From positions 1-52,784 of the IMG/VR virus record IMGVR_UViG_3300024258_000612: 52,784 bases of DNA; one strand, 5' to 3'. The notes below the pieces were generated by a model, which was not told where the DNA came from, did not search any database, and was given only the letters and a program-made list of their open reading frames with translations. Origin of the DNA: a virus. Below, piece after piece: positions 1 through 52,784 of the stretch (its first letter is position 1; each line of letters opens with the position of its first letter). Both the position numbers and the translations under genes were made by a program.

Positions 1-1
1 C

Positions 2-919
2 CTTAAGTTCGCTATTACTCTTGATAGTTGTGCAGGACGCGCTCCTCTACAGTTATTTAATAACGGGGGTATTAGTAATAACCCTGAGTGGGAGCTTTAT
101 ATCACAAACCATCAGAACAACGAGCTCCTGCATTCTGAGTCTTATACTGAAATGGTCCGCGCTATATACAATGACGTGGATGTTTTTATTGAGTCAATCA
201 TAGATGATGAGCATATTCAGAAACGTGCATCTTCAATTCTAGGGGCTTTTGATTGGGCTACTAACGTATTTGATAGAATGGATGCTAATGCTACTTGCAC
301 GAACAATTCAACTTTGGTTCCTTTCCCAGAAGTGGACGAGAAGATGGTTAAGCTCGCTATCTATAAAGCTGCTATCGTGCTTAACATGTTCGAAGGTATT
401 AGATTCTTTGCCACATTCGTAACAGCTTGGAGCTTTAGTGAGCAGCCCGATAAGTTAATGGCAGGTTCTAGTAACATCTTTAAGCTAATCGCTAGAGATG
501 AGATGGTGCACTTAGATGTATTCCAGCGTGTGATTAAGATGCTAAGAACTGACCACAGTGAAGGCTTTGTAGAAGTAGCTACTGAGTTAGAAGATGAAGT
601 ATACGAAATGTATCAAACTGGGTACAATGAAGAGATGGAATGGATCGAATTCTTATTTAGTAAAGGCTCACCCCTTATTGGTATGAACGCAGCTATCCTA
701 AGAGAATATATGGACTACATCTTTGCAGTACGACTTACTAACATTGGTTTAGACCCTAAGAGGGTTGGATTAACGTTGGGTAAGAACCCTCTACCATGGA
801 TTGATAACTACTTAGACAGCTCCCATATTAAATCCGCCCCTCAAGAGATTGAGTCAGTTAATTATGTGGCTGCTATTGATAACTCCCAAGATGAGGACTT
901 TGACCTTGACGATTTATAG
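2..919 (+). CDS. nrdB: Ribonucleotide reductase class Ia beta subunit (5'-truncated by window)
   Basis: This is the small (R2) subunit that holds the di-iron centre and tyrosyl radical used by NrdA to reduce ribonucleotides to dNTPs for phage DNA synthesis. The frame is open from base 2, so the start lies left of the window; about 80 residues seem to be missing by comparison with E. coli NrdB. All six iron ligands are visible, numbered from base 2: D8 (LDS), E41 and H44 (NELLH), E131 (FEGIRF), E167 and H170 (IARDEMVH). The radical tyrosine is Y48. The acidic C-terminal tail DFDLDDL is the type that docks in R1. The internal ATG at 152 is not the start, because the motif carrying the first ligands lies upstream of it. 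The large subunit presumably lies just left of the window. Confidence 0.95.
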   Translation, partial: LKFAITLDSCAGRAPLQLFNNGGISNNPEWELYITNHQNNELLHSESYTEMVRAIYNDVDVFIESIIDDEHIQKRASSILGAFDWATNVFDRMDANATCTNNSTLVPFPEVDEKMVKLAIYKAAIVLNMFEGIRFFATFVTAWSFSEQPDKLMAGSSNIFKLIARDEMVHLDVFQRVIKMLRTDHSEGFVEVATELEDEVYEMYQTGYNEEMEWIEFLFSKGSPLIGMNAAILREYMDYIFAVRLTNIGLDPKRVGLTLGKNPLPWIDNYLDSSHIKSAPQEIESVNYVAAIDNSQDEDFDLDDL

Positions 920-935
920 TAAAGTAGTAGAGTTA

Positions 936-1352
936 ATGGAAGAGGTATTCGAGATATTACCCGAAGGAGTAGACCTGTCAAAAGGAGGACTAGGAGAGTT
1001 AGCTTTAGCAGACCATCTAGGACAATACTTGCACAAAGGAGACAAGGGTGCAGATGCCTACGATATGGAAGGCAACTACTACGAGTATAAGATTTCAACT
1101 ACTGACCAGTTCAACTTCCATTTTGGTTCTAGGGTGCTCAACCCCGAAGCATCGGTAGAAAAGCACTTTAAAAACATAAAAGGAGCTTATTGTGCTAAAA
1201 GAGTGGGTATGAAGATAGTAGACTGTGCTTATGTACCTACTGAACTCTTAGTACCTGCCTTGATTAAGCACTTTAATAGTACTAAAGGAGGTCAGCTAAA
1301 TAAGAACTACAGCATGGCTAAGTTCAAGGCTCTACAACCTAAAGAAATTTAA
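936..1352 (+). CDS. Putative PD-(D/E)XK-type nuclease
   Basis: This 138-residue protein follows nrdB by 16 bases. Residues 35-52 read KGDKGADAYDMEGNYYEYK. That gives an acidic residue (D40 or D43) followed by E50-x-K52, the active-site layout of PD-(D/E)XK endonucleases; G18-E21 could supply the helix-alpha glutamate. The ATG at 936 was chosen because longer in-frame starts (849, 891) lie inside nrdB and have no Shine-Dalgarno sequence; 936 itself has only a weak one. The size fits a small restriction-endonuclease-like or host-DNA-degrading enzyme. The fold assignment rests on the motif alone. The substrate is unknown. Confidence 0.55.
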   Translation: MEEVFEILPEGVDLSKGGLGELALADHLGQYLHKGDKGADAYDMEGNYYEYKISTTDQFNFHFGSRVLNPEASVEKHFKNIKGAYCAKRVGMKIVDCAYVPTELLVPALIKHFNSTKGGQLNKNYSMAKFKALQPKEI

Positions 1353-1355
1353 TAG

Positions 1356-1383
1356 TTGACAAATTTTAGAAATATGGTATAAT
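1356..1383 (+). promoter_or_regulatory. Sigma70-type promoter for the porin-like gene
   Basis: TTGACA at 1356-1361 and TATAAT at 1378-1383, spacer 16 bp. Both hexamers are perfect consensus. It starts just after the stop of the nuclease gene and is followed by a roughly 75-base leader before the porin-like start codon. Confidence 0.88.
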
Positions 1384-1463
1384 AGTTGTCATATCAAAAA
1401 CTTTTGTATTATTTTGATATAAACTTGTTGCAATTTTGCAACAAAAAACCAAAAGGATATATT

Positions 1464-2333
1464 ATGAAAAAGATTATTATGACTGCAGCATTATTTGCTG
1501 CTACAACTTCAATGGCTGCAGTTGATATTACTGCCAACTATGAGGGCACTATTACTGACGGCAACCCTGGCGCTGCTTCTTATGAGCAGGACTTAGACAT
1601 CACAATGGTAGGCTCTGCTGGGGGTACTACAGTTACTGCAAGTTTTGAAAACCTAACCGGTGGACAGGCGGTAAAGGCTAATCAAGTATGGGTTGATACT
1701 AAGTTTGAGGGTTTAAACTTTAAGGGTGGTAACTTCAAAACTACAAATGGCTCTGGACTTCTACAAAGTGAAGGCGCCGTTGCTAATCAAATGCAAGTAG
1801 GCCTAGATGTTACAGGCGTAAATGTAGTTGTGGGCCAAGTATCTGGTGCTGGCAAAGCTACTGTTGATGCAGCTGCTACTGTAGCAGGTTTGGAAGTGTC
1901 TGCGGAGAACGTAACTGCAACTGATCGTTTAATTACTGTTGTTGCGAATTTCTTCGGTTTTAACACAACTGTAGAGACTCAAGAAACTTCTGTAGCACGT
2001 AACACTGCAGTTTCGGCTGGATTAGATGTTTCTATTGCAGAAGGTACTTCAGTTGCTTTAACTGGTGTTTATATTGATGTTAAAGATGCTGCAGGTGTCA
2101 CTCAAGACGACGGTATCCTAGGAGACATCTCAGACGCTACTACAGGTTCAACTGTTAAAGGGGCGGTTGCTTCATTGAATACTGCTGTAGGTAATGTTAC
2201 AGGTAAGTACTCTGTTAAGAATGATAAGAATACAATTACTGCCGAAGTTGAGCGCGGTGTTTGGACTCTAGGCCATACTAAAACAGAAGATACTTCTGGT
2301 GTAACAACTGCTAAAATTAACGTTGCATTTTAA
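1464..2333 (+). CDS. Exported porin-like outer-membrane beta-barrel protein
   Basis: A 289-residue protein with a clear signal peptide: MKK, a hydrophobic core and a likely cut after TTSMA near residue 18. The mature part is rich in alternating hydrophobic/polar stretches typical of amphipathic beta strands. It ends in AKINVAF, with a terminal Phe and hydrophobics at -3 and -5, which is the signal recognised by the BAM complex. The size fits a Gram-negative porin. The ATG at 1464 has AGGA about 7 bases upstream. The gene is a closed unit, with a consensus promoter before it and a strong terminator after it. All three Arg codons are CGT or CGC, unlike the AGA-rich neighbours, suggesting high expression or recent host origin. 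It may change host permeability or mask receptors against superinfection. Porin family membership is inferred from composition and topology, not from a recognised motif. Confidence 0.7.
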   Translation: MKKIIMTAALFAATTSMAAVDITANYEGTITDGNPGAASYEQDLDITMVGSAGGTTVTASFENLTGGQAVKANQVWVDTKFEGLNFKGGNFKTTNGSGLLQSEGAVANQMQVGLDVTGVNVVVGQVSGAGKATVDAAATVAGLEVSAENVTATDRLITVVANFFGFNTTVETQETSVARNTAVSAGLDVSIAEGTSVALTGVYIDVKDAAGVTQDDGILGDISDATTGSTVKGAVASLNTAVGNVTGKYSVKNDKNTITAEVERGVWTLGHTKTEDTSGVTTAKINVAF

Positions 2334-2351
2334 GTAACCGTTGATTGAAGG

Positions 2352-2374
2352 AGCCCCTTAATTGGGGCTTTTTT
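2352..2374 (+). terminator. Rho-independent terminator after porin-like gene
   Basis: Perfect 6-bp stem AGCCCC (2352-2357) and GGGGCT (2364-2369) around loop TTAATT, followed by a run of T to 2374. It isolates the porin-like gene from the next promoter, which begins 23 bases later. Confidence 0.9.
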
Positions 2375-2396
2375 ACGCCTTTCTAAAAAATAATAC

Positions 2397-2425
2397 TTGA
2401 CAAATTGCTTAAAATAAAGTATAAT
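2397..2425 (+). promoter_or_regulatory. Sigma70-type promoter for the small-gene cluster
   Basis: TTGACA at 2397-2402 and TATAAT at 2420-2425 with a 17-bp spacer, both perfect consensus. It would start transcription near 2432, which excludes the upstream in-frame ATG at 2405 as start of the following gene. Confidence 0.88.
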
Positions 2426-2452
2426 ATTGTTTTAGAAATTGAGAAACTTAGC

Positions 2453-2761
2453 ATGATTTTCGGTAACAATTCTTTCGCATTAGATATAGCCAGCTTTTGC
2501 TACAACTATCTTGGGTTAACTAAAGAGGTTAACATAGACACGGTCGAAGGCTTAGACGCAGACGGCTACTGTTGCGAAGATGGAACTATTGAAATAAACC
2601 ATGCTCTCCCTAAAGAGACTTTTATATTGACGGTGTGCCACGAGATGATACACTGTATGCAGTATGAGAGAAATAGAAACGCCTGTGAAGAAGAGGCGTA
2701 CACACGAGAAGTTGAACTATTCAACAAGTACAAGGAGTACACAAATGCAAAAACTAATTAA
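2453..2761 (+). CDS. Putative small HExxH zinc metallopeptidase
   Basis: A 102-residue protein with the zincin motif HEMIH at residues 63-67 in a hydrophobic helix (TVCHEMIHCMQ), followed 12-14 residues later by an acidic cluster (CEEEA, 78-82) that could give the third ligand. This resembles the SprT-like or IrrE-like minimal peptidases found in phages, but no family is certain. The start at 2453 is the first ATG downstream of the predicted transcription start; the 2405 ATG lies inside the promoter. It is the first gene of a run of very small genes, and its 3' end overlaps the next small ORF. Possible roles are cleaving a host regulator or acting on DNA-protein complexes; neither is shown by the sequence. 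Confidence 0.6.
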   Translation: MIFGNNSFALDIASFCYNYLGLTKEVNIDTVEGLDADGYCCEDGTIEINHALPKETFILTVCHEMIHCMQYERNRNACEEEAYTREVELFNKYKEYTNAKTN

Positions 2762-2825
2762 ACTATGGGTTGATAACTGCCCTTTACCAAAACTGTACCG
2801 ATACATCAAAACTTTAGATAAATGA
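2745..2825 (+). CDS. Very small basic ORF (26 aa), unknown function
   Basis: ATG at 2745 is preceded by AAGGAG at 2731-2736, a good ribosome site. It encodes 26 residues starting MQKLIKLWVDN and ending at TGA 2823-2825, overlapping the start codon of the next gene as ATGA. The overlaps on both sides suggest translational coupling. The product is basic and partly amphipathic. I recognise no family. It could be a true micro-protein or mainly a coupling device. Confidence 0.5.
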   Translation: MQKLIKLWVDNCPLPKLYRYIKTLDK

Positions 2826-3019
2826 AGGCACTAATACTAATGCTCGCTTTAAGCGGAAGTGCACTAGCGTGTAATGAAAATCAACTGCTAGCAAATGGGT
2901 ATATCGCCCAGTATATGGCAATCGAAAGAGAAAGGATGTTAGTTGAAAAACAACTACAAGAGTGGGAGAACTATAAACTGGCCAACGGTTATTGGGACTA
3001 CGTAAACTGGGAGAGATAG
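2822..3019 (+). CDS. Small exported protein, possible lipoprotein
   Basis: A 65-residue protein with a short signal sequence: a Lys at residue 3, a hydrophobic core and SALAC at residues 13-17. The cysteine could be a lipobox Cys, although position -3 is Ala rather than Leu; otherwise signal peptidase I could cut after ALA. The mature part of about 49 residues is hydrophilic, with helix-forming character and an aromatic C-terminus (YWDYVNWER). T5 encodes a small lipoprotein, Llp, that blocks its own receptor. The present protein shares the general design only, so that role is speculative. Confidence 0.6.
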   Translation: MKALILMLALSGSALACNENQLLANGYIAQYMAIERERMLVEKQLQEWENYKLANGYWDYVNWER

Positions 3020-3310
3020 ATGAGCTTAGATAGAACAGGAAACGGGTACTTAGTTGACCCAACAACATGGTCAATAGATGTAATGCATAAAATGGCTATT
3101 GAAGATGAGCTTGAATTAACCGATTCAATGGTTAATCAAATAGAGAAGGCTCGCGAATATTTCGCGGAGAACTCGAGCGTACCCCCAATTAGAACATTTT
3201 CTAAGTATATAGGTATTGATAAGAAGATACTATTTAAAGAATGGCTAACAGGTCCAATGAAGCCTATCACTAAGTACGGTGGTATGCCCCAACCTACGGG
3301 GTGCGTATAA
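3020..3310 (+). CDS. tusE: TusE/DsrC-like sulfur-carrier protein
   Basis: A 96-residue protein matching the TusE/DsrC family in size and layout. The N-terminal part has GYLVDPTTW. The middle has VPPIRTFSKYIG, corresponding to the family's SPAIR region. The C-terminus is MKPITKYGGMPQPTGCV, with the conserved cysteine (C95) second to last. TusE takes sulfur from TusBCD and hands it to MnmA for 2-thiouridine at tRNA position 34; DsrC works with sulfite reductase. DsrC needs a second Cys about ten residues upstream, and this protein has only one Cys, so the TusE-type tRNA thiolation role is favoured. GGGAGAG precedes the start. The stop overlaps the next ATG as TAATG. Confidence 0.85.
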   Translation: MSLDRTGNGYLVDPTTWSIDVMHKMAIEDELELTDSMVNQIEKAREYFAENSSVPPIRTFSKYIGIDKKILFKEWLTGPMKPITKYGGMPQPTGCV

Positions 3311-3432
3311 TGGAAGTAGTAGACGTACTATTTGGCTTCGTAATGATGCTAGGGGCCTGGTTGGCTTACTTATGTGGTCGAGACACTAGTTGTTTAAAAT
3401 GCAAGAGTGGAGAAACAGAATGCGACAAGTAG
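3310..3432 (+). CDS. Small membrane protein with CxxC (40 aa)
   Basis: It starts inside the TusE-like stop codon (TAATG at 3308-3312), so translation is coupled. It encodes 40 residues: one hydrophobic segment at about 4-22 (VDVLFGFVMMLGAWLAYLCG), then a short hydrophilic tail with CLKCKSGETEC, a small Cys cluster that could bind metal or form disulfides. Its end overlaps the start of the next gene. No family is recognised. Confidence 0.5.
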   Translation: MEVVDVLFGFVMMLGAWLAYLCGRDTSCLKCKSGETECDK

Positions 3433-3821
3433 AGAAGTACAAATATAAGAACGGGTGGGTTCAAAATCTTAAATGGTGTACAATCCCCATTCTATTAGTA
3501 GCCTCTTTAGCACTTACTAGCGTTGCTAAAGCTGGTGATGTTTATGCGGTTTGGGTACCTAAAGGTGTTATTACTATGGACGTAGTTAAACAAGACGGCC
3601 AAGGGAGTTCAGGTACTTGGCTGTGTAAGTCCTTAAAGGCCTGTTATACTAAAGTACTAGAGGCAGAAGAAAGAGGTGCCACAGAGTACTGCGAGACTAT
3701 CACTATCAAGAGGGATGGAGTGCCCGTATGGCATAGAGATTACACCTCCCCCTACTGGGTAGCACTGCAGAATACTAGTAGTATGGAATTCCCTACGAGA
3801 GGTAGACAGTGGGAGCATTAA
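3420..3821 (+). CDS. Exported hypothetical protein
   Basis: A 133-residue protein with a basic N-terminal region, a hydrophobic stretch at about 20-36 and a probable signal peptidase site AKA|GD at 36-40, so it should be secreted or periplasmic. The mature part begins GDVYAVWVPKG and contains three Cys residues that could pair in the periplasm. The ATG at 3420 is favoured over 3390 or 3399 because a GGAG lies about 9 bases upstream of it; it overlaps the previous gene by 13 bases. It sits in a run of small envelope-directed genes. The function is unknown. Confidence 0.6.
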   Translation: MRQVEKYKYKNGWVQNLKWCTIPILLVASLALTSVAKAGDVYAVWVPKGVITMDVVKQDGQGSSGTWLCKSLKACYTKVLEAEERGATEYCETITIKRDGVPVWHRDYTSPYWVALQNTSSMEFPTRGRQWEH

Positions 3822-4027
3822 GTCAGCACTTTGAGGAACTAGAAGAGAAACATAAAGAGGCAGTAATAGCTCTAGAAGTTAGAATCTTAGACCTAGAAGC
3901 TGAGTTATCAAACCTCAAAAGCCGTTACGATTCTCTATGTGGGAAAGTTAGGAAAAACGCTAATGATGCTAGAAACTACTCGGAAGGGGATAACTTTTTA
4001 AGAAGTTATGCAGCAACTTGGAAGTAG
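3809..4027 (+). CDS. Small coiled-coil protein
   Basis: A 72-residue protein starting at GTG 3809, with AGAGGT about 9 bases upstream. The start overlaps the end of the exported protein by 13 bases. Residues 8-45 are heptad-rich and charged, with helix-forming residues throughout (EELEEKHKEAVIALEVRILD), and should form a coiled coil. A short polar tail follows. I recognise no family. Its position between an exported and a membrane protein suggests, but does not prove, a role at the envelope. Confidence 0.55.
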   Translation: MGALSQHFEELEEKHKEAVIALEVRILDLEAELSNLKSRYDSLCGKVRKNANDARNYSEGDNFLRSYAATWK

Positions 4028-4029
4028 GT

Positions 4030-4155
4030 ATGTTCGAAGTATTAATAGGGTTATACATGATGTGGGTAGTATGGCTGGTAGCATCCACCGTAGATATAGT
4101 GGATGTTATTACGGGGGGTAGACGTAGAAAACGTGTTAAAGTAAATAGAGGTTAG
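4030..4155 (+). CDS. Small single-pass membrane protein (41 aa)
   Basis: ATG at 4030, two bases after the previous stop. It encodes 41 residues: a hydrophobic helix at about 4-28 (VLIGLYMMWVVWLVAS) followed by a strongly basic tail (RRRKRVKVNR). This topology gives a short outside end and a positive inside tail, as in small phage membrane proteins that disturb or guard the host membrane. Holin-like and superinfection-exclusion roles are both possible. It is the last gene before the next promoter. Confidence 0.5.
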   Translation: MFEVLIGLYMMWVVWLVASTVDIVDVITGGRRRKRVKVNRG

Positions 4156-4168
4156 CTTAAAAAATATC

Positions 4169-4197
4169 TTGACAGTCTGTTGAAACTTCTGTATAAT
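4169..4197 (+). promoter_or_regulatory. Sigma70-type promoter
   Basis: TTGACA at 4169-4174 and TATAAT at 4192-4197, spacer 17 bp, both perfect. It lies 36 bases upstream of the small gene starting at 4233. Confidence 0.88.
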
Positions 4198-4232
4198 ATA
4201 CATTATAAAGAATCGAAAAAGGAAAATAAGAA

Positions 4233-4505
4233 ATGAAAGAGATAAATTTTCAGTATAAGAAGACCCCTAGCGAAGTAACTCTGAGAAAAGCTTTTGTGCT
4301 ACAACAGCCTACCAATAATTACTTTACTTTAGACACAACGGAACTAAACTTTGAGGAGCAGAAGGAGTTAGAGGAAGGTTTGCAAATGCTTCAACAAAAC
4401 ATCGACGAAGCATTTGCTAGCAGGACAGCCTGGGTTAAAGAGCACGGGTTTGGCTCCTACTATAGAAGCTTTAACCAAGAAAAGATGAGTATATTTAGAG
4501 ATTAA
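4233..4505 (+). CDS. Hypothetical protein (90 aa)
   Basis: A 90-residue soluble, acidic protein with an AGGA-containing ribosome site upstream of ATG 4233. The N-terminal half looks like beta structure; residues 40-72 form a likely amphipathic helix (EEQKELEEGLQMLQQNIDEA). There are no Cys residues or catalytic motifs. It stands alone between two consensus promoters, which suggests early, strong expression, as for T5-type host-takeover proteins. The function is unknown. Confidence 0.6.
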   Translation: MKEINFQYKKTPSEVTLRKAFVLQQPTNNYFTLDTTELNFEEQKELEEGLQMLQQNIDEAFASRTAWVKEHGFGSYYRSFNQEKMSIFRD

Positions 4506-4569
4506 CGCTATCTCTTCGTACGGCTAATGAAAACCTTATAAGTATTTTTGACATAAAATAAAATAAAAC

Positions 4570-4598
4570 TTGACAAATTGGTTAAACTTTAGTATAAT
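4570..4598 (+). promoter_or_regulatory. Sigma70-type promoter for the regulator/ligase operon
   Basis: TTGACA at 4570-4575 and TATAAT at 4593-4598, spacer 17 bp. The -10 sits in AGTATAATATATATTC, a context repeated at the promoters at 7215 and 15400, so these three look duplicated or selected together. Confidence 0.9.
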
Positions 4599-4666
4599 AT
4601 ATATTCTGAAATCGAGAGATTAAGCAGAAAATCGATAAATAACAATTAAATATAGGATAGAATAAG

Positions 4667-5020
4667 ATGGCATGGGATGACGAAAAGAAAGCACAAGCAG
4701 TAGCAATGTATGAAGGGGCTAACCCGACTCCGGAAAACTCAATGGAAGTTGTAAAGGATTTAGCAGATGAATTAGACGAGTCACCAAACGGTGTAAGAAT
4801 GATTCTAACTAAAGCAGGAGTTTATATCAAGAAGGCAGCCTCTAGTAAGAGTGCTAGTGGTGGTACTGCTTCAAAGCGTGTATCTAAAGCAGACAGTCAA
4901 GATGAATTGATCTCTGCAATTACAGATGCAGGACAGACAGCGGACGAAGATATTATTACTAAGTTATCAGGCAAAGCCTGTCTGTATATGGCTAGTGTAA
5001 TTAAGAAAATTAACGGCTAA
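4667..5020 (+). CDS. Putative DNA-binding regulator related to the D5-like protein
   Basis: A 117-residue protein beginning MAWDDEKKAQAV. The first 65 residues form a helical unit ending ESPNGVRMILTKAGVYIKK, which looks like a recognition helix of a Myb/SANT-like HTH. This segment resembles residues 211-228 of the D5-like protein encoded at 8037 (TARGVKTMLTRRGLT), so the two are probably distant relatives. A Ser/Ala/Lys linker follows, then a second helical part to the end. Proteins of this type are common in phage genomes as small conserved unknowns. A terminator-like hairpin lies directly downstream. A role in transcription or DNA binding is inferred. Confidence 0.6.
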   Translation: MAWDDEKKAQAVAMYEGANPTPENSMEVVKDLADELDESPNGVRMILTKAGVYIKKAASSKSASGGTASKRVSKADSQDELISAITDAGQTADEDIITKLSGKACLYMASVIKKING

Positions 5021-5031
5021 ATAATAAAGTT

Positions 5032-5056
5032 ACTGGAGGCTGCTCCAGTTTCTTTT
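5032..5056 (+). terminator. Terminator or attenuator hairpin
   Basis: Perfect 7-bp stem ACTGGAG (5032-5038) and CTCCAGT (5043-5049) with loop GCTG, then TTCTTTTT. No promoter follows before the next gene, so it may be a partial terminator that lowers expression of the downstream ligase genes relative to the upstream regulator. Confidence 0.75.
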
Positions 5057-5074
5057 TCTAATAGGAGATAACGT

Positions 5075-5692
5075 ATGGCACGAGGTGGTATTAAATCTAA
5101 GGAAGGCGAGAAGCTAGACGAAGTTAACGTACAGTATGTAATCGGCCTATTAGAAAAGGAGACAAAACCTATAACCAAGAAAGAAGCGTGTTCTATACTT
5201 CGTATAGCATACAATACTACTAGGTTAACTAAGATTGTCGAGAACCATAAGGAACAACAAGCAACGTACGCCCGTCTTAGGGCAAAGAAGCGAGGGAAGC
5301 CTGCATCTGACATAGAGGTCAGTAGTATAATCGAGTATTATATTAAAGGAGACTCTATGGTAGACATCTCGAAATCTTTGTTCAGGAGCGTCGCCTTTGT
5401 AAAGGGTATTTTGGAAAGGTATAACGTTCCGAAACGCTCTACATCAACGGACTATTTCAGCCCAGAGTTGCTCCCCGATGAAGCTCTTTCCGAAGACTTC
5501 GACAAGGGTGAAGTAGTATGGTCTGCTAGGTATAATACCGTTGCGACAGTAGAAAGCTTTCTGCCTTTGAACAGTATTCATGGCAAATGTTATAGAATAT
5601 GGATAAAGGGTAGTCGTGCAAGATACGCGTCACAACCTTGGTATGAACTCGGCAAACTATCACACTTAAACAACCTAGGAGTAAAAATTTAG
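5075..5692 (+). CDS. HTH-type DNA-binding protein, putative transcription regulator
   Basis: A 205-residue basic protein. Residues 32-60 (TKKEACSILRIAYNTTRL) and 84-115 (IIEYYIKGDSMVDISKSLF, then VAFVKGILERY) each read as helix-turn-helix units: a helix, a tight turn, then a helix with polar recognition residues. The C-terminal third looks like a beta-rich domain with many aromatics. AGGAG about 8 bases upstream supports the ATG at 5075. The next gene begins on its stop codon. Such two-HTH proteins next to ligase and D5-like genes are probably transcription factors of the replication module. I cannot name the family. Confidence 0.55.
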   Translation: MARGGIKSKEGEKLDEVNVQYVIGLLEKETKPITKKEACSILRIAYNTTRLTKIVENHKEQQATYARLRAKKRGKPASDIEVSSIIEYYIKGDSMVDISKSLFRSVAFVKGILERYNVPKRSTSTDYFSPELLPDEALSEDFDKGEVVWSARYNTVATVESFLPLNSIHGKCYRIWIKGSRARYASQPWYELGKLSHLNNLGVKI

Positions 5693-5964
5693 TGGATAGA
5701 AAAGTTCTAGAAAGTAAGATGGCATCATTCGGTGATGCTGTAGTAACCTACAGAAGTAAAGTTAGTAAGAAGTTAAAGTACAATGTGTGTACCTCTAACT
5801 TTGATAATAGCTATATACAAGATAAACGTAACGTAGTTAAAGTTAGTGATGACTGTATACTACTTTTCTGTTGGGATACAAATAGTTATAGACAAATAAA
5901 CGTACAGGATATCACTGGAGTACAACCTCTAGGGGCCTCCTTACGAAACCAGAGAAAATACTAG
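5692..5964 (+). CDS. Hypothetical protein (90 aa)
   Basis: A 90-residue basic protein starting at GTG 5692, which overlaps the previous TAG stop by one base, so translation should be coupled. It is predicted to be mostly beta strand, with residues 50-75 alternating hydrophobic and polar (KVSDDCILLFCWDTNSYRQI). There is no recognised motif. It lies in the regulator-ligase operon and is probably soluble. Confidence 0.55.
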   Translation: MDRKVLESKMASFGDAVVTYRSKVSKKLKYNVCTSNFDNSYIQDKRNVVKVSDDCILLFCWDTNSYRQINVQDITGVQPLGASLRNQRKY

Positions 5965-6273
5965 ATGAATGAAGTAGATAGCAACGATGTCTACGAGAGA
6001 ATAATTTACGAAAATCCAGATAAAGAGACACAGTATCGAGTAGTTGTATCAACTTTTCGAGAGATAGAATATATACATATCAGGAAGTATTATTTAGACT
6101 TTGAAGGGGAGTACATGCCAACTAAAGAAGGCGTATGTTTCCCATTTGAACTAACTAATGTTTCCAACTTATTCGCAGCATTAGTAGAGATACTTTCACT
6201 AGCTGAGTCTAAAAGTGAGATACTAGAACATTTTGAAGAACAGATAAGAGACTTATACCCTAATGACAATTAA
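5965..6273 (+). CDS. Hypothetical protein (102 aa)
   Basis: A 102-residue acidic protein directly abutting the previous stop. The first 65 residues suggest a small beta sheet, with strands such as TQYRVVVSTF and YIHIRKYYLDF. The last 40 form acidic helices ending in the ligase start overlap. The layout resembles small beta-alpha phage proteins, including PC4-like folds, but this is a weak impression. It overlaps the ligase gene by 11 bases, so the two are co-translated. Confidence 0.55.
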   Translation: MNEVDSNDVYERIIYENPDKETQYRVVVSTFREIEYIHIRKYYLDFEGEYMPTKEGVCFPFELTNVSNLFAALVEILSLAESKSEILEHFEEQIRDLYPNDN

Positions 6274-7195
6274 ACTATTAAAACAAGCTAGTAAAGCATA
6301 CTATGAAGGCACTCCAATCATGTCAGATGATGAATTTGACAGGCTTGCTGACACCCATAAGTGGGAAGATATAGGTTACAGCCCTGATTCAAGGGAGCCT
6401 CATATCTTCCCACTTTTTTCTCTCCAAAAGGTTTTCTTAGGGGAGGACGTAGCTCCAGAGTACGGAACTAAAGTTATTGAAACCCCTAAATTAGATGGTG
6501 CCGCCATCTCCTTATACTATAAAGGAGGTAACCTAGTTAGAGTGCTAACTAGAGGAGACGGTAAAGAAGGTATCAATGTTACCGGCAAGTTCAAAGCCAG
6601 CAACATTGTCCCTTTAACCATCAATAACTTTGGGGAGGTCCAAATAACTGGTGAAATAGTAGCCCCGAAAGAAATAGCTAATGCTAGGAACTACGCTGCT
6701 GGTGCTTTGAACTTAAAAGAAGCATCGGAGTTTATGAAACGTGAGTTAACATTCATCGCTTATAATGTACAGCCTTGCTTTAGTGATACGTACTCTAATG
6801 ATATGTATTTACTAGAAGCTTTAGGGTTTAACGTAGTTACTAAAGAGTCTTGGAGCCAGTTCCCCGAAGATGGTAGAGTATTTAGAGTAGACTCTAATGA
6901 ATCGTTCGAAGACCTAGGGTTCACTGCCCACCACCCAAGAGGAGCATTTGCTTTAAAAACTCGAGAACAGGGAGTCGTAACTACTCTATTAGACGTAGTA
7001 TGGCAGACCGGTAAGAGTGGTAAAGTAACTCCTGTTGCTCTTTTAGAGCCTGTTTACATCGAAGAAGCTAAGGTATCACGAGCTACTTTGAACAACATGG
7101 CTTATATAGAAGAACTCAACTTAGAGATAGGTTGTGAAGTGGAAGTTATCAGAGCTGGAAAAATTATACCCTGTGTAATTTCCAGAGTCTATTAG
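6263..7195 (+). CDS. ligA: NAD+-dependent DNA ligase, N-terminal part (Ia, adenylation, OB domains)
   Basis: This 310-residue protein is the catalytic half of a bacterial-type DNA ligase. Residues 12-40 form domain Ia, which binds the NMN part of NAD (AYYEGTPIMSDDEFDRL). The adenylated lysine is K76 in the motif KLDG. RGDGKEGINVTG near 97-108 is the next nucleotidyltransferase motif. The C-terminus (EVIRAGKIIPCV) is the end of the OB fold. It stops just before the zinc finger, which is supplied by the next gene. T5 also encodes its ligase as two proteins, so this is a genuine split and not a frameshift; a promoter lies between the halves. Confidence 0.92.
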   Translation: MTIKLLKQASKAYYEGTPIMSDDEFDRLADTHKWEDIGYSPDSREPHIFPLFSLQKVFLGEDVAPEYGTKVIETPKLDGAAISLYYKGGNLVRVLTRGDGKEGINVTGKFKASNIVPLTINNFGEVQITGEIVAPKEIANARNYAAGALNLKEASEFMKRELTFIAYNVQPCFSDTYSNDMYLLEALGFNVVTKESWSQFPEDGRVFRVDSNESFEDLGFTAHHPRGAFALKTREQGVVTTLLDVVWQTGKSGKVTPVALLEPVYIEEAKVSRATLNNMAYIEELNLEIGCEVEVIRAGKIIPCVISRVY

Positions 7196-7214
7196 ACATT
7201 CTAAAAAATAAGAC

Positions 7215-7243
7215 TTGACATTATGGTCAATTGTTAGTATAAT
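7215..7243 (+). promoter_or_regulatory. Sigma70-type promoter between the two ligase genes
   Basis: TTGACA at 7215-7220 and TATAAT at 7238-7243, spacer 17 bp. It has the same AGTATAATATATATTC context as the promoters at 4570 and 15400. It gives the ligase C-terminal subunit and the D5-like gene their own transcript. Confidence 0.9.
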
Positions 7244-7268
7244 ATATATTCAAAAGTGAGAAATAGAT

Positions 7269-8024
7269 ATGCAATTTAAGAAAATAGTTGCTCCTACTAC
7301 GTGTCCTTCATGTAGTTCCGAGTTAGAGATAGTTAAAGATCAATTATTCTGTCGCAGTAAAGATTGTTCCGCCCAATCAACAAAAAAGGTAGAACATTTT
7401 GCTAAGACATTGAAGATCAAAGGCCTAGGGCCAAAGACTATTGATAAACTAGAGTTGAATAGCATCCCCGATATCTACGCTATCTCACCTGATGTAATAA
7501 ATGCCGTAATTGGGGATAAGCTGGGTGACAAGCTGTTTAGCAAAATAGAAGAGAGTAAACAAGCTGACCTAACTACCCTAATCGCGGCATTTTCTATCCC
7601 ATTAATCGGTAGCACTGCTGCTAGTAAATTGTCTAAAGTAATTACTCATATAGAGGACATTGACTTAGACTACTGCTCAAAAGCAGGACTAGGACCTAAA
7701 GCGTGTGACAGTTTAATGGCCTGGATGTACTCTGACTACTATGGAGAACTTGAATCATTACCCTTTGATTTCAAAGTCTCTGAAGTATCAGAAGTCTCTC
7801 CAGTAGAAACCAACGGTAAAAGTGTTTGCATCACCGGTAAACTACTAAATTACAAGAATAGAACCTTGGCAGGTGCTTACTTAGAGTCTTTAGGATATTC
7901 AATTATGAAATCCGTTACAAAAAAGACAGATTATTTAGTAGATGAAGAAGGCAAACAATCAAGCAAACGTACCAAAGCAGAGAGCTATGGTACACCTATT
8001 GTAAATATAAAAGATTTAATTTAA
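7269..8024 (+). CDS. ligB: NAD+-dependent DNA ligase, C-terminal part (zinc finger, HhH, BRCT)
   Basis: A 251-residue protein holding the DNA-clamping half of the ligase. The four-Cys zinc finger is C12, C15, C28 and C33. Residues 45-150 carry helix-hairpin-helix repeats (LKIKGLGPKTIDKL, AGLGPKACDSL). Residues 178-251 form a BRCT domain (KSVCITGKLLNYKNRTLAG, ending VNIKDLI). It has no adenylation site and must act with the upstream protein. It is transcribed from its own promoter together with the D5-like gene, so it may be made in excess over the catalytic half. The symbol follows T5 usage. Confidence 0.92.
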   Translation: MQFKKIVAPTTCPSCSSELEIVKDQLFCRSKDCSAQSTKKVEHFAKTLKIKGLGPKTIDKLELNSIPDIYAISPDVINAVIGDKLGDKLFSKIEESKQADLTTLIAAFSIPLIGSTAASKLSKVITHIEDIDLDYCSKAGLGPKACDSLMAWMYSDYYGELESLPFDFKVSEVSEVSPVETNGKSVCITGKLLNYKNRTLAGAYLESLGYSIMKSVTKKTDYLVDEEGKQSSKRTKAESYGTPIVNIKDLI

Positions 8025-8036
8025 GGAAAATATAAA

Positions 8037-8774
8037 ATGGCAAATTCAATCCCAAAGTGGACAGACGAACGCACAGACACATTAACAAACCTAGTAGGCT
8101 CAGAGTCTCCAGTAACTCAAGCTATGGTATCTTCTACAGCGACAGCTTTAGACACTACTACTCGCTCAGTTAGCTCAAAGCTACGTAAGATGGGTTTTGA
8201 TGTAGAACTAGCATCTGCATCACACACAAAAGCATTTTCAGATTCTGAAGAAGCTACTTTACGTTCATTCGTAGAAGACAACAGCGGTTCTTACACTTAC
8301 GCTGACATCGCTGGTTCATTCTCAGACGGTAAATACTCAGCTAAGAGCATCCAAGGAAAGTTACTTTCTATGGAACTAACTGCACACGTTAAGCCTACTG
8401 AGAAGCCAGTAACTGTACGTACTTACACTGAAGCTGAAGAAGCTACTTTCTTAGAAATGGTTAGCAATAACGCATTCGTAGAAGAAATCGCTGATGCGTT
8501 AGGTAAGTCAATCAATTCTGTACGTGGTAAAGCATTGTCTTTCTTACGTAACGGTGACATTTCTGCTATTCCAGCACAGAAAGAGTCTCGTGCTGCATCT
8601 AAAGTAGACGCATTAGACGCTATCGGTGACATCACTAGCATGACTATTGAGCAAATCGCTGAGTCTATCGACAAGACTGCTCGTGGTGTAAAAACTATGC
8701 TTACTCGTCGTGGCTTGACTTGTTCAAACTACGATGGTGCTAAGAAAGCAGCTAAAAACGCAGCTAAAGCCTAA
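8037..8774 (+). CDS. D5-like abundant DNA-binding protein
   Basis: A 245-residue protein with four repeated helical units of Myb/SANT-like HTH type. Each has an acidic helix and then a basic recognition helix: PKWTDERTDTL with TRSVSSKLRKMG, FSDSEEATL with SAKSIQGKLLS, YTEAEEATF with SINSVRGKALS, and a last TARGVKTMLTRRG. T5 D5 has the same position and size and coats phage DNA while regulating transcription, so this is probably its counterpart. All 11 arginines use CGT or CGC codons while neighbours mostly use AGA, pointing to very high expression. A terminator follows directly. Confidence 0.72.
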   Translation: MANSIPKWTDERTDTLTNLVGSESPVTQAMVSSTATALDTTTRSVSSKLRKMGFDVELASASHTKAFSDSEEATLRSFVEDNSGSYTYADIAGSFSDGKYSAKSIQGKLLSMELTAHVKPTEKPVTVRTYTEAEEATFLEMVSNNAFVEEIADALGKSINSVRGKALSFLRNGDISAIPAQKESRAASKVDALDAIGDITSMTIEQIAESIDKTARGVKTMLTRRGLTCSNYDGAKKAAKNAAKA

Positions 8775-8797
8775 GTACTAAAGGTATAGTTAGTTTA

Positions 8798-8834
8798 GGG
8801 CGGGTTTAGGAATCCTAATCTCGCCCATTTTTTT
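8798..8834 (+). terminator. Strong terminator after the D5-like gene
   Basis: A long imperfect hairpin: GGGCG pairs with CGCCC (8798-8802 and 8822-8826) and TTAGGA with TCCTAA (8806-8818), followed by a run of seven T at 8828-8834. It closes the ligase/D5-like unit. Confidence 0.85.
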
Positions 8835-8849
8835 GTCTGGAGAATTTTT

Positions 8850-9149
8850 ATGTTAATCAAAGCAGCTTTTCACGACCTGGATAGTTTTACCTCGCATGAG
8901 GCTATCAGACGTGCACAAGACTTATTGGGGGAGTTTACTGAAGTAAAAGCCTTCCCTAGTTCTACAGACCCCTGGGACAACATTTACTTTGCCATCCAAG
9001 AAGTCATAACAACTGACCAACTAGACCTCATATTTGACGAAGGCCCTTTATACCCCGAAAAGGTAAAAGAACTAAGGGCCCTTGTATTGAGTAAGTTAGA
9101 AAGTGAGTTGGACGAGGTTATAAAAGATAACGAACAGAAGGTTAAGTAA
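8850..9149 (+). CDS. Hypothetical protein before the helicase
   Basis: A 99-residue acidic protein with GGAG upstream of ATG 8850. It is mostly helical, with a helix (SHEAIRRAQDLLGEFTEV) and a charged C-terminal helix from about 68 (KVKELRALVLSKLESELDEV) ending in a basic tail. Its last base is the first base of the helicase start codon (TAATG), so it is coupled to the helicase. Small helical proteins in this position can be helicase loaders or helicase-bound regulators, but I see no identifying motif. Confidence 0.55.
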   Translation: MLIKAAFHDLDSFTSHEAIRRAQDLLGEFTEVKAFPSSTDPWDNIYFAIQEVITTDQLDLIFDEGPLYPEKVKELRALVLSKLESELDEVIKDNEQKVK

Positions 9150-10525
9150 TGGATATCGGAGCGGTTGTTCTACACAAATTGTTAGAAGAACAAAGCCTCG
9201 AAGGGTGGTCTAGGTTACGAAGTGAATTTTTTGATGCTTCATTTAAGTCCGTTTATACGGCAATAAATAAGTATTATAAGGCACGCAATGAGATACCTAG
9301 TTTCGAAGACTTAGGTGTTAAAGTCAGAAACCCTAAGCTAGAAAAAGATGTAGCTTCTTTAGAGCTTTTAGAAGTTCCAGAGATAGATCTTGATCTAGCT
9401 ATTGATGCTTTAATCGATCAATTTGCACAAAATTCAACATTAGATATGCTTGATGACTATATCAAGGATATTACCATGATGGATGTTGAAGAGATAAAGT
9501 CTGGGATATCCGAAATCGCACTGAAGTTGGATGAAAAGACTCAGACTAATGAAATGGTAGCAACCATGGATAGTATTAGCTTGTTTCAAGAAGCGGCAGA
9601 TACTGAACATACTTGCTTCCCTATCGGTATTAATAATACCTTTGATAGCAAAAATGGCGGACTATACCGAGAAGATCTAATATTACTTGGTGGTAAAAGA
9701 GGTTCTGGTAAGTCTCTAGTAAGTGCCAACATGGTGGCTAACCAGTATGCTATGGGGAACACGGCAATATTCTTTACTATTGAGATGACGGCAATGGAAA
9801 CATTCCACCGTATCAGTAGTATGTTATCGGGAGTGTCCTACTCTCAGATAAGAAAGAATGCACTCGAGAAAGAGGAAGAGTTCGCCCTAGCTAAGATGCG
9901 TGCTGATATGTTCTTAGGAACGGAAGAAGTATACAATGACTTCCTAGAACATAGAGACCCCGTAAGGCTGGAAAAACACCTAATAAAAGATTGCAAACTA
10001 AAACCAGATAACCAAATTATTATTGTGGATGACAGGTCTCTGTCTCTGACTAGTATTGATTTACAAATACAGAAAGCTAAGGCACAGTTTGGAGACAAAC
10101 TAACTTTAGTAGTTGTAGATTATGTAAACCAAGTAGAGACAGGTATAGGCAAGGATTTGTATGATTGGCAGTCACAAATCTTTGCAAGTAAGAAACTAAA
10201 AGAGTATGCTAGAAAGTATGAAGTAGCAATTGTTAGCCCGTATCAAATTGATGATTCAGGTGCTACACGATTTGCTAAAGGACTACTAGATAGCCCGGAT
10301 ATGGCATTCTTAATTGATGCACACTCTAAAGAGGACAAGGCTGTAACGTTCACCTCTACTAAAGTTAGAAGTGGACCAGACCTTGAATTTACAAGTATAA
10401 TGAATTGGGACAACTTAAGACTAGGCCCTCAAGACACTGCGAAACCCGCAGAAAAGAAAAGTATAAAGGACGGCACTAGAAAAATAGGTCAACAACCAAA
10501 ACCAGAGGACAGCGATTTAGTATAA
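9149..10525 (+). CDS. DnaB-type replicative DNA helicase
   Basis: A 458-residue RecA-fold helicase that unwinds DNA at the phage replication fork. Walker A GGKRGSGKS is at 181-189, followed by the DnaB-family FFTIEMT (208-214) and Walker B LVVVDYVNQV (320-329). The first 150 residues are the helical N-terminal domain used for hexamer and primase contacts. The last 40 are basic and unstructured. It corresponds to T5 D6 by position, just upstream of the primase with a TAATG overlap. The overlap with genes on both sides suggests a co-translated primosome. Confidence 0.92.
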   Translation: MDIGAVVLHKLLEEQSLEGWSRLRSEFFDASFKSVYTAINKYYKARNEIPSFEDLGVKVRNPKLEKDVASLELLEVPEIDLDLAIDALIDQFAQNSTLDMLDDYIKDITMMDVEEIKSGISEIALKLDEKTQTNEMVATMDSISLFQEAADTEHTCFPIGINNTFDSKNGGLYREDLILLGGKRGSGKSLVSANMVANQYAMGNTAIFFTIEMTAMETFHRISSMLSGVSYSQIRKNALEKEEEFALAKMRADMFLGTEEVYNDFLEHRDPVRLEKHLIKDCKLKPDNQIIIVDDRSLSLTSIDLQIQKAKAQFGDKLTLVVVDYVNQVETGIGKDLYDWQSQIFASKKLKEYARKYEVAIVSPYQIDDSGATRFAKGLLDSPDMAFLIDAHSKEDKAVTFTSTKVRSGPDLEFTSIMNWDNLRLGPQDTAKPAEKKSIKDGTRKIGQQPKPEDSDLV

Positions 10526-11364
10526 TGGATGTAGAACAGTTATTAAATGAACGTAAAATAGAGTTTAGACCTAAGGGTCAAGACTTCGTGGTAAGGTGTT
10601 TAAACCCCGAGCATGAGGACAATAATCCTTCTATGCATATCGATAAACTAAGTGGTGCATATAACTGCTTTAGTTGTGGGTTTAAAGGGAATGTTTTTAA
10701 ATACTATAACGTTGATAGAGACTGGCAAGACCTACGAGTTAAAAAGTTACAGAGAGCAATCACAAAGATACGACAAGAAGCTAACGGGCTGCCAATGCCC
10801 GCAGGCTTCGTCCCTTACAACAGGGATTTTAGGGGTATTAGGAAAGAGATTCTAAGAGAGTATAATGCGTTTACGCATAAAGACCACGAAGATAGAATTA
10901 TCTTTCCTATCCCCGACATTACCGGCAAGGTACGAGCGTTTATTGGTAGATACATAAATAGTGACGCTCACCCCCGGTACCTAATTTTCCCAAAAGGGGC
11001 AGATTTACCCCTTTTCCCTTCCAAGGTACAGCCTATTAACGGCAGTGTAATACTTGTAGAAGGATCGTTAGACGCTCTTAATCTAATCAGTGGAGGCCTT
11101 GTAAATGCAACCGCTGTGTTAGGAGCTAATAACATAGATAAAGAGAAACTAGAAAGTCTAAGATTTTTAGGCGTTAGAAAAATATATATTATGTTCGATG
11201 CAGATGATGCAGGAAGAAAGGCAGCCGCAAGAGCTGAAGAGGTATTAGAACAGATATTCATAATAGAACAATTAGCATTACCAGAAGGCTTAGACCCTGG
11301 AGACCTGTCTATAGAGGACATAAAATCAATCAAGGAGGAATTATATGAAAGTAGCGATAGTTGA
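10525..11364 (+). CDS. DnaG-type DNA primase
   Basis: A 279-residue primase. The CHC2-like zinc finger uses C25, H30, C48 and C51 (CLNPEHEDNNPSMHI to CFSCGFKGN). The Toprim domain begins near 175, with the catalytic glutamate E180 in ILVEGSLDAL and the metal pair D226-A-D228 in MFDADDAG. It is shorter than bacterial DnaG (about 580 residues) and lacks the C-terminal helicase-binding domain, as expected for phage primases of this type. It starts on the helicase stop codon and overlaps the polymerase start by 20 bases. It corresponds to T5 D7 by order. Confidence 0.92.
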   Translation: MDVEQLLNERKIEFRPKGQDFVVRCLNPEHEDNNPSMHIDKLSGAYNCFSCGFKGNVFKYYNVDRDWQDLRVKKLQRAITKIRQEANGLPMPAGFVPYNRDFRGIRKEILREYNAFTHKDHEDRIIFPIPDITGKVRAFIGRYINSDAHPRYLIFPKGADLPLFPSKVQPINGSVILVEGSLDALNLISGGLVNATAVLGANNIDKEKLESLRFLGVRKIYIMFDADDAGRKAAARAEEVLEQIFIIEQLALPEGLDPGDLSIEDIKSIKEELYESSDS

Positions 11365-13606
11365 TAAGCACCCCACAAACGTAAATTATTCAAAGCATTT
11401 TACGTTTGAATTTGAGGTATTTCACTTATCTTCAACAAAGACAAAGAAGCTGTTGAAGAAGGATGTAGACTTAGAATTTAATGCCGAGGAGTTTGACCTA
11501 GTAATATTAATAGGTTCTGAAGCTTCTAAGTTCATTGGAGGGGTCACCTCCGTAACAGAGTTTGCAGGGCATTTAGTGGAGGATAAATTCGTGCCAATGA
11601 TTAACCCAGCAATGTTAAGTTTCAAGCCTGAAGCCAAGCCGCATTTTGATAAAGCTATTGAGAAAGTAGAAGGGTATGTTGCAGGCGTTAAGCCTCCTAC
11701 AGTTACAGGAGACTTTGAGGGTATCACAGAAGAGGAAAGAGCAAATGAATATTTGGAAGAGATATTGGCAGACAACTCAATTCGGCACATTGCGTGCGAT
11801 ACGGAGACATCTTCTCTCTATCCAAGGGACGGTTATGTACTGGGTATTAGTATTACACATAAAAGTAAGCAGGGCGTATATATCTCGACTGAATGCGTCA
11901 GCGAGAAGACTGAAAAACTGCTGCAAGCTATATTTTCCAGTAGACTAGTAGTATTTCACAACGCTAAGTTTGACTTGAAGATGTTGCAGTATCACTTCAA
12001 TTTCAAGTTCCCTAAAGTATCTGATACAATGCTGATGCACTATTTATTAGATGAAACTCAAGGCACGCACGGACTAAAAGCCCTAGCCATGAAGTTCACG
12101 GACTATGGGGACTATGACAGAGCCTTAGATGAGTTTAGAACAAACTACTGTAAACAGAACGGCATTTTAAAGGGAGAGTTCTCTTATGACTTAATTCCTT
12201 TCGATATCCTTGCAGAATATGCAGCAATCGATACCGCAGTTACATACGACCTATACACATTATTCAGTAAGAAGCTACTATCTAATAAAGCCCTTACTAA
12301 AGTATATAAAGAACTGATGGTTCCAGGAATGTTGTTCTTAACAGATGTGGAGGAGAACGGAGTTCCCTTCGACATAGGTAGACTAAAGAAAGTTCAAGCA
12401 TTAATGGAAGTTGAAGTGCAAACTGCTAAAGACGAGCTGTACAAGCACGATGCAGTACACACTTTTGAAAAAGAGCAAGGCAAAGTATTCAACCCTAATA
12501 GTACTCAACAGTTAAGAGTACTGTTATTTGACTACCTTGGGTTGACCCCTACAGGGAAGTTAACAGGGACGGGAGCCGCAAGTACAGATGCAGAGGTTCT
12601 AAAGAAATTAGCAGAGGAACACCCTATCCCTGGAGTCCTTCTTAACATTAGACAGAAGTCTAAAATTAAGAATACTTACTTAGATAAGATTATCCCTGCC
12701 TTAGATAAGGATAGCAGAATTAGAACAGGTTTTAACTTAACCTCCACTACTTCTGGGAGACTGTCTAGTTCTGGCAAGATTAATATGCAACAGTTGCCTA
12801 GAGATAACGCAGCTGTTAAAGGGTGTATTAAAGCAACTCCAGGTTACAAGATAATTCAGCAGGATTTAGCAACTGCAGAGGTATATGTTGCTGCTATCTT
12901 ATCTGGGGACAAAAACTTACAAAACGTATTTAAAAGTGGCGGCGACTTACACTCTACTATTGCAAAAATGGTATTTCAATTGAAAGAACCTGCAAGTGAG
13001 GTCAAAGAAAAGAACCCTACCGCTAGACAGGCTGCTAAAGCTATTACTTTTGGTATTATGTACGGGTCTGGGCCTGCTAAAGTTGCAGAAACAGTTACTA
13101 AAGAGAGTGGTAAACCCTTTTCGGTACAAAAAGCAAAAGACACTATTGCCAAGTACTTCGATACGTTCAGTAGTCTAAGAAGCTGGCTACAGATGTCCAA
13201 AGAAGATATTGAGGCCAATGGGTACATATATAGCATCTTTGGCAGAAAGCGTAGACTCTCCAATGTATTCAGTTCTGATAAGGGAGTAGCTTCTCATGAA
13301 GTTAGGAGTGGGATTAACTTTCTTATCCAATCAGTTGCATCAGACATTAACTTATATGCAGGTATTGAACTAAACACATGGATTAAAGAGAATAATTATG
13401 ATGCTAAAATCATCGCTCTCGTGCATGACTCATTAGTGTTGGAAATTAAAGAGGATCAAGTAGACGTAGTATGTGAAAAAATGGCTGAGTTAACTCAAAT
13501 GGATAGAGGGTGTACAATTCCCGGAAAACCTGTTGGAGTGGACCTAGACGTAGGGGAGGACTACAGCTTTGGAAAATTTGAGAAGCAATACCCTGACATG
13601 GTCTGA
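11345..13606 (+). CDS. polA: Family A DNA polymerase with 3'-5' exonuclease
   Basis: A 753-residue replicative polymerase. The proofreading exonuclease is intact: D152 and E154 (CDTET), D210 (NAKFD), Y292 and D296 (YAAID). Motif A carries D507 but reads QQDLATAEVY, not the usual DYSQIELR. Motif B is RQAAKAITFGIMYG, with R561, K565, F569 and Y573; F569 matches Phe762 of E. coli Pol I. Motif C is VHDS (H694, D695). There is no 5'-3' exonuclease domain; that function is encoded separately at 20077. A strong AAGGAGG lies upstream of the ATG inside the primase gene. It matches T5 D9 by position. Confidence 0.95.
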   Translation: MKVAIVDKHPTNVNYSKHFTFEFEVFHLSSTKTKKLLKKDVDLEFNAEEFDLVILIGSEASKFIGGVTSVTEFAGHLVEDKFVPMINPAMLSFKPEAKPHFDKAIEKVEGYVAGVKPPTVTGDFEGITEEERANEYLEEILADNSIRHIACDTETSSLYPRDGYVLGISITHKSKQGVYISTECVSEKTEKLLQAIFSSRLVVFHNAKFDLKMLQYHFNFKFPKVSDTMLMHYLLDETQGTHGLKALAMKFTDYGDYDRALDEFRTNYCKQNGILKGEFSYDLIPFDILAEYAAIDTAVTYDLYTLFSKKLLSNKALTKVYKELMVPGMLFLTDVEENGVPFDIGRLKKVQALMEVEVQTAKDELYKHDAVHTFEKEQGKVFNPNSTQQLRVLLFDYLGLTPTGKLTGTGAASTDAEVLKKLAEEHPIPGVLLNIRQKSKIKNTYLDKIIPALDKDSRIRTGFNLTSTTSGRLSSSGKINMQQLPRDNAAVKGCIKATPGYKIIQQDLATAEVYVAAILSGDKNLQNVFKSGGDLHSTIAKMVFQLKEPASEVKEKNPTARQAAKAITFGIMYGSGPAKVAETVTKESGKPFSVQKAKDTIAKYFDTFSSLRSWLQMSKEDIEANGYIYSIFGRKRRLSNVFSSDKGVASHEVRSGINFLIQSVASDINLYAGIELNTWIKENNYDAKIIALVHDSLVLEIKEDQVDVVCEKMAELTQMDRGCTIPGKPVGVDLDVGEDYSFGKFEKQYPDMV

Positions 13607-14102
13607 CATAACATACCCAATATTCCCCCTAGCAGGCACAGTAGAAGGCTTCTACAAAGAAGAGGATATTTTGTTCGCTAAAGATGATCGCGGTTATAGG
13701 ATATTAGACGACACTACCTTAGAGGGGAACTCTTTAGGCGTAAGAAGGCTAAAGATCAAGGCAGATAGAAAGAGTATATACCCTTTAAAGAGGAAGATAG
13801 ATACTTTTATAGACTTAGTGAAGTATTCCGCTAAATCTAAGTTATATCTAGATTATACAGGAAAACCTTTCAAGTATAAGAAAACCCGGTATGTTAGCTT
13901 AGTCTACAAACCTATTAACTTTAGAAAGTATGTAGATGGCAAAGGTACCTTGTTTACAGCAAAGGGTGTTAACAATTGGTTTGAAGTACCTGCTATAGTA
14001 GGTCCCGAGATTCCTTTTGTTATTTTATTAAAGATAGACCAATCATACGTATTGTATGGTTTGAGCAACACAAAAGGGTTAGATACTAGGAGAATGATAT
14101 GA
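13569..14102 (+). CDS. Hypothetical protein between polymerase and helicase
   Basis: A 177-residue basic protein, probably beta-rich, with many Lys and aromatic residues and no catalytic motif I recognise. No ATG is available near the N-terminus. TTG at 13569 is chosen because a very strong Shine-Dalgarno (GGGGAGG, about 13553-13559) sits 8-9 bases upstream, inside the end of the polymerase gene. The 38-base overlap with polA and 4-base overlap with the helicase indicate a co-translated replication protein. Nucleic-acid binding is plausible from charge and context only. Confidence 0.6.
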   Translation: MENLRSNTLTWSDITYPIFPLAGTVEGFYKEEDILFAKDDRGYRILDDTTLEGNSLGVRRLKIKADRKSIYPLKRKIDTFIDLVKYSAKSKLYLDYTGKPFKYKKTRYVSLVYKPINFRKYVDGKGTLFTAKGVNNWFEVPAIVGPEIPFVILLKIDQSYVLYGLSNTKGLDTRRMI

Positions 14103-15403
14103 CGACTACGTTTGATAAGAAAGCTGTTGTTTCGAACAGAATATATCTAAAAGCTGATAAAGCACTGCAGGATAAACTCAATGACGAGTTAACATATATT
14201 ATTCCCACATACGGAATAGACCAACCTCCTTTAGTTATAAAAAACATAGGTAGAATCAACAAGGACTTAGTAAGCATCCCTGTTGGAAGGAGGGATCTGG
14301 TACCTGAGGACTACGAAATTATAGATAAAACTTTGCTTGCGCCGATGACCATGCCGAAGTTTAAGTTCGAATTACGTGCGAGTCAACAAGATGTATACGA
14401 CAAGGTAACAGGCAATACAATTATTAATGCCCCTCCTAGTTGGGGAAAGACATTCACTGCTTTAGCTATAGTTGCAAAGTTAGCCCAAAAAACATTAATA
14501 GTAGTACATACTATTGCTTTGAGAGACCAGTGGGTTAAAGAAATTGAGTATACTATGGGGTTTAAGCCCGGTATTATAGGTAGCGGTAAGCTGGAGTTAG
14601 ACCCACCTATAGTAGTAGGGAACGTGCAGACTTTAACTAAGAAAGTGCCCGATATAAGAGACTTATTTGGAACAATCGTGTTGGACGAAATGCACCACGT
14701 GTCCTCCCCTACTTTTGCTAAGATTGTAGACAAGTTGCCTGCAAGATACAAGATAGGGCTTAGTGGTACTTTGAAGCGAAAGGACGGTAAGCACGTGGTG
14801 TTCAATGATTATTTTGGGTACGATGTACATATACCCCCAAAAGAGAACTATATGGTTCCTAGGATTGCTACGGTTAGATCAGATATAAGATTCCCAGACG
14901 GAGCAAGAACTCCCTGGGCAAAACGAGTTAATGTAGTAGCTTATGATCCTAACTACCAAAGCTTGATAGCACAGATAGCTTCAGTATATGCAGCTAAAGG
15001 GCATAAAGTCCTAGTTGTAAGTGATAGAGTACAGTTTCTAAAAAACTGTGCAGAATTAACAGGAGATAGAGCAATATGCGTAACAGGAGAACTACCACAT
15101 GAACTTAGGGAAGGAGAGCTTCAGAAAATTAAAGATGACGAGGCAGACGTATTATACGGAACTCAGAGTATTTTTTGCGAAGGTATTTCGCTTAATGAGT
15201 TATCTGTTCTTATTCTTGGGACTCCTATCAATAATGAACCACTTCTTATTCAGCTAATAGGAAGAGTTATAAGAAAGCAGGAAGGTAAGTTACAACCTGT
15301 GGTAGTAGATATCCATTTAAAAGGGAAAACAGCTACAGCACAAGCGAGTGCTCGAATGGGAGTTTATATCTCAGAAGGGTACGAAATAAAAAATTATACT
15401 TGA
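14099..15403 (+). CDS. Superfamily II DNA helicase (T5 D10-like)
   Basis: A 434-residue SF2 helicase. Motif I is APPSWGKTF (111-119), motif II DEMH (196-199), motif III LSGTLKRKDGK (near 219) and motif VI LIGRVIRKQEGK (near 390). The UvsW/RecG-like layout suggests a branch-migrating or duplex-remodelling helicase rather than the fork helicase. T5 D10 occupies the same place after the polymerase. The final codons overlap the next promoter: the stop TGA at 15401-15403 is part of that promoter's TTGACA. Confidence 0.88.
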   Translation: MTTTFDKKAVVSNRIYLKADKALQDKLNDELTYIIPTYGIDQPPLVIKNIGRINKDLVSIPVGRRDLVPEDYEIIDKTLLAPMTMPKFKFELRASQQDVYDKVTGNTIINAPPSWGKTFTALAIVAKLAQKTLIVVHTIALRDQWVKEIEYTMGFKPGIIGSGKLELDPPIVVGNVQTLTKKVPDIRDLFGTIVLDEMHHVSSPTFAKIVDKLPARYKIGLSGTLKRKDGKHVVFNDYFGYDVHIPPKENYMVPRIATVRSDIRFPDGARTPWAKRVNVVAYDPNYQSLIAQIASVYAAKGHKVLVVSDRVQFLKNCAELTGDRAICVTGELPHELREGELQKIKDDEADVLYGTQSIFCEGISLNELSVLILGTPINNEPLLIQLIGRVIRKQEGKLQPVVVDIHLKGKTATAQASARMGVYISEGYEIKNYT

Positions 15404-15428
15404 CAATTATGTTAAACTTTAGTATAAT
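15400..15428 (+). promoter_or_regulatory. Sigma70-type promoter upstream of the SSB unit
   Basis: TTGACA at 15400-15405, which includes the helicase stop codon, and TATAAT at 15423-15428, spacer 17 bp. It has the same AGTATAATATATATTC context as the promoters at 4570 and 7215. Confidence 0.9.
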
Positions 15429-15454
15429 ATATATTCCAAATCAGAGGAGTTTCA

Positions 15455-15838
15455 ATGATTTTTTTCAATTGGGAAACAATGAGCTTAATGGCCCAAGGTG
15501 ACCCTAGAAACATTATTATAATGGTAGCAAGGCTTACTTACAATCTAACGTGTCACAGTCGTGATAGAAGTAAAGACAAACTTTACAAAGTAGATTTAAG
15601 AGGAGATAGCTACTTGTTAGAACCGGAACTACTCTTGAGGAACGAGAAAGGCGTCTCTATGAAGTACTTAGCAGAGTATGTAGGATTAGCTAGTTATAGA
15701 AGGTATATAGACTACCAGATGGCTAATGACTCTACACTCTCAGTTTTGCACACTCATATGGATCGAGAAAAAATAGAAAATAACCCCTTACTATACGTAA
15801 GGAATGATAAAATACACTTCAAATTAGAGGAACACTAG
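15455..15838 (+). CDS. Hypothetical protein before SSB
   Basis: A 127-residue protein with AGAGGAG just upstream of the ATG. It seems mixed alpha/beta, with a segment MKYLAEYVGLASYRRYIDY that looks like a helical DNA- or protein-contact region and a C-terminal beta-like end. There is no recognised family. It is the first gene on the SSB transcript, 4 bases from the SSB start, so it may be a replication accessory protein. Confidence 0.55.
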   Translation: MIFFNWETMSLMAQGDPRNIIIMVARLTYNLTCHSRDRSKDKLYKVDLRGDSYLLEPELLLRNEKGVSMKYLAEYVGLASYRRYIDYQMANDSTLSVLHTHMDREKIENNPLLYVRNDKIHFKLEEH

Positions 15839-15842
15839 AAAA

Positions 15843-16475
15843 ATGGCAATTACATTTAAGAACGTAACAGGAAAAGCAAAGAAATCATCAGCAGAAGCAT
15901 ACACATACAAAGAAGGCGACAATACAGTACGCATGGTAGGAGACATCTTACCAAGATATGTATACTGGACTACAACAACAGACAATAAGAGAGTTCCTAT
16001 GGAGTGCTTAGCATTTGATAGAGAACAAGAAAGATTTGCCAACTTAGAGAAAGACTGGGTGCAACATCACTTCCCAGAGATGAAGTGTTCTTGGGCGTAT
16101 GCAGTGCAAGTTGTAGACGAAGGCAAGCTTAAGGTACTAAACCTTAAAAAGAAATTATTTGAACAAATTCTTACAGCAGCGGAAGACTTAGGCGATCCAA
16201 CAGACCCAGTAACAGGTTGGGATGTTAGATTTAAGAAAGTTAAAACTGGACCACTACCTTTCAATGTAGAGTACACTCTACAAGTACTGAAGTGTAAAGT
16301 TCGTGAACTTTCAGAGGACGAAAAGACAGCTGTCGAAGCATTGAAGCCTATTGACGAAATCATCCGTAGACCTTCAGCTGATGATCAAAAGACCTTCATT
16401 GAGCAGAACATCTTAGAAGGAGGCTCTACAGAGGTGCCTTCTGAGGTAGCTGAGGAAGTTAAGGACCTACTGTAA
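15843..16475 (+). CDS. gp32-like single-stranded DNA-binding protein
   Basis: A 210-residue protein with the layout of T4 gp32-type SSBs. It has a basic N-terminus (KGKAKKSSAE). The OB-fold core contains LAFDREQERFANLEKDW, CSWAYAVQVVD, DPTDPVTGWDVRFKK and GPLPFNVEYTL. It ends in an acidic tail (EVPSEVAEEVKDLL) of the kind that contacts replication partners. It would coat single strands at the fork and during recombination. The core match is by pattern and not by a catalytic motif. A strong terminator follows, and its own promoter lies about 440 bases upstream, as expected for a protein needed in bulk. Confidence 0.72.
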   Translation: MAITFKNVTGKAKKSSAEAYTYKEGDNTVRMVGDILPRYVYWTTTTDNKRVPMECLAFDREQERFANLEKDWVQHHFPEMKCSWAYAVQVVDEGKLKVLNLKKKLFEQILTAAEDLGDPTDPVTGWDVRFKKVKTGPLPFNVEYTLQVLKCKVRELSEDEKTAVEALKPIDEIIRRPSADDQKTFIEQNILEGGSTEVPSEVAEEVKDLL

Positions 16476-16489
16476 TAATATAGAATTAA

Positions 16490-16523
16490 AGCCCCTAGGT
16501 AATTAACCTTAGGGGCTTTTTTT
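16490..16523 (+). terminator. Terminator after the SSB gene
   Basis: Stem AGCCCCTA-GGT (16490-16500) and ACCTTAGGGGCT (16506-16517), with a loop of about 5 bases and one bulge, followed by a T run to 16523. The SbcD gene begins 20 bases further on, so some read-through is probably needed for sbcD. Confidence 0.87.
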
Positions 16524-16542
16524 GGCTTGGAGAAACAACATA

Positions 16543-17478
16543 ATGAAAATACTATTTTCAGCAGACTGGCATTTAAAGTTAGGTCAGAAGAACGTCCCCG
16601 TTACTTGGGCGACTAACAGATACGATTTGCTATTTAAAGAAATATATAAGCTAGAAAAAACTGTGGACTTACACATTATAGGCGGAGATCTGTTTGACAG
16701 GTTACCTACCTTAGATGAGTTAAGTCTATACTTTAAGTTTATAAAAGGTGTTAGTATACCTACACTAATTTACCCTGGAAACCACGAGGCGTTAAAGAAG
16801 AATACATCTTTCTTTACTAACTTGAAAGAGGTTACTGCGGCTGTAAATGACAAAGTTACTATTATAGATGACTACCATAAGATAGATAATATGGACTTTA
16901 TACCTTACACTAAACTAAAGGAATTTGATCCAGAAGACTTCTCAGGGGATGTTCTGTTCACCCATGTTAGAGGGGAGATCCCGCCACATGTACAACCAGA
17001 AATAGACCTTGATACCTTAGCAGGTTGGGATCTAGTAATAGCAGGTGACCTACACTCTCACGAGAATTCACAGAAAAACATTATATACCCTGGTAGTCCA
17101 GTTACTACTTCATTCCATAGAAATCCTGTGGATACTGGTGTACTATTGTTTGATAATGAGACAATGAAAAGCTCTTTTATGAAGCTAAAGCTGCCTCAGC
17201 TTATTAGACAGACGGTTGCTTCACCAGAGCAGATGAAAAAGACAAACTATAACCATACTATATATGAGTTAGAGGGCGACTTGACTGAGCTGGCTAAGGT
17301 AGATGGAGATACGGAGTTGTTAGATAAGAAACTCGTTAAACGTAAGTCAGAGGCTGCCCTAATACTGGGTAGTGATATGACTATAGAGGAAGAGCTGTCT
17401 GAGTACTTACAATATATTGTAGGACTTAATACTAGCAAAACCAAAGAAGTACTAGGAGTATTCAATGATTATACTTAA
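16543..17478 (+). CDS. sbcD: SbcD/Mre11-like nuclease subunit (T5 D12-like)
   Basis: A 311-residue calcineurin-type phosphoesterase, the nuclease half of SbcCD. The metal-binding motifs are all present: D8 and H10 (DWHL), D49 (GGDLFD), N80 and H81 (GNHE), H141 (FTHVRGE), H171 and H173 (GDLHSH). The ATG at 16543 was chosen over an in-frame start at 16522 because the latter lies in the T tract of the terminator; a GGAG lies upstream. It overlaps sbcC by 14 bases. T5 D12 and D13 are encoded in the same order. It processes branched or blocked DNA ends during recombination-dependent replication. Confidence 0.92.
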   Translation: MKILFSADWHLKLGQKNVPVTWATNRYDLLFKEIYKLEKTVDLHIIGGDLFDRLPTLDELSLYFKFIKGVSIPTLIYPGNHEALKKNTSFFTNLKEVTAAVNDKVTIIDDYHKIDNMDFIPYTKLKEFDPEDFSGDVLFTHVRGEIPPHVQPEIDLDTLAGWDLVIAGDLHSHENSQKNIIYPGSPVTTSFHRNPVDTGVLLFDNETMKSSFMKLKLPQLIRQTVASPEQMKKTNYNHTIYELEGDLTELAKVDGDTELLDKKLVKRKSEAALILGSDMTIEEELSEYLQYIVGLNTSKTKEVLGVFNDYT

Positions 17479-19267
17479 AGAATTAAAATGGAGTAATTGC
17501 TTCAGTTATGGAGAGGACAACACTCTAGATTTAGAGAAAGATATACTTACTCAATTAGTTGGAACTAATGGAGCAGGTAAAAGTTCGATTCCTATCATCA
17601 TAGAGGAAGCTCTATTTAATAAGAACTCGAAAGGGGTGAAGAAAGCAGATATACTAAACAGGCATAATGGTGCGAAAAGTTATAGTATTGCCTTACACTT
17701 TACAACTGATGGAGTATCCTACATAGTAGATATTCACAGAGCGGCTAACTTAAAAGTGCTTTTAACAGCTGATGGAGAAGACATCTCTTCGCACACTGCT
17801 ACTGGTACATTTAAGACACTTGAATCGGTATTGGGCTTAGACTTTAAAACATTCTCACAATTAGTGTACCAGAGTACTACAAGCTCTTTGCAGTTTTTAA
17901 CTGCCACAGATACTAATAGAAAGAAGTTCTTAATTGAGCTGCTAAACTTAGAAAGGTATATTGGCCTATTTGATGTATTTAAAGATGCACATAAGGAGTC
18001 CGCTGAAACTCTTAGCGAGATTAGAGGGGAGATCAATACTATAGAACAGTGGCTCGTACAACATAAGTTAAGCTCTTTAGAGAAGCGAGCAATAGAAAAG
18101 CTGCCAGATATGCCTACAGATGAGTTAGACGAGTTAGCCAGCCTACAGCTAAGATTAAGGAATATCGCTAAAACCAATAGGGATATATCTCAAAATGAGC
18201 AGTACAAAGCTTTATTAGGAAGAATAGACGCAGGGCAGCTAACTGAAGTAGTAGAGGCACCCGAAGACCCTAAAGACATTAACGCAGAGGTTGGGGCGCT
18301 TACCTCAGAAAGAAATCAAGCTAAAGCTGTTCTTACTAAACTGAACAGCTTAGAAGGAGTTGCTAAGTGCCCAACTTGCTTGCAAGAAATAGATGACGAG
18401 TTCAAACAAGAATTAATAGTTGAAGCGAGCTCATCTGTTAAAAGCAAGCTGGCTCAAATGAGTAAGCTAACCGAGGCTCTAAAAGGTATTCGTACTCAAT
18501 CTCAGAGATTTGAGGAACATAAGACAGTTGTGGCAGAGTTTGAAAGACTCTCCACTTTGATAGACAAGGATATACCTGCCAAGCTAGAAGATGAGGCGGA
18601 TATTGTCTCGAGTATTACGGAAGTACAGAACTCTATACAAGAGGTACAGGCTCTAATTTCTTCGATAGAAAAGGCTAATATAGCTGCTACTAAACATAAT
18701 ACCGAACTTGAGTACGTATCAAAGCAGATAGAAGAGTTTAAGGCTTCACTAGAGAAAAAGACGGTTAAGTTAAAGAACATTAATAATGAGGCCGCTAACT
18801 TAGAAGTGCTAAAGAAGTCATTTAGTACTAATGGTCTAGTAGCGTACAAAATAGAAAACTTAGTAAAAGACTTAGAGGAAATAGCTAATGTATACTTATC
18901 CGAGTTATCAGATGGGCGCTTCCAGCTTACCTTTGAAGTTACTAATGATAAGTTAAATGTTATCATTTCAGACAATGGGGATACTATACAAATTCTTGCT
19001 TTAAGTTCTGGTGAACTTGCTCGAGTTAATACAGCTACTCTACTTGCAATTAGAAAACTAATGGCTACACTATCTAAGTCTAAAATCAATATGCTATTCT
19101 TAGACGAAGTTATCAACGTGCTAGATGACGCGGGTAGAGAGAAGTTGATTGAGACTTTATTAAAAGAAGTAAATTTAAACACTTTCCTTGTATCCCACGG
19201 GTACACACACCCATTACTAGCTAAAGTTAATGTGGTGAAAGAGAAAGACACATCGAGGTTAGACTAA
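17465..19267 (+). CDS. sbcC: SbcC/Rad50-like ATPase subunit (T5 D13-like)
   Basis: A 600-residue SMC-like ATPase. Walker A GTNGAGKS is at 33-40. Two coiled-coil arms flank the zinc-hook motif CPTC at 302-305. The ABC signature LSSGELARV is near 514, and Walker B LFLDEVINVLD near 543. It is shorter than E. coli SbcC (1,048 residues), with short arms, as usual in phages. It pairs with the upstream SbcD, whose gene it overlaps. Its stop codon overlaps the ATG of the thioredoxin gene. Confidence 0.92.
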   Translation: MIILKELKWSNCFSYGEDNTLDLEKDILTQLVGTNGAGKSSIPIIIEEALFNKNSKGVKKADILNRHNGAKSYSIALHFTTDGVSYIVDIHRAANLKVLLTADGEDISSHTATGTFKTLESVLGLDFKTFSQLVYQSTTSSLQFLTATDTNRKKFLIELLNLERYIGLFDVFKDAHKESAETLSEIRGEINTIEQWLVQHKLSSLEKRAIEKLPDMPTDELDELASLQLRLRNIAKTNRDISQNEQYKALLGRIDAGQLTEVVEAPEDPKDINAEVGALTSERNQAKAVLTKLNSLEGVAKCPTCLQEIDDEFKQELIVEASSSVKSKLAQMSKLTEALKGIRTQSQRFEEHKTVVAEFERLSTLIDKDIPAKLEDEADIVSSITEVQNSIQEVQALISSIEKANIAATKHNTELEYVSKQIEEFKASLEKKTVKLKNINNEAANLEVLKKSFSTNGLVAYKIENLVKDLEEIANVYLSELSDGRFQLTFEVTNDKLNVIISDNGDTIQILALSSGELARVNTATLLAIRKLMATLSKSKINMLFLDEVINVLDDAGREKLIETLLKEVNLNTFLVSHGYTHPLLAKVNVVKEKDTSRLD

Positions 19268-19647
19268 TGGAAAAGACAACAGCAAATAAAGCGGCAGCTA
19301 TGGTTAAGAGGTTCCCTCTTGTACACGTAGTATGGCATAAAAAAGATTGCCCTGTATGTGAGCATTTTATCCCAGACTTGGAAGAATTGTCTGAACTTCT
19401 ACCTAATTGGAGATTCTTCAAGGTAGACGCAGATGAACATAAAGAGCTTACAGAAACTGTACTATGGGAGCCAACAGCGTTCCCTATCTCCTATCTATTT
19501 GTAGAAGGGCAGAGAAAGTTTGTAGCTATAGGAGCTGCCCCTATGGAGGCTATTTTAGATACTCATAACAGTATAGAGAACGGTACTTGGAAGACTCCAG
19601 AAGAAGTGGAACAGGAGCAAATTGATGCCAGTAGCGAACAAGAGTAA
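19267..19647 (+). CDS. Thioredoxin-like protein
   Basis: A 126-residue thioredoxin fold with the active site CPVC (C28 and C31, in HKKDCPVCEHF), a following beta-alpha-beta pattern and the cis-proline P73 in AFPISYLF. About 20 acidic residues are added at the C-terminus. The active site CPVC differs from thioredoxin's CGPC and suggests a glutaredoxin-like redox potential. Likely roles are reducing the phage ribonucleotide reductase encoded at the left end, or acting as a polymerase processivity partner as host thioredoxin does for T7. The sequence does not decide between these. Confidence 0.85.
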   Translation: MEKTTANKAAAMVKRFPLVHVVWHKKDCPVCEHFIPDLEELSELLPNWRFFKVDADEHKELTETVLWEPTAFPISYLFVEGQRKFVAIGAAPMEAILDTHNSIENGTWKTPEEVEQEQIDASSEQE

Positions 19648-20101
19648 AGCTAAAGGTACTAGGGCCGAAGCAGCAGCCTGCGTAGTTCTTAGAAAATACA
19701 CAGGCTGGAACTGGGAGAGAATACCTCTTTCGGGTGCCTTGGATGCTAAACACGGCTTGAAAGGGGATATATACATCCCTAAAGAATTGATGAAATACTC
19801 AGTTGAGATAAAGCATTACAAAGATGACCACCTAACCAGTAAGATGTTGACGGGTAAAACCCCTCAAATACAGGAGTGGTGGAACCAAACATTAAGAGAG
19901 CAAGAAGAGAATGAAGTAGAAAACCCTTTACTAATATTTAAATTTGATAGAAGCAAGTGGTTTTGTGCCTTCCTAGAAGAGCCTGTAAACGACTACCGTC
20001 ACTTTTACTATTCAGAGGGGTACTACCTCGCTCTACTTGAAGATTATTTAACAGACAGAACAAAAGAGGATTGGGTATGGCAAAGAGTTTCAAGGAAATA
20101 A
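19625..20101 (+). CDS. PD-(D/E)XK Holliday-junction resolvase-like nuclease
   Basis: A 158-residue nuclease. The N-terminal NKSKAKGTRAE and the residues E15, D48 (KGDIY), E61 and K63 (EIKHYK) give the active site E...D...ExK of archaeal-Hjc-like resolvases. The ATG at 19625 is preferred to the TTG at 19622. It overlaps the thioredoxin gene by 23 bases and the flap endonuclease gene by 25. T5 places D14 here. It would trim or cut branched replication intermediates before packaging. Confidence 0.75.
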   Translation: MPVANKSKAKGTRAEAAACVVLRKYTGWNWERIPLSGALDAKHGLKGDIYIPKELMKYSVEIKHYKDDHLTSKMLTGKTPQIQEWWNQTLREQEENEVENPLLIFKFDRSKWFCAFLEEPVNDYRHFYYSEGYYLALLEDYLTDRTKEDWVWQRVSRK

Positions 20102-20901
20102 TAGCGGGGGATGACGATACCATCCTGGTTCTAGACGCTTTAAATTTAGCATTTAGATATAAACACCAGAAAAAACGTCACTATGCAGAGGACTACCTAA
20201 ACACAGTACACTCCTTAGCACATTCGTATAAAGCAAGTGAAGTAATTATAGTGTGTGATAAAGGCTCTTCTTCATACAGAAAAGCTATTCTACCCGATTA
20301 TAAGGGTAATCGTAAGGCAAAGTATGAGAAGCAGACAGAACAAGAAGCAGCAGAGTTTGCACTATTTCTAGAAGACTTCGAAGAGACTGTGAAGTTACTA
20401 GAGCAACACTTTAAAGTATTTAGGTATCAAGGAGTGGAGGCAGACGATATAGCCGCGTATATTACTCAAGTATCTAATAAAAAGATATGGCTAATATCTT
20501 CTGATAAGGACTGGGATTTACTAATAAATGATAAGGTAAGTAGGTTTTCATATGTGACTAGAAAAGAAATAACAAAGGAGAATTGGAATGAGCATTACGA
20601 TGTTACAATTGATGATTATATTAGTTTTAAGTGCCTCACTGGGGATGCTGGCGACAACGTTCCTGGGGTCAAAGGGGTGGGGCCTAAACGTGCCGTCGGT
20701 CTTATTGAGCAGTATGGTTCTGCTTTTGACATTGCTGATGCTCTACCCTTGGATAGTAAATACAAGTTTATTCAATCCTTGAACGACTTTGGAGCGGAAG
20801 CTATCTACAAGAATTACGAGTTAATGGACTTGCTAACTTATAGTGCTGAAGCAATCGGAGCCGAGAATACTTTAGAAATCGATAGTTATTTCAAAAAATA
20901 G
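20077..20901 (+). CDS. Flap endonuclease / 5'-3' exonuclease (T5 D15-like)
   Basis: A 274-residue FEN. It closely follows T5 D15: D20 in LVLDALNLAFRYKH, the basic gateway segment LPDYKGNRKAKY, the acidic metal sites GVEADDIAAYI and SSDKDWD, and the helix-3-turn-helix DNA-binding part GDAGDNVPGVKGVGPKRA. It removes RNA primers and 5' flaps, replacing the exonuclease domain missing from the polymerase. The start at ATG 20077 is preceded by AGAGGA. It is the last gene of the replication block; a 47-base gap follows before the sugar cluster. Confidence 0.93.
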   Translation: MAKSFKEIIAGDDDTILVLDALNLAFRYKHQKKRHYAEDYLNTVHSLAHSYKASEVIIVCDKGSSSYRKAILPDYKGNRKAKYEKQTEQEAAEFALFLEDFEETVKLLEQHFKVFRYQGVEADDIAAYITQVSNKKIWLISSDKDWDLLINDKVSRFSYVTRKEITKENWNEHYDVTIDDYISFKCLTGDAGDNVPGVKGVGPKRAVGLIEQYGSAFDIADALPLDSKYKFIQSLNDFGAEAIYKNYELMDLLTYSAEAIGAENTLEIDSYFKK

Positions 20902-20948
20902 TCCTTATAAAAATTTAGGTAAATGACTTACACCAATAGGCGATTATA

Positions 20949-21728
20949 ATGAGTAAAACAATAAGAAAAAAGAACTACCCACTTGACACGATTGGAATTA
21001 TCGGATACGGTATGGTGGGTAAGGCCGTGGAGTACGGGTTCCCAAACTGTAAACATTTAATATCGGATCCGGCGTATAACAATACGTCTGCTACCGATGT
21101 ATGCAACGGTAGACCTTCAGTTATTTTTATTGCTGTTCCTACCCTTACCGATGACAAAGGTAAGATCGAACATCAGATATTAGATAATACTTTAGATGAG
21201 GTGGAAGCCTCTGGTTACACGGGTTTAGTAGTAGTTAAGTCAACTATTCTACCACACTTCCTAGAAAATAGGGGCATAGTATATAACCCAGAGTTTTTAT
21301 CTAGAGCCACTTCCTTTAACGATTTCGTAAACCCTCCTATGTTAATTCTAGGAGGCGACCGTTCTAAAGAAGTGTTGGATCTGTACAAACTTAATTCTAA
21401 TGTACTAACGGATAAAGTATTTTTAACGGATGTTAAGACTGCTGCATTTGCAAAGTATGCTATGAACACTTTCTATGCTACTAAGATTACGTTTATGAAT
21501 GAGCTGTACCACGCTTTTGATGGAGACTGGGAAGAGTTAACGAGTATCTTAAAGGAGCACCCTTGGATGGGATCTCATCACTTTGAGGTACCTGGGCCTG
21601 ATGGAAGCTTCGGCTTTGGAGGCCCTTGCTTTCCTAAAGACACTAAAGCGCTGGCTACGGAATATAACATGGAATTATTAAATAAGGTACTAGAGTTAAA
21701 TGATAAGTATACTAATATTAACACATAA
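20949..21728 (+). CDS. UDP-glucose/GDP-mannose dehydrogenase-like protein (short form)
   Basis: A 259-residue NAD-dependent nucleotide-sugar dehydrogenase. It has the Rossmann motif GYGMVG at 19-24, K169 and N173 in AKYAMN, and the catalytic Cys C227 in GFGGPCFPKDT. Full-length enzymes (about 390-450 residues) have a C-terminal UDP-binding domain that is absent here. It therefore either works on a different nucleotide sugar, pairs with another protein, or is a diverged oxidoreductase. The substrate is unknown. It opens the sugar/radical-SAM operon and its end overlaps the next gene by 29 bases. Confidence 0.82.
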   Translation: MSKTIRKKNYPLDTIGIIGYGMVGKAVEYGFPNCKHLISDPAYNNTSATDVCNGRPSVIFIAVPTLTDDKGKIEHQILDNTLDEVEASGYTGLVVVKSTILPHFLENRGIVYNPEFLSRATSFNDFVNPPMLILGGDRSKEVLDLYKLNSNVLTDKVFLTDVKTAAFAKYAMNTFYATKITFMNELYHAFDGDWEELTSILKEHPWMGSHHFEVPGPDGSFGFGGPCFPKDTKALATEYNMELLNKVLELNDKYTNINT

Positions 21729-23160
21729 TAGGCCCAAACTATTCACAAGAGCAATACGAAGTATTCTAGACAACTTACCGGAGTACCCTGTAGAGATACT
21801 AGTGAATAACGACTCGAAAGACATAGAGGAAATAGAGGGGGCGACTTACTACTACGAGAAGCATGAGGACTTGTCGGATACGTATAAGTTCCTCTTAGAC
21901 AAAGCTACTCAAGAGCACGTATACTTCTTAGAGGACGACGACTATATAACCCCTAAGTTCTTCCACAAAATAGACTTTAGTTATAATATTAACTTCCTAA
22001 ACTATAGGCATGAAGACATTAATGAGTGTATAGATAGGTCTAAAAGAGAGTTTGCAGTAGAGGAGGAAGACTTCCAACTAGGGCAAATAATGTTTAAAAA
22101 GTCTTTAGTAAAAGAATTTCCTAAAGGTAATAATTTGGAGAACGATTGGGCACTGTTCCAATCTTTAGACCAGAGTAGTATGAAACTAATAAAAGACATA
22201 ACGTGGGTTCAGACTACTGATGGGAAAGATAATTTAAGTTTTCCTTCCTTAAATAAGGACACACGGTTCTTAGATGTAGTATCTAGTGGTAGTAGAGACT
22301 TTAGTACCTTATACTTTTCTTGGTTCTTAACCAGTTGGTGTAATTATAGTTGTTCCTATTGTTCCGTGGCCAGGGTATTGGACGACACACTTGACAAAAC
22401 CACAGCCTATAGCAGCTATGAACTAGTCATAAGGAAGCTACGTTTCGTAGAGAGCCCCTTTGTAATTGAGCTGCTAGGAGGGGAGCCTTCCATACATAAA
22501 GACATACTTAAGATACTTAAGATGCTTAATAATATAAGTAGCTGTAAACAGATTGAGTTTATAACAAACTTGTCGAGGTCCTACGAATTTTATGCTAAGC
22601 TAGACAGCGAGGAGTATGATAAAGTTGAGCTAACTGCCTCTTACCATTATGAGCATCATACCCCCCACTTTAATGAGAAGTTACTTAAATTAAGTAAGCT
22701 AAAGGGTATAACTTTATCTGTAAGTGTAAATCTGCCTACAAACCCTAAGTACTGGGGGGAAACGAAGAAGCTAATAGACTTCCTAGAAGAGCATGACATC
22801 TTTATAATGATCAACTTTCTACATAGCACACTAGATTGGTCCTCTAATTACTCTTCTGAATTCTTTAAGCAGTTTAAGGAGTATTTTGAGGAAGAGAAAA
22901 TTGAGTTTGTATTCAAAGACGGGTCTAAAAGTTACTTGTACGAGGACGAGGTTATAGAGAAAAAGCTGAATAGATTTAAGGGGTATAACTGTATGTCTTT
23001 GTCTTATGATATCTACAAGGACGGGTCTATTAGACGCTCTTGTAATAATGATTTAATAAATCTAACTATGACTAACCTAAGGGAGCGTATAACCTGCCCA
23101 GTAGATACCTGTGACTGCTACACCCTACTGCAGTTCCATAAAGAGAGACCTAACCCATGA
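21700..23160 (+). CDS. Glycosyltransferase (GT2-like) fused to radical SAM domain
   Basis: A 486-residue protein with two unlike halves. Residues 1-160 look like a family 2 glycosyltransferase fold: ISILILTHNRP at the N-terminus and a metal-binding EDDDY at 78-82. From about 200 the protein is a radical-SAM enzyme: C214, C218 and C221 form CNYSCSYC, and LLGGEPS supplies the SAM contact. Further Cys at 431, 448, 466, 471 and 473 (last in CPVDTCDC) could hold a SPASM-like auxiliary Fe-S cluster. The C-terminal pattern matches that of the next protein, so the two are paralogs. The reaction is unknown. The start ATG 21700 lies within the previous gene. Confidence 0.8.
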   Translation: MISILILTHNRPKLFTRAIRSILDNLPEYPVEILVNNDSKDIEEIEGATYYYEKHEDLSDTYKFLLDKATQEHVYFLEDDDYITPKFFHKIDFSYNINFLNYRHEDINECIDRSKREFAVEEEDFQLGQIMFKKSLVKEFPKGNNLENDWALFQSLDQSSMKLIKDITWVQTTDGKDNLSFPSLNKDTRFLDVVSSGSRDFSTLYFSWFLTSWCNYSCSYCSVARVLDDTLDKTTAYSSYELVIRKLRFVESPFVIELLGGEPSIHKDILKILKMLNNISSCKQIEFITNLSRSYEFYAKLDSEEYDKVELTASYHYEHHTPHFNEKLLKLSKLKGITLSVSVNLPTNPKYWGETKKLIDFLEEHDIFIMINFLHSTLDWSSNYSSEFFKQFKEYFEEEKIEFVFKDGSKSYLYEDEVIEKKLNRFKGYNCMSLSYDIYKDGSIRRSCNNDLINLTMTNLRERITCPVDTCDCYTLLQFHKERPNP

Positions 23161-24098
23161 AAAAGCAATATGATGAGGCCCATAAAATACAAAGGCTGTA
23201 TATACATTGGGATGTAAGTACCCAATGTAGTCTTAAGTGTAGCTATTGCTACGCTTGGAAACAGTATGGGAAAGACTGGGGTAAACTTGCGGGATGGGCG
23301 TCTCAACAATTAGTAATACACGCACTAAGCAGAGCCTCCCTACCTATATTCCTAGGACTATTAGGAGGAGAGCCCACCGACCACCCTAAGTATCTAGAGT
23401 TGCTAGAAAAGGTAAGTACCGTTATTTCTAAGCATAAGGATAGTAGGTTATATATAACTACCAATGGTCTACAAGATAGGGACTTCTTTGAGGGACACCC
23501 TGTATACCCTAATACATACTTTCTATTTAGCTTTCATCCAGAGTATGAGAGTAAGTATGGGGAGGGGTTCAGTTTACTACTAGACAACATCAGAACCATA
23601 CAGGAAAAAGGTTTTAGAGTTAAAGTTAATGTGATGCTTCACCATAGAAAATTCTTTTGGAAAAAAACACAGACATTCGTAGATAAGTTAGAAGAGATAG
23701 GAGACTTGGAAATTCACCCCCATTTTCTGTACGAAGACGGAGATGTGCACAGCCTAGAAAGCTACACAGAAGGGTTCTTTGAGGAGTTTCGCAGATTTAA
23801 GAAATATCCTGGGTACTTAGTTTATGAAGATGAAGAAGGGGCTACCAAAGAAGTGCTTAATGACTATGAGGTTTTCTCTCAGGACAGAACAGACTTTAAA
23901 GGTTGGACTTGTTGGAATAACAATTATGAAATATCCTGGGAAGGTAAAGTTGCTAGGTTTTGTTTTGAGGAACACGCTGATCTAATTACTAACGTGAACT
24001 ACTTTAAAAATATAGAGTCTGTAATACCTAAAACATGTCCACACACCTCTTGCAACTGTGACGGGTTACTAAAAATATATAAAGAGAAACTAGAATGA
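23157..24098 (+). CDS. Radical SAM protein with SPASM-like C-terminus
   Basis: A 313-residue enzyme. The 4Fe-4S motif is C24, C28 and C31 (CSLKCSYC); LLGGEPTDHP is the SAM-binding loop. The C-terminal part has DFKGWTC, FCFEEH and CPHTSCNC, the same order of Cys as the end of the preceding fusion protein. It probably arose by duplication of the radical-SAM half. The start overlaps the previous stop as ATGA. The substrate is unknown; peptide and sugar roles are both compatible with the family. Confidence 0.85.
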   Translation: MKKQYDEAHKIQRLYIHWDVSTQCSLKCSYCYAWKQYGKDWGKLAGWASQQLVIHALSRASLPIFLGLLGGEPTDHPKYLELLEKVSTVISKHKDSRLYITTNGLQDRDFFEGHPVYPNTYFLFSFHPEYESKYGEGFSLLLDNIRTIQEKGFRVKVNVMLHHRKFFWKKTQTFVDKLEEIGDLEIHPHFLYEDGDVHSLESYTEGFFEEFRRFKKYPGYLVYEDEEGATKEVLNDYEVFSQDRTDFKGWTCWNNNYEISWEGKVARFCFEEHADLITNVNYFKNIESVIPKTCPHTSCNCDGLLKIYKEKLE

Positions 24099-25111
24099 TA
24101 ACAACAGCACAGAAAGGAACTATAAAGCCCTATCATACTTTCGAAGTAGTCAACCAACTAGAGTCCCCCGGAGTAGATGCCGACTATATGGTATTCTGGC
24201 GCATAACAGAGTCATGTAATTTAGATTGCGACTATTGTCATTGGTATGATAAAGGCGCTGCCCCCGAGACCTTTCAAGATCTAAAGACTATTGTTGATGA
24301 ACTATTCGAGTTCTTTAAGCATGAAAACATTAATAGTGTTTTATTCTACTACCATGGAGGCGAGCCGACTAGAATCTCGTTCCTAGATAAAATCATAGAC
24401 TACATAACTGAAACAGGAATAAAGCAGGGGTTGAAGATATTTAACGAACTTCAAACTAATCTAATATGTAATCAAAAGACTATAGCCAACTTGATACCCA
24501 AGGTAGACTTGTTAAATATATCTCCGCATTATTCACAATACATTGGCAAGCCTCAGCTTAAAGATGTATTTGAGAAGAACATGAAGTACATAATGGATAA
24601 CAATATATCAATACATAACTTTGATATTATGCTGGAAGACCTTAGTGAAGAGCACACTAAAAAGTTTAAAGTTTGGATATCAAAGTACCTCAAGTACGAG
24701 CACCTAATCAACTCTGAAATGATTTATAACTACTGGCGGGTAGATAATAACGCAGAGTTAAAAGACATATATAAAGAGTTCTATGATGAGTTCAATATTA
24801 CTAGGCAAACCTACCGGGTGGACGGGGTACTATACGATACTAATGAATTATTTGGTAAAGGACTAAATGCCGTGGGTATGAGGTGCGAGGCAGGTCAAAA
24901 GAGTATTATGTTACTTGGGAGCGGCAATGTATTTGTATGTGGTAGACCTATGACGGACTTTCTAAATAAGTTACCAGACTCTGACCCCTATACTAATATA
25001 CTAACGGATAAGCACGCTAAAACGAAGTTATCAGTGCTTTACAAATTTGGTACGGTATGTGATAGTGACGAGTGTGGGGGAGAGTATTACCTAAAGAAGG
25101 TTATAACATGA
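24095..25111 (+). CDS. Radical SAM protein, third of the plus-strand set
   Basis: A 338-residue protein with C41, C45 and C48 (CNLDCDYC) and YHGGEPT as SAM-binding signature. The C-terminal Cys set is distinct from the other two: RCEAGQKSIM, FVCGRPM and CDSDECGG. The spacing CEAGQ then about 15 residues then C resembles the SPASM start seen in peptide-modifying maturases. It overlaps both neighbours by 4 bases (ATGA). Three consecutive radical-SAM genes suggest either sequential steps or multiple substrates. Confidence 0.85.
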   Translation: MITTAQKGTIKPYHTFEVVNQLESPGVDADYMVFWRITESCNLDCDYCHWYDKGAAPETFQDLKTIVDELFEFFKHENINSVLFYYHGGEPTRISFLDKIIDYITETGIKQGLKIFNELQTNLICNQKTIANLIPKVDLLNISPHYSQYIGKPQLKDVFEKNMKYIMDNNISIHNFDIMLEDLSEEHTKKFKVWISKYLKYEHLINSEMIYNYWRVDNNAELKDIYKEFYDEFNITRQTYRVDGVLYDTNELFGKGLNAVGMRCEAGQKSIMLLGSGNVFVCGRPMTDFLNKLPDSDPYTNILTDKHAKTKLSVLYKFGTVCDSDECGGEYYLKKVIT

Positions 25112-25776
25112 AGAATATAGTAAAACAACTAATTGAGTATTCATACGCCAATAACTTAAGCCACATCCCTTCGGCTTTATCTATGCTATCGTATCTGGAG
25201 GAACTATTTGAGAAAAAGTTAGTCACTAAAGAGGACTTTATAGTTATTGGGAAGCCCTTTGGGTCCCAGGCTTACTATCTATTGTGGGAGAAGTATTGGG
25301 GGTTGAAAATAGAAGGGCTATCTGCAGGGGTTAAGCACGATGAAATAGACTTCGTTGATTATTCGGAGGAGACTATAGGCAATGCACTAGGTGTTGGGTG
25401 CGGTATAGCGATGACTACTGATAAACTAGTTTGGGTCAATATTACAGATGCTACTCTTCAGATGGGTAATACGTTAGAAGCTATTCAGTTTATAGGGCAA
25501 ATGCAGCTAAAGAATATTGCACTAACTATTGATTATAATAACTCACAAGTATTGGGGTCCACTAGTGATATTATAGATGTTGACCCTGTTATACAGATGT
25601 TTAAGGCGTACAACTGGCATGTTGAACACGACTTAAGTAATTTTGGAATGACCGTCCGACCCAGAGTATACGTACTAAAGACAACTAAAGGGGATGGAAT
25701 TCCTGTTATGGAAGACAATATTAAAGAATGGCATTATAAGGTACTAAATGAGAAAGACTTTAAACAAATTTATTAG
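25108..25776 (+). CDS. Transketolase-like, N-terminal (thiamine diphosphate) subunit
   Basis: A 222-residue protein equivalent to the first domain of transketolase. It has EETIGNALGVGCGIAM, the metal/diphosphate loop WVNITDATLQMGNTLEA, then DYNNSQ and KTTKGDGIPVMED. The start at ATG 25108 overlaps the preceding stop. The pyrimidine-binding half is encoded by the next gene, with a 29-base overlap. Split transketolases in surface-sugar clusters can serve unusual sugar synthesis. Here the neighbours argue for sugar building rather than the pentose-phosphate pathway, but this is inferred. Confidence 0.85.
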   Translation: MKNIVKQLIEYSYANNLSHIPSALSMLSYLEELFEKKLVTKEDFIVIGKPFGSQAYYLLWEKYWGLKIEGLSAGVKHDEIDFVDYSEETIGNALGVGCGIAMTTDKLVWVNITDATLQMGNTLEAIQFIGQMQLKNIALTIDYNNSQVLGSTSDIIDVDPVIQMFKAYNWHVEHDLSNFGMTVRPRVYVLKTTKGDGIPVMEDNIKEWHYKVLNEKDFKQIY

Positions 25777-26212
25777 GCGTAACCCAGACATCATATTACT
25801 TCATTGTGATATGTGGGGGTTTGATTGCCCCTCTATAAACATGGGAATACAAGAACCTAATATGGTTAATGTAGCTGCAGGTCTGGCATCACAAGGTAAG
25901 AAAGTTGTTGTATACGGCGTTGCTGGCTTTGTGTTGTATAAAGCCTACGAACAAATGAAATTGAATGTCAAGGGCTGGGCTGAGAACTATGGTTCTATTG
26001 TATTTGTTAATGCGGGAAGAAATGGTTGTTACTCTGTATGTGGCAGAGGGCACTTAGTAGAAGATGACCAAGACTTATGTAAGGCTTTAGACTTAGACTT
26101 GTACACCCCAGAAACTAGAAAAGAATTTCTAAGGTGCGTTAAAGAAGGTCTACAAACTAAAGGCTCCAGATTTATTAGACTAGGTAATGATGGCGAAGTA
26201 TGGACAGAGTAG
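25748..26212 (+). CDS. Transketolase-like, C-terminal (pyrimidine-binding) subunit
   Basis: A 154-residue partner. GIQEPNMVNVAAGLA carries the catalytic glutamate that activates thiamine diphosphate, and VVVYGVAGFV follows as the next core strand. It lacks the third domain of full transketolase. The full two-subunit enzyme would be formed with the protein encoded just upstream. Its last 13 bases overlap the epimerase gene. Confidence 0.82.
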   Translation: MRKTLNKFIRRNPDIILLHCDMWGFDCPSINMGIQEPNMVNVAAGLASQGKKVVVYGVAGFVLYKAYEQMKLNVKGWAENYGSIVFVNAGRNGCYSVCGRGHLVEDDQDLCKALDLDLYTPETRKEFLRCVKEGLQTKGSRFIRLGNDGEVWTE

Positions 26213-26817
26213 TAGTTACTGGAGCTAGTGGATTTATAGGATCTCATCTGGTTGCCAACTTGAAAAAGCAGCATGAAGTTATAGAGGTGCAATACCCTTA
26301 CCCAGAGGTGAAAGATTGTACACGAGTGTATCATTTGGCTGCGCCGGCGACCACAGAGTTCATTACTCAAAACCCTTTACAGGTACTGGACTACATTGTA
26401 GCATGGACGAAATCTGCTATGAAAATAAACCCCGAAGCTCTCTTTATAAATATAAGCAGTATGGGAGCAGAAAACACAAGGGGTGAAGAAGAACAGGCTT
26501 GTTATAATACAGCAAAAAGATATATGGAGCTATATATTAAGTATTCTAATATAAGAGGGGTGAACTACAGGCTTCCTGCAGTGTATGGGGAGGGTATGCA
26601 CTCTGACTATTATATTAAGAGATGTATCGATGGAACCGCTACCGAGCCTATAGAAGACAAGGAATACTTTATTACTCATATAGATGAGGTAGTAGATGCT
26701 TTAGTAGCAGTAAGAAACTTACAAATAACAGAAACAACAATAAAGGAGATATATGAATTATTTACTACTGGGAGGCGCGGGATTCATTGGAACCCATTTA
26801 GCCAAGAATTTAATTGA
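26200..26817 (+). CDS. Short SDR epimerase/dehydratase-like protein
   Basis: A 205-residue extended-SDR protein: GASGFIG at 8-14 binds NAD(P), ISSMGAE holds the Ser, and CYNTAKRY supplies the Tyr-Lys pair. It is about 100 residues shorter than usual, so the sugar-binding half is reduced. The 3' end overlaps the next gene by 65 bases, and the last 20 residues appear unrelated to the family; the tail may be accidental, created by a shifted stop. It may act as a regulatory or narrow-substrate form next to the full-length enzyme. Confidence 0.75.
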   Translation: MDRVVVTGASGFIGSHLVANLKKQHEVIEVQYPYPEVKDCTRVYHLAAPATTEFITQNPLQVLDYIVAWTKSAMKINPEALFINISSMGAENTRGEEEQACYNTAKRYMELYIKYSNIRGVNYRLPAVYGEGMHSDYYIKRCIDGTATEPIEDKEYFITHIDEVVDALVAVRNLQITETTIKEIYELFTTGRRGIHWNPFSQEFN

Positions 26818-27640
26818 AGAAGGACACAGCGTTACAATAGTAGACTCTCTGAGTACCTCAGAAGTACCAGACTACGGGGCAGTTTTCCTTAAAGGGGATG
26901 TATCCACAATGGATTTAAACGCTCAAATGGAAGAAGCTGATATAGTGTACTACCTAGCAGGTTCTGTAGGAGTGGAACATATTGACAAAAACCCTTCAAG
27001 TACTCTATTTAATAATATTAGTATAATGAGTAAGCTTATACCCTTATTTGAGAAACACCAAAAGAAAGTTATCTTTTCCTCCACTTCAGAAGTATACGGC
27101 GAAGGCCCTACGTTTAAAGAGAGTGACCACTTAAGTATTGGATCTCCTGATAAACTTAGATGGGGGTATGCATGTGCTAAACTTATGACAGAGTTCATGA
27201 TCAAGGCCTCTACGTTCCCTTCTGTCATTATTAGATTCTTTAATGTGGTAGGCCCGGGGCAGTCTGGAGAGTACGGAATGGTACTTCCTAGGTTTATTTC
27301 AGCAGTAAACACAGATAAGAGTATAGTAGTATACGGGGATGGTAAGCAAGTAAGATCGTTTTGCCACGTTAAAGATGCCGTAGTGGCCCTAAGACTTTTA
27401 GAGGGTGAAGAAGGTACGTATAATGTAGGAAATGACTCCCCTACTACTATAGTAGATTTAGCTATTAGTGTAATTCAAACTGCTAAAGTGAAGTGTAGAG
27501 TGGAGTTTAGAAAGTACGAACAGGACTTCTCAGACCAACACGGAGATATAATGAACAGAGTCCCCGATATAAGTAAACTAAGAAAGCTAGGGTATGAGCC
27601 CCAGTATAATTTAATGGATATAATTAAGGATATGTTATGA
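26753..27640 (+). CDS. NAD-dependent nucleotide-sugar epimerase/dehydratase
   Basis: A 295-residue extended SDR of the UDP-glucose 4-epimerase type. It has GGAGFIG at 7-13, SSTSEVYGE (active Ser/Thr near 110), WGYACAKLM with Y139 and K143, and the substrate loop FFNVVGPGQ. It uses the strong AAGGAG before ATG 26753. It overlaps the deacetylase by 4 bases. The sugar acted on is not predictable. Confidence 0.88.
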   Translation: MNYLLLGGAGFIGTHLAKNLIEEGHSVTIVDSLSTSEVPDYGAVFLKGDVSTMDLNAQMEEADIVYYLAGSVGVEHIDKNPSSTLFNNISIMSKLIPLFEKHQKKVIFSSTSEVYGEGPTFKESDHLSIGSPDKLRWGYACAKLMTEFMIKASTFPSVIIRFFNVVGPGQSGEYGMVLPRFISAVNTDKSIVVYGDGKQVRSFCHVKDAVVALRLLEGEEGTYNVGNDSPTTIVDLAISVIQTAKVKCRVEFRKYEQDFSDQHGDIMNRVPDISKLRKLGYEPQYNLMDIIKDML

Positions 27641-28284
27641 AGATACTATTTATTTTTGCCCACCCAGATGATGAGGCGTATGGCCCAGCAGGAACAATAC
27701 ACAAACTAGCTAATGCAGGTCACAGTGTTACAGTGGTTTCTATGTGTAAAGGTGATCGCCCTGGGTCAGAAGAAGTATCTACAGGGCGAATGGCTGGATT
27801 TGAAAAGAGTTGTATGGCGCTAGGGGCGGCTCCAATCATATTCTTAGGCAGTGATTGCAAGTTAGAGTATTGTGACACTCTCAAACAGATTGAAGAAGTT
27901 GTTAATGATTTAGAACCTGAGGTTGTATACACCCATAGTATATCTGATATACACAAAGACCATAGGTTAGTTGCTGAATGTGTTATGGTAGCGACCAGAC
28001 CTAAACCAGGCTCTTCGATTAAAGAATTGTATATGTGTGAGCTACCGTCTTCTACCGACTGGGCGTTTGGCCAGCTAGGAGGGTCATTTGTACCTAATAC
28101 GTATGTAGATGTGAGTATGGAGATATATAAGAAACAGCAGGTGATGGGGTACTACACAACTGAGACGTACGATTACCCTGACGCTAGATCCATTGAAAGT
28201 ATGGAAAGTTTAGCTATGTACCGAGGTAAGCAAGTTGGTATGCACAGAGCGGAAGCTTTCAAACAAATTTTCAAACTAGTCTAA
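27637..28284 (+). CDS. PIG-L/LmbE-type N-acetyl-sugar deacetylase
   Basis: A 215-residue zinc-dependent deacetylase. AHPDDE at 8-13 and HKDH at 106-109 supply the zinc ligands and base of the LmbE/PIG-L family, which remove N-acetyl groups from GlcNAc-containing substrates. It is the last gene of the plus-strand operon. It overlaps the convergent minus-strand gene by 9 bases, with no terminator visible between them. Confidence 0.9.
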   Translation: MKILFIFAHPDDEAYGPAGTIHKLANAGHSVTVVSMCKGDRPGSEEVSTGRMAGFEKSCMALGAAPIIFLGSDCKLEYCDTLKQIEEVVNDLEPEVVYTHSISDIHKDHRLVAECVMVATRPKPGSSIKELYMCELPSSTDWAFGQLGGSFVPNTYVDVSMEIYKKQQVMGYYTTETYDYPDARSIESMESLAMYRGKQVGMHRAEAFKQIFKLV

Positions 28285-29304
28285 TACAGGACTCCCTATC
28301 ATATTACTTCTACAGTAATGTATAGGGTCTCCAATCTTCTCTCCCTCTTCTGGGAACACAGGCATTTCTTGCCCCTTCTCCACTCCATCACATATATAAA
28401 AGTGTTTACAAGTTATGCATGTCAAAGGCTTCTGGTAAGAGGAGGCTCTTTGCAGCTCTGCTGTACTATACAAGTCTTTAAGGTTATCCTTAGTAAGTAC
28501 AATACCTCTATCATCTTGGGCGTAGTAGGCAATATTCCAATCATACAAATCAAAAGGTAATTGCATGTACCCTATCACATACTTTTCGTACCCTTTCATA
28601 TAGCACATAGGTATGTACCTAACATTTACGTACCTAATTGACGCTATCTCATCTAAATAGTTGTGAAGATACTTGGACATATCTCCATAGTCTATAGTGG
28701 TCTTTTCGTGCCTATTATCTCCCCAGTAATTAACAACAATAAAGTTTAACTGTAAGGGTCTAAGAGACTCTAAAACTTTTGTATCAATGCACTTGTAGTT
28801 CTCAAAAGATACAGTACAGTTTATTCTAACAACTATACCTAGTTGATGCGCGTTCTCTATTGCTTGTACGATTTTCTTAAAAGAGCCTTTACGCTCTGTT
28901 ATCTTGTCATGAATTTCGGCAGTTTGCCCATGTACAGAAAATAGAATCTCTCTAAGACCTGCATCTTGTGATTTCTTAAGGAAGTCTATATTTGCAAACT
29001 TTCCCCCGTGGGACACACAAGATAAGTAGTCGAACCTCTTATTTGCGTACTCTAATATGTTGAACCAGTTGGGTTCAACAGAGCTCTCTCCCCCTGAGAA
29101 ATCTAAGGAAGTCATTCCGTACTCTTTTGCATAATCTATTTGAGAAAATATCTCCTCTAGAGGTCTTCTCTCCGATAGCTGTAACTTGTAGTAGCAAAAA
29201 TTGCACTTGTAGTTACAAAAAGGGCCCGTGTCTATACGAGCCCTTTTACATATGGTGTCAGATATTACGTCTACTTTCTTTGCAGACATCAGCGATAGGC
29301 TCAT
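28276..29304 (-). CDS. Radical SAM protein, minus strand
   Basis: A 342-residue radical-SAM enzyme. C30, C34 and C37 form CNYKCNFC. FSGGESS replaces the common GGEP. TFK-type substrate loops are not obvious. The C-terminus has CITCKHFYIC and a last YC, suggesting a twitch or SPASM auxiliary cluster. It is the last gene of the minus-strand tail operon, overlapping the previous gene by 4 bases. Its C-terminus and GGES loop differ from the plus-strand set, so it is not a recent copy. Confidence 0.85.
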   Translation of the reverse strand: MSLSLMSAKKVDVISDTICKRARIDTGPFCNYKCNFCYYKLQLSERRPLEEIFSQIDYAKEYGMTSLDFSGGESSVEPNWFNILEYANKRFDYLSCVSHGGKFANIDFLKKSQDAGLREILFSVHGQTAEIHDKITERKGSFKKIVQAIENAHQLGIVVRINCTVSFENYKCIDTKVLESLRPLQLNFIVVNYWGDNRHEKTTIDYGDMSKYLHNYLDEIASIRYVNVRYIPMCYMKGYEKYVIGYMQLPFDLYDWNIAYYAQDDRGIVLTKDNLKDLYSTAELQRASSYQKPLTCITCKHFYICDGVEKGQEMPVFPEEGEKIGDPIHYCRSNMIGSPVLD

Positions 29305-30179
29305 GCTAGCTCCTTTATAAGGGTTAATAAATAATCAGAGGAGGTCAACTCTAAAGACCCAAAATCGTTTTCTATATCATACTTACGGGCATTTAAGCCG
29401 GCATCTTCATAATCAATCTTATAGTAGTGAACTGGTATATTATAGTAAGCACACTCCGCTATTAATCTAGGGGAGCAATCCATTCTAGAAATACTAGAAA
29501 TACTAGCCCCGGGGCAGAACACTGGGGTGTAAATGTAAGCATTGATCTGATTTATAAGGTTGGGAATAGGTTTATCGGTACAAGTGATGTAGCTGTCAAA
29601 CCCGTAAGCGCTTTTTACTTCTTCGATATCATACCTTCTACAATTCTGCGTTAAATATAAGAACGCAGAAGTACCTGGGGATGTTTTGGGCTTTAAAGCA
29701 CTGAACAAAAGTTTCTTCTTGTAATCAATAGTATTGAGTAAGGGTTTATCCGTGTATACCCTATTATCCTGTAGTAAGTATACGTTGTCTCTGTTTTTTA
29801 AAGAGTCAAAGGAATCAATCTTACCGCATCTAAATATTATTAGGTTTTTACAAAATATAAATCCGCCCATACTGAAGAGCATAGAGGCGGACCCGTCTGT
29901 TATTATAACCGTTTGATGAGGTGCTTGTAATATTTTTACGCCCTCTGCTACTAGTATATCTTCTTCAGCGGGTAAGATGCTATACTTGTCCCTTGCTAGA
30001 TTTAGTAGTTCTTCTTTTGAAGTACCATCCCCTAGGAATATGGCTACCTTATAGAACTTGCTAAGAAATAAATAGTAGTCTAAGACCTCGAAAGAATGCC
30101 CAGATATCTTACCATGTGTTACCTTGTACCAGGAGTATGAAATTACTATATCATATTCTTCTGGCACCTTGTATATCAT
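29301..30179 (-). CDS. Hypothetical protein, possible GT-B glycosyltransferase-like
   Basis: A 292-residue protein with no sure family. It has an alternating Rossmann-like pattern, and the segment SPRLIAECAYYNIPVHYY resembles the donor-binding loop of GT-B glycosyltransferases, where a Glu sits in a SRLIAEA-like motif. It begins with a typical alpha/beta N-terminus (EYDIVISYSW). It sits between a polysaccharide deacetylase and a radical-SAM gene with 4-base overlaps at both ends, consistent with sugar or virion modification. The assignment is a weak inference. Confidence 0.4.
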   Translation of the reverse strand: MIYKVPEEYDIVISYSWYKVTHGKISGHSFEVLDYYLFLSKFYKVAIFLGDGTSKEELLNLARDKYSILPAEEDILVAEGVKILQAPHQTVIITDGSASMLFSMGGFIFCKNLIIFRCGKIDSFDSLKNRDNVYLLQDNRVYTDKPLLNTIDYKKKLLFSALKPKTSPGTSAFLYLTQNCRRYDIEEVKSAYGFDSYITCTDKPIPNLINQINAYIYTPVFCPGASISSISRMDCSPRLIAECAYYNIPVHYYKIDYEDAGLNARKYDIENDFGSLELTSSDYLLTLIKELA

Positions 30180-30766
30180 AGTAGGTCTTCTACGTCAATC
30201 CTCTCACTACCGAATGTGTTGGGTATCTTGTACAGTTTTTTAACTACAGCAGTGTACAACTCGTTGTACGTATTGTTGTAAGGGAAGCAAAAGTAGTTAA
30301 TCTTCTGCTTTAACTCCTTATCAAACCACTCTACCATTTTAGCAGTATCTTCCTTCATAAAGTTAAACTTGTAACTTAGAGCACTATGGAGAGGATACGC
30401 TTCTTCTTCTAGTATTTTTTCTTTAAAATGAGAAAAGGAATGACCCCCAATAATAGTATTAGGAAGGGACTTCAGATGCTTTATCTGCTTAATGTTCATG
30501 AAAGCATTGCCCCTGCCTGCCTCGAAAAACTGTAGGTGTGCTTCCGTACTAGAGGAGCTCTCGGCTTGAGGGGTACCGTTCTCTGTATGTAAAATCCCTG
30601 GAGAAATAAAGTATACTTTTGTAGTGGGTATACTATTAAAATGCTCCCAATGTACGTACTGACTATATAGACCATCGTCAAACGTTATAAGGTACTCTGC
30701 GAGCGTCTCTTTAGGGATCGCTAGGATCTCGGGGGTTACCTCATGAATACATAAAACCTTTGCCAT
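30176..30766 (-). CDS. NodB-like polysaccharide deacetylase
   Basis: A 196-residue carbohydrate esterase 4 fold. It has TFDD at 28-31 (metal Asp), HSFSH at 109-113 (HxxxH metal motif) and the later FCFPYNN, the substrate-groove motif. It would remove acetyl groups from a GlcNAc polymer or sugar. There is no signal peptide, so it acts inside the cell or in the virion. The gene is embedded between tail and radical-SAM genes, and a second, unrelated deacetylase (PIG-L type) is on the opposite arm. Confidence 0.85.
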   Translation of the reverse strand: MAKVLCIHEVTPEILAIPKETLAEYLITFDDGLYSQYVHWEHFNSIPTTKVYFISPGILHTENGTPQAESSSSTEAHLQFFEAGRGNAFMNIKQIKHLKSLPNTIIGGHSFSHFKEKILEEEAYPLHSALSYKFNFMKEDTAKMVEWFDKELKQKINYFCFPYNNTYNELYTAVVKKLYKIPNTFGSERIDVEDLL

Positions 30767-30767
30767 T

Positions 30768-31376
30768 TTAACTACCTATACTAAAGAATTGGGTTCTTAA
30801 AGTCTCGACTTCCTCTTCAGTCTCTGAGGCAAGTACCGCTGTTTTAAAAATTTTATACTGCTCCCATAGGAATCTTTTAGCGGATAGTTGGTCCTTAGCC
30901 TCTAAATACTCTTCCAGTTGTTGGATTAATGCAGTGTTACCTGTATTAAGAATAGCCAAGTAGTTCTCCTCCCTATTAGCATCGGTGATATTATACCCAG
31001 CATCTTGCAACACGTTATTACCCTCCATATAGTTGAATAAAACGACTACGTTAAGAGTAGTAAACCTTTGATACATTCTTGTGCGTGCGGAAGATATAGC
31101 ACTATTGCGCACCCTCTCTATTCCCTCGGTGCTTTCTGTAATTTGCAGGTCTCCAGGTTGCAACTCTGGGCCACTTAAGTCCGTAGACTTAGGTATTACC
31201 ACGGTATGTCCGTCCTCTAACATTTGTTGCAAGATATCTGCCGTTACTGCAGATAGTCTCATATAAAAACCTCCTGCAGTATCTAAAAATTGAGTGTCGC
31301 TTACTACAACACCCGTCAACTGCCACTCTGTGCCAATATCTTCTATACTAGCTACTTCATATACTCTACTTGCCAT
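30768..31376 (-). CDS. Hypothetical protein downstream of the Cys-rich tail protein
   Basis: A 202-residue protein. The first 95 residues are probably beta-rich, and the rest is helical and charged (EEYLEAKDQLSAKRFLWEQY). Its start overlaps the end of the Cys-rich tail gene by 11 bases, so expression is coupled to it. There is no signal peptide, membrane segment or catalytic motif. It is a candidate virion structural or chaperone protein by position. Confidence 0.5.
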   Translation of the reverse strand: MASRVYEVASIEDIGTEWQLTGVVVSDTQFLDTAGGFYMRLSAVTADILQQMLEDGHTVVIPKSTDLSGPELQPGDLQITESTEGIERVRNSAISSARTRMYQRFTTLNVVVLFNYMEGNNVLQDAGYNITDANREENYLAILNTGNTALIQQLEEYLEAKDQLSAKRFLWEQYKIFKTAVLASETEEEVETLRTQFFSIGS

Positions 31377-32190
31377 TGTTTAGTTTCTCCGATAATTCTT
31401 TTACTGCGTTTATTAAAATTGGTACAAGCTCTATATAGCTAACCATTAATTTACCATTTTTGTCCTCTGATACTAAGACGTCATCATTTAATTCTTGGGC
31501 CATAACACCGTAGTGCTTAGCCTCTTTGTCCCACAGGTATTGGAACTTATATGTATCAATATTATTAAGGTAATCTAGTCCTAAATTTAAAGGTTCTATA
31601 TCTCTTTTGAGGGTAATATCACTATAATTACATCTACAGTCTGTGTTACAGGTACATACAGAGTTACAGGCACAATCTGAGTTACAAATACAGTCCCCTT
31701 CTAGTGCTCTGATTCTGTTCCTCAGAGAAGTTACTACTGAAGCAGCAACAGCCGTCCCGTCCCCGGGTATCCCAGTGTTGCCTCCCATCCTGTTTAAGGC
31801 AGAGTTCACATTAGAGAAGTGGGCGTTGTCTATAGCAGATCCGGCGCTTACATTAGAGCCCGGCACACTAGTAGTATACGAAAAGTCCTTATGAGTATTC
31901 CTACTAGTGAGTTCCTCAGATATAGCAGTTCTTAACTGATTTACGTGATAGTCTCTAATAGACCACCCAGCTGCAAGGCTTCCATCTGAAAACCCTGTCT
32001 TATTTCCTGTGCAGGTACTTCTATGCCCTGCACAAGATGCTAGCCCTACAGGTACGCCTTCAGTATGTGCACTACAAATACCCGTACTTTCCCCTTCTGT
32101 AGCCCCTGAATAATTGTATGTAACAGTTGAACCTTGCGCATTAGTGTACGTGAAGCTCTGCCCTGAGGTTAAAGTCTTAGTATACGCCAT
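31366..32190 (-). CDS. Tail protein with CxCN hexapeptide repeats and S74-type chaperone domain
   Basis: A 274-residue tail-fibre-type protein. Residues 1-165 are Ser/Thr/Gly-rich, with scattered Cys (39, 53, 60). Residues 167-190 are four exact-period repeats, CICNSD-CACNSV-CTCNTD and CRCNYS, with eight Cys at 167/169, 173/175, 179/181 and 185/187. Immediately after comes SDITLKRDIEPL and YGVMAQEL, the S74-peptidase intramolecular chaperone that trimerises fibres and then cleaves itself off just before or around this site. The gene overlaps the upstream SPASM radical-SAM gene by 14 bases. Such regularly spaced Cys may be metal ligands, disulfide staples or a substrate for the neighbouring enzyme. 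Confidence 0.82.
   Translation of the reverse strand: MAYTKTLTSGQSFTYTNAQGSTVTYNYSGATEGESTGICSAHTEGVPVGLASCAGHRSTCTGNKTGFSDGSLAAGWSIRDYHVNQLRTAISEELTSRNTHKDFSYTTSVPGSNVSAGSAIDNAHFSNVNSALNRMGGNTGIPGDGTAVAASVVTSLRNRIRALEGDCICNSDCACNSVCTCNTDCRCNYSDITLKRDIEPLNLGLDYLNNIDTYKFQYLWDKEAKHYGVMAQELNDDVLVSEDKNGKLMVSYIELVPILINAVKELSEKLNNGK
31621..31692 (-). repeat. Four tandem hexapeptide repeats CxCN[ST/Y]x
   Basis: Codons for residues 167-190 of the tail protein. The period is 18 bases, four copies, each C-x-C-N-(S,T,Y)-x. The codons vary between copies (for example TGT and TGC), so selection is at protein level and not recent slippage. Confidence 0.9.
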
Positions 32191-33325
32191 TATTACTCCT
32201 TTCTATCAATAGTTCCTGAAAGGCTCTATCTACTTTTCCAAAATACTGGAAGTATGAACACATTTGTGGTTGGTTGGTATCATCGTACCATCTATCTTCT
32301 AAAGACATCTTCTTACTTATTTGTGATTTAAGAGCAGGGCACTTAACACAGGTTGTGGCTGGACAAGTTATACAAGGGTCTGGAGTTGTATAGTCGTGAT
32401 TTATTAAATTGCCTTTAAATACTTCCAACTTACTAAAGAACTCCTCATTAGAGTCCTCAATGTTTGCTAAGTGCAGCTCTTCCCTGTTTTCTTGATAGAT
32501 AACACCATGACATGCCAGCACATCCCCTTCTACAGTTATAGCTGTAATGCTCTGCCCTGCAGCACACTGAGATCCTTTAACACCCCCATACCAGCTAAAT
32601 AAAGTATGGCCATTCTTTTCAGAGAAGGCGAGCTCCTTCTTAGTTAGGGCAACAATCTTGCTCTTATACATTTCCATATAAGCGTGTTGGTCACTATCAT
32701 CATAGTAGTCTATAGTAGGGGAATAAGCCAGCTGTAACCCTTTCTCTTTAAACTTATAGTACAGGTCCTCGTAGTCGTCCCATATATCTTCGAGGTGTAC
32801 AAAGTACTCAGGAACTAAAGTAGCTTTTAGGTGCAAATTAATATTAGGTATCTCTAGTAGCTTAAGTATGTTATCTCTAACTCTTTGAGTACTGTCCTTG
32901 CCAGTTATCGTCAATCTGAGAGGGTCTGGCATTAATCCATCATAGGACACTTGTATCTGAACCCTTTCATCTAACATATCTCTTAACTCTCTAAGGTCAT
33001 ACCCATTAGTATACATGTGATACTTTACAGGGTGCCCTTTAAACTCCTCTAAGAACTCTTTTATTAAAGGCTTATTTAGGGTAGGCTCTCCTCCCCAGAA
33101 GTCAATCTTAACACCTCCATACTCCCCTAAGTTTTTTAACTTGTGGTGTATCTTCTCTTTAGTCAGCTTTATCTGTTCTGGGGTTAGTAGTGTCTCATTG
33201 AGCTTATAATTTTCGTCGGGGTTATCTCCACAGCCTTCAAAGCAGTATGAGCACCCTAAGTTGCACTGCTGAGTTGTGGTTATCTCGAATGTGTAATATC
33301 TTTTTACCGGGGTGTAGTCGTCCAT
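32177..33325 (-). CDS. SPASM-domain radical SAM enzyme (peptide-maturase type)
   Basis: A 382-residue enzyme with C21, C25 and C28 (CNLGCSYC) in the N-terminal barrel, the SAM loop FWGGEPTLN and a C-terminal SPASM domain: CAAGQSITAITVEGDVLAC, then CITCPATTC, CVKC and a later CSYFQYF. SPASM enzymes bind two auxiliary clusters and modify peptides, for example in thioether or other RiPP cross-links. Unlike the three plus-strand enzymes, this one has the full SPASM pattern. It overlaps the CxCN-repeat tail protein by 14 bases downstream, so its likely partner is that protein. The direct evidence is domain content and coupling only. Confidence 0.87.
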   Translation of the reverse strand: MDDYTPVKRYYTFEITTTQQCNLGCSYCFEGCGDNPDENYKLNETLLTPEQIKLTKEKIHHKLKNLGEYGGVKIDFWGGEPTLNKPLIKEFLEEFKGHPVKYHMYTNGYDLRELRDMLDERVQIQVSYDGLMPDPLRLTITGKDSTQRVRDNILKLLEIPNINLHLKATLVPEYFVHLEDIWDDYEDLYYKFKEKGLQLAYSPTIDYYDDSDQHAYMEMYKSKIVALTKKELAFSEKNGHTLFSWYGGVKGSQCAAGQSITAITVEGDVLACHGVIYQENREELHLANIEDSNEEFFSKLEVFKGNLINHDYTTPDPCITCPATTCVKCPALKSQISKKMSLEDRWYDDTNQPQMCSYFQYFGKVDRAFQELLIERSNNGVY

Positions 33326-33522
33326 TATGTCATTAGTAGTTGTTTAAATTGGTTCTTCTCTTCTTCAGGGAAGTACGCTTTATCTTCGGGGATAATAGAC
33401 ATAAAGTCTTGCGCTTGTATTAAGTACTCAGAAGAGAGCTCCAAGTCTATAGGCTCTAACTCTTTAGCTATATTGAAGAGGCTTTCCGCTACTCTAGCTA
33501 TTCTATCATATGACTCCGCCAC
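33325..33522 (-). CDS. Small helical protein before the SPASM enzyme
   Basis: A 65-residue acidic helical protein (MAESYDRIARVAESLFNIAK). Its stop and the next start share a base at 33325 and its start codon overlaps the previous stop at 33522, so it is part of one coupled string. It has no Cys or membrane segment. It could be a partner or scaffold of the SPASM enzyme, or an unrelated tail chaperone. No family is recognised. Confidence 0.5.
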   Translation of the reverse strand: MAESYDRIARVAESLFNIAKELEPIDLELSSEYLIQAQDFMSIIPEDKAYFPEEEKNQFKQLLMT

Positions 33523-33788
33523 TAGCTATAAACCGCAGGGTATACTTGTTTCCAAGATCCTGCTGCCCTAATATAGATATTGCTCCCACTAATGTATATA
33601 TTACCATTATGCCCTGTATTGCCGTCTATTCTAGCGTACGTTCCATCGTGTCCGTGTCCTGAAGTAGCAAACTCACTAGAGTTTTTACCGTCTAGTAAAT
33701 CTGCATCTAGTGTCGAGCCCGACCCATCGTTACCTTTTTGCCAAGCCTTGTTACCATCAATGGTGGTATCTACTTTTAATTCTGCCAT
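33522..33788 (-). CDS. Short tail-fibre protein
   Basis: An 88-residue fibre fragment with the modules LDADLLDGKNSSEF and SGHGHDGTYARIDG, typical of trimeric fibre shafts, and a beta-rich end (NIYISGSNIYIRAAGSWKQV). It probably forms a tip or connector piece. It is followed by the small helical gene and then the SPASM enzyme. Confidence 0.7.
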   Translation of the reverse strand: MAELKVDTTIDGNKAWQKGNDGSGSTLDADLLDGKNSSEFATSGHGHDGTYARIDGNTGHNGNIYISGSNIYIRAAGSWKQVYPAVYS

Positions 33789-33808
33789 TTAATTCTCCTT
33801 CTGTATAT

Positions 33809-34990
33809 TTATTTGTATATGTATATAGTACCTGTTTGCCCATTATGCTTGTAAGAACCTGCTACTAGTGCTCTATCTGACACACCAACGGGGTGCCCAA
33901 ACCAGTCACCTTGGGCACTGTTAGTTGCCGTTATTTTCGCAAGAAATACTCCACTCGTATCATATAGGTATACAGAGCCGGAACTAAGGACACCATTATC
34001 ATCATCAGAACGAGATCCTATCGCTATAAGACTGTCCGATACGGATATGGAGCTACCAAAGTTATCATAATCTTCGATATCGTACGCAATTACTTTAGTT
34101 ATAAGAGTGCCATCAACATCATATATATATACAGCTCCTCGTTGGGTAGGGTGCTCCCTGCTGGGGGCTCCTATCGCTATAACCGTGTCAGAAATAGCGA
34201 CAGGAGCACCAAAAACGTCATTCGCTTGACCATCGTAGGCAGTTATTTTTTTTATAAAGCTGCCGTTGATGTTGTATAAGTAGGCTGCCCCTGCGGTATC
34301 TCCTAAATCATCGTCTCCTAGTGCACTTACTACTATTCTAGTGTCAGAGGCTGCTACGTTGTTTCCAAACCTGTCAAAAACCTGGGTATCATGAGCGGTT
34401 ATTTTTGTAAGAAAACTCCCGCTCGTACTGTATAGGTATAGGGCTCCGGAACTCTGGTAGGGAGTATCGTGGTCTGGGGCACCTATGGCAATAACAGTAT
34501 TAGAGATAGCAATAGTAAAGCTGCCAAAATTATCATACGCGCTACCATCAGGAGGCACGAGTTTAGCTTGATACACCCCATCAATACTATATAGGTAAGC
34601 TGCTCCTATATTGTTATCCCTCGGAGCACTAATAAGAATGGAAGTATCTGAAACCGCTACCTGAGTACCAAACTGGTCACCGTTTATACCCCCTGGGGAA
34701 GTTATGTGGTGCAACTGGGTACCATTAATATCATATATGTATATAGATCCTACTACGCCCGATTGTTGTCCATCATACGTACCTACTACTATTCTATTGT
34801 CCGAAACTGCTACTGAAGAGCCAAATCGGTAGCCCCCGGGTACAGAGGGGTATATCTGAGACTCAAGGGAGAGGCTGTCTCCTTCAATACTCCCAGACCA
34901 AATCTCCACTCCGTCAAGATTTATAATTTTAATAGCGGTACCGTTGAAAGTTACATTCTTAATATCGGCTAAATTAATGCTTTGCGACAT
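33809..34990 (-). CDS. Seven-bladed FG-GAP-like beta-propeller tail protein
   Basis: A 393-residue protein. A short N-terminal module (1-35, VTFNGTAIKIINLDGVEIW) is of the kind that links to virions. Then come seven repeats starting FG at residues 56, 107, 155, 208, 260, 311 and 364, spaced 48-53 apart. Each reads FG-x-x-(I/V)-(A/S)-(I/V)-S-D-x-x-(I/L)-(V/A)-I-G, followed by G-x-(I/V/L)-Y-(I/L)-Y. This is the FG-GAP pattern of integrin-like propellers, here with seven blades. Its likely role is binding host sugar or protein at the tail tip. Confidence 0.85.
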   Translation of the reverse strand: MSQSINLADIKNVTFNGTAIKIINLDGVEIWSGSIEGDSLSLESQIYPSVPGGYRFGSSVAVSDNRIVVGTYDGQQSGVVGSIYIYDINGTQLHHITSPGGINGDQFGTQVAVSDTSILISAPRDNNIGAAYLYSIDGVYQAKLVPPDGSAYDNFGSFTIAISNTVIAIGAPDHDTPYQSSGALYLYSTSGSFLTKITAHDTQVFDRFGNNVAASDTRIVVSALGDDDLGDTAGAAYLYNINGSFIKKITAYDGQANDVFGAPVAISDTVIAIGAPSREHPTQRGAVYIYDVDGTLITKVIAYDIEDYDNFGSSISVSDSLIAIGSRSDDDNGVLSSGSVYLYDTSGVFLAKITATNSAQGDWFGHPVGVSDRALVAGSYKHNGQTGTIYIYK

Positions 34991-35003
34991 ATCTATATAC
35001 CTA

Positions 35004-35747
35004 CTATGTTGTTATATTTAAAGTATCCCCGGATACAGAGAAGGAGGCCCCTACAGGTCCTTGAGGGCCTTGAGGTCCTGCTGGTCCTTGAGGGCCTTGA
35101 GGGCCTTGAGGGCCTGTAGCACCTTGAGGGCCTGCAGCACCTTGAGGGCCTTGCAGTACTGCAGTACTAATAGTAGCTCTACCGTTCACGCCCCCTGAAA
35201 CGTCATATATAGAAATATAGTCATTAGAAGAAGGAGAAGAAATAATAGGAAGTGCAGCCATACTATGACTATGCCCCGAGGCAGCATACCCTGCACTACC
35301 ATGATCTCCCCAGCCCCACGCAGAGTTCCAATGACTAATACCTGTAGTAGTTACACCGCTTGCTGCATGGGTGCTTGCTAAGGCACCTACATGTCCTGCA
35401 TTTAATACTACAGAACCCGTCTGAGTATTAACACTTGATACTGTATCAGCAGGGGTCTGTAGTTCTACCCAGTTTGTGCCGTCATAAATATAGTTAGTGC
35501 TATTACTAATAACAATCGCCATATCACCACTCGTTGCGCTTAGAGCGTTTCTTGCGGTAATGTCTGCTACTTGGGTAACTGAGCTAAGTTGTCCTGCACG
35601 AGCTAAAGCGAAGCCCCCTAAGGTGGCCCCGTCATGAATGACTACCGTATTCTTATCTGAATCGTAAGTAATCTCTCCTGCAGAGCCTGTAAAGGCCGCA
35701 TGTTCAGTAGAGGTACCACTTCGTAGTTGCAGAACATTAGTTAACAT
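35004..35747 (-). CDS. Collagen-like tail fibre protein
   Basis: A 247-residue fibre. Residues 1-60 (LQLRSGTSTEHAAFTGSAG and a following TYDSDKNTVVIHDG) are a virion-attachment module frequent in fibre proteins. A middle shaft is Ser/Thr-rich. Residues from about 190 to 232 are Gly-X-Y triplets (GPQGAAGPQGATGPQGPQG) forming a collagen-like triple helix. A short beta tail ends the protein. It uses the same promoter-proximal operon as the following propeller gene. Confidence 0.85.
   Translation of the reverse strand: MLTNVLQLRSGTSTEHAAFTGSAGEITYDSDKNTVVIHDGATLGGFALARAGQLSSVTQVADITARNALSATSGDMAIVISNSTNYIYDGTNWVELQTPADTVSSVNTQTGSVVLNAGHVGALASTHAASGVTTTGISHWNSAWGWGDHGSAGYAASGHSHSMAALPIISSPSSNDYISIYDVSGGVNGRATISTAVLQGPQGAAGPQGATGPQGPQGPQGPAGPQGPQGPVGASFSVSGDTLNITT
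35050..35160 (-). repeat. Collagen-like 9-bp-based DNA repeat
   Basis: On the plus strand the unit CCTTGAGGG repeats, with variants, through 35058-35155, encoding Gly-Pro-Gln and related Gly-X-Y triplets. Such tracts expand and contract by slippage. Confidence 0.75.
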
Positions 35748-35757
35748 AGGTTACTCC

Positions 35758-35973
35758 TTAGGCAGCTTTAGACTCTTCTTCCAATTCTATATTTAGAGCT
35801 GCTAGGTAGCCTTTTCGAGCCATCTCAAGCTGATTGTAGTCTGCCTGTAATTGGTTCTGTTTTTGCTGTAGAGACGCTAGTTGTTGAACTGCGTCCTTTG
35901 CTACCTCAGATAAGTCCTCAAAAATATGGTCTGTACCGTCAATATTGATTGTTTGCTTAGTTTCTTCTGTCAT
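35758..35973 (-). CDS. Small helical phage protein (DUF6447-like)
   Basis: A 71-residue protein. The ATG at 35973 has AAAGGAAAG upstream and is preferred to a start further upstream, because the promoter at 36023 leaves a leader there. It begins TEETKQTINIDGTDHIFEDL, then has a coiled-coil helix (LASLQQKQNQLQADYNQLE). This arrangement is frequent as a small conserved protein in marine phage tail regions. It is the first gene after the minus-strand promoter. The function is unknown. Confidence 0.6.
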   Translation of the reverse strand: MTEETKQTINIDGTDHIFEDLSEVAKDAVQQLASLQQKQNQLQADYNQLEMARKGYLAALNIELEEESKAA

Positions 35974-36022
35974 TTTCTTTCCTTTGATTGTGTTTAAAAA
36001 ATTTACCCTAAGGCAAGATGTT

Positions 36023-36051
36023 ATTATACCACCGGGCACCTAAAATGTCAA
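36023..36051 (-). promoter_or_regulatory. Minus-strand sigma70-type promoter
   Basis: On the minus strand TTGACA (36051-36046) and TATAAT (36028-36023) with a 17-bp spacer, both perfect. It drives the leftward unit from the DUF6447-like gene toward the propeller, SPASM enzyme and sugar genes. Confidence 0.87.
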
Positions 36052-36071
36052 GTGGTATTATTTTTTATGTA

Positions 36072-36227
36072 TTAATAGTTGAAGGCATCAGATATAGAAG
36101 TTTCTCTTGCGAGTAGTACTTCCATTTGAAGCTTCTGTGACTCTTGCTTTGCCTGCATATTCAATGCTGTTAACTTAGCAAAGAATCCTAAGGCAATTGG
36201 TAGTATACTTGTTAATAGGGTTAGCAT
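36072..36227 (-). CDS. Small membrane protein, holin-like layout (51 aa)
   Basis: A 51-residue minus-strand ORF starting at ATG 36227 and ending at TAA 36074-36072. It has a hydrophobic N-terminal helix (MLTLLTSILPIALGFFAKL) and a hydrophilic helix with many Gln/Lys/Glu. The start is 7 bases from the previous gene's stop. In marine phages a longer protein with a similar N-terminus often occupies the tail-fibre region and is annotated holin or unknown; this one is short. It was not caught by a simple size threshold, but it has a clear membrane segment. Confidence 0.55.
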   Translation of the reverse strand: MLTLLTSILPIALGFFAKLTALNMQAKQESQKLQMEVLLARETSISDAFNY

Positions 36228-36233
36228 ATGGTT

Positions 36234-36557
36234 TTATTCTTCTACTGTTTCTACCCAAGAGGTAGTGTCTTCATCCCAAGAGTACATTAAGTCATCTGTT
36301 GGGTAAGCTATAGGTGCGTTCCAAGTAAAGTCAGCATCTAGTGTCCACGAAGGGAATGGTTGAGGTGAAATAAATACTTCATTTACCTTATCCCAAGTGT
36401 CACCGATAGAAGCATACTTGCCCCTAAAGTTTCCGTTGTAAGATGTTTGAATCCATAGAAATGAATCACCTACAGCACCTGAATTAATAAAGTCTTGTTC
36501 AGCAACAATTACTTCTGTAACAATGTTGTTACTCTCTACCTTTGCAAAATGACTCAT
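36234..36557 (-). CDS. Conserved tail-region protein (tail fibre/chaperone-like)
   Basis: A 107-residue protein beginning MSHFAKVESNNIVTEVIVAEQ, with an aromatic-rich end (FTWNAPIAYPTDDLMYSWDE). Similar small proteins follow fibre genes in many marine phages. It starts within the stop of the glycine-rich adhesin gene (ATGA), suggesting a chaperone, cap or adaptor role for that fibre. There is no catalytic motif. Confidence 0.65.
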   Translation of the reverse strand: MSHFAKVESNNIVTEVIVAEQDFINSGAVGDSFLWIQTSYNGNFRGKYASIGDTWDKVNEVFISPQPFPSWTLDADFTWNAPIAYPTDDLMYSWDEDTTSWVETVEE

Positions 36558-38803
36558 ACTGCATACCTCACTATTACTATTCCTGAACCACCACTACCAG
36601 CAACGGTACTGTTGTGTCCTGCAGCACCACCTCCTGAGCCTGTGTTAGCACCACCGTTGCCTCCACCTGACGTACTACCTGAACCACCTGAGTTGAGAGC
36701 CCAAGCACCTCCATATGACATGCCACCTGAATCAGAGCCACCGCCGCCGCCGCCGCCGATACCACCCATACCACCTGTACAATGTACGTAGTTACCACCG
36801 CCACCACCACCGCCCCAATAATAGGTAGCACCATTAGGACCCATTTTCATTATTTGCTTTCCTGGGCCACCTGTGCCACCTCCACCTGTCGTACCGCTGT
36901 CACCCGCACCGTTTGCGCCACCACCGCCACCTGAACCATAACAACCGCCACTCACACTACTGCCACCATTAAATCCGGCATAAACTAAATACCCAGAAGC
37001 AGACGGTGCAGTACCGATACCACCACCATAACCTCTGTTACCGCCACCACCGTTTGCGCCATTACCACCAACGCCGATACCACCTGAACCTAAACCTCCA
37101 CCTGTTGCAGTTACGCCAAAAATAGAGGTTGAGCCACCAGCACTATTAGCACTGCCACCGTTTCCAATGGTGACACTATAGCTCTGAGGAGTGACCGTAA
37201 GAGAAGTTCTGTGTAGAACTGCACCACCGCCGCCACCACCGCCCATTTGACCAGTAACACCTGCACCACCACCGCCGCCGCCAACAATAAGAACATCAAC
37301 AGAACCTGAAGCTTCAGCAGTAAACGTACCTGAAGATGTAAACGTATGAACTTTGTAATTAGTACCGCCTGATGCGTATGTTGATACAGTACCACCAGTA
37401 GCCGAGAATTTATTACTCATTGTGTCCCAACCAGAACCTGACCATACCTTCATAGCACCACTAGTAGTATCAAACCACATATCGCCTTGAGCAGGATTAT
37501 CCGGGTCTGTAGCTGATACTGTAGCAGCATCGATATCTGTTAGAGCAGCACCACTAATAGCAGGTAAAGAACCGGTTAACGTAGCAGCATTAATACCTAA
37601 AGAATCTACATGACTCTTAGTAGCAGGAGGACTTAACTCAACAACCTTAGCATCAGTCTCAGCCTTAGTGTATCTATCAGCCAATGTAGTAGCAGCAGTA
37701 CTTGCACTTGATGCAGCTGCCGAAGCAGAACCAGAAGCATCAGATGCCTTTGTAGTTGCTGTTGAAGCAGAAGCAGAAGCACTTGATGCAGAAGAAGCAG
37801 CTTCAGAAGCTTTAGTAGTTGCAATCCCAGCATTAGTTACTGCAGTATCCTTATGACCACTTGCTGTACTTGCAGAACCAGCAGAAGCAGAAGCACTTGC
37901 CAATGCATCAGCAGCTTTATTAGTTGCGGTTACAGCAGAAGCAGTGGCACTTGTTGCCTTTGTAGTAGCTAAAGTTGCCTTTGTTGATGCTGTTGAAGCA
38001 GAACCACTTGCTGCCGCGGCAGAACTTGATGATGCAGAAGCAGAACTGGCAGAAGCAGTAGCAGAAGTTTCTGCATCATCTTCACTTGATTGGGCATCTG
38101 TAGCACTTGAACCAGCACTAGTAGCAGAAGCAGTAGCACTAGTAGCAGAAGCGGTAGCACTTAATTGAGCAGCTTCAGCAGCACCTTGTGCAGTTTCTGA
38201 ATGAGCTTGAGCAGTTTCTGCATGAGTCTCTGCTAATTCAGCATTGGTCTCTGCAGTTTCTGAATGTGTTTCAGCAACCAAAGCAGCATTCTTATATGTC
38301 TCTGCATTGGTAGCACTGATAGTAGCCGCGGCAGCTTTAACAGTTGCAGTGTTTGCATCTATAGCAGCTTGTTGAGCTTGATACTTAGCAGAATATTCTC
38401 CACCATCAACAGCACCTGTAGTCTTAGTTGCCCATTGTTGAGATAAACCTTCAGCACTTTCAGCAGCAGTTTGTGCAGCTACAGCATTATTCTTTGAAGT
38501 TTCAGAAGCGGTTTGTGCTATTAAAGCATCTGTCTTAGCAGTTGCAGCAATACCTTGAGCGGTTTCAGCAGCAGTCTTAGCGTTCTCAGCTAGCGTCTGT
38601 GCAGTTTCAGCATCGGTCTTAGCGGTATCTGCTAAACCTTTAGCAATCTCTGCTCCGGCCTTTGCAGTCTCTGCAGCTTGTTTCGCTGTATCTGCCGAGG
38701 CAATCTTACCATCCATATCTGTGATACGTCCAGTAACTGTCGTTTGCAGTGTTGTTGTGTTTGATACTAGCGTATTTACTGCATCAGTTAAACTTGTTGG
38801 CAT
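36554..38803 (-). CDS. Long tail fibre with coiled-coil shaft and glycine-rich adhesin tip
   Basis: A 749-residue protein. Residues 1-400 are an Ala/Thr/Ser/Glu-rich shaft with coiled-coil-like periodicity (AETAKAGAEIAKGLADTAK). A middle part to about 490 holds beta modules including LPAISGAALTDI. Residues from about 495 to 740 are runs of glycine (GGGGGGAGVTGQMGGGG) broken by short strands, resembling the polyglycine-helix adhesin of T4-family gp38 tips. It ends GSGIVIVRYAV. A small conserved protein is coupled to it downstream. Confidence 0.85.
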   Translation of the reverse strand: MPTSLTDAVNTLVSNTTTLQTTVTGRITDMDGKIASADTAKQAAETAKAGAEIAKGLADTAKTDAETAQTLAENAKTAAETAQGIAATAKTDALIAQTASETSKNNAVAAQTAAESAEGLSQQWATKTTGAVDGGEYSAKYQAQQAAIDANTATVKAAAATISATNAETYKNAALVAETHSETAETNAELAETHAETAQAHSETAQGAAEAAQLSATASATSATASATSAGSSATDAQSSEDDAETSATASASSASASSSSAAAASGSASTASTKATLATTKATSATASAVTATNKAADALASASASAGSASTASGHKDTAVTNAGIATTKASEAASSASSASASASTATTKASDASGSASAAASSASTAATTLADRYTKAETDAKVVELSPPATKSHVDSLGINAATLTGSLPAISGAALTDIDAATVSATDPDNPAQGDMWFDTTSGAMKVWSGSGWDTMSNKFSATGGTVSTYASGGTNYKVHTFTSSGTFTAEASGSVDVLIVGGGGGGAGVTGQMGGGGGGGAVLHRTSLTVTPQSYSVTIGNGGSANSAGGSTSIFGVTATGGGLGSGGIGVGGNGANGGGGNRGYGGGIGTAPSASGYLVYAGFNGGSSVSGGCYGSGGGGGANGAGDSGTTGGGGTGGPGKQIMKMGPNGATYYWGGGGGGGNYVHCTGGMGGIGGGGGGGSDSGGMSYGGAWALNSGGSGSTSGGGNGGANTGSGGGAAGHNSTVAGSGGSGIVIVRYAV

Positions 38804-38815
38804 TTATATTTTCTC

Positions 38816-39157
38816 CTATGGATGATTTGTTATAATAGCATTTTGAGCAGCAACAATTGCTGCAGCGTTAGACACCACCGATAATTCATTTGCGTCAATA
38901 CCATCTTCAAGCTCTCCGAGTGTATCGAAGTCAACTGAAGCGGTACCTTTAAGTGTATTTATAATTGAGTCGACCTGACCCATATTGTAATACGTTGATA
39001 AATCAGTTGGAGGACTTAACGTTACAATGTTAGAGTCCGTTTGTGATTTCGTATAGTAATCACTTAAATCTGTTGGCGGAGATAGTTCTACTACCTTACC
39101 GTCGGTTTCTGACTTATTGTAAAAGTCAAATTCTGCTAATTGTCTTATTCTACTCAT
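38816..39157 (-). CDS. Short tail fibre protein
   Basis: A 113-residue protein with modules FYNKSETDGKVVELSPPTDL and YTKSQTDSNIVTLSPPTDL, typical of fibre-shaft repeats (YxKxETDxxI). The C-terminal part is helical. It precedes the glycine-rich fibre gene by 12 bases and starts on the stop of its own upstream neighbour (TAATG). Confidence 0.75.
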   Translation of the reverse strand: MSRIRQLAEFDFYNKSETDGKVVELSPPTDLSDYYTKSQTDSNIVTLSPPTDLSTYYNMGQVDSIINTLKGTASVDFDTLGELEDGIDANELSVVSNAAAIVAAQNAIITNHP

Positions 39158-39435
39158 TATATAGGCTTAGGATAAGCATCCTTAACTGCGTCTAAAGCAT
39201 CATCAAGTGTTGTAGTACCGTTCTTTCTATCCCAGTAAGCCATATCAGCTTGCTCTTCTAATGAAGGGTATTGTCTATCCCTTGTGTATTGATCAAGTTG
39301 CCATTCTAAAATGAGTCTTTGCTTTTCAGCCTCCAATTCAGAACTGGTCGCCTCAACACCCAAGTTCTGGGCTGCGACACCATCTGCGTCGAATGGACCT
39401 CCGTCTGGACCTGGCGCTGTTATTAGTTTTATCAT
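39157..39435 (-). CDS. Tail fibre assembly/chaperone-like protein
   Basis: A 92-residue protein starting at ATG 39435, which overlaps the preceding stop (TAATG). It opens MIKLITAPGPDGG. The helical C-terminal half (WQLDQYTRDRQYPSLEEQAD) resembles the small assembly proteins encoded after fibres, which contain YPSLEEQLDMLYWD-like stretches. An earlier in-frame start at 39492 lies inside the upstream gene and was rejected. Confidence 0.65.
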   Translation of the reverse strand: MIKLITAPGPDGGPFDADGVAAQNLGVEATSSELEAEKQRLILEWQLDQYTRDRQYPSLEEQADMAYWDRKNGTTTLDDALDAVKDAYPKPI

Positions 39436-40838
39436 TATCCTGCTCCTAAATATGTAATTGTGATCATTGAATATGTGCCGCCATGGTGCCAAGTGTAACT
39501 ATTGGTACTACCACTCTTGTAAACGCTAAAACCAACAAACTCCCCTGCCGTAAATTTATGAGCAAGGCTGAAGTTATGATCCATCCATTGTGTTCCGTAA
39601 GTGTGAGTATGGTGATATACCGCACCATTAATTCTATGATGGGCATAGTATCTATCGTTGTCGTGTGACATAGCGAAGTAATCTATCGAATATACTCCAG
39701 GAACATCAAATGTAACCGTATTTCCTGATACTGTTATGTAATTGGTATCAGGAGGGGTTTCGAACCAATTCAATGTAATATCTGTCCAGACATTCGAACT
39801 TTGATTACTCGAGTTGTTATACCCCGCCATAACAACTTTTGGAGAATAATCTGTAAATATAGCATCAGTCTCAGCCTTAGTATATCTATTACCCAAAGCT
39901 GTAGTTGTTGTAGATGCATAATTAGCATCATCTCCAAGAGCAGCAGCCAATTCATTCAATGTATTTAGGTTAGCAGGGGCGGTATCAATAACAGCATTAA
40001 CCGCGGTCGTTGCAGCACTTGAAGCACTTGAAGCACTTGAAGCTGCAGCACTAGCAGAACTTGATGCTTCACTAGCTTTAGTAGTTGATATACCTGCTTG
40101 GGTTGCAGCAGTATTGGCTGAAGCAGATGCTTCACTAGCTTTAGTGGTTGCAGTACTTGCAGAAGATGCCGAAGCACTTGCCGAAGCACTTGATTCAGAT
40201 GCCTTAGTGGTTGCAACACCTTCAGAGGCACTAGCAGCATTCTTACTTGCCAATGCATTATTTTCACTTACGCCTGCTGCAGTATTTTCAATTGCAGCTT
40301 TTGCACTCCAATGTTTAGCACTATATTTACCAGTTTCAACCGAAGCATCTTCAGCATTATCTGCCCATTGACCAGCTTTAGTCTTATGTGAATTAGCAGC
40401 TGCAGCACTTGTTGAAGCATTCACCTCTGCAGTTTCTGCAAGTCCTTGGGCAACAACAGAAGCATTCTTAGCCGTAATAGAATCACTTCTATTAGTTGAA
40501 GCAGATACATCCGCTGCAATTGAAGCATCTCTTGCCGCTTCAGCAGATGTCTGTGCTGCACTTGCCGCTGACTGAGCCGCTAATGCATCTGATTTAGCTG
40601 TTTGAGCATCAACCTTTGCAGTAGATGCCACATCTCTTGCAGTCTCTGCTAAGCTCTGGGCTGTTTGTGCCGATGTTTCAGCAATCTCTGCATTAGTCTT
40701 AGCTGTTTCAGCCGCTACCTGTGCTGAGTTAGCTTGGGTAATCTTACCATCCATATCGGTAATTCTACCCGATACCGTATTAGTTAATCCCGTTGTTTGG
40801 GTAACTAAGGCATCTAAGGATTCTTGAATTGTAGGCAT
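39435..40838 (-). CDS. Tail fibre with coiled-coil shaft and C1q/TNF-like head
   Basis: A 467-residue protein. An N-terminal virion-binding part is followed by a long Ala-rich coiled-coil stretch (for example TAKTNAEIAETSAQTAQSLA), then a module with LNTLNELAAALGDDANYAST. The last 130 residues form a beta jelly roll: TVTFDVPGVYSIDYFAM, AHHRINGAVYHHTHTYG and SMITITYLGAG, which is the C1q/TNF-like pattern of trimeric receptor-binding heads. Its cognate chaperone-like gene follows in an overlapping arrangement. Confidence 0.85.
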   Translation of the reverse strand: MPTIQESLDALVTQTTGLTNTVSGRITDMDGKITQANSAQVAAETAKTNAEIAETSAQTAQSLAETARDVASTAKVDAQTAKSDALAAQSAASAAQTSAEAARDASIAADVSASTNRSDSITAKNASVVAQGLAETAEVNASTSAAAANSHKTKAGQWADNAEDASVETGKYSAKHWSAKAAIENTAAGVSENNALASKNAASASEGVATTKASESSASASASASSASTATTKASEASASANTAATQAGISTTKASEASSSASAAASSASSASSAATTAVNAVIDTAPANLNTLNELAAALGDDANYASTTTTALGNRYTKAETDAIFTDYSPKVVMAGYNNSSNQSSNVWTDITLNWFETPPDTNYITVSGNTVTFDVPGVYSIDYFAMSHDNDRYYAHHRINGAVYHHTHTYGTQWMDHNFSLAHKFTAGEFVGFSVYKSGSTNSYTWHHGGTYSMITITYLGAG

Positions 40839-40853
40839 ATAATGTTCTCCTTT

Positions 40854-41315
40854 TTATACGTGTTCTGTTATGTATTTGTCTTGCAAGTCAATGATAGACG
40901 CTGCCGTATTCATTGCTTGTATGTTTAAATTTGTGGCGTAATCTGGATCGTCGCCAAGGGAGTCAGCAATTTCTGCTAGTGTATCCATTGAGGCAGGAGC
41001 ATTTCCGACTAATGCTGATATTTTAGAGTCAATAAAGGCTCCGATATTTGCCGTATGTGTGGTACCATCTGAAGTATTAACAGTTAGGTCTCCCGAGGTC
41101 CCATTAAAGTTTATATTGTCAACTCCAGCAACTGCTGTAGTTGATATCGCTGTGATCTTACCTTGGCGATTAACTGTAAGGACCGGTACAAGAGATGAAG
41201 AACCAAACGATTTGGTTTCTACGTCACCTGCATGGGCAACTAATTCTTTTACATTACCTTCTTTGACCTTACCGTCAGATCCAAGTAGTTGGGAAAATAG
41301 TCTTGACTTACTCAT
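40854..41315 (-). CDS. Short tail fibre / fibre connector protein
   Basis: A 153-residue beta-rich protein with modules VPVLTVNRQGKITAIS and VGNAPASMDTLAEIADSLGD, the same LDTLNELA-type module seen in three other fibres here. GGAGA lies upstream of its ATG. It is the first gene after the halogenase; the roughly 80-base spacer has a 5-bp hairpin without a T tract. Confidence 0.75.
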   Translation of the reverse strand: MSKSRLFSQLLGSDGKVKEGNVKELVAHAGDVETKSFGSSSLVPVLTVNRQGKITAISTTAVAGVDNINFNGTSGDLTVNTSDGTTHTANIGAFIDSKISALVGNAPASMDTLAEIADSLGDDPDYATNLNIQAMNTAASIIDLQDKYITEHV

Positions 41316-41395
41316 CTATTGTTGTCTCCTTTCTTTATACAGTTATTTATAATGATTTGAATTTGAATAGGGTATTTCACCCTCTTATGTTTTTC

Positions 41396-42748
41396 TTACC
41401 CTTTAAATCTTTTTAATGAGTTGCTCGCTTTGTTTTTATCAATGTGACCTAGTCCTGCCAAAATCCAATTCCACAACATGACACCTGAACACCCAAAATA
41501 ATGCTCTAAAGTTAGGGCTGATGGAACAGATGTTTTGCTAATAGACAACATATATTTAACTGTTTTTGTCCAAGTATCTCCGCTATTCACATGCCTCCAA
41601 AACTCTGTGTCATCTCTACCACCTGTGTAATGTACTACAAGAAAATCTCTAATGTCATCGTACAACTTTATCATTTCTTTGTTATAGTGATTGATTCTAT
41701 ATTGATTACATGTTTCTTTCTTGGTTTCTTGTAAGTGTTCCATAACAAAAGACATTGCTTGGATGATAGTTGTATGTATAGATGTAGCTTCTAAAGGCTC
41801 TGCAAATGCGGCTGACAATCCTAAAGCTAGGCAGTTATTTTTCCATAAAACTTCTGAACGCCCTGAAGTGAACTTGAATTTTCTAAGAATTTCTACGTCA
41901 CCAAACTTTGCTCTCAATTCCTCTTCAGCTTTAGCATCTGTTATAAACTTAGAGGAGTAAACATAACCACACCCAAATCTTTCTGTAGTTGGTATTTTCC
42001 AACACCACCCTGAATCCATTGCGGTGGCAGTTGTAACAGGCTCATAGTCGTCTGTAAGTGGCATCTGAAATGCTATTGCGCTATCAACAGGTAAGTTTTT
42101 CTCGTAAGACTCCCACTGAATATCCATAGCCCCACACAATACCCTTTTAAACCCACTACAGTCTATAAAAAAATCACCTTCATGGGTGTTGTTGTCAGTA
42201 TCTAATAAACTTATAATTTCACCGTTATCAGTTTTAACCCCATAAATCTCAGCATCTATTACTTTAACACCTGCTTTTATAGCATGTTTTGCGAAAAATT
42301 CCCCAACTTTAAAAGCATCAAAGTGGTAGCTCACGTTAATAGGCTCTTTTGCTTCGTATTTCCTACCTATTTCAGATGCTAGATGGAATTTGTCACCATT
42401 TACTATTAGGTTCTCACAGAACTCTGTATCAGGGGATAATCCCGAAGTTGATGAGCCATCTAGTGGAGCAAAGTAAGAAGACCCGTCACCCGTCCAATTA
42501 ACGTGTTTTATGCCCATCTTTGGTGTTACGTTGCAATATTCTATAAACTCCTTTATGTCGATACCTATGTCAAACCATGTGCCCGATACAAAGTCATGCA
42601 ACATCTGTGTTGCCCCCTCACCCGCACCAACAATGCCTATCTTCTTAGACTCTATCAGAGTCACATTATGAGTTGAACCTTGGGTCTTTATAATAGACAA
42701 AGCCATTAGCCAACCCGCTGTTCCACCACCAACAATAACTATGTTCAT
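41396..42748 (-). CDS. Flavin-dependent halogenase (tryptophan-halogenase type)
   Basis: A 450-residue FAD enzyme. It has GGGTAGW at 7-13 for FAD binding, GIVGAGEG at 38-45, a conserved Lys near 77 (TPKMGIK) at the place of the catalytic lysine of PrnA, and the diagnostic WxWxIP motif WCWKIP at 248-253. Family members make halogenated Trp or other aromatics with a flavin hypohalous intermediate. A cyanophage halogenase, VirX1, is known. Here the gene sits inside the tail-fibre operon, four bases from its upstream neighbour, so the substrate may be a host metabolite or the fibre protein itself. Confidence 0.88.
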   Translation of the reverse strand: MNIVIVGGGTAGWLMALSIIKTQGSTHNVTLIESKKIGIVGAGEGATQMLHDFVSGTWFDIGIDIKEFIEYCNVTPKMGIKHVNWTGDGSSYFAPLDGSSTSGLSPDTEFCENLIVNGDKFHLASEIGRKYEAKEPINVSYHFDAFKVGEFFAKHAIKAGVKVIDAEIYGVKTDNGEIISLLDTDNNTHEGDFFIDCSGFKRVLCGAMDIQWESYEKNLPVDSAIAFQMPLTDDYEPVTTATAMDSGWCWKIPTTERFGCGYVYSSKFITDAKAEEELRAKFGDVEILRKFKFTSGRSEVLWKNNCLALGLSAAFAEPLEATSIHTTIIQAMSFVMEHLQETKKETCNQYRINHYNKEMIKLYDDIRDFLVVHYTGGRDDTEFWRHVNSGDTWTKTVKYMLSISKTSVPSALTLEHYFGCSGVMLWNWILAGLGHIDKNKASNSLKRFKG

Positions 42749-42751
42749 AAG

Positions 42752-43150
42752 CTAAGTAAAAGTATCTTCTTCGACAGCCACAGCACCCTGTAGTGGGGTG
42801 TCTAACTTTGCTATAAGCTTAGGAAATTTCTCTTTAATACTAACCCTTTCTTCTTGAATTTCATCTATAGCCGTTGAAGATAATCCGTCTAATTCAACCA
42901 ACTTCTCCCAAAGAGCAACCACCAAAGAATCGGTGCTTGGATAAACGGGCTTTCTATTACGAGAATGTTCCGTTTTATAACTATTATCTACGATATCTTG
43001 GTATTGCGTCTCAATTTCTGCGTCTGTTGGCGCAATATCTTTGTCAATCCAAATAACCTCAGAATAACTAATAGCAGCATCAGGTATCTCCCACGCTTTG
43101 TCTTTGTAGTTTTTTTCTAAAACAACTCTTACTTTTATAATATCCACCAT
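42752..43150 (-). CDS. Hypothetical protein upstream of the halogenase
   Basis: A 132-residue acidic protein (VDIIKVRVVLEKNYKDKAWE). A segment with KPVYPSTDSLVVALWEKL has a pattern seen in small tail assembly proteins. It is separated from the halogenase by 3 bases and from the upstream fibre by 14. It may be the assembly protein of the long fibre before it, rather than a halogenase partner. Confidence 0.55.
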   Translation of the reverse strand: MVDIIKVRVVLEKNYKDKAWEIPDAAISYSEVIWIDKDIAPTDAEIETQYQDIVDNSYKTEHSRNRKPVYPSTDSLVVALWEKLVELDGLSSTAIDEIQEERVSIKEKFPKLIAKLDTPLQGAVAVEEDTFT

Positions 43151-43164
43151 AATATTTCCTTTTT

Positions 43165-45648
43165 TTATCTAACCCAAAGTCTTCCCGGTAGTGTGTTGAC
43201 AACAGCAGACGTGTTCCACTCTCCATACCCACAAGACCATGTCCGTGGGGCGTTTCCTGCGCAACCACCGAAACCAAAACCTGAGTCAGAGCCGCCGTTA
43301 GAGGCGTTACTCGCCCCAAATGTATAACCCCCTTCGTCCATCGCTGCGCCAACCCTTGCTCCTGCCCGACCCACTGAACTTAGCGATGCGTTATCGGTGG
43401 TGCTGTTGGTAGAGGTATTAGCAAAACAGTTTATACCATATTTCTGAATGTGTCTCTCATGGCCTGTCTGTAGAGAGAAACTTGAACCTGAGTATATAAA
43501 GCCACTATCTATATATTGTATACCTGTATATGTTGGGTTTGTTGAATTGCACCCTAGCCCACCAAAGGCAGCACTAGAATTGTTTTGCATGGCGTTGTAC
43601 ATGGTTCTACTTGTAGTGTACACCATAATACAAGGCACGGTTCCGTTCATATCTAACAAGACTCTGTTAAAGCTGTAGTAGTTCCATGATTTATATTTAG
43701 CCCATGAGCCACCTGTTATATTGGAGTCTGTATCGTTATTTGTTGTACTATTAGTCCAATACGAAGAGCCTGATGGCATATCACCCCTAGCGTGTACTTT
43801 TAAAACTAAAATCCAATGACTACTCTCATGCCAATCAAACTTTGTGTAAGCCTGATATGTATTAGTTCCGTCTGTGTACCAATACATACCATTACTAGCA
43901 GATGAATTGTCTGCCCTAACATCTGCAGGGGTTGATGCAGGAGACCCTGAAGTTGTTCCCCTAGGTACGATAACAATACTCCACGAATACGCTTGGTCAG
44001 CAGTATCACCGTCTGTATCTGTAGCTCTAATAGTGAATGAATATGCTGTTGTACTTGCTACTTGACCCATAGTTCCTGAAATAACACCTGTTGAGGTATT
44101 AAGACTTAAACCTGAAGGTAAAGTACCACTTGCCAAGCTGTAAGCTGAGAAAGTAGAACCTGCAGTAAATGTAAAGTTTGTATCTACATCGTAAGACGCG
44201 GATGAACCTTCATTTACTGCTGAGATTGTTACTGTGCCACCTGTTGTAGTTGCAGCGACTGTGTTAATTGTTTGTTGGTAATTCTGAGTAGCTGTGCCAC
44301 CTGAAGTATCAGTAGCTTTAATAGTCCAAGTATAATTAGTGTTACTTGATACATTTCCAGCGGTGCCTGTCAATGCTGAATTGCCTAGACTAGGTAACAC
44401 ACAGCCTGTAGGCATAGTTCCTAATACTAAGGTGTATGTTAATTGAGCATCAGTATCTACATCATCTGTAAAATCAATACCTAGATTATATGAGAACGTA
44501 CCACCTTCAGATAAAGCACCAATAGTTACTGTGCCACCTGTTGTAGCAGGATTTGCATTAGATACTAAGTTCCACTGGGTACCATTACTAATATAGAAAA
44601 TATCATTATCAGACTTATAAAATAAAGAACCTTCAGGAGATACTGGGCTAGGTAGCGTAGTACCTACTACAACAGCATCAATACCAGTCAAAGCACTACC
44701 ATCAATTGCAGGTAAAGCACCTGTCAGCATTGAAGCTGGGTGAGTCGCTGGATGTGTATAGTTGTTAGCACTTGTAGCTATGCCATCTAACTTAGTATTA
44801 TCAGCAGTAGTAAAATTAACCTGAGTTAACCCACCATCGCCAACTGAATATGTAGTGTTAGTATCAGTAAACAAAGCTCCAACAGGAACTGCTGTTTCAA
44901 CTAAAGGATGTGCAACATTAGATACTTTAGCATCATTCAATAGAACTCTAGTGTTTAATGCCTTACCTTGTGCTGCACTTAACGCCTCTGTTGTACTTGT
45001 ACTTGTTAAAGTATTATTAACCGTTACTGTTGTGTCATCTAAAAATGCACTCATGTTAACATCAAATGATGTAGCATCACTTCGTGTAAATGTAGCAACA
45101 CCGGTTGATCCGTTTAATGAACCAGAAGCAATATAAGCCGCATTGGTATCATCAAGGTATAAACTTAAATCAATATTAGTTGCCAAGCCATCTTCATCTG
45201 TATATGTTAATATGTTAGCAGCAACTGATAATGTTGTGGTAGTATCTGTATCTGTTGGTATTACCCAAGTGTTATCCCCTCTTAAGAATGTAGAGGTATT
45301 TGGTGTACCAGTAGCACTTAGTTGGGTAATACCAACTGTGTCATCACTAGGTATACCAATATCTACATTCTGACCTTGGAATACACACCAGAAGGTTGAT
45401 CCGGTTGCAGGAGCTGATGAGAATACAATGTTTGATCCTGAGACTAAGAAGCCTTCAGTACCTGTGTCATCAGGTTCTTGTAATACACCGTTAATGCTTA
45501 CTAATAACTGTCCTGACTTAGCGGGGTTAATAGTTTGTGTTGCCGCTGTTAAAGCAAATGTTGTTAGTACACCGTTGAAGGAAGCACTTATGTCATCAAC
45601 GATTTGATAATTACCAATGTTAGCTGGACTGTTTCCTATGTAAGGCAT
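43165..45648 (-). CDS. Large tail fibre with Ig-like domains and receptor-binding head
   Basis: An 827-residue protein starting at ATG 45648, which overlaps the previous stop, in preference to an upstream start at 45678. Residues 1-90 (MPYIGNSPANIGNYQI) are a virion-binding module. Shaft repeats (NNTLTSTSTTEALSAAQGK) follow, shared with other fibres. Two putative Ig-type repeats resemble bacterial He_PIG domains (GTVTISAVNEGSSASYDVD and a paired copy). The last 220 residues are rich in Gly, Asn and Trp (FGFGGCAGNAPRTWSCGYG), fitting a large binding head. A small assembly gene lies upstream. Confidence 0.8.
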   Translation of the reverse strand: MPYIGNSPANIGNYQIVDDISASFNGVLTTFALTAATQTINPAKSGQLLVSINGVLQEPDDTGTEGFLVSGSNIVFSSAPATGSTFWCVFQGQNVDIGIPSDDTVGITQLSATGTPNTSTFLRGDNTWVIPTDTDTTTTLSVAANILTYTDEDGLATNIDLSLYLDDTNAAYIASGSLNGSTGVATFTRSDATSFDVNMSAFLDDTTVTVNNTLTSTSTTEALSAAQGKALNTRVLLNDAKVSNVAHPLVETAVPVGALFTDTNTTYSVGDGGLTQVNFTTADNTKLDGIATSANNYTHPATHPASMLTGALPAIDGSALTGIDAVVVGTTLPSPVSPEGSLFYKSDNDIFYISNGTQWNLVSNANPATTGGTVTIGALSEGGTFSYNLGIDFTDDVDTDAQLTYTLVLGTMPTGCVLPSLGNSALTGTAGNVSSNTNYTWTIKATDTSGGTATQNYQQTINTVAATTTGGTVTISAVNEGSSASYDVDTNFTFTAGSTFSAYSLASGTLPSGLSLNTSTGVISGTMGQVASTTAYSFTIRATDTDGDTADQAYSWSIVIVPRGTTSGSPASTPADVRADNSSASNGMYWYTDGTNTYQAYTKFDWHESSHWILVLKVHARGDMPSGSSYWTNSTTNNDTDSNITGGSWAKYKSWNYYSFNRVLLDMNGTVPCIMVYTTSRTMYNAMQNNSSAAFGGLGCNSTNPTYTGIQYIDSGFIYSGSSFSLQTGHERHIQKYGINCFANTSTNSTTDNASLSSVGRAGARVGAAMDEGGYTFGASNASNGGSDSGFGFGGCAGNAPRTWSCGYGEWNTSAVVNTLPGRLWVR

Positions 45649-46001
45649 TAGATTGCTTCTCCTGGTTTTATTGGCCAAATTACACTGAGAGGGTCAGTTT
45701 GTGTTGTTACATCACGCAATCCCTGTCTGTATATCTGATATTCTAATTTAATGTTGTCAGGAACATCAGCACCTTGAGTCCAATCAGACTCTTTTAATTT
45801 CAAATCTCTTTCATACCGGACATTATTCCAGTTTCCCTCTAATACAGCCGTTATGGCTTCTGCGTCTGACATGCCTAGAAATTCTTTCAGTGTTTGACCA
45901 TAACCATCAATAGGGTTTCCCTCTGGGTCAAATTCAGGACATGGTATTAGCAAGTTAGGATTAAATGTGAATTTTTCGTTATTGTATATAAAATAAAACA
46001 T
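45648..46001 (-). CDS. Tail fibre assembly protein (XkdW/TAC-like)
   Basis: A 117-residue protein with a beta-rich front and a C-terminal RYERDLKLKESDWTQGAD then YRQGLRDVTTQ. This is the pattern 'LxxSDWT...YRQ.LRD' of phage tail assembly chaperones of XkdW type. It overlaps the start of the next fibre gene by one base, and follows a long fibre, so it likely assists one of its neighbours. Confidence 0.8.
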   Translation of the reverse strand: MFYFIYNNEKFTFNPNLLIPCPEFDPEGNPIDGYGQTLKEFLGMSDAEAITAVLEGNWNNVRYERDLKLKESDWTQGADVPDNIKLEYQIYRQGLRDVTTQTDPLSVIWPIKPGEAI

Positions 46002-46012
46002 ATTAGACTCCT

Positions 46013-47509
46013 TTAGTATGTATATAAACTAGTCATATACATATTTGGTAAGTAATTGTGTGCTGTTTGATCTAGATCTACTCTTACTCCTATACTATTA
46101 CCGTAAGTATTAGATTTACGTATCTTCAAGACATGCCAGTTATTAGTTGAGTCCCATGCCCACGGAGTTACTGCAAAGGAACTTGTACCCGTGTTATTCA
46201 CCCCATCTAGTGACCATGTTTCTCCATAATTGCCTGCACCATTGTGGTTATAAGTAAATTCATATTTTTTGCGGCCAGCTTGATTCTGGTGAGAGTAAGC
46301 AGCACTTAGTATTATAGTACCACTCGTCCAAAAACTATTAGCAGGCATAATTATGTCAACTCCCTGATTGCCAATTCCATTGGTGAAATATGGGCTTTGG
46401 AAATATCTACTGCCAGATTCGGAATAGCCGCCGGTACCCATTGTTATATAGGGGGTGGCGTGCCTCATTCCAATACCGGAAGAAATATCCAATTGAGAAG
46501 ATGAATTTCCACTAAATGAATTAGCAGTAACACTACCAGTAACATCAATACCAGTAGAGGTTGTTTCAAACTTTGTAGAATTATCGTGTCTTAGCTGGAC
46601 TGAACCATTAGTATTAAAGTTAGCCATCGTTTTAGTTTCAGCGTGATTTCTTATCATTACCCCAGTACCATCAGACGTTAAGACTAAATTACCTTGTGCT
46701 ATATCTTTAATCAGACTATCAGTACCATCGTGATATATCTGTAAATCATCACTAGCACCAAACTTAGCCTTGACGTTATCACCTAGTGATACATCGCCAG
46801 TCATAGTGCCACCTGCTTTAGGTAATGCTGCATTAGCTGTAGCACCTTGAGCAGCAGTAGCATAATCAGTAGAATCAAAAGCTTTTACTTGAGTTAGATT
46901 AGTTACCTCAGAGTCCATCAAAGCACCTGCTGCAGTTACATTAGTTGTATCAGTAACATTAGCACCAGCTTCAATACCGTCTAACTTAGTATTATCAGCA
47001 GTAGTAAAGTTCTTTTGAGTTAACCCACCATCTCCAACTGAATATGTAGTATTAGTATCTGTAAACAAAGCACCAGAAGGAACATTGGTTAAAACTTGTG
47101 AATCATCAACCTTACCTGCTAACGCAGTGGTCACTGTCGCTGCATAATTAGCATCATCACCTAAGGCTGCTGCTAACTCGGTTAATGTATCTAAAGCTGC
47201 TGGGGCTGCTCCAATAACATTTGTAATCTGAGTATTAACATATGTTTCAGTTGTCTTACCATCAAGTAAACCTTGAAGACCTGTTACTTCTGAAACTGTA
47301 TGAGCACTTGGGTGGGAATAGTTATTAGCATTATCAGCAACACCATCTAATTTATTCTTATCAGCAGGGATCATTAAACCAGAAGCAATTGAAGATGCAC
47401 CAGGAGTTGCCGCTAGTTTATCCTGTGATATGCTAGTGGTTGCACTGATGTCTTCATTAGTGATAGTACCATCTTTGATACCACCAGTTGTTACTTTAGT
47501 TAATGCCAT
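46013..47509 (-). CDS. Tail fibre protein
   Basis: A 498-residue fibre. Its shaft modules include VSEVTGLQGLLDGKTTETYV, a DTLTELAAALGDDANYA-like helix, and TYSVGDGGLTQKNF, all with near-identical copies in other fibre genes of this window. The middle has LQIYHDGTDSLIKDIAQGNL, the module common in marine phage fibres. The C-terminal 110 residues are a beta head (for example KYEFTYNHNGAGNYGETWS). AAGGAG precedes ATG 47509. Confidence 0.83.
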   Translation of the reverse strand: MALTKVTTGGIKDGTITNEDISATTSISQDKLAATPGASSIASGLMIPADKNKLDGVADNANNYSHPSAHTVSEVTGLQGLLDGKTTETYVNTQITNVIGAAPAALDTLTELAAALGDDANYAATVTTALAGKVDDSQVLTNVPSGALFTDTNTTYSVGDGGLTQKNFTTADNTKLDGIEAGANVTDTTNVTAAGALMDSEVTNLTQVKAFDSTDYATAAQGATANAALPKAGGTMTGDVSLGDNVKAKFGASDDLQIYHDGTDSLIKDIAQGNLVLTSDGTGVMIRNHAETKTMANFNTNGSVQLRHDNSTKFETTSTGIDVTGSVTANSFSGNSSSQLDISSGIGMRHATPYITMGTGGYSESGSRYFQSPYFTNGIGNQGVDIIMPANSFWTSGTIILSAAYSHQNQAGRKKYEFTYNHNGAGNYGETWSLDGVNNTGTSSFAVTPWAWDSTNNWHVLKIRKSNTYGNSIGVRVDLDQTAHNYLPNMYMTSLYTY

Positions 47510-47573
47510 TGGGGTTTACTCCTTATTGATCTATTTATACTTCTATTGCTACTTCCTGCCACGGTGTGATGCT

Positions 47574-47900
47574 TTAGTTGCCATCTGTTACTCCGTCTAA
47601 TTTTTTAGACATTAAAGGTTTTTCTGAAAGAACTCTTTCTGCTTCTTTTAAATGCCATTCTCTATTTTGCGGACCATCAAATATCTTTGATTCAATCCAA
47701 GAAATAATCTGGTCTTTAGTTAAATCATCAAATTGAGTAAAACCAGAAGAAGGAGGATTCATATCTAATACATTGTTTACTTCGTAAAAGCTTGAACCAT
47801 CACTAAAAATTTGTGTATAGTCAACTTTTCTTACTACATTTAAATTAGATTCATCGTTTTGAACAATTAAATCATTAATTTTATATTCTATAGTTATCAT
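47574..47900 (-). CDS. Small tail-region protein
   Basis: A 108-residue protein: a beta-hairpin front (MITIEYKINDLIVQN) and a helix (LTKDQIISWIESKIFDG). This build is found in small conserved proteins located beside marine phage fibres. It overlaps the end of the preceding large fibre gene by 4 bases. The function is unknown; a chaperone or adaptor role is plausible. Confidence 0.65.
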   Translation of the reverse strand: MITIEYKINDLIVQNDESNLNVVRKVDYTQIFSDGSSFYEVNNVLDMNPPSSGFTQFDDLTKDQIISWIESKIFDGPQNREWHLKEAERVLSEKPLMSKKLDGVTDGN

Positions 47901-50770
47901 ATTCCGTATCTACCTCTTCCAGCATTAAAGTTTTGTTGGACTTCGGCCGAAGTCAAATTTTGTCCATAGAATTGCCATTCAGATCCATAGCCGTATAAAC
48001 GATGGTTAACATTAATTGCCGCCGCTTGAAAAGTGGTGGAGGTTGTACCAGAAGATGCTGATCCAGACTGAATTAACGAACCATTTACATATACCGCATA
48101 ACTACTTCCATCAAAAGTTAAAACTTGATAATACCATTGTCCAGATGATAATTGATGGCTAATTTCTCCACCTGTTCCAGTACCAATATAGAAATATACA
48201 TTGCCTCCATCTTTGATCCCTTGATAAGTGTATCCTCCTCCTGCCTGGATTCCTTGCAATTGGAAACTTTCACCAGCTGGTTGTGTTGTACTGCTATAAT
48301 ATACCCACATGCCAAAAGCTCTTGCTCCTGCAGGAGCTGTAAAGGAAGAACTAATATAATCGCCATAACCATCAAATATCATATAGCCATTGTTTGAACT
48401 GCTATATGTAGGATTTCCTTGAATAGTTCCGTTATATCCGTTTCCGCTTATATCATTCACTGTACTACCAGAACCAGAATAACTACTACCATTAGTCATA
48501 TCCCAATGTAATAACAAATTTGATTTTATAATTCCATCAGAGCTTACATCTTGCCACGTTGATCCGTCATAAAATTTTACTTTTTGACCAAAGCTATTAT
48601 AATAAAGCTGTCCAGCTCTAGTTCCAGTAGGATCAGAAGCAGCCGATAATAAACCAAATGGCTTCTCAACATTAACTTCGGTATCGTCTAATACTAAAAA
48701 CGTGTCTCGGCCATTGGTATTGTTACCTTTATTTGTGAACTTAGAAATTTCAAATCCACCATCAGTAACTAACATACCATAGTTATTATTACCAGTTGAA
48801 GACCAATCTCCCGCACCTCTAGCTAATTTAATTCCAGAATAATATCCACCGAGTGAGTTTACGGTAATCCATTCGTGTTGATCAGCTGCATTTCCGACTT
48901 GTAAAGAAGCGCTTGGATCGTCTGTTCCAATACCAACGTTACCTGCTGAGGTGATGCGCATACGTTCTTCAACTGCATCCTCTGCTATAACAACTCCTGT
49001 CTTGTTGACAAAGGCTATATCCCCACCCCACTTATGGAGTATACCTGAAGCACCATATGAACTGTGCCCTGCCCTTACCGTAGGAGTGGTAGTGTTACCA
49101 TTGAAATGTATATTTGTGCCACTGAGGCCAGCACCAGCGCCTACGCCATCTAGGGTTAGACCGAAGTTAGGGTTACCCACACTAACATCTCCAAAAACAT
49201 CTAACTTAGAGCCAGGACTCGTAGTACCAATACCTAGCTTGCCACTAAGGTAGTTCTTATCTTCACCATTGATGTGTAAGCCATAAGCGTTTGTAACAGT
49301 TCCAGCCGATATGGCATAAGAGCCATAGAATAATTGGCCGTTTGTTATTGTGCCTGCATTACTATCAATATGGGATTCAAAGCCTCTTGCCGTTGAAATT
49401 GTACTAGAACCATTTGATTCTACTTCTCCAAAAACTCCTCGGATAGTTCCTACATTACCAGTATGTCCTACGAGGGTGGCCGCTTTATTATATGACCCGT
49501 AGGCGGTGGTAACAGTACCAGTACCAGTTGTATCTATATAAGCAAATGTAGAAGAACCGTAAAGATTGGTCACTGTACCTGCTGAGTTTCTAGCATATAC
49601 TTGTGAGCTTATACCCTTTAATTCAGTAGTTGATCCTACTGAATCAAGCACGGATTCTGTTACAAATCTACCACCATATACTAAATCACTATCACCCGTA
49701 GCTCTAGTATCAACATTAAGCCCATATACTCTATGTTCATTAGTTGTATCACCACCTGTTGTACTTGAGTCTACATCAATAAACAAACCACCTTGTTCTC
49801 TATCTCCGCCCGTGGCAGAAACACCTGAGAAGTTACCATCAATGATCTGAGCGAAATAATAGTCCAGCGCTGGATCAGTTATATTATGAACCAGTTTTAG
49901 TGGATATTGACTATTATCTGATCTAATATCTAATTTAGAAGATGGCGAGTTGGTGCCTATACCAACACTTCCCAATTCTTTAATAACCATTGTGGATATA
50001 CCAGACCCGGCAGTACCGTTACCAATATAAGTGTCACCTGTATTATTCATTATAATTGGATAATAGTTATTAGTTAAATCTCTTATATTTAAATTACCGC
50101 CACTTCCCAATTGCATAGACCATTCGTAATCGGCTTTTGATACTCCACCAGATCTTTTAATATTAATACCCGGAAAGTGATCACCAACTGCAGTAGATTT
50201 AATGTAACCTGATGAAGCTGTAGACACTTCTAAGTTCCCGGTGATTATTCCACCTGCGAGAGGTAGCTTAGTACCAATACTATTAGTTACTGTGGTGGCA
50301 AAGTTAGGATCATTACCTAAGGCCGCCGCTAATTCGTTTAATGTATCTAAAGTAGCTGGAGATGAAGCAACAAGAGCCGCCACCTGAGTATTAACATATG
50401 TCTCTGTTGTCTTACCATCAAGTAAACCTTGAAGACCTGTTACTTCAGAAACTGTATGAGCAGCTGGATGACTATAATTATTAGCGCTATCGGCTATGCC
50501 GTCTAACTTAGTTGAATTTAACTTAGCGTCTGTAATAGCATTGTCTGCTATATCCGCTGTAGCGTGAGTAGTAGGGTGACTATAATTATTAGCGCTATCG
50601 GCTATGCCATCTAACTTAGTTGAATTTAACTTAGCATCGGTAATAGAATTATCTGCTATATCCGCTAGTTCAATCGAACCATCAACAATCTTAGATGCAT
50701 CAATACTATTGGCTGGAATATCATCAATAGTAACCGGTGACGGGGTTGGAGTTCTACCTACGTATGGCAT
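47897..50770 (-). CDS. Very large tail fibre with LamG-like head
   Basis: A 957-residue protein. It starts with a virion-binding module and two tandem copies of a 36-residue shaft repeat (ITDAKLNSTKLDGIADSANN). Beta-helix-like modules follow, such as KLGIGTTSPGSKLDVFGDV, with Tyr-containing trimer repeats. The last 180 residues are a LamG/concanavalin-like jelly roll: LHWDMTNGSSYSGSG, MIFDGYGDYISSSF, WYYQVLTFDGSSYAVYVNG, a likely carbohydrate-binding head. Its start overlaps the upstream small gene's stop at 50770. Confidence 0.87.
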   Translation of the reverse strand: MPYVGRTPTPSPVTIDDIPANSIDASKIVDGSIELADIADNSITDAKLNSTKLDGIADSANNYSHPTTHATADIADNAITDAKLNSTKLDGIADSANNYSHPAAHTVSEVTGLQGLLDGKTTETYVNTQVAALVASSPATLDTLNELAAALGNDPNFATTVTNSIGTKLPLAGGIITGNLEVSTASSGYIKSTAVGDHFPGINIKRSGGVSKADYEWSMQLGSGGNLNIRDLTNNYYPIIMNNTGDTYIGNGTAGSGISTMVIKELGSVGIGTNSPSSKLDIRSDNSQYPLKLVHNITDPALDYYFAQIIDGNFSGVSATGGDREQGGLFIDVDSSTTGGDTTNEHRVYGLNVDTRATGDSDLVYGGRFVTESVLDSVGSTTELKGISSQVYARNSAGTVTNLYGSSTFAYIDTTGTGTVTTAYGSYNKAATLVGHTGNVGTIRGVFGEVESNGSSTISTARGFESHIDSNAGTITNGQLFYGSYAISAGTVTNAYGLHINGEDKNYLSGKLGIGTTSPGSKLDVFGDVSVGNPNFGLTLDGVGAGAGLSGTNIHFNGNTTTPTVRAGHSSYGASGILHKWGGDIAFVNKTGVVIAEDAVEERMRITSAGNVGIGTDDPSASLQVGNAADQHEWITVNSLGGYYSGIKLARGAGDWSSTGNNNYGMLVTDGGFEISKFTNKGNNTNGRDTFLVLDDTEVNVEKPFGLLSAASDPTGTRAGQLYYNSFGQKVKFYDGSTWQDVSSDGIIKSNLLLHWDMTNGSSYSGSGSTVNDISGNGYNGTIQGNPTYSSSNNGYMIFDGYGDYISSSFTAPAGARAFGMWVYYSSTTQPAGESFQLQGIQAGGGYTYQGIKDGGNVYFYIGTGTGGEISHQLSSGQWYYQVLTFDGSSYAVYVNGSLIQSGSASSGTTSTTFQAAAINVNHRLYGYGSEWQFYGQNLTSAEVQQNFNAGRGRYGI
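50470..50666 (-). repeat. Two-copy 108-base tandem repeat in fibre gene
   Basis: An 89-base sequence at 50470-50558 returns at 50578-50666 with five mismatches, a 108-base period, encoding twice the 36-residue unit ITDAKLNSTKLDGIADSANN and flanks. Copy number can vary by recombination, changing fibre length. Confidence 0.85.
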
Positions 50771-51093
50771 TAACCCATCTCCATAATGCTTAAAGTAGCA
50801 TCAAGTGAATTAATAATGGATCCTTGTACTTGTAGAATATCACTAGGCTCCATTACTACTTTATTGCCTGCCATAACCTCTACTGAAGAGCCTGAAGGAA
50901 TAGGAATGTCTTTAATGATGTACGTGTCATCACCCGAGTTAACCAATCTAATACTTGCAGTAATGCTTGAACTTGAAATGTTAGCTAATGTGCAACCAAG
51001 AACTACTGTTGTTGTACTTGCCGGAACCGTATATACCGCTACCAAAGTTGTATCAATGTTTGCTACAGTCTTTCTTTTAAATGTATTTGCCAT
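50770..51093 (-). CDS. Beta-rich structural tail protein
   Basis: A 107-residue beta protein (VANIDTTLVAVYTVPASTTT then EVMAGNKVVMEPSDILQVQG), a Greek-key-like arrangement common among small tail or baseplate proteins of marine phages. Its start is 7 bases from the stop of the preceding fibre and its stop overlaps the next ATG. It may be a fibre connector. Confidence 0.7.
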   Translation of the reverse strand: MANTFKRKTVANIDTTLVAVYTVPASTTTVVLGCTLANISSSSITASIRLVNSGDDTYIIKDIPIPSGSSVEVMAGNKVVMEPSDILQVQGSIINSLDATLSIMEMG

Positions 51094-51099
51094 ATCTTA

Positions 51100-52784
51100 T
51101 TATCCTAATGCAATTGCCATCGCGACAGCTTCGGCCCTTATGTTATCTAATTCTGCTTGAAGTCCTGTAACCTCTGAAATACTATGGGCTGCAGGATGTG
51201 TATATATTGTATCAGTGAATACCGCTCCTACCGGGACTGCTGTTTCAACTAAAGGATGTGCAACATTAGATACCTTGGCATCATTTAATGCAACTCTAGT
51301 TTCAAGACCATCAGCTAAACCTTTTAAGACTTTACCTTGATTAGCACTTAACGCTTCAGTTGTACTTGTACTTGTTAATGTATTGTTTACAGTAACACTC
51401 GTATCATCTAATAAAGCACTTAAATCAACTGTGAAAGTTGAAGCGTCACTTCTTGTGAACGTGGCAATACCAGTTGACCCATTTAAGGCACCACTAGCGA
51501 TGTAAGCTAGGTTGGTGTCATCTAAGTACAGAGATAAATCTAAGTTTGTTGTTGCGCCTAATTCATCTACATAAGAAAGAATGTTAGTAGCAATAGATAG
51601 TGTTGTAGTGGTTTCAGTGTCTGTAAATACAGCACCAGAAGGTACATTAGTCAACACCTGTGAATCATCAACCTTACCATCTAAGGCTGTTTGTAATCCT
51701 GTTGTATCTGCTATTGCATGGGTATGTGCAAAGTCAGCAACAGCAAAGTTTAATTTGCCGGTAGTATCGTTATACGTAACAACAATATTTGTTTCGGTGT
51801 TGGCATCAACCATTGTACCAACGATATCTTCAATCTCTTCGGCATCAATGAAACCAACTTTATCCCAAGAAGATGTACTTCCATTATAAACTTCGGTTGA
51901 ATTTAAATCTGTGTTCCATCTAAGGTAACCAGCCTCTGGAGAAGCATCTCTGTCCGCGGTAGATCCAGCAGGAATGATTGCGGAAGTGCCTGTATTATTA
52001 ACAACAGAAGCTAAAGCAATAATCTTAATATGAATAATTGTTACTTCATCATCGAGATCAGCTGGATCTGTAAGAACAACATTTGTTCCATCGGTGTATG
52101 TAAAGTCAACAGAACCTAATAACTTAATACCATTAATGAATACTTCTAAGTTATCAACAGCCCTATTATATCCCCCATTAGGTATTACAAAGTCTGTTTG
52201 ACCAGATGTAGCAACATATTCGTGTTCTGTAATGTCAGAACCATTAGCAAGGTTAAGGGCTTTGATGACTTCGATAGTGACGATGTCATCAACTAAAGCT
52301 GGATCAGATAGTACAACAGATGTACCAGAGGTTGCGGTGTAATCCACTTCAGGCAGTTTCATACCATTATAAAATACGTTTACATGGTCACTTAGTGTGT
52401 CATATAAAGCCGCAAACGTTGTATCCCCCGCAATGGTAATGTACTCGACAGTGATAATTTCACTAGCACCCCCACCACCTCCTCCAGATACTGGGAACCA
52501 CTGAGAAACTCCGGCAGAGTCTTGAATATATTTATAGAGTAAAGAGTCGTCGGTATCCCACCACTCATCTCCTAAAGTAGGGTTCGCTGGTTGAGAAGTA
52601 CTAAAGCTATTAGTATGCCCGTCCTCTAGACCTATGATTAATTGCTTTGGAGTAGTACTACTGTCGGTAGTAATAACAACGTTATTACCTGCCACAATTT
52701 GTAGACTTTCTTCTCCTGAAGGAGATAGTGTAGTTTGTCCAGCAATAAGCAGGTCTTTCCAATGAGAACCTAAAGATACCTTAA
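51100..52784 (-). CDS. Tail fibre protein (5' part outside window)
   Basis: This fibre gene remains open beyond the GTG at 52695: reading upstream, codons KVSLGSHWKDLLIAGQ continue to base 52782. The true start therefore lies past the right edge. The visible 560 residues have NPTLGDEWWDTDDSLLYKYI, a WYPVSG-like module, two similar beta repeats (VFYNGMKLPEVDYTAT and VFINGIKLLGSVDFTY), and shaft modules NNTLTSTSTTEALSANQGK and LNDAKVSNVAHPLVETAVP also present in the 43165-45648 fibre. It is probably the largest or most proximal fibre of the cluster. Confidence 0.85.
   Translation of the reverse strand, partial: KVSLGSHWKDLLIAGQTTLSPSGEESLQIVAGNNVVITTDSSTTPKQLIIGLEDGHTNSFSTSQPANPTLGDEWWDTDDSLLYKYIQDSAGVSQWFPVSGGGGGGASEIITVEYITIAGDTTFAALYDTLSDHVNVFYNGMKLPEVDYTATSGTSVVLSDPALVDDIVTIEVIKALNLANGSDITEHEYVATSGQTDFVIPNGGYNRAVDNLEVFINGIKLLGSVDFTYTDGTNVVLTDPADLDDEVTIIHIKIIALASVVNNTGTSAIIPAGSTADRDASPEAGYLRWNTDLNSTEVYNGSTSSWDKVGFIDAEEIEDIVGTMVDANTETNIVVTYNDTTGKLNFAVADFAHTHAIADTTGLQTALDGKVDDSQVLTNVPSGAVFTDTETTTTLSIATNILSYVDELGATTNLDLSLYLDDTNLAYIASGALNGSTGIATFTRSDASTFTVDLSALLDDTSVTVNNTLTSTSTTEALSANQGKVLKGLADGLETRVALNDAKVSNVAHPLVETAVPVGAVFTDTIYTHPAAHSISEVTGLQAELDNIRAEAVAMAIALG

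Follow-up and report, generated by a model that had tools for sequence, protein, structure and literature searches.

Our analysis of a 52,784-nucleotide stretch of viral DNA (hereafter the window) suggests that it encodes a maturation cassette for a fibre-tip protein. On the minus strand, a gene for a radical-SAM/SPASM enzyme (positions 32177–33325; 382 aa) is followed directly by a gene for a protein with Cys-Asn repeats (31366–32190; 274 aa), and the pairing of such genes is well supported in the loci described below. In our model, the enzyme would act as a maturase on the CxCN repeats of the adjacent protein, probably before its trimer closes, and would cross-link the repeat Cys residues, most likely through thioethers (−2 Da per link) and possibly to Asn or Asp carbons. 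The S74 domain would then trimerise the protein and release itself by a cut before Ser190, so that the mature protein, a small tail appendage probably in contact with the host, would end in the modified repeat. That the neighbouring Cys protein is the substrate of the enzyme we regard as very likely. The complete scheme, which includes the substrate, the chemistry, the sequence of steps, a place in the virion and host contact, we consider reasonably likely; it is placed lower because Cys cross-linking as the chemistry is less certain than the identity of the substrate.

The repeat consists of four hexapeptides at fixed spacing, CICNSD CACNSV CTCNTD CRCNYS (residues 167–190; positions 31621–31692, minus strand), which hold eight of the eleven Cys residues of the protein, the other three lying in its N-terminal part. 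The ORF translation thus bears out the four exactly spaced CxCN hexapeptides with eight Cys of the preliminary description, and the 14-base overlap that it noted between the Cys-protein and enzyme genes is indeed present (32177–32190). Two full CxCNxx repeats arose in none of 200,000 shuffles of the protein's own sequence. Among family members the N-terminal part is variable, and the repeat at the C-terminal end is the most conserved part. The PHROGs matches of the gene are tail proteins, and the gene closes a run of tail-fibre genes. An AlphaFold2 model of the protein has a mean pLDDT of 51.5 and is uninformative over the repeat (pLDDT about 35–40).

Immediately after the repeat lies an S74 self-cleaving chaperone domain (residues 190–274; positions 31369–31623, minus strand). 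The Pfam Peptidase_S74 match (PF13884, 2.6e-10; residues 190–235) begins on the final residue of the fourth repeat, and the domain carries the catalytic Ser (S190) with a Lys at +5 (K195), so that the repeat, earlier described as standing just before the S74 domain, ends exactly at the catalytic residue. The same region gives a weak profile match (E 0.036) to the neck appendage chain 3gud, starting from the first residue of 3gud. The S74 domain of T5 pb1 cuts before the catalytic Ser, with a Lys at Ser+5 (PMC4690869). Both proteins thus have a self-cleaving C-terminal chaperone with this Ser and Lys arrangement, whereas the sections available of the pb1 paper describe neither a Cys repeat nor a maturase. 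By the pb1 rule, the mature window protein would end ..CRCNY189. The repeat had been tentatively assigned to a fibre neck; the predicted cut would instead leave it at the C-terminal end of the mature product.

Relatives without an S74 domain have their stop codon after CNY, CNYS, CNYA, CNYG, CNYTA or CNYTQ, which is where S74 would cut. In many relatives the S74 domain is split: the Cys ORF closes with SDxRLKxxIxYM or a like sequence, and the remainder is encoded by the ORF that follows; in locus L154, where this was checked by profile, that remainder matches S74 profile positions 16–53. Apparent splits over two ORFs were seen in L135, L145, L149, L154, L222 and L235, the last of which has four tandem Cys proteins, several of which might be served by one chaperone half. 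In Achromobacter phage JWF, CNCDCNCNC is followed directly by a Hint domain. Therefore, a stop codon, S74 cleavage and, in JWF, Hint appear to be three ways of placing the repeat at the C-terminal end, and on the evidence of these sequences most of the mature proteins would end with the repeat. Exceptions are CP220, in which (CDCNYCT)n is internal (residues about 290–345 of 534), and a few other members that run past the repeat.

The enzyme matches PF04055 (7e-14), and among 12 homologues its core Cys residues C21, C25 and C28 (CX3CX2C), its GGEP motif, the seven Cys residues of the SPASM pattern (C254, C272, C318, C321, C326, C329 and C356) and G267 are invariant. The Cys pattern of the full SPASM domain proposed earlier is therefore present, although its CX2CX4CX2C spacing is not quite the usual one and the enzyme does not reach E 0.01 with the Pfam SPASM model. 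The nearest solved structure is CteB (6.6e-19, enzyme residues 15–336), with anSME among the further solved relatives (1.9e-11). The best NCBIfam match is the PapB model NF047865 (6.4e-19; 68.3 bits versus a cut-off of 340), followed by QhpD, TIGR03906 (1.6e-15; 57 bits versus 453), and the SCIFF maturase model TIGR03974 scores 48.1 bits versus 425; among the matches listed, the enzyme reaches none of the curated cut-offs. It also has no N-terminal RRE, as its radical-SAM core starts near residue 15, where the aligned part of CteB starts at 103. Because no curated cut-off is reached and the RRE is missing, we do not file the enzyme as a SCIFF or ranthipeptide member; of the ranthipeptide link drawn in the preliminary description, the resemblance to CteB and the PapB model holds, and the membership does not.

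The Aux I stretch of the enzyme reads CxxG..GxxxxCH as in CteB, without the additional Cys that anSME has there. In CteB, Aux I offers an open site to which a substrate Cys binds (PMC6231123), and PapB forms Cys-Asp thioethers with −2 Da per link, tolerating Cys-X0-6-Asp (PMC9413430). CteB and the SCIFF maturases (TIGR03974; PDB 5wgg, 5why) resemble the phage enzyme in combining radical-SAM and SPASM domains with a Cys-rich substrate encoded nearby, and the chemistry of CteB is thioether formation; unlike CteB, the phage enzyme lacks the RRE, and its proposed substrate is a long fibre-like protein rather than a short peptide. PapB also places several links within a repeat of Cys motifs (PMC9413430), although the PapA motif is CX3D and the constant motif in the phage proteins is CxCN. 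By analogy, the phage enzyme probably works like the CteB/PapB-type maturases. QhpD, the quinohemoprotein amine dehydrogenase maturase, puts Cys thioethers into a protein subunit and not into a free peptide; it can be likened to the phage enzyme, for which a protein target is proposed, but it is a cellular enzyme with an unrelated substrate.

In 10/10 viral loci found by a Cys-protein search, the enzyme gene lay directly upstream of the Cys-protein homologue. Since these loci had been found through the Cys protein itself, we performed a separate search by enzyme alignment alone, which did find homologues in viral contigs where a search with the single enzyme sequence had given no match. Family membership was set at a profile score of at least 150 bits and a length of at least 340 aa, with dereplication at 90% identity, yielding 42 members, made up of 30 from the enzyme-only search and others from the remaining loci. 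An automatic rule detected a Cys-dense ORF within 5 kb of the enzyme in 38 of the 42, or 40 when two degenerate repeats are counted. Among the 30 enzyme-only homologues, 26 pass this rule, or 28 including L135 and L149, whose degenerate repeats adjoining the enzyme were seen by eye (CVCNTDCGANLVCVCHGNCGNNY; CLCDGQCGLNYTCVCFENCGTNY). The other two are L148, a 34.7-kb record with the enzyme and no Cys repeat in the record, and L160, likewise without a repeat, which is an 8.6-kb fragment. The family looks viral, since a search of bacterial and archaeal genomes gave a single close relative, in a Bdellovibrionales MAG whose 52-kb contig has the pair.

Approaching from the repeat side, we searched with DNA patterns of the repeat and, after dereplication, retained 36 Cys-repeat proteins with enough flank. 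A radical-SAM gene lies within 3 kb of 33 of them; the records of the other three, each possibly a fragment, contain none. As controls we used the matches from one of the pattern searches that did not fall in a plausible Cys-repeat ORF, which were the majority in that search (89 loci, 735 kb); only one of the 89 has a radical-SAM gene, and this locus, L077, itself carries a CNCNC protein that the ORF filter had dropped. The nearest radical-SAM genes in the 33 positive cases are not all of the window enzyme's family: one hepta group has a different protein of ~290 aa closest, with a family member 2.7–3.6 kb off, and the CNCNC group has a radical-SAM protein of 490–502 aa that falls outside the family. 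For a 122-aa CNCNC protein, tblastn against the phage collection gave no match, an outcome for which the low-complexity filter may be responsible.

Hexapeptide versus hepta- or octapeptide repeat period maps to one change on the enzyme tree, in which a single clade (SH-aLRT 99) takes in all hexapeptide members, the two degenerate ones (L135, L149) and L148. This congruence fits enzyme–substrate specificity; co-inheritance or shared ancestry alone would also produce it. Across hexa, hepta, octa and CNC repeats no feature is as constant as Cys. The number of repeat Cys is seven or six in some hexa members (seven in L140 and L174), so that no fixed Cys pairing is implied. One viral locus (L032:3860-13343) shows a run of very Cys-rich proteins (27–75 Cys each) with CxCNSRT-like motifs, and at its edge an ORF that resembles a radical-SAM protein by its Cys motif.

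Enzyme and Cys-repeat pairs also occur in cultured phages, namely Campylobacter phages CP220, CP21 and IBB_35 and Achromobacter phage JWF. The Campylobacter phages encode a (CDCNYCT)n protein 2.2 kb from a family enzyme that is 30–32% identical to the window enzyme. The papers on the group II phages CP220, CPt10 and IBB_35 (PMC2853527, PMC3322345) thus deal with the same enzyme family and a nearby (CDCNYCT)n protein, and the 21-bp repeat inside the gene of this protein was noted there in 2010; in the sections available, however, the radical-SAM genes are treated as metabolic or host-fitness genes without connection to the repeat protein. CPT_0180, the repeat protein of CP220, is not among the virion gel bands that the figure legend names. 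The IBB_35 paper reports 38 virion proteins; the IBB_35 repeat protein is gene 3-9 by our count. In JWF, PJWF_00028 (L341:2760-4211) is a fibre protein whose Cys-Asn run adjoins a Hint domain of intein-like type, which seems to stand in for S74 as the cleaving part. The JWF fibre protein that closes with the repeat has a T4 gp36-like region in its annotation, and a radical-SAM gene annotated as a sulfatase-maturating enzyme lies two genes on. With co-occurrence in both directions (33/36 and 26/30), congruent evolution and similar pairs in unrelated phages that have other repeats and a different self-cleaving domain, the enzyme–substrate pairing suggested by the preliminary description is strongly supported. 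The refuting outcome that it named, Cys-repeat proteins mostly lacking an enzyme neighbour, did not hold in either direction of the search.

Two further genes on the minus strand flank the pair and are likely to encode accessory or assembly factors. Directly upstream of the enzyme gene, positions 33325–33522 encode a small helical protein of 65 aa, and most hexa cassettes have a helical ORF of 60–100 aa at the same place, often overlapping the enzyme start (loci of L133–L174). On the other side, positions 30768–31376 encode a conserved 202-aa protein (PHROG 25260) with a relative near 36/42 enzymes. Its AlphaFold2 model is fair (mean pLDDT 83.1), and a PDB fold search with this model gave no match (best E 0.13), so that a role as supplier of the missing RRE finds no support. 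Tail-fibre genes lie further upstream of the cassette in the window.

Several observations count against the cassette model as a whole: neither an RRE in the enzyme nor a PDB match of the 202-aa neighbour accounts for substrate recognition, the enzyme of L148 comes without a repeat, three repeat proteins have no radical-SAM gene in their possibly fragmentary records, the Cys number varies among hexa members, the repeat of CP220 is internal, and the congruence is explicable by shared ancestry. The enzyme might also act on the repeat protein with another outcome, such as conversion of Cys to formylglycine, epimerisation, or a C-C or ether cross-link without sulphur. Radical-SAM/SPASM enzymes are chemically diverse, anSME is among the solved relatives and the JWF enzyme carries a sulfatase-maturating annotation; we nevertheless judge such an outcome unlikely, given that the CxPxR sulfatase motif is absent from the CxCN repeats, the Aux I region is like that of CteB and not anSME, and Cys is what stays most constant across repeat types. 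Somewhat less probable still, in our view, is that the Cys residues bind a metal or Fe-S cluster at the tip or form interchain disulfide staples, with the enzyme serving another step or protein of the island. CxC motifs are commonly metal-binding, the window has four other radical-SAM genes as well as sugar genes, and the L148 enzyme adjoins such genes without a Cys protein. Metal binding or disulfides would, however, leave unexplained both the radical-SAM gene found with Cys repeats of different period in 33/36 cases and the one-change congruence, and the odd Cys numbers of L140 and L174 misfit simple within-chain disulfide pairing.

The pair could, on the other hand, yield a RiPP-like toxin or signal that the infected cell makes and that S74 or Hint cleavage sets free, with no part in the virion. 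The layout is precursor-like, with a variable N-terminal part and a conserved C-terminal repeat, and relatives of the enzyme mature secreted peptides. But what S74 cuts away is itself, at the C-terminal side; the repeat stays attached to the long N-terminal part, so that no short peptide is freed. The position of the gene at the end of a tail-fibre run, its PHROGs matches and the gp36-like fibre protein of JWF also speak for a structural protein, and we hold a released product to be very improbable.

More broadly, we lean, if only slightly, towards a widespread class of phages using radical-SAM maturases to cross-link Cys-Asn repeats at fibre tips. In the open-access literature searched, which takes in few subscription journals, there was no prior description of the pairing and no counterpart modification of virion proteins by radical chemistry. 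If correct, the model would give a function to phage radical-SAM genes that the Campylobacter phage papers call unusual and treat as metabolic, would make radical chemistry one of the means by which viruses harden or activate the tip that binds the host, and would provide peptide-stapling enzymes that lack a leader-binding domain. The chemistry itself would be of a known kind, a SPASM maturase acting on a Cys repeat, and the novelty would lie in the target, a fibre-tip protein that self-cleavage exposes. The cultured phages that carry the pair make the claim directly testable.

The replication genes of the window comprise a family A polymerase, a split NAD ligase and an SbcC-like subunit, a set that we take to recall T5-like phages. 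Besides the cassette enzyme, the window holds four radical-SAM genes together with sugar genes. Three of these radical-SAM genes lie in a row at positions 21700–25111, the first joined to a glycosyltransferase-2 domain, and adjoin transketolase-like, epimerase and PIG-L deacetylase genes. A tryptophan halogenase gene (PF04820, 3.1e-97; positions 41396–42748) stands among the tail-fibre genes and may encode another protein-modifying enzyme.
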